Positions 1 to 12,560 of a stretch of 12,560 nucleotides of DNA are shown here, piece after piece. How positions within the stretch are numbered: the stretch's first letter is position 1; every line of letters begins with the position of its first letter. Below the pieces are notes generated by a model. That model did not search any database and had not been told where the DNA came from. It saw only the letters and a program-made list of their open reading frames with translations. A program made the translations under genes and the position numbers. Source of the stretch: Deltaproteobacteria bacterium (GTDB lineage Bacteria; Bdellovibrionota; JACOXK01); NCBI GenBank assembly GCA_016186995.1, contig JACPKQ010000004.1, positions 19,789-32,348 on the forward strand, read 5' to 3'.

Positions 1-39
1 ATAAAAAAAAGGAGGAAATACAAATATTTCCTCCTTTTT
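1..39 (-). terminator. Rho-independent terminator, possibly bidirectional
   Basis: Bases 6-20 pair perfectly with 25-39, giving a 15-bp stem around a 4-base loop (21-24). The core is GGAGGAAATA and the outer part is A/T pairs. On the minus strand the stem runs into eight T residues (complement of 3-10), the classic intrinsic terminator layout. It lies 20 bp after the stop codon of the outer-membrane protein gene at 59-1315. The plus-strand side also has a T run (35-39), so it may stop transcription from both sides. Confidence 0.93.
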
Positions 40-58
40 AAGACTACGTTAGGTTTTA

Positions 59-1315
59 TTACCAATTCAGTTGAAGCCCTGTTAGAGCACCTGTTTGTTC
101 TTTGGAAGTGCTTCCAATAGGGTTACTACCATTTGATGTTTGAAATACTTCTGTTACCCATGAAAAGTTTTCCCAAATATCATATTTGGTACCTACACTC
201 ATTTGATGTTTTCCAAGAAGTGGATCACGAGTATCAAGATATTCATACTTTAAAAGCCCTGTGAGTCCTGCAACCAAGATTTCTAGTCCCCTATCATAGG
301 TAATTGTAAAACCTTGGTCATCTCGAGTTTGATCATTTTCTCGAAAAATATATTGTAGATTCACACTTCCTAAGTTCACAACTTTCACTTCCATACCAAA
401 AGAATATTGATTTTGATCAGAGTTTAAGAAAACCAAATCATTGGGGTTATCATAAGAAGGCTCGTTATGTGTCGCAGATGCATAAGCACGAATTTTTTTT
501 ACCGAATCTTCAATAAGCTTAGCTGCTCCATAAAGATTGAAAGACTTTCCTAAATCACCCTGTTCTTCTTCTGCAAGATTAAAAAATTCAACATTTAATT
601 CCATTCTCTCATCAACACTCATACCCAATCCAACAAAACCAGTTTGATCGATTTTAAATGCTTCGAGTGCTGAATAATCAAGAAATTTTGAGTTAGGAAA
701 TTCCCCAACGTGAATCTTTCCCTTACCTGCTTCAATAAGAAGAACTACCTGACTATCATTCACTTGTGTGTTTAACTCTAAAGCTGCAACAAGAGCTTCT
801 AAAAGTTCTTTGCTTGGACGCAAAGTCAAGCCGTTATCAACAGCATCATCTTTAGGTTTATCTGAGTCACGATTATCACCACGATCGTTCACCCTACCTT
901 CAAAGTTTAAGCTGGATTTAATGGTAAAATTAACACGTGGTGTTACGTTATAAACACGAAGCCAAGGAACAAGTTGTAACTTACTAAATTGAAGATTGTC
1001 TCTTTTGCTCTCATCACCTTCATCTTGCTTAGAAAGCACTTCACCTCGAGCCCCCCAACCCCATTCAATTTGAGGTGTTCCATAAAGCTTTTCTTCTTGT
1101 TCAAGACGTTTTTTTGTTCTTTCAAGGTCTCTCACTTTTTTGAGAACTTCTGGTGGCAGTGTAAGCTCTTCTTCTGAAAGAACTTCTTCATTGAACTCAT
1201 CTTGAGTTGCAACTGCACTCGTTTCTGGGATAGCAACCTCTGTTTCATCTGCAAATGAAATCACAGGCAGTACTAATAAAAAACTAGCAACAATAAATCC
1301 TAAAAATTTTTTCAC
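59..1315 (-). CDS. Secreted protein, predicted outer-membrane beta-barrel (porin-like)
   Basis: The 418-residue product begins with a signal peptide: MKKFLGF, then a hydrophobic core to about residue 19, and a likely cleavage after SFA (residue 22). An acidic linker follows (about 23-50), then a short charged helical or coiled-coil stretch from LPPEVLKKVRDLERTKKRL to about residue 79. From about residue 84 to the end there are alternating polar/hydrophobic strands with many aromatic residues, ending in LTGLQLNW. A terminal aromatic residue is the usual beta-signal of outer-membrane barrels. I chose the GTG start at 1315 because AGGAGG sits just upstream and the signal peptide then starts correctly; a longer frame from TTG at 1348 has no such support. 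The gene stands alone and ends at the strong terminator at 1-39. Porin-like function is inferred from architecture only; I do not recognise the exact family. Confidence 0.8.
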   Translation of the reverse strand: MKKFLGFIVASFLLVLPVISFADETEVAIPETSAVATQDEFNEEVLSEEELTLPPEVLKKVRDLERTKKRLEQEEKLYGTPQIEWGWGARGEVLSKQDEGDESKRDNLQFSKLQLVPWLRVYNVTPRVNFTIKSSLNFEGRVNDRGDNRDSDKPKDDAVDNGLTLRPSKELLEALVAALELNTQVNDSQVVLLIEAGKGKIHVGEFPNSKFLDYSALEAFKIDQTGFVGLGMSVDERMELNVEFFNLAEEEQGDLGKSFNLYGAAKLIEDSVKKIRAYASATHNEPSYDNPNDLVFLNSDQNQYSFGMEVKVVNLGSVNLQYIFRENDQTRDDQGFTITYDRGLEILVAGLTGLLKYEYLDTRDPLLGKHQMSVGTKYDIWENFSWVTEVFQTSNGSNPIGSTSKEQTGALTGLQLNW

Positions 1316-1320
1316 CTTTT

Positions 1321-1327
1321 CCTCCTT
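1321..1327 (-). promoter_or_regulatory. Shine-Dalgarno site AAGGAGG fixing the GTG start at 1315
   Basis: Read on the minus strand, AAGGAGG is followed by a short A-rich spacer and then GTG. It is the strongest ribosome binding site in the window. It favours the GTG at 1315 over the upstream in-frame TTG at 1348, because the latter would place the site inside the coding region. Confidence 0.85.
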
Positions 1328-1438
1328 TGTTTTTAAAACCACAACCAACTTGAGGTTTCACTTCCTACCACAGTGATTTTAGGGAAGCAACCTTCTTGAA
1401 ACATTTTAATAACTTTTGTTAAAATAAAACTAGACTTA

Positions 1439-1467
1439 TGGACTTATTAGAAACTTATGAATATAAT
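1439..1467 (+). promoter_or_regulatory. Sigma-70-type promoter candidate
   Basis: TGGACT (1439-1444; 4 of 6 match TTGACA) is followed after 17 bp by a perfect TATAAT (1462-1467). It points toward the zinc-ribbon gene at 1565 and would give a leader of about 90 bases containing the palindrome at 1484-1514. A weaker alternative, TTGAAA (1396-1401) with TAAAAT (1420-1425), lies just upstream on the same strand. Confidence 0.5.
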
Positions 1468-1483
1468 GGGAATATATTTGATT

Positions 1484-1514
1484 GTCATTCCGGCAAGAGT
1501 AGGAATCTAGATTC
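1484..1514. repeat. Degenerate REP/dRS3-like palindromic repeat
   Basis: The stretch has the arms ATTCC (1487-1491) and GGAAT (1502-1506). It continues into GAATCTAGATTC (1503-1514), a perfect 12-bp palindrome. This resembles the short dispersed repeats of many proteobacteria whose core reads TCATTCC...GGAATCTAGATTC. Here the central arms have decayed, so it looks like an old copy. Only one copy is in this window, so repeat status rests on resemblance, not on copy number. Confidence 0.5.
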
Positions 1515-1564
1515 TGTGTAATTAGAATTGTAATGGCATTTAACATAAGCTAAAGGGGGATAAA

Positions 1565-1732
1565 ATGGCAGATCTTAATAAAGTGCAAGCGTACTGTGTC
1601 AAATGTAAAGGGATGAAAACCATGTCAGAGGCTGAACAAGTCACCATGAAAAACGGACGGCCTGCTGTTAAAGGCAAATGCCCTGATTGCGGCACCGGCA
1701 TGTATAAAATACTTTCGCCCAAAGACGCTTAA
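1565..1732 (+). CDS. Small zinc-ribbon protein, DUF5679-like
   Basis: This gene encodes 55 residues starting MADLNKVQAYCVKCKG. Two CxxC pairs, C11/C14 and C39/C42 (CPDCG), enclose a short beta-rich segment with MSEAEQVTMKNGRPAVKG between them, the spacing of a treble-clef or zinc-ribbon metal site. The layout matches the family known as DUF5679, whose role is unknown. A GGGGGA Shine-Dalgarno at 1555-1560 lies 4 bases before the ATG. The gene is visibly richer in G+C than its neighbours and its codons end more often in C or G, which could mean strong expression or a different origin. The minus-strand frame over the same bases is a shadow. Zinc binding is inferred from the cysteines, and no partner is evident nearby. 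Confidence 0.85.
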   Translation: MADLNKVQAYCVKCKGMKTMSEAEQVTMKNGRPAVKGKCPDCGTGMYKILSPKDA

Positions 1733-1758
1733 CACGGTTTTCATTCACTGCTGAATTC

Positions 1759-1768
1759 ACCACGTGGT
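1759..1768. promoter_or_regulatory. 10-bp palindrome ACCACGTGGT upstream of the wecA-like gene
   Basis: This is a perfect dyad containing CACGTG, 54 bp before the wecA-like start and just after the zinc-ribbon stop. It is followed by a T run, but the arms are contiguous, so a stable terminator hairpin is unlikely. A regulator-binding site is possible but unproven. Confidence 0.2.
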
Positions 1769-1821
1769 TTTTTGTGTCTATTGTCAAAGACCTTTGTTCT
1801 GTTTAAATCATTTTTACAAAA

Positions 1822-2778
1822 ATGAATTATTTAGTTGTATTTCTATTGGCATTTATTATCACAATCCTTTTAACCCCATTTGTAAAACTCTTTGCTATTA
1901 AATTTTCTTTCTATGACTATCATAATGATAGAAAAATTCACCAAACCCCAAAACCAAAACTGGGTGGTTGTGCTATTTTTGTAGGTTTTGTATTAAGTAC
2001 ACTCTGTATTATTTCACTTAATATTTCCATTTTTAAAAGCATACTCCCTCTTTTTATTCCTCTTATGATTTGTGGGGGCATTATTCTTTGTTTAGGAATT
2101 TATGATGATATTGAAGGAAGCGGTGCTTTTATTAAACTCTCTATCCAAATTATCGCTGCCAGTATTTTTTATAATTTCGGATTTCAATTTTCACATTTTT
2201 CTATTCCAAGCTTTATAAATATACCGATGGATAATTTATCTTTTCCTCTTACCCTTCTTTGGTTGGTGGGTATCACTAACGCTTTTAATCTTATAGATGG
2301 AATTGATGGTCTCGCTTCTAGTTTGGCTATTATTGCAAGTATATGTTTGTTCGTACTAGGCTTGTATTTTAACGATACATTTTTAATACTAATGTCTCTA
2401 GCACTTATAGGAAGTAATTTAGCTTTTCTTAAATATAACTTGTACCCTTCAAAAATATTTATGGGGGATGCGGGAAGCCTTTTTTTAGGTTTTACTTTAG
2501 GAAGCCTAGCCCTTTATTCTCCACGTGCAAGCTCTGACAAAAATCCTTTATTTTTCTTCGTAGCTCTTACCCTTTTTATTCCTCTCCTAGACGCCTTCTA
2601 TGCAATTATACGAAGAATTTTAAAGAAAAAAAATATTTTCCAAGGTGATAAAGAACATATCCACCATATATTATTAAAAAAAGGATTCAGCCAATCTCAA
2701 GTAACACTTACGCTTTCTTGTTTTTCAAGCCTTATCATGGCTCTTTCACTTATTTTAATATTATTCGTTATCAAATGA
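1822..2778 (+). CDS. WecA/TagO-like polyprenyl-phosphate sugar-1-phosphate transferase
   Basis: This 318-residue polytopic membrane protein belongs to the MraY/WecA glycosyltransferase-4 family, which moves a UDP-linked HexNAc-1-phosphate onto undecaprenyl phosphate to start a surface glycan. Family motifs appear in order: RKIHQTPKPKLGG (37-49), the Mg-binding DD pair at 95-96 (IYDDIEG), NAFNLIDGIDGL (153-164) with D159 and D162, KIFMGDAGS (211-219), PLLD (254-257), and EHIHH (278-282), the histidine signature typical of WecA-type rather than MraY members. Around ten hydrophobic segments separate them. It is a little shorter than E. coli WecA, losing mainly C-terminal sequence. No clear Shine-Dalgarno precedes the ATG; TTGTCA (1781-1786) and TTAAAT (1803-1808) could give a very short leader. 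The exact sugar cannot be read from the sequence. Its 3' end overlaps the convergent gene at 2697-3461. Confidence 0.93.
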   Translation: MNYLVVFLLAFIITILLTPFVKLFAIKFSFYDYHNDRKIHQTPKPKLGGCAIFVGFVLSTLCIISLNISIFKSILPLFIPLMICGGIILCLGIYDDIEGSGAFIKLSIQIIAASIFYNFGFQFSHFSIPSFINIPMDNLSFPLTLLWLVGITNAFNLIDGIDGLASSLAIIASICLFVLGLYFNDTFLILMSLALIGSNLAFLKYNLYPSKIFMGDAGSLFLGFTLGSLALYSPRASSDKNPLFFFVALTLFIPLLDAFYAIIRRILKKKNIFQGDKEHIHHILLKKGFSQSQVTLTLSCFSSLIMALSLILILFVIK

Positions 2779-3461
2779 ACAAGTTTTTCTGAAAAGTTAA
2801 ATCTCGTTTTCTCAAATAACAAATACTTATCTTTATCGGCATGATGCATATTGATATGCCGACTAGACCTTTTTCCATAAAATGAAAAAAAGGCTTCTGT
2901 TTCTCCCATGAGAAGATGCTCAAAATGAATGTTTTTAAAATAGACAAGTCGATCATATCCCATTTTTTTTAATTTTATAAAAATGTCATATAAATGATAG
3001 TCAATACCGTGCTGCTCAAACTGAATGGGTATTAATTCATCTAAAAATAGATTCAATAGCTTTCTGCTTATAATAGGAAATGTAGAATAAAATTTTCCGT
3101 TATATAAATCATTGGGATAGGCTAAAAAAACAGAGTCTTTGCAGTTATCAAGTTTTTCGACAATCAGCTTATCCCAATTTTTTGTTTTAATACGAATATC
3201 GTCATTTAAAAGAAATACATACTTTCCACGGCTCTGACTTATACCTATTCTGTTTAAAGAAGCCATATGTTTTTCTCTAGAAACAATTTTTTTAAGATTC
3301 AAATAAGGATGTTCGACTTCCATTGTCATTTGATCACTAGGATCAATGCATAAAATAATCTCAATATTCTGATAATCATAGGATTTTTCATAGATATCAT
3401 TTAAAAATCTTTTTAGAAAAAAATGCCTATTTTTTGTTGGTACAATTAAAGAAAAGTTCAT
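2697..3461 (-). CDS. Family 2-like glycosyltransferase (GT-A fold)
   Basis: The 254-residue product starts MNFSLIVPTKNRHFFLKRFL, the usual first strand and loop of a GT2 nucleotide-sugar-binding domain. SRGKYVFLLNDDI (77-89) carries the metal-binding acidic pair D87/D88 in place of a classic DxD. A second conserved-looking stretch, EQHGIDYHLYD (149-159), and the His-rich HFEHLLMG (179-186) probably line the acceptor and catalytic side. There is no signal peptide or membrane helix, so it should act on the cytoplasmic face. Its ATG directly follows the TAA stop of the gene at 3462-3860, implying translational coupling. The last 26 codons lie opposite the 3' end of the wecA-like gene, an 82-bp convergent overlap. 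Donor and acceptor are unknown. Confidence 0.85.
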   Translation of the reverse strand: MNFSLIVPTKNRHFFLKRFLNDIYEKSYDYQNIEIILCIDPSDQMTMEVEHPYLNLKKIVSREKHMASLNRIGISQSRGKYVFLLNDDIRIKTKNWDKLIVEKLDNCKDSVFLAYPNDLYNGKFYSTFPIISRKLLNLFLDELIPIQFEQHGIDYHLYDIFIKLKKMGYDRLVYFKNIHFEHLLMGETEAFFSFYGKRSSRHINMHHADKDKYLLFEKTRFNFSEKLVHLITNNIKISERAMIRLEKQESVSVT

Positions 3462-3860
3462 TTAGAATAGACTCACAGTTTTAAATTTTTCAGTCTTATA
3501 AGGCGTCATTGAAACAACAACACCTTGGTAGGTATCTAGAGAAACATTGTTTTCTAATCTTACTTTTTCGGAAACACATTCTGAGGTTAATTCTATTAAA
3601 CGTCTCATAGCATCACTACCTAAAAAGGCAATTTCTTGAACATCCTTATTGTGCAACACAGCAATGGTTTCCTTGCATTTGTTTTTAATGAGAAGATTAT
3701 TTTTATACATCCTGATAGAAAAATAGAAAAGACTTCTCAATCCTTCAAAAATGCCTCTATCCATTTTTCTCCATTTTGAAAAAGTATAAGAAAAAATTTT
3801 TGAGTGCACTTGTAAAAAAGTAAGCTTGAGTAAATAGGCATACACCTTTATAAATTTCAT
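3462..3860 (-). CDS. Small protein of unknown function with a Rossmann-like C-terminal segment
   Basis: The 132-residue product has a basic, aromatic, amphipathic N-terminal half (MKFIKVYAYLLKLTFLQ, then KWRKMDRGIFEGLRSLFYF). The C-terminal half contains QEIAFLGSDAMRRLIEL and then GVVVSM, resembling a beta-alpha-beta nucleotide-binding unit. By eye this aligns with IAFYGSNKLLTYFLEH and TVFVCE in the N-terminal part of the radical SAM protein at 4884-7025. I know no family for it. The ATG at 3860 is chosen over the in-frame TTG at 3896 because that TTG lies within a good -35 box and because the ATG lies 7 bases after the -10. The stop abuts the start of the downstream glycosyltransferase, so the two form a small operon. 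It may be a partial or reduced domain, since the Rossmann-like part ends after two strands. Confidence 0.65.
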   Translation of the reverse strand: MKFIKVYAYLLKLTFLQVHSKIFSYTFSKWRKMDRGIFEGLRSLFYFSIRMYKNNLLIKNKCKETIAVLHNKDVQEIAFLGSDAMRRLIELTSECVSEKVRLENNVSLDTYQGVVVSMTPYKTEKFKTVSLF

Positions 3861-3866
3861 CTTGCT

Positions 3867-3896
3867 ATTAAAGTATACTTTTATTATTATTGTCAA
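3867..3896 (-). promoter_or_regulatory. Minus-strand promoter, TTGACA-18-TTTAAT
   Basis: On the minus strand a perfect -35 TTGACA (3896-3891) is followed by an 18-bp spacer and TTTAAT (3872-3867). The first base of the ATG at 3860 is 7 bases past the -10, about where transcription would begin. The mRNA would therefore have almost no leader, in keeping with the lack of a clear Shine-Dalgarno. Confidence 0.55.
3870..3881. promoter_or_regulatory. 12-bp palindrome AAAGTATACTTT in the divergent promoter region
   Basis: A perfect dyad lies in the roughly 60-bp gap between divergent genes. It contains TATACT, a 5-of-6 match to the -10 consensus, on both strands. It overlaps the end of the minus-strand -10. 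It could be a shared operator or a pair of overlapping divergent -10 elements for the genes starting at 3860 and 3920. Confidence 0.35.
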
Positions 3897-3919
3897 AAAT
3901 ATTAAAGGGATTCAGCATC

Positions 3920-4897
3920 ATGCACAAACTTTCTGGGTACGGTCTAGGATATATATTTCTAGCCGTTTTTCTAGTCATTGCTTTTCTTCCCACAAATAAG
4001 TTGAGATTCAAAAAAGTTTCCAATATAAAATATTATTTAGGAGTTTTCTTTCTTCTTACTTCTTATATGACACCTGTCTTTTCTCGTGGCACTTGCCATT
4101 TATTTCTTGGTTTTGGGTGTATTCTCATATTCGATAGACTTACAGAAAAGTTTTATGGTAAATCGCTGTTACAAGAAATAAGTCAATCCTTCAAAAATAT
4201 ATTGATATTCTTTTTCATCTCAACCATCTCAGGTATTATTTTAGAATGTGGAGCTCAATGGCTCGGAAAAGTATGGTTTTATCCATATGCTGATATTTAT
4301 ACTTATTCTATTCTTTTTATACCCGGTTTTGCTATTTACTGGCTTATCGTTCTAGAAAGCTATGCAGCTCTTAAAGGGGTTCTCAATTATTTTCGAAATG
4401 ACAAAAAAAATATCTATAAAGAGCATGCATTTGAGCCTTTTTTACAAAAAACCCTAGGATTCCTAGGCATTATTCTTATACCCATTTCTATTTTTCTTAT
4501 TTTAAAAGACTATGCAGCATACGGCGGCTATTTTTTTTCACTCAATCAAAAAGCAGACTACCCAGTAAAGACATTCTTGCTTATGATGTTTTTTCTTGGC
4601 TTCTTGTTCCTATTTGAATTTATACTATATTTAAAGAAAACAGATTCTTTTTTAAAAGAAATGCTTCACTGTGATTTTGTATCACTTCTTGCCATTCTGC
4701 TTGCAGCTGCCATTATGGGGATTTTTATGGAAACCCATAATACAATGTATTATTATTGGGAATACTCACATTGGCCCCTTCAACATATAAAACTTTTCAA
4801 TGTACCCATTATAATACTCCTCGCCTGGCCCTTTCATTATTTTATTATTCTTTATCTATTTAGAATATTTTGGAAAAAAACTATTACAACTGTTTAA
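3920..4897 (+). CDS. Polytopic membrane protein with an internal duplication, family unrecognised
   Basis: The 325-residue product is mostly hydrophobic, with about eight to nine likely membrane helices (for example 8-22, 92-108, 126-146, 179-196, 216-237, 253-270 and 292-314). Two segments look like copies of one unit. Residues 105-148 read GIILECGAQWLGKVWFYPYA and end in a helix with P135 and W141. Residues 267-314 read GIFMETHNTMYYYWEYSHWP and end in a helix with P296 and W303. Each has a Glu near the end of one helix, a W-x-Y or WFYP motif, and a Pro/Trp-bearing helix next. I chose ATG 3920 for the AAAGGGA site at 3904-3910; an upstream TTG at 3890 is in frame but lies in the divergent promoter. 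The 3' end overlaps the convergent radical SAM gene by 14 bp. An intramembrane enzyme or a transporter of lipid or sugar intermediates is conceivable, but I cannot assign one. Confidence 0.8.
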   Translation: MHKLSGYGLGYIFLAVFLVIAFLPTNKLRFKKVSNIKYYLGVFFLLTSYMTPVFSRGTCHLFLGFGCILIFDRLTEKFYGKSLLQEISQSFKNILIFFFISTISGIILECGAQWLGKVWFYPYADIYTYSILFIPGFAIYWLIVLESYAALKGVLNYFRNDKKNIYKEHAFEPFLQKTLGFLGIILIPISIFLILKDYAAYGGYFFSLNQKADYPVKTFLLMMFFLGFLFLFEFILYLKKTDSFLKEMLHCDFVSLLAILLAAAIMGIFMETHNTMYYYWEYSHWPLQHIKLFNVPIIILLAWPFHYFIILYLFRIFWKKTITTV

Positions 4898-7025
4898 CAG
4901 TTTGAGAGCCTGTCATAGTATCAATAGTTCTATATTCATCGGTATTTTTAATATTGATTGTTTCAGGACGCGCGCTTCCACCGCTGTGGCCCACTTTTTT
5001 AACATCTTCGATAACTCTTCTAGCAAAAGCTCCTACATCAAACCCGCTTATTTCTAATGCTTCTACTACTCTTTGAAAACGATGCTGCCTTATAAGCCCA
5101 TCAATATAGGGATTTGTGCTATACCAAAGCTCATCCGGTATTCTAAAAGGGTTTTTCTTGTAAATTTCTGTTTTATCTCCTCGAAAAATAATATTATGCT
5201 TTTCAGGCTCTTCCCAATAAACACCCCCTACCGCCAAAATAAGAGTGTTGATATTGGCAATCCTTCCAATATAAGGTTTGCACTTAATTTTCATTTCTAT
5301 AGTTTCGTCAATATCTTCTTCCGTTTCTCCCGGAATTCCAATAACCGTATTCACCTCTGTATAAATTTCAGCATCATAACAATCTTTAAGTGTTTGAAAA
5401 ATTTTATCCTTGGTGTAGCCTTTTCTCTGCAATCGTAAGGTATTGTGAGACCATGCATCAACACCAAAACGCAAGGCCACAAAACCAGCGGCACGAAGTT
5501 TGTTAAAAAAAGCCCTATCATTTTTTTTGTGAATTCGTAATTGTCCTGTTAGTTTAATTTTAAGCCCTCGACGTATAATCTCATCACAAATTTCTAGTAA
5601 TAATTCAGGCCTGCCGTTTAAATCACTTTCATTAAACATAAATAGATCACAACCCTGGCTATGTAACCATTCAAACTCATCAACAACATTTTTAGCTGAT
5701 CGTGCTCTCCAAAAAAATCTTTCTGCACAAAAAGTACATTGAGACCAACGACATCCACGACTCGCAATAATAGGAGTTAAACGATAGTTGTTATAATTTG
5801 TATAAACTTTTAAATCAAACCATTCATATTGAGGCATTTCTAAAAGATCAAGATTTTGAGGTTGCGGACCTGGCCTATAAGGAACTTGAGGATTATCATA
5901 GCGTGATAAAACACCTGGCAAGTTAGCTGGCCTTTCACCCTGGAGAAGCCTCTTAACAAGAGGCCCTACAGTTAAATCTCCTTCCCCTATGACCATATAA
6001 TCACACTCAGAAAATGCCTGTAACCCAATAGAGACCTGATAACAACTATACCCTCCTACTAAAATAATGGTATCTGGTAGCAAAGCTTTAACTTTTTTAA
6101 CAACTGCTTTAGAAAAATTAATATTACATGCTTGAATAGATAATCCTAAAATTTTAGGCCGTGCTTTCACGAGCTTTTCAACGATTTCTTCAATCTCTTC
6201 TTGGAAAATTTTATAAACTTCAGGATCCTGCCAAAACTCAAAACTTTCTGCAAGCCAAGGATCATCAGGCATTTCTTTACCTGATGGAGTCAAGATTTTA
6301 CCACCTACATCAAACAAACGATGTATATGATAGCGGTGATAAACAATGACATCTAAATCGAATGTCTGAAATTGAATACCTATTTTTTTAAGTGCGTTAT
6401 GAACATATCCCAAACCATTAGGTAACCAAGCCATATTTCTCGCAGGACAATCAATAAGAATTAAGTCTTGATTGGGTAAAAAATCTATTTCAGGAAGGCC
6501 TATAGGATAAATACTATCGGGTTTTTTAAGCCATGCATTTTTTGGAATAATATTTTTACTTTTTAAACTTAAAAGAATTTCAGGTGAAATGACTTCAACA
6601 TCTTTGAAAGAAGCTAGTTTTTTCTTCATTTTTTGAAGAAAATAATACCTTCTTTCACACACAAAAACTGTTTTAACATCTTGAGGAATTTCAATAGTAT
6701 CTTTTTCATCAATAGTATAAGCGATCATCTCTCTAAACTGCGGAACATGTTCTAAAAAATAGGTTAATAGCTTATTTGAACCGTAAAAAGCTATACTACC
6801 TTTGAGTGATTTTTTCTTAAGGTATTTATAAAGAAGTTGAATGCATTGAATTTCTTGAACGTCACCATTTAGTGAAAAACACCTATAAAGACTCAACTTT
6901 TTTTCTTCGTGTTTAGATAATTGAAGGAAATACTTTCTTCTTAAACTATTAAGGTACCCTATTAAGGGAATTTTAAAAAAAAAACCCTTAAACCCAGTGG
7001 GTTGTGATCGATAATCTGTAGCCAC
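4884..7025 (-). CDS. B12-binding domain radical SAM protein with Rossmann-like N-terminal extension
   Basis: The product has 713 residues. Residues 1-180 form an unusual N-terminal part with a Rossmann-like unit (GSIAFYGSNKLLTYF, 76-90; TVFVCE, 119-124). Residues 186-360 resemble the B12-binding fold of this superfamily: LILIDCPA at the start, ILGLSIQACN near 292-301, ILVGGYS at 321-327, and VIGEGD at 345-350. The radical SAM core begins at 418 with the cluster motif RGCRWSQCTFC, cysteines 425, 430 and 433, a C-x4-C-x2-C spacing instead of C-x3-C-x2-C. It continues through FMFNESD (462-468) and VIGIPGETEED (561-571), typical of SAM-binding strands. Relatives are often methylases or make C-C and C-P bonds. 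It is the last gene of the long minus-strand operon, 51 bp after the pterin-binding-like gene, and possibly has its own promoter. The GTG at 7025 is the only start before an in-frame stop. Substrate unknown. Confidence 0.92.
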   Translation of the reverse strand: MATDYRSQPTGFKGFFFKIPLIGYLNSLRRKYFLQLSKHEEKKLSLYRCFSLNGDVQEIQCIQLLYKYLKKKSLKGSIAFYGSNKLLTYFLEHVPQFREMIAYTIDEKDTIEIPQDVKTVFVCERRYYFLQKMKKKLASFKDVEVISPEILLSLKSKNIIPKNAWLKKPDSIYPIGLPEIDFLPNQDLILIDCPARNMAWLPNGLGYVHNALKKIGIQFQTFDLDVIVYHRYHIHRLFDVGGKILTPSGKEMPDDPWLAESFEFWQDPEVYKIFQEEIEEIVEKLVKARPKILGLSIQACNINFSKAVVKKVKALLPDTIILVGGYSCYQVSIGLQAFSECDYMVIGEGDLTVGPLVKRLLQGERPANLPGVLSRYDNPQVPYRPGPQPQNLDLLEMPQYEWFDLKVYTNYNNYRLTPIIASRGCRWSQCTFCAERFFWRARSAKNVVDEFEWLHSQGCDLFMFNESDLNGRPELLLEICDEIIRRGLKIKLTGQLRIHKKNDRAFFNKLRAAGFVALRFGVDAWSHNTLRLQRKGYTKDKIFQTLKDCYDAEIYTEVNTVIGIPGETEEDIDETIEMKIKCKPYIGRIANINTLILAVGGVYWEEPEKHNIIFRGDKTEIYKKNPFRIPDELWYSTNPYIDGLIRQHRFQRVVEALEISGFDVGAFARRVIEDVKKVGHSGGSARPETINIKNTDEYRTIDTMTGSQTVKQL
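4888..4902. repeat. Near-palindrome AACTGTTTAACAGTT at the convergent stop codons
   Basis: Seven-base arms (AACTGTT and AACAGTT) flank a single T, spanning the ends of the membrane-protein gene and the radical SAM gene. The possible 5-bp hairpin has no T run after it on either strand, so it is at best a weak terminator. Confidence 0.25.
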
Positions 7026-7031
7026 CTTGCT

Positions 7032-7061
7032 ATGCTAGTGTAATCACAAACATTTTGTCAA
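7032..7061 (-). promoter_or_regulatory. Internal promoter candidate for the radical SAM gene, TTGACA-18-TAGCAT
   Basis: A perfect -35 TTGACA (7061-7056) and TAGCAT (7037-7032; 4 of 6) lie 18 bp apart in the 51-bp gap before the gene. The GTG at 7025 is 7 bases past the -10, the same geometry as the promoter at 3867-3896. It suggests a leaderless or near-leaderless transcript in addition to operon read-through. Confidence 0.45.
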
Positions 7062-7076
7062 ATATTTAGCTAGTAT

Positions 7077-7772
7077 TTAACATCTCAATGAAAAAAATAT
7101 TTCTTTCATTTTGCTGTTAGAGGGGTCAAAAATAGCAATATCTAAACCACTTTCTAAGACTTCTTTAAAAAAGGAAATTTCTTTTTCTTCATTTCCATCC
7201 ACTATATTTAAAAAAGAGGCTATTGTTCTGAATCCTTTTTCTTTTAAAAGAGATATCGTTTTTAATACATCTTCTTTATGTTGAGGATAGCTTTCTAATG
7301 AAGTTATTGCTGGATCTATTATAATACCCTCTTTAGGAAGCGAATATTTAGAAACTTTTTTTTCTAAATATTCTATAAGATTCTTCCTCTCATTCATGTT
7401 TTTTGGAAATATAGGTTCTATATTGTCCCCCTTCTGTCTTAAAAGAACGACGATAGCTGAGCAACACAGACCAATAAACGGGGCAAAATTATGGAGATTA
7501 TCATCCTCTAAATCTAGAGATTTAAGAATATACTCACCCGGTTGAACTTCTAAAATCTTTCCTAATAACTCTTTATTTTGAGAATTAATAATAAGAGGAA
7601 AGTTTTTAAGTGTTTCAACAGTTTGAAAACAAAAATCTTCTTGATTTCCTGGAAAAATATCTAGATCGGCATATAAAAAATCAGCACCATTTTTTAATTG
7701 AGGATGCTCTATAAAACTATCTTCATTGGTATAACTAACCGCTAATAGTGGCCCCTTTTTGTATAAAGTCAC
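7077..7772 (-). CDS. Pterin-binding TIM-barrel protein, methyltetrahydrofolate methyltransferase (AcsE/MeTr)-like, degenerate
   Basis: The 231-residue product follows, strand by strand, the layout of methyl-H4folate:corrinoid methyltransferases, which move a methyl group from methyl-H4folate to a corrinoid cobalt. GADFLYADLD (29-38) matches the early barrel strand. PLIINSQN (59-66) takes the place of the family's LDSTN. FAPFIGLCCSAIVVLLRQKG (96-115) matches the family's strand ending in LTMNKTG. Next come NERKNLIEYLEKKV (127-140), PKEGIIIDPA (146-155) and FLNIVDG (187-193), and GLDIAIFD (209-216) matches GLDAAIAD of AcsE. D153 and N189 fall where pterin-contacting residues lie in the family, but the first Asp is Asn (N63) and the INST asparagine appears to be lost (K84). 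It is shorter than AcsE (about 262). GTG starts one base after the stop of the upstream SDR, with GGAAG just before. Catalysis is uncertain; it may bind a pterin or another ligand. It may be a partner of the adjacent B12 radical SAM enzyme. Confidence 0.7.
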   Translation of the reverse strand: MTLYKKGPLLAVSYTNEDSFIEHPQLKNGADFLYADLDIFPGNQEDFCFQTVETLKNFPLIINSQNKELLGKILEVQPGEYILKSLDLEDDNLHNFAPFIGLCCSAIVVLLRQKGDNIEPIFPKNMNERKNLIEYLEKKVSKYSLPKEGIIIDPAITSLESYPQHKEDVLKTISLLKEKGFRTIASFLNIVDGNEEKEISFFKEVLESGLDIAIFDPSNSKMKEIFFSLRC

Positions 7773-7773
7773 T

Positions 7774-8727
7774 TTACTTCCAAAGTTCTGGATGTTCTTT
7801 CCACCACTGAATTGTTTTAAGCAACCCCTCTTCTAAAGTTATTCGTGGTTTCCACCCAAACTTTTCTCTTGCTTTTGTTGAGTCTCCAAATAAACGCTTT
7901 AACTCTTGTGATCTATTTTGATAATTCCAGATAGGATCAATATTTACTTTCATAAGTTTAGCAATCAGTTCATATAAATCTTTGATAACAACTTCATTTT
8001 GAGAGCTAAAGTGATAGACTTCACCTGAGTCACCCTGTTCAAGCGCCATAAGATAACCATTAACAATATCTTCTATATAACAATAATCCCTAGTTGGAAA
8101 AGAATTCCCCAATTTTGGAATTTCTCCACGCAATAAACATGAAATAACTTTAGGAATAAAATACTGCTCTCTTTGATAAGGCCCATACATGGCAAAAGAA
8201 CGTGTAAACACAATAGAGAAATTTTCACTGATAAGAGGCCTGATACAGAGCTCTGCTGAATATTTTGAGGCTGCATAAATATCTGTTGGACGAGGTGCCA
8301 AACTTTCTTTAATAGGCAAATCAACATTTGAATGATTACCGTAAATATGACAAGTGCTAATTTGAAGCATTTTTTTAACATGTGATTTCATAGCAGCATA
8401 AGCAACGTTGTGTGCACCTATAATATTAACTTGAAGGCAAGATTGGGGAGATTGCCTTGCCTCAATAACAGGAACAATAGCTGCAGGGTTAAAAACATAA
8501 TCAACCCCTTCTAAGGCAATGAGTAAACTTGTAATATCTGTAACATCCCCTGAATAAAGCGTAATTTTATCTTTAATTGTTGATAGGCTTGACAGGTTAC
8601 CCCCATTTTTAACAAAGGCTCTGATGCAGGCACCCTTTGCTAAAAGTGCATGACACAAATGAGAACCCGTAAACCCATGAGCCCCCGTCACTAAAACGGT
8701 TTTATTTTTCCAAAAAGTTGAGTGCAT
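7774..8727 (-). CDS. NAD-dependent epimerase/dehydratase (extended SDR), nucleotide-sugar type
   Basis: The 317-residue product shows the extended-SDR signature. TGAHGFTG (14-21) is the dinucleotide-binding turn, GDVTD (60-64) the adenine-side aspartate, PAAIVP (81-86) stands in for the usual HLAA, STCHIYG (124-130) carries the catalytic Ser/Thr, and YAASK (151-155) is an intact YxxxK. RSFAMYGPYQRE (176-187) and RDYCYIEDI (213-221) are typical nucleotide-sugar-binding stretches, and FGWKPRITLEEGL (290-302) is the usual C-terminal motif. It should oxidise and then epimerise or dehydrate an NDP-sugar; GDP-mannose or dTDP/CDP-glucose 4,6-dehydratase-like chemistry is possible, but the substrate cannot be named. 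The ATG at 8727 is preferred because GGAG lies 6 bases upstream and the Rossmann motif then begins about ten residues in. The frame is open to 8799, but that extension is a translated palindromic repeat. Confidence 0.9.
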   Translation of the reverse strand: MHSTFWKNKTVLVTGAHGFTGSHLCHALLAKGACIRAFVKNGGNLSSLSTIKDKITLYSGDVTDITSLLIALEGVDYVFNPAAIVPVIEARQSPQSCLQVNIIGAHNVAYAAMKSHVKKMLQISTCHIYGNHSNVDLPIKESLAPRPTDIYAASKYSAELCIRPLISENFSIVFTRSFAMYGPYQREQYFIPKVISCLLRGEIPKLGNSFPTRDYCYIEDIVNGYLMALEQGDSGEVYHFSSQNEVVIKDLYELIAKLMKVNIDPIWNYQNRSQELKRLFGDSTKAREKFGWKPRITLEEGLLKTIQWWKEHPELWK

Positions 8728-8733
8728 AGCCTT

Positions 8734-8737
8734 CTCC
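8734..8737 (-). promoter_or_regulatory. Shine-Dalgarno GGAG deciding the SDR start at 8727
   Basis: On the minus strand GGAG is followed by six bases and ATG. It lies between the start codon and the palindromic repeat at 8741-8792, and so argues against starting translation inside the repeat. Confidence 0.65.
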
Positions 8738-8740
8738 AAA

Positions 8741-8792
8741 ATCACCCTCTCCTTAAATCCTCTCCGCTTCAAGCGAGAGAGGAGGATTAGGA
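8741..8792. repeat. Imperfect palindromic intergenic repeat
   Basis: A left arm, CCCTCTCCTTAAATCCTCTC, and a right arm, GAGAGAGGAGGATTAGG, flank a small CGCTTCAAGCG centre. Several pairing registers are possible, including CGC/GCG, ATCCTC/GAGGAT and TCTC/GAGA. It resembles the short CCTCTCC/GGAGAGG dispersed repeats common between genes in proteobacteria. Translated in the SDR frame it gives the low-complexity peptide SRLKRRGFKERV, a common false N-terminal extension. Only one copy is in the window. It could form an mRNA hairpin before the SDR ribosome binding site. Confidence 0.6.
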
Positions 8793-8798
8793 AAAACA

Positions 8799-8933
8799 CT
8801 ACCTTTTAGACAAATATTGTAAAGAATAAAAATAACTGATGAGCGTAGAAGGGTCTTCGATTTCACTCTCAAAAACCATTTTTTTCATTTCTTCATGAGA
8901 AAACAAAGTAAACTTTAAAAAAAGGATTTTCAC
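8799..8933 (-). CDS. Possible 44-residue protein within the operon, unknown
   Basis: A GTG-started frame begins two bases after the TAA stop of the SDR at 8936-9895 and runs 44 codons to TAG just before the palindromic repeat. It reads MKILFLKFTLFSHEEMKKMV, then FESEIEDPSTLISYFYSLQY, ending LSKR. The mix of acidic, basic and aromatic residues looks protein-like rather than random A/T-rich sequence, and the frame nearly fills the gap between two SDR genes. No convincing Shine-Dalgarno is visible, and I recognise no family. It could be a real small protein, or the remnant of a larger gene cut short by the repeat. Confidence 0.4.
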   Translation of the reverse strand: MKILFLKFTLFSHEEMKKMVFESEIEDPSTLISYFYSLQYLSKR

Positions 8934-8935
8934 AC

Positions 8936-9895
8936 TTAAGGATGCGTTTCATAATTTTCACAATACCACTTAAGTGTTTTATCAATACCTTCTTCAAGTG
9001 ATACTTGTGGCTTCCACCCAAAAATTTCTTGAGCCTTATCACGATTAACACTTAAATTAAAAGGAAGTGTGGGTTTTGAACGATCGAAAACTAATTCAAC
9101 CTTACGCCCAGATTGTACTATCATTTTTTGAACTAAATCTTTAACAGAAACAGCTTTGCCACTTCCCACATTTACTAATTCAAATTTTTCTTTTTGATTT
9201 TTAAGCGCTAAAGAAATAAAATGTAAAAGATCATCAATATAAAGCAAATCTCTCTTTTCAGTTCCTTCACCCCACACGGTTATTTTTTTGTTCTGAGCTG
9301 TCATAACCTTTGTAACAGTGGCTCCAAAAACATGAGATTTTTCAAGATCAAACTTATCCCATGGGCCATAAATATTAGAATGCCTTATCACAGTAAATTT
9401 TGTGTCTGAAATTTGAGAATAGAACTCACACATTTTTTCTATATAAACTTTTGTCCAACCCACACCAAAATATTTTGGTGTAATGTTGCAATTAAAATCT
9501 TCTTCTAAAACAGGTTTTGACTGCGAAGGATACATCACCGTACAACTAAAAAATATAAAATGTTTTACTTTATGCTCAAAAGCAGAACGCAATAAAAGAG
9601 AATTCATAAGTGCGTTATCTGTTACATGAAAGTAAGGTTTATTCACTATTTCATTGGCCCCAGATGTTGTTGCAGCTGCCTGAATAATAATATCAATACC
9701 TTTTACAAGAAGATCCACCTCATGTGCTTTTGTCAGATCAGCTTTAATCCACTCTATTTGAGGATGGTTTTTTAAGTATTGTGGAGGAGTTGTTTTATGA
9801 TAAATAGCTTTAATCTTATATTCTTCGTTACTGATACAATGATTAACAATATTATGACCTATAAAACCTGTGGCACCACAAACTAATACTTTCAC
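8936..9895 (-). CDS. GDP-L-fucose synthase-like SDR lacking the canonical catalytic tyrosine
   Basis: The 319-residue extended SDR has CGATGFIG (6-13) at the NAD(P) turn, FSCTVMYP (116-123) matching the family's SSCxxYP loop, HSNIYGPWDKFDLEKSHV (172-189) resembling the NLYGPxDNFxPxxSHV stretch of GDP-L-fucose synthases, WGEGTEKRDLLYIDD (208-222), and FGWKPQVSLEEG (292-303). GDP-fucose synthase is a dual epimerase-reductase making GDP-6-deoxyhexoses. Around the active site the sequence is YFGVGWTK (142-149): K149 is kept, but the residue four before it is V145, so YxxxK is not intact and Y142 is too far away. The GTG start overlaps the stop of the glycosyltransferase gene at 9892-10584 by 4 nt. 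The substrate is unknown, and the missing tyrosine warns against a plain oxidoreductase assignment. Confidence 0.85.
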   Translation of the reverse strand: MKVLVCGATGFIGHNIVNHCISNEEYKIKAIYHKTTPPQYLKNHPQIEWIKADLTKAHEVDLLVKGIDIIIQAAATTSGANEIVNKPYFHVTDNALMNSLLLRSAFEHKVKHFIFFSCTVMYPSQSKPVLEEDFNCNITPKYFGVGWTKVYIEKMCEFYSQISDTKFTVIRHSNIYGPWDKFDLEKSHVFGATVTKVMTAQNKKITVWGEGTEKRDLLYIDDLLHFISLALKNQKEKFELVNVGSGKAVSVKDLVQKMIVQSGRKVELVFDRSKPTLPFNLSVNRDKAQEIFGWKPQVSLEEGIDKTLKWYCENYETHP

Positions 9896-10584
9896 TCTAC
9901 AACACTCACTTCTACTTTCTTTTTTGTTATAAACTCCATTGCAATCAGCTTTAAAATATCAAGCCCATTTAGGAAAGGATTCATCTTGCGCACTCCCCCA
10001 ATTCGAGAAGGCTCATCTCCTGGAATCTCAGTTACTTTCATTTTGTATTTTGCACAGCGAATAGAGCTTAAAGTTTCAAACCCTGCTCGAGGGACATTTT
10101 TTGGAAATTTTTGAATAATATCTTTTCTCCAAGCACGAAAAATCACAAGACTATCTGTGTATTTACCCCCAAACAAAATATTAATTATGTAAGTAAACAT
10201 CCAGTTCCCAAAAGCAGTAACCCACGAATCATCTTCACTTTGTGCCCCTTTTAAATAACGAGAAACAATAACCATATCATACCCTTCTTTCATTTTTTGA
10301 ATAAGAGAAGGTATCATTTCTGGCACCGAATTTCCATCTGGGCTAAAGGCAACAACGACATCACCTTGTGCTATTTGGATCACCTCTTCATAAGCACCTG
10401 TAATTCCCTTTGAAGTTTGATGATGCACTTTAAATCCTTGTTGTTTGGCATACTCCACTGTTCCATCTGTGGAACCCCCATCAACCAGAATAATTTCATC
10501 AAACCACTCTTTCTTAATTCGAGGAATAATGGCCTCCATCCCTTTTATTTCATTAAGTGTTGGTAAAAAAAGTGTTATCTTCAT
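9892..10584 (-). CDS. Family 2 glycosyltransferase, polyprenyl-phosphate mannosyltransferase (DPM1)-like
   Basis: The 230-residue product starts MKITLFLPTLNEIKGMEAI. It has VDGGSTDGT (34-42), the classic GT2 nucleotide-binding loop with D35, then GITGAYEEVIQIAQGD (60-75), the usual helix before the metal site. The metal site itself reads FSPDGNSVPE (80-89) where DPM1-type enzymes have DADxQHPPE, so only one of the usual acidic residues remains. SRYLKGAQSEDDS (108-120) and DSLVIFRAWRKD (144-155) follow the DPM1 pattern, and PGDEPSRIGGVRK (188-200) matches the conserved Arg-rich loop. There are no C-terminal membrane helices, as in soluble DPM1 and UDP-Glc:polyprenol types. It overlaps both neighbours by 4 nt, so it is co-translated with the SDRs and probably uses a sugar they make. 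Confidence 0.88.
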   Translation of the reverse strand: MKITLFLPTLNEIKGMEAIIPRIKKEWFDEIILVDGGSTDGTVEYAKQQGFKVHHQTSKGITGAYEEVIQIAQGDVVVAFSPDGNSVPEMIPSLIQKMKEGYDMVIVSRYLKGAQSEDDSWVTAFGNWMFTYIINILFGGKYTDSLVIFRAWRKDIIQKFPKNVPRAGFETLSSIRCAKYKMKVTEIPGDEPSRIGGVRKMNPFLNGLDILKLIAMEFITKKKVEVSVVE

Positions 10585-11345
10585 TGATTCTCAACAGTGT
10601 TAACAAACTGAGCAATAACTTCTTTTGAAGAACGATTGAGTGAAGGCAAAACCTGAGAAGCTTTATGATTATTAACACCCCCACCCTTATAAGTAAAAGA
10701 ACCAAACGAAGGCTTCTTGTGAAAAAGGCGCGCTATTTCACCTAAAGTAACATCATCGTTCGACACCACATTGTATAGTCCACTTAAATCCCTTTCAAGA
10801 GCCTTTTCTATAAAGTGCAACACATCTGAATAAAGAATGTAATTAAAAGTTGACTCTTTACTTAATGTTAAAGAAGGGTTTTCTTCTTTTATAATTTTTA
10901 CAAGACTATTAACTCGTGCTTCCAACCCAAGCAAAACAGAACAGCGTAATATTAAACAAGAAGGGGCTTCCTCTGAAACAATCTTTTCGCAAAAATATTT
11001 AGTCGTGGAATATAAAGTTGTGAGTGCTGTAACATCAATAGATTCAGTTTCTTTATGCAAACTTCCATTTTGAGGGTAAACATCAACTGTTGATATATAA
11101 ATAAATTTTTTATATTTTAATTGCGTCAATGCTTGGGTGAGAAAAAAAGTATCTTTTAAATATTGATATGCATTTTCAAAATCTATTTTTTTTTGTGTTG
11201 GAAAAGCACAATGGATAATAACATCAACTTTCTCATCTTTAATATCTTCTAACGGAGTCTCTCTATTAAAAGAAATCCCACCTAAATTTTTATAAAGATA
11301 AGCCCCTAAACCACTACCTGTCCCTGTAATAAGAAAAGAATTCAC
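10581..11345 (-). CDS. Short NAD-dependent epimerase/reductase (SDR, RmlD-like size)
   Basis: The 254-residue product starts MNSFLITGTGSGLGAYLYKN, with the turn GTGSGLG at 8-14. It continues through VDVIIHCAFPT (40-50), YISTVDVYPQNG (83-94) with the catalytic Ser/Thr, and an intact YSTTK (112-116). ILRCSVLLGLEARVNS (132-147), FNYILYSDVLHFI (167-179) and YNVVSNDDVTLGEI (191-204) correspond to the substrate-binding and C-terminal parts of nucleotide-sugar SDRs. It is shorter than its three paralogues in this operon (317-327), mainly in the C-terminal lobe, which suggests a simpler ketoreductase role, as in RmlD-type enzymes. The GTG start overlaps the stop of the upstream SDR by 4 nt, and its stop overlaps the glycosyltransferase ATG by 4 nt. 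Substrate not determinable. Confidence 0.83.
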   Translation of the reverse strand: MNSFLITGTGSGLGAYLYKNLGGISFNRETPLEDIKDEKVDVIIHCAFPTQKKIDFENAYQYLKDTFFLTQALTQLKYKKFIYISTVDVYPQNGSLHKETESIDVTALTTLYSTTKYFCEKIVSEEAPSCLILRCSVLLGLEARVNSLVKIIKEENPSLTLSKESTFNYILYSDVLHFIEKALERDLSGLYNVVSNDDVTLGEIARLFHKKPSFGSFTYKGGGVNNHKASQVLPSLNRSSKEVIAQFVNTVENQ

Positions 11346-12325
11346 ATTAATTTTTCGCTCGTAAAGACATTATATCGTTTACTCACAATACTAAGGTTTT
11401 CTTTATACCAAGACATCACTTCTTGAATGCCTTGTTCAATAGAAGTTTCTAATTTAAATCCAAGGACTTTCAATCGAGAGGTATCCATAACCCTTATTTT
11501 GTCTCCAGAAGGTTTCGAAGTATCCCATACAATTTTAGGTTTGTGCTTAAGGTTTTGAACTATGATCTCAACAATTTTTTTAATAGAAACACCCTCGCCA
11601 CTTCCTAAATTAAAACACCCACCGGGGGCTTTTTCCATAACGAGCATCATAGCCCTGGCTACATCACGCCCATGAATAAAATCCCTAATAGGGCTTCCAT
11701 CTCCCCAAATAGTCAGTGGATTTTCACCATCAAGTGCCCTTTTGATAAGAGACGGAATCACCATGGCATTGTGTGGATCAAAATTATCATAAACACCATA
11801 AACGTTGGCTGGTCTTACAATAGAAACCTTATCCCACCCATATTCAATTTTATAAGCTTCAATTTGTAACTCACCCATTCTCTTTGCCCAACCTGCAAAT
11901 CGATCATTTTGAGATGGAAAAGTTGTCCACACATCATCTTCATAAAAAACAGGCGCTGGAGAATACACACCCACGCTACTTGTGTATAAACAACGCTCCA
12001 CACTACACTGCCTAGCTGCTTCAAGAACATTTGTGTTAAAAGAAATAAGGGGAACAAAAAAACTGGCAGGTTTTTTTGAAGCCATTAAAGGCGAGCCCTT
12101 AATACCAGCTAAGTGAAATACATAATCAGCCCCATCACATACCTTCAGGCACTCTTCAAAACGTGTGAGGTTCACTTGATAAAATTCTGCTTCTGGGTGT
12201 GCTCGTGTTGGATCATCTAAAGAAGCAATGCGAACACGAGCACCCGCTTGAACTAACAACTCAACAAGATAGCGGCCAATCATGCCAGTACCACCTGTCA
12301 CAACTACTTTTTTATTTTGATACAT
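11342..12325 (-). CDS. GDP-L-fucose synthase-like SDR lacking the canonical catalytic tyrosine
   Basis: The 327-residue extended SDR is the first complete gene of the operon. TGGTGMIG (10-17) is the NAD(P) turn, FHLAGIKG (70-77) and TSSVGVYSPAP (115-125) are family loops, and RPANVYGVYDNFDP (171-184) with IWGDGSPIRDFIHGRD (206-221) matches GDP-fucose-synthase-like enzymes. NLGSGEGVSIKKI (239-251), WDTSKPSGDKIRVMD (267-281) and the FKLETSIEQGI end (290-300) complete the fold. The active-site lysine region is DRFAGWAK (141-148): K148 is present, but A144 occupies the place of the catalytic Tyr. The ATG at 12325 follows a GAGG Shine-Dalgarno (12332-12335) at six bases. Its stop overlaps the next gene by 4 nt. 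The residues after 310 form a tail not shared with its paralogues. Confidence 0.88.
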   Translation of the reverse strand: MYQNKKVVVTGGTGMIGRYLVELLVQAGARVRIASLDDPTRAHPEAEFYQVNLTRFEECLKVCDGADYVFHLAGIKGSPLMASKKPASFFVPLISFNTNVLEAARQCSVERCLYTSSVGVYSPAPVFYEDDVWTTFPSQNDRFAGWAKRMGELQIEAYKIEYGWDKVSIVRPANVYGVYDNFDPHNAMVIPSLIKRALDGENPLTIWGDGSPIRDFIHGRDVARAMMLVMEKAPGGCFNLGSGEGVSIKKIVEIIVQNLKHKPKIVWDTSKPSGDKIRVMDTSRLKVLGFKLETSIEQGIQEVMSWYKENLSIVSKRYNVFTSEKLM

Positions 12326-12359
12326 GATTAACCTCTCGGCATTTTTAATTTATCTACCC

Positions 12360-12387
12360 AACGTATTCAATTTTCACACTCTGTCAA
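12360..12387 (-). promoter_or_regulatory. Possible operon promoter, TTGACA with a weak -10
   Basis: A perfect -35 TTGACA (12387-12382) lies in the 95-bp gap before the SDR at 11342-12325. At 16-bp spacing the -10 is only TACGTT (12365-12360; 3 of 6), so this is weaker than the sites at 3867 and 7032. It would give a leader of roughly 30 bases. Confidence 0.35.
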
Positions 12388-12420
12388 TCTACCTCGTGAA
12401 AATGATTATTATGACCTTTT

Positions 12421-12560
12421 TTATTTTTTATTATTTTTTAAAAGTAAGATTCTTTGACCATTCACTATAAATTCATCTTTCAACTCTATATCAACTTCAG
12501 AAAAAGTTTTATTTTCAAAACGTTCTGTCAAATCATAAGAAATCATAGCATAAGGTTGAG
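12421..12560 (-). CDS. C-terminal end of an unidentified protein, cut by the window edge
   Basis: An open minus-strand frame enters from the right edge and runs 45 codons to TAA at 12423-12421. It reads QPYAMISYDLTERFENKTF, then SEVDIELKDEFIVNGQRILL and a lysine/asparagine-rich tail. It looks like a beta-rich C-terminus with ordinary composition. Its first codons lie outside the window, so neither family nor length can be stated. It lies upstream of and on the same strand as the sugar operon, separated by 95 bp with no clear terminator, so it may belong to the same transcript. Confidence 0.65.
   Translation of the reverse strand, partial: QPYAMISYDLTERFENKTFSEVDIELKDEFIVNGQRILLLKNNKK

Follow-up and report, generated by a model that had tools for sequence, protein, structure and literature searches.

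Gene content of the locus

The window analysed here, a stretch of 12,560 nucleotides, represents the end of contig C22 in a genome of 1.68 Mb that is 93% complete. From position 12325 downwards, its minus strand carries an extended short-chain dehydrogenase/reductase gene (SDR, 11342-12325), a second SDR gene (10581-11345), a family 2 glycosyltransferase gene (GT2, 9892-10584), an extended SDR gene of the GDP-fucose synthase/GalE-like type (8936-9895), an extended SDR gene of the sugar-nucleotide dehydratase/epimerase type (LegB/RmlB-like, 7774-8799), a gene for a divergent, standalone pterin barrel of MeTr/MetH type with 231 residues (7077-7772), and a gene for a B12-binding-type radical SAM protein of 713 residues (4884-7025). 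The two SDRs nearest to the contig end were assigned by Pfam, the glycosyltransferase and the other two SDRs by both Pfam and NCBIfam, the barrel from its sequence and fold prediction, and the radical SAM protein by Pfam and fold matches. The original prediction had placed the last two genes in a sugar operon, and the SDRs and GT2 of a glycan cluster are indeed found in the same minus-strand run. Above 12325, where the contig ends, no complete known gene was found. The barrel gene begins with a GTG codon, one base past the stop codon (TAA) of the SDR gene at 7774-8799, and the radical SAM gene starts 51 bp downstream of the barrel gene's stop codon. Promoter and terminator scans of the locus gave chance-level results only.

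Two further ORFs, 3890-4897 on the plus strand and 3462-3896 on the minus strand, have no significant Pfam or NCBIfam match. The former is membrane-like and convergent with the radical SAM gene, whose 3' end it overlaps by 14 bases. A kinship of the latter with the N-terminal domain of the radical SAM protein, suggested by eye from an IAFxGS motif, received no support when the two were compared.

The host genome has a separate dihydropteroate synthase (DHPS) and a separate MetH; the Pterin_bind search found only those two and not the 231-residue protein. A RACo-type reductive activator was looked for in this genome and none was found. Its B12-binding domains occur in MetH, in a 145-residue protein and in two larger proteins, one of which is the radical SAM protein encoded at 4884-7025.

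Fold and pterin site of the 231-residue protein

Sequence searches linked the 231-residue protein to the AcsE-like NCBIfam family PRK07535 (E 7e-15, below the curated cut-off) and to CODH_ACS_meth (E 2.5e-6, also well under the curated cut-off). It missed the NF005719 cut-off, reaching 54.9 of 259 bits, and matched Pfam Pterin_bind (PF00809) below threshold (E 0.051, 13.7 of 25.5 bits). Among PDB sequences, the best match was MetH of Thermotoga maritima (1q7m, E 1.3e-9), and an AcsE-type protein (2yci) was matched with an E-value of 1.6e-6. Given the E-values for PRK07535, CODH_ACS_meth, 1q7m and 2yci, the resemblance is far beyond chance. An AlphaFold model, whose alignment input contained ten fetched MeTr/MetH domains, reached a pLDDT of 76 and a pTM of 0.77, with residues 1-18 unreliable (pLDDT under 50). 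Its top fold match was again T. maritima MetH (Z 23.9, 2.2 Å over 221 residues), followed by AcsE (Z 23.0), whereas DHPS scored lower (Z about 17); the model is biased towards the MeTr/MetH fold by its alignment, and the matches found by sequence alone do not depend on it. Taken together, the sequence matches and the predicted structure show the protein to be a pterin-type TIM barrel of MeTr/core-MetH descent, as the strand order noted in the original prediction had indicated. A FastTree phylogeny placed it beside an AcsE-like protein of Scalindua (support 0.907), with a branch length of 2.6 substitutions per site; the placement is weak in view of the long branch and possible long-branch attraction.

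The pterin site was compared by aligning the protein to AcsE (2e7f), from which the residue numbering was taken. In MeTr, the pterin is contacted by D75, N96, D160 and N199 (AcsE numbering). Across 47 comparator domains, consisting of AcsE-like proteins, core and classical MetH and one DHPS, no variation is seen at D75, N96 and D160, and hardly any at N199. In the 231-residue protein, the equivalent of D75 (Asp in 47/47 comparators) is Asn63, encoded by AAT at 7584-7586 of the minus strand, and the equivalent of N96 (Asn in 47/47) is Lys84 (7521-7523, minus strand). The equivalents of D160 and N199 are kept as Asp153 (7314-7316) and Asn189 (7206-7208), both on the same strand. The replacement of one pterin-contacting Asp by Asn and the loss of one Asn had been predicted correctly, and the erosion was even understated: of 37 positions that are nearly invariant in ten comparators, the protein retains 16 and has lost 21. 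The losses include the strand-2 D.N motif and the strand-1 GE..N motif; the latter, GE[RK]xN, has its G and E in 10/10 comparators and is missing from the 231-residue protein, in a region that is poorly modelled. The protein departs even from the DHPS among the aligned domains (L001), in which D, N and D are all retained. Having lost two of the four pterin contacts as well as the motifs of strands 1 and 2, the protein has, judging from its residues, most likely ceased to act as a methyl-H4folate:corrinoid methyltransferase. We regard it as a new variant within a known fold family, namely a standalone, divergent protein with the MeTr fold that is encoded in a glycan cluster and departs from MeTr at two of the four pterin contacts.

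The radical SAM family and recurrence of the pairing

The 713-residue protein contains a B12-binding domain (PF02310, residues 275-353, 5967-6203, minus strand; E 1.2e-8, 35.3 bits) and a radical SAM core (PF04055, residues 419-577, 5295-5771, minus strand; E 3.4e-16, 60.3 bits), both above the Pfam gathering thresholds, and lies under every NCBIfam cut-off. With both domains present and a gap of only 51 bp, the barrel gene is confirmed to lie directly upstream of a cobalamin-type radical SAM gene. The cluster motif CRWSQCTFC (residues 425-433, 5727-5753, minus strand) has CX4CX2C spacing instead of the usual CX3CX2C. The protein also has an extra N-terminal alpha/beta domain and a C-terminus shorter than that of most relatives. 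Its model matches TsrM, AprD4, OxsB, TokK and CysS (Foldseek E-values from 6.6e-16 to 1.5e-11) and also MgmA. The substrate of the enzyme is probably a sugar, which it would either methylate or rearrange by other radical chemistry. In characterised B12 radical SAM methylases, the methyl group of methylcobalamin comes from SAM (PMC13331322; PMC12183590). If the 713-residue protein is a methylase, it would likewise make its own methylcobalamin from SAM.

Within the 368 genomes of its own phylum, close homologues were found only in Deltaproteobacteria bacterium RIFCSPHIGHO2_12_FULL_43_9 (G010), which has three tandem copies with 55-60% identity. A profile scan of genome contigs yielded 35 radical SAM loci, one of them (L029) on the G010 contig, spanning Deltaproteobacteria, Acidobacteria, Nitrospira, Alpha-, Beta- and Gammaproteobacteria, Planctomycetes and a cyanobacterium. 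Grouping of ORFs by similarity assigned 79 ORFs over 36 loci to the radical SAM proteins, L026 and L029 being loci on the same contig. The cluster motif could be located in 42 relatives (L026-L061), all 42 of which have CX4CX2C (SRGCRWSRCTFC) and none CX3CX2C; the remaining radical SAM ORFs of the 79 are mainly shorter relatives from these clusters. These loci look like glycan loci because their radical SAM genes neighbour SDRs, glycosyltransferases and ABC-exporter-like genes. The family is widespread, occurs in surface-glycan clusters and apparently has no name in NCBIfam.

Two additional features were observed in these clusters. A short repeated motif like GYNI(I/V)....FYAI.Q..G is shared by the C-terminal ends of radical SAM proteins, those of glycosyltransferases and free ORFs of about 170 residues (L026 591-1091 and 3237-3749; L027 5267-7903; L045 6879-8228 and 13398-15635). 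The ORF L026 591-1091 has no Pfam match, and the 713-residue protein of the window is devoid of such a tail. In several loci, TIR-like proteins of about 165 residues are encoded near the radical SAM gene (L040 1481-1993, L054 12506-13000), the former matching ThsB_TIR just under the cut-off (E 0.0011).

Among ORFs of at least 90 residues, a standalone MeTr-like gene was found in 0 of the 35 other radical SAM loci, at least 4 kb being covered on both flanks in 25/35 and the others being cut nearer by contig ends. These loci were searched with the 231-residue protein (phmmer), with a profile including it and with a leave-one-out profile, and all three queries matched only the MetH of G010. The test had power for so divergent a protein, since the leave-one-out profile detected the 231-residue protein itself at 6.5e-14. 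The strongest PRK07535 matches in the 35 genomes are mostly MetH-size frames, with two exceptions of standalone size (365 residues in G395 and 265 in G391), neither of which lies in the fetched radical SAM flanks; DHPS-size frames account for a few weak ones (E 3e-7 to 5e-4). A search of about 1,050 distinct genomes, from its own phylum and samples of others, brought up no orthologue of the 231-residue protein and returned only MetH-size frames; very divergent orthologues may be missed by such a search, and some samples gave no match at all, which is weak evidence alone. Pattern scans of genome contigs, viral contigs and plasmids gave no matches or only methionine-synthase-like ones, and the open-access literature, queried with narrow search phrases, yielded no account of such a pairing. 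The pair of MeTr-like and radical SAM genes is real at this locus and is not a conserved module; the recurring adjacency expected of a dedicated remethylation and methylation unit, as the original prediction had envisaged, was not observed.

The single matching neighbourhood (L026 7110-19877) has a core MetH gene 148 bp from the three tandem radical SAM copies, followed by a RACo gene and then an MTHFR gene (L026 18945-19877). Its pterin barrel is part of a full homocysteine-methyltransferase/pterin/B12 protein, and the neighbourhood is an ordinary methionine-synthase operon whose adjacency to radical SAM genes was seen in one genome only. We also considered an ancestral MetH-radical SAM arrangement shared with G010 and found no support for it, as the G010 MetH is among the weaker matches of the 231-residue protein (23% identity, E 0.0018). 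A link to methyl-folate may nevertheless exist, given that MetH, RACo and MTHFR genes stand beside the same radical SAM family.

Interpretation and comparison with known systems

Our best explanation, with a probability of about 0.55, is that a self-sufficient glycan enzyme of the B12 radical SAM type lies next to a MeTr-fold protein that is restricted to this lineage and has been repurposed or is decaying. The conserved element is the downstream cobalamin-type radical SAM enzyme of surface-glycan clusters, whose substrate would be a sugar; were it a methylase, it would charge its cobalamin from SAM, as in its characterised relatives. The 231-residue barrel of MeTr/core-MetH descent would have been repurposed, or be decaying, within an operon-like run of genes. 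Three points speak against this explanation: the intact ORF with its kept D160 and N199 equivalents may allow some pterin-like binding; a start coupled to the SDR stop, together with the 51-bp gap, is consistent with co-expression; and the MetH, RACo and MTHFR genes beside the radical SAM copies of G010 may point to a link with methyl-folate.

The probability of this explanation is split between two narrower versions, which a single sequence does not separate, selection not being measurable from it. In one, tentatively entertained here, the barrel is under selection, binds something new, such as a protein partner or a sugar nucleotide, and acts with the adjoining SDR. The intact ORF with its coupled start fits this version, as does a fold that is kept while the pterin site is changed at specific contacts, including a change of charge from N to K; however, the ligand is purely conjectural and no orthologue was found that would show purifying selection. 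In the other, rather unlikely version, the gene is the decaying, functionless remnant of a MetH or AcsE gene that had been acquired, in line with the missing strand-1 motif, a shortened N-terminus (first 18 residues with pLDDT under 50) and the loss of 21/37 near-invariant positions, but at odds with a frame that is open along its full length, a precise start beside the SDR stop and a C-terminal half that retains family residues. The reuse of the MeTr fold suggested in the original prediction fits the data, although a single sequence does not tell reuse from decay.

A dedicated remethylation module, in which the MeTr-like protein would charge the radical SAM cobalamin from methyl-H4folate and save one SAM per methylated sugar, appears improbable. 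The adjacency, order and shared direction of the genes, the MeTr fold, the kept D160 and N199 equivalents and the G010 MetH/RACo/MTHFR genes beside the same radical SAM family would all suit such a module. Against these stand the replaced D75 and N96 equivalents, a pairing missing from the 35 loci, a genome in which no RACo-type reductive activator was found, and the use of SAM by known enzymes (PMC13331322; PMC12183590). More improbable still is a folate-fed system in which a modified MeTr barrel replaces SAM by charging the radical SAM cobalamin from methyl-H4folate or another one-carbon carrier. If the barrel did methylate the cobalamin of its partner, this would represent SAM-independent recharging of this enzyme class. 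The evidence favours a one-off divergent barrel, and the firmer lead is the CX4CX2C radical SAM family, found in glycan clusters of several phyla.

Compared with AcsE/MeTr (2e7f, 1f6y), the 231-residue protein shares the barrel fold (Z 23) and the D160 and N199 equivalents but differs in D75 to N, N96 to K, the absence of the GERIN motif, a length shorter by about 30 residues and a score far under the curated cut-off of the family (54.9 of 259 bits). The core-type pterin domain of T. maritima MetH (1q7m) is its best match in both sequence (1.3e-9) and fold (Z 23.9), yet the 231-residue protein is standalone, without homocysteine or B12 modules, and shows the same residue losses relative to it. 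The MTHFR-RACo-core MetH operon of G010 likewise has a pterin barrel adjoining the same radical SAM family; in contrast, the product there is an entire methionine synthase that includes a B12 domain. The 713-residue protein shares its fold and its B12-binding and radical SAM domains with the cobalamin-dependent enzymes TsrM, TokK, OxsB and CysS, and its fold matches also include AprD4, a radical SAM sugar dehydratase. It differs from these enzymes in having a CX4CX2C motif and an extra N-terminal domain.
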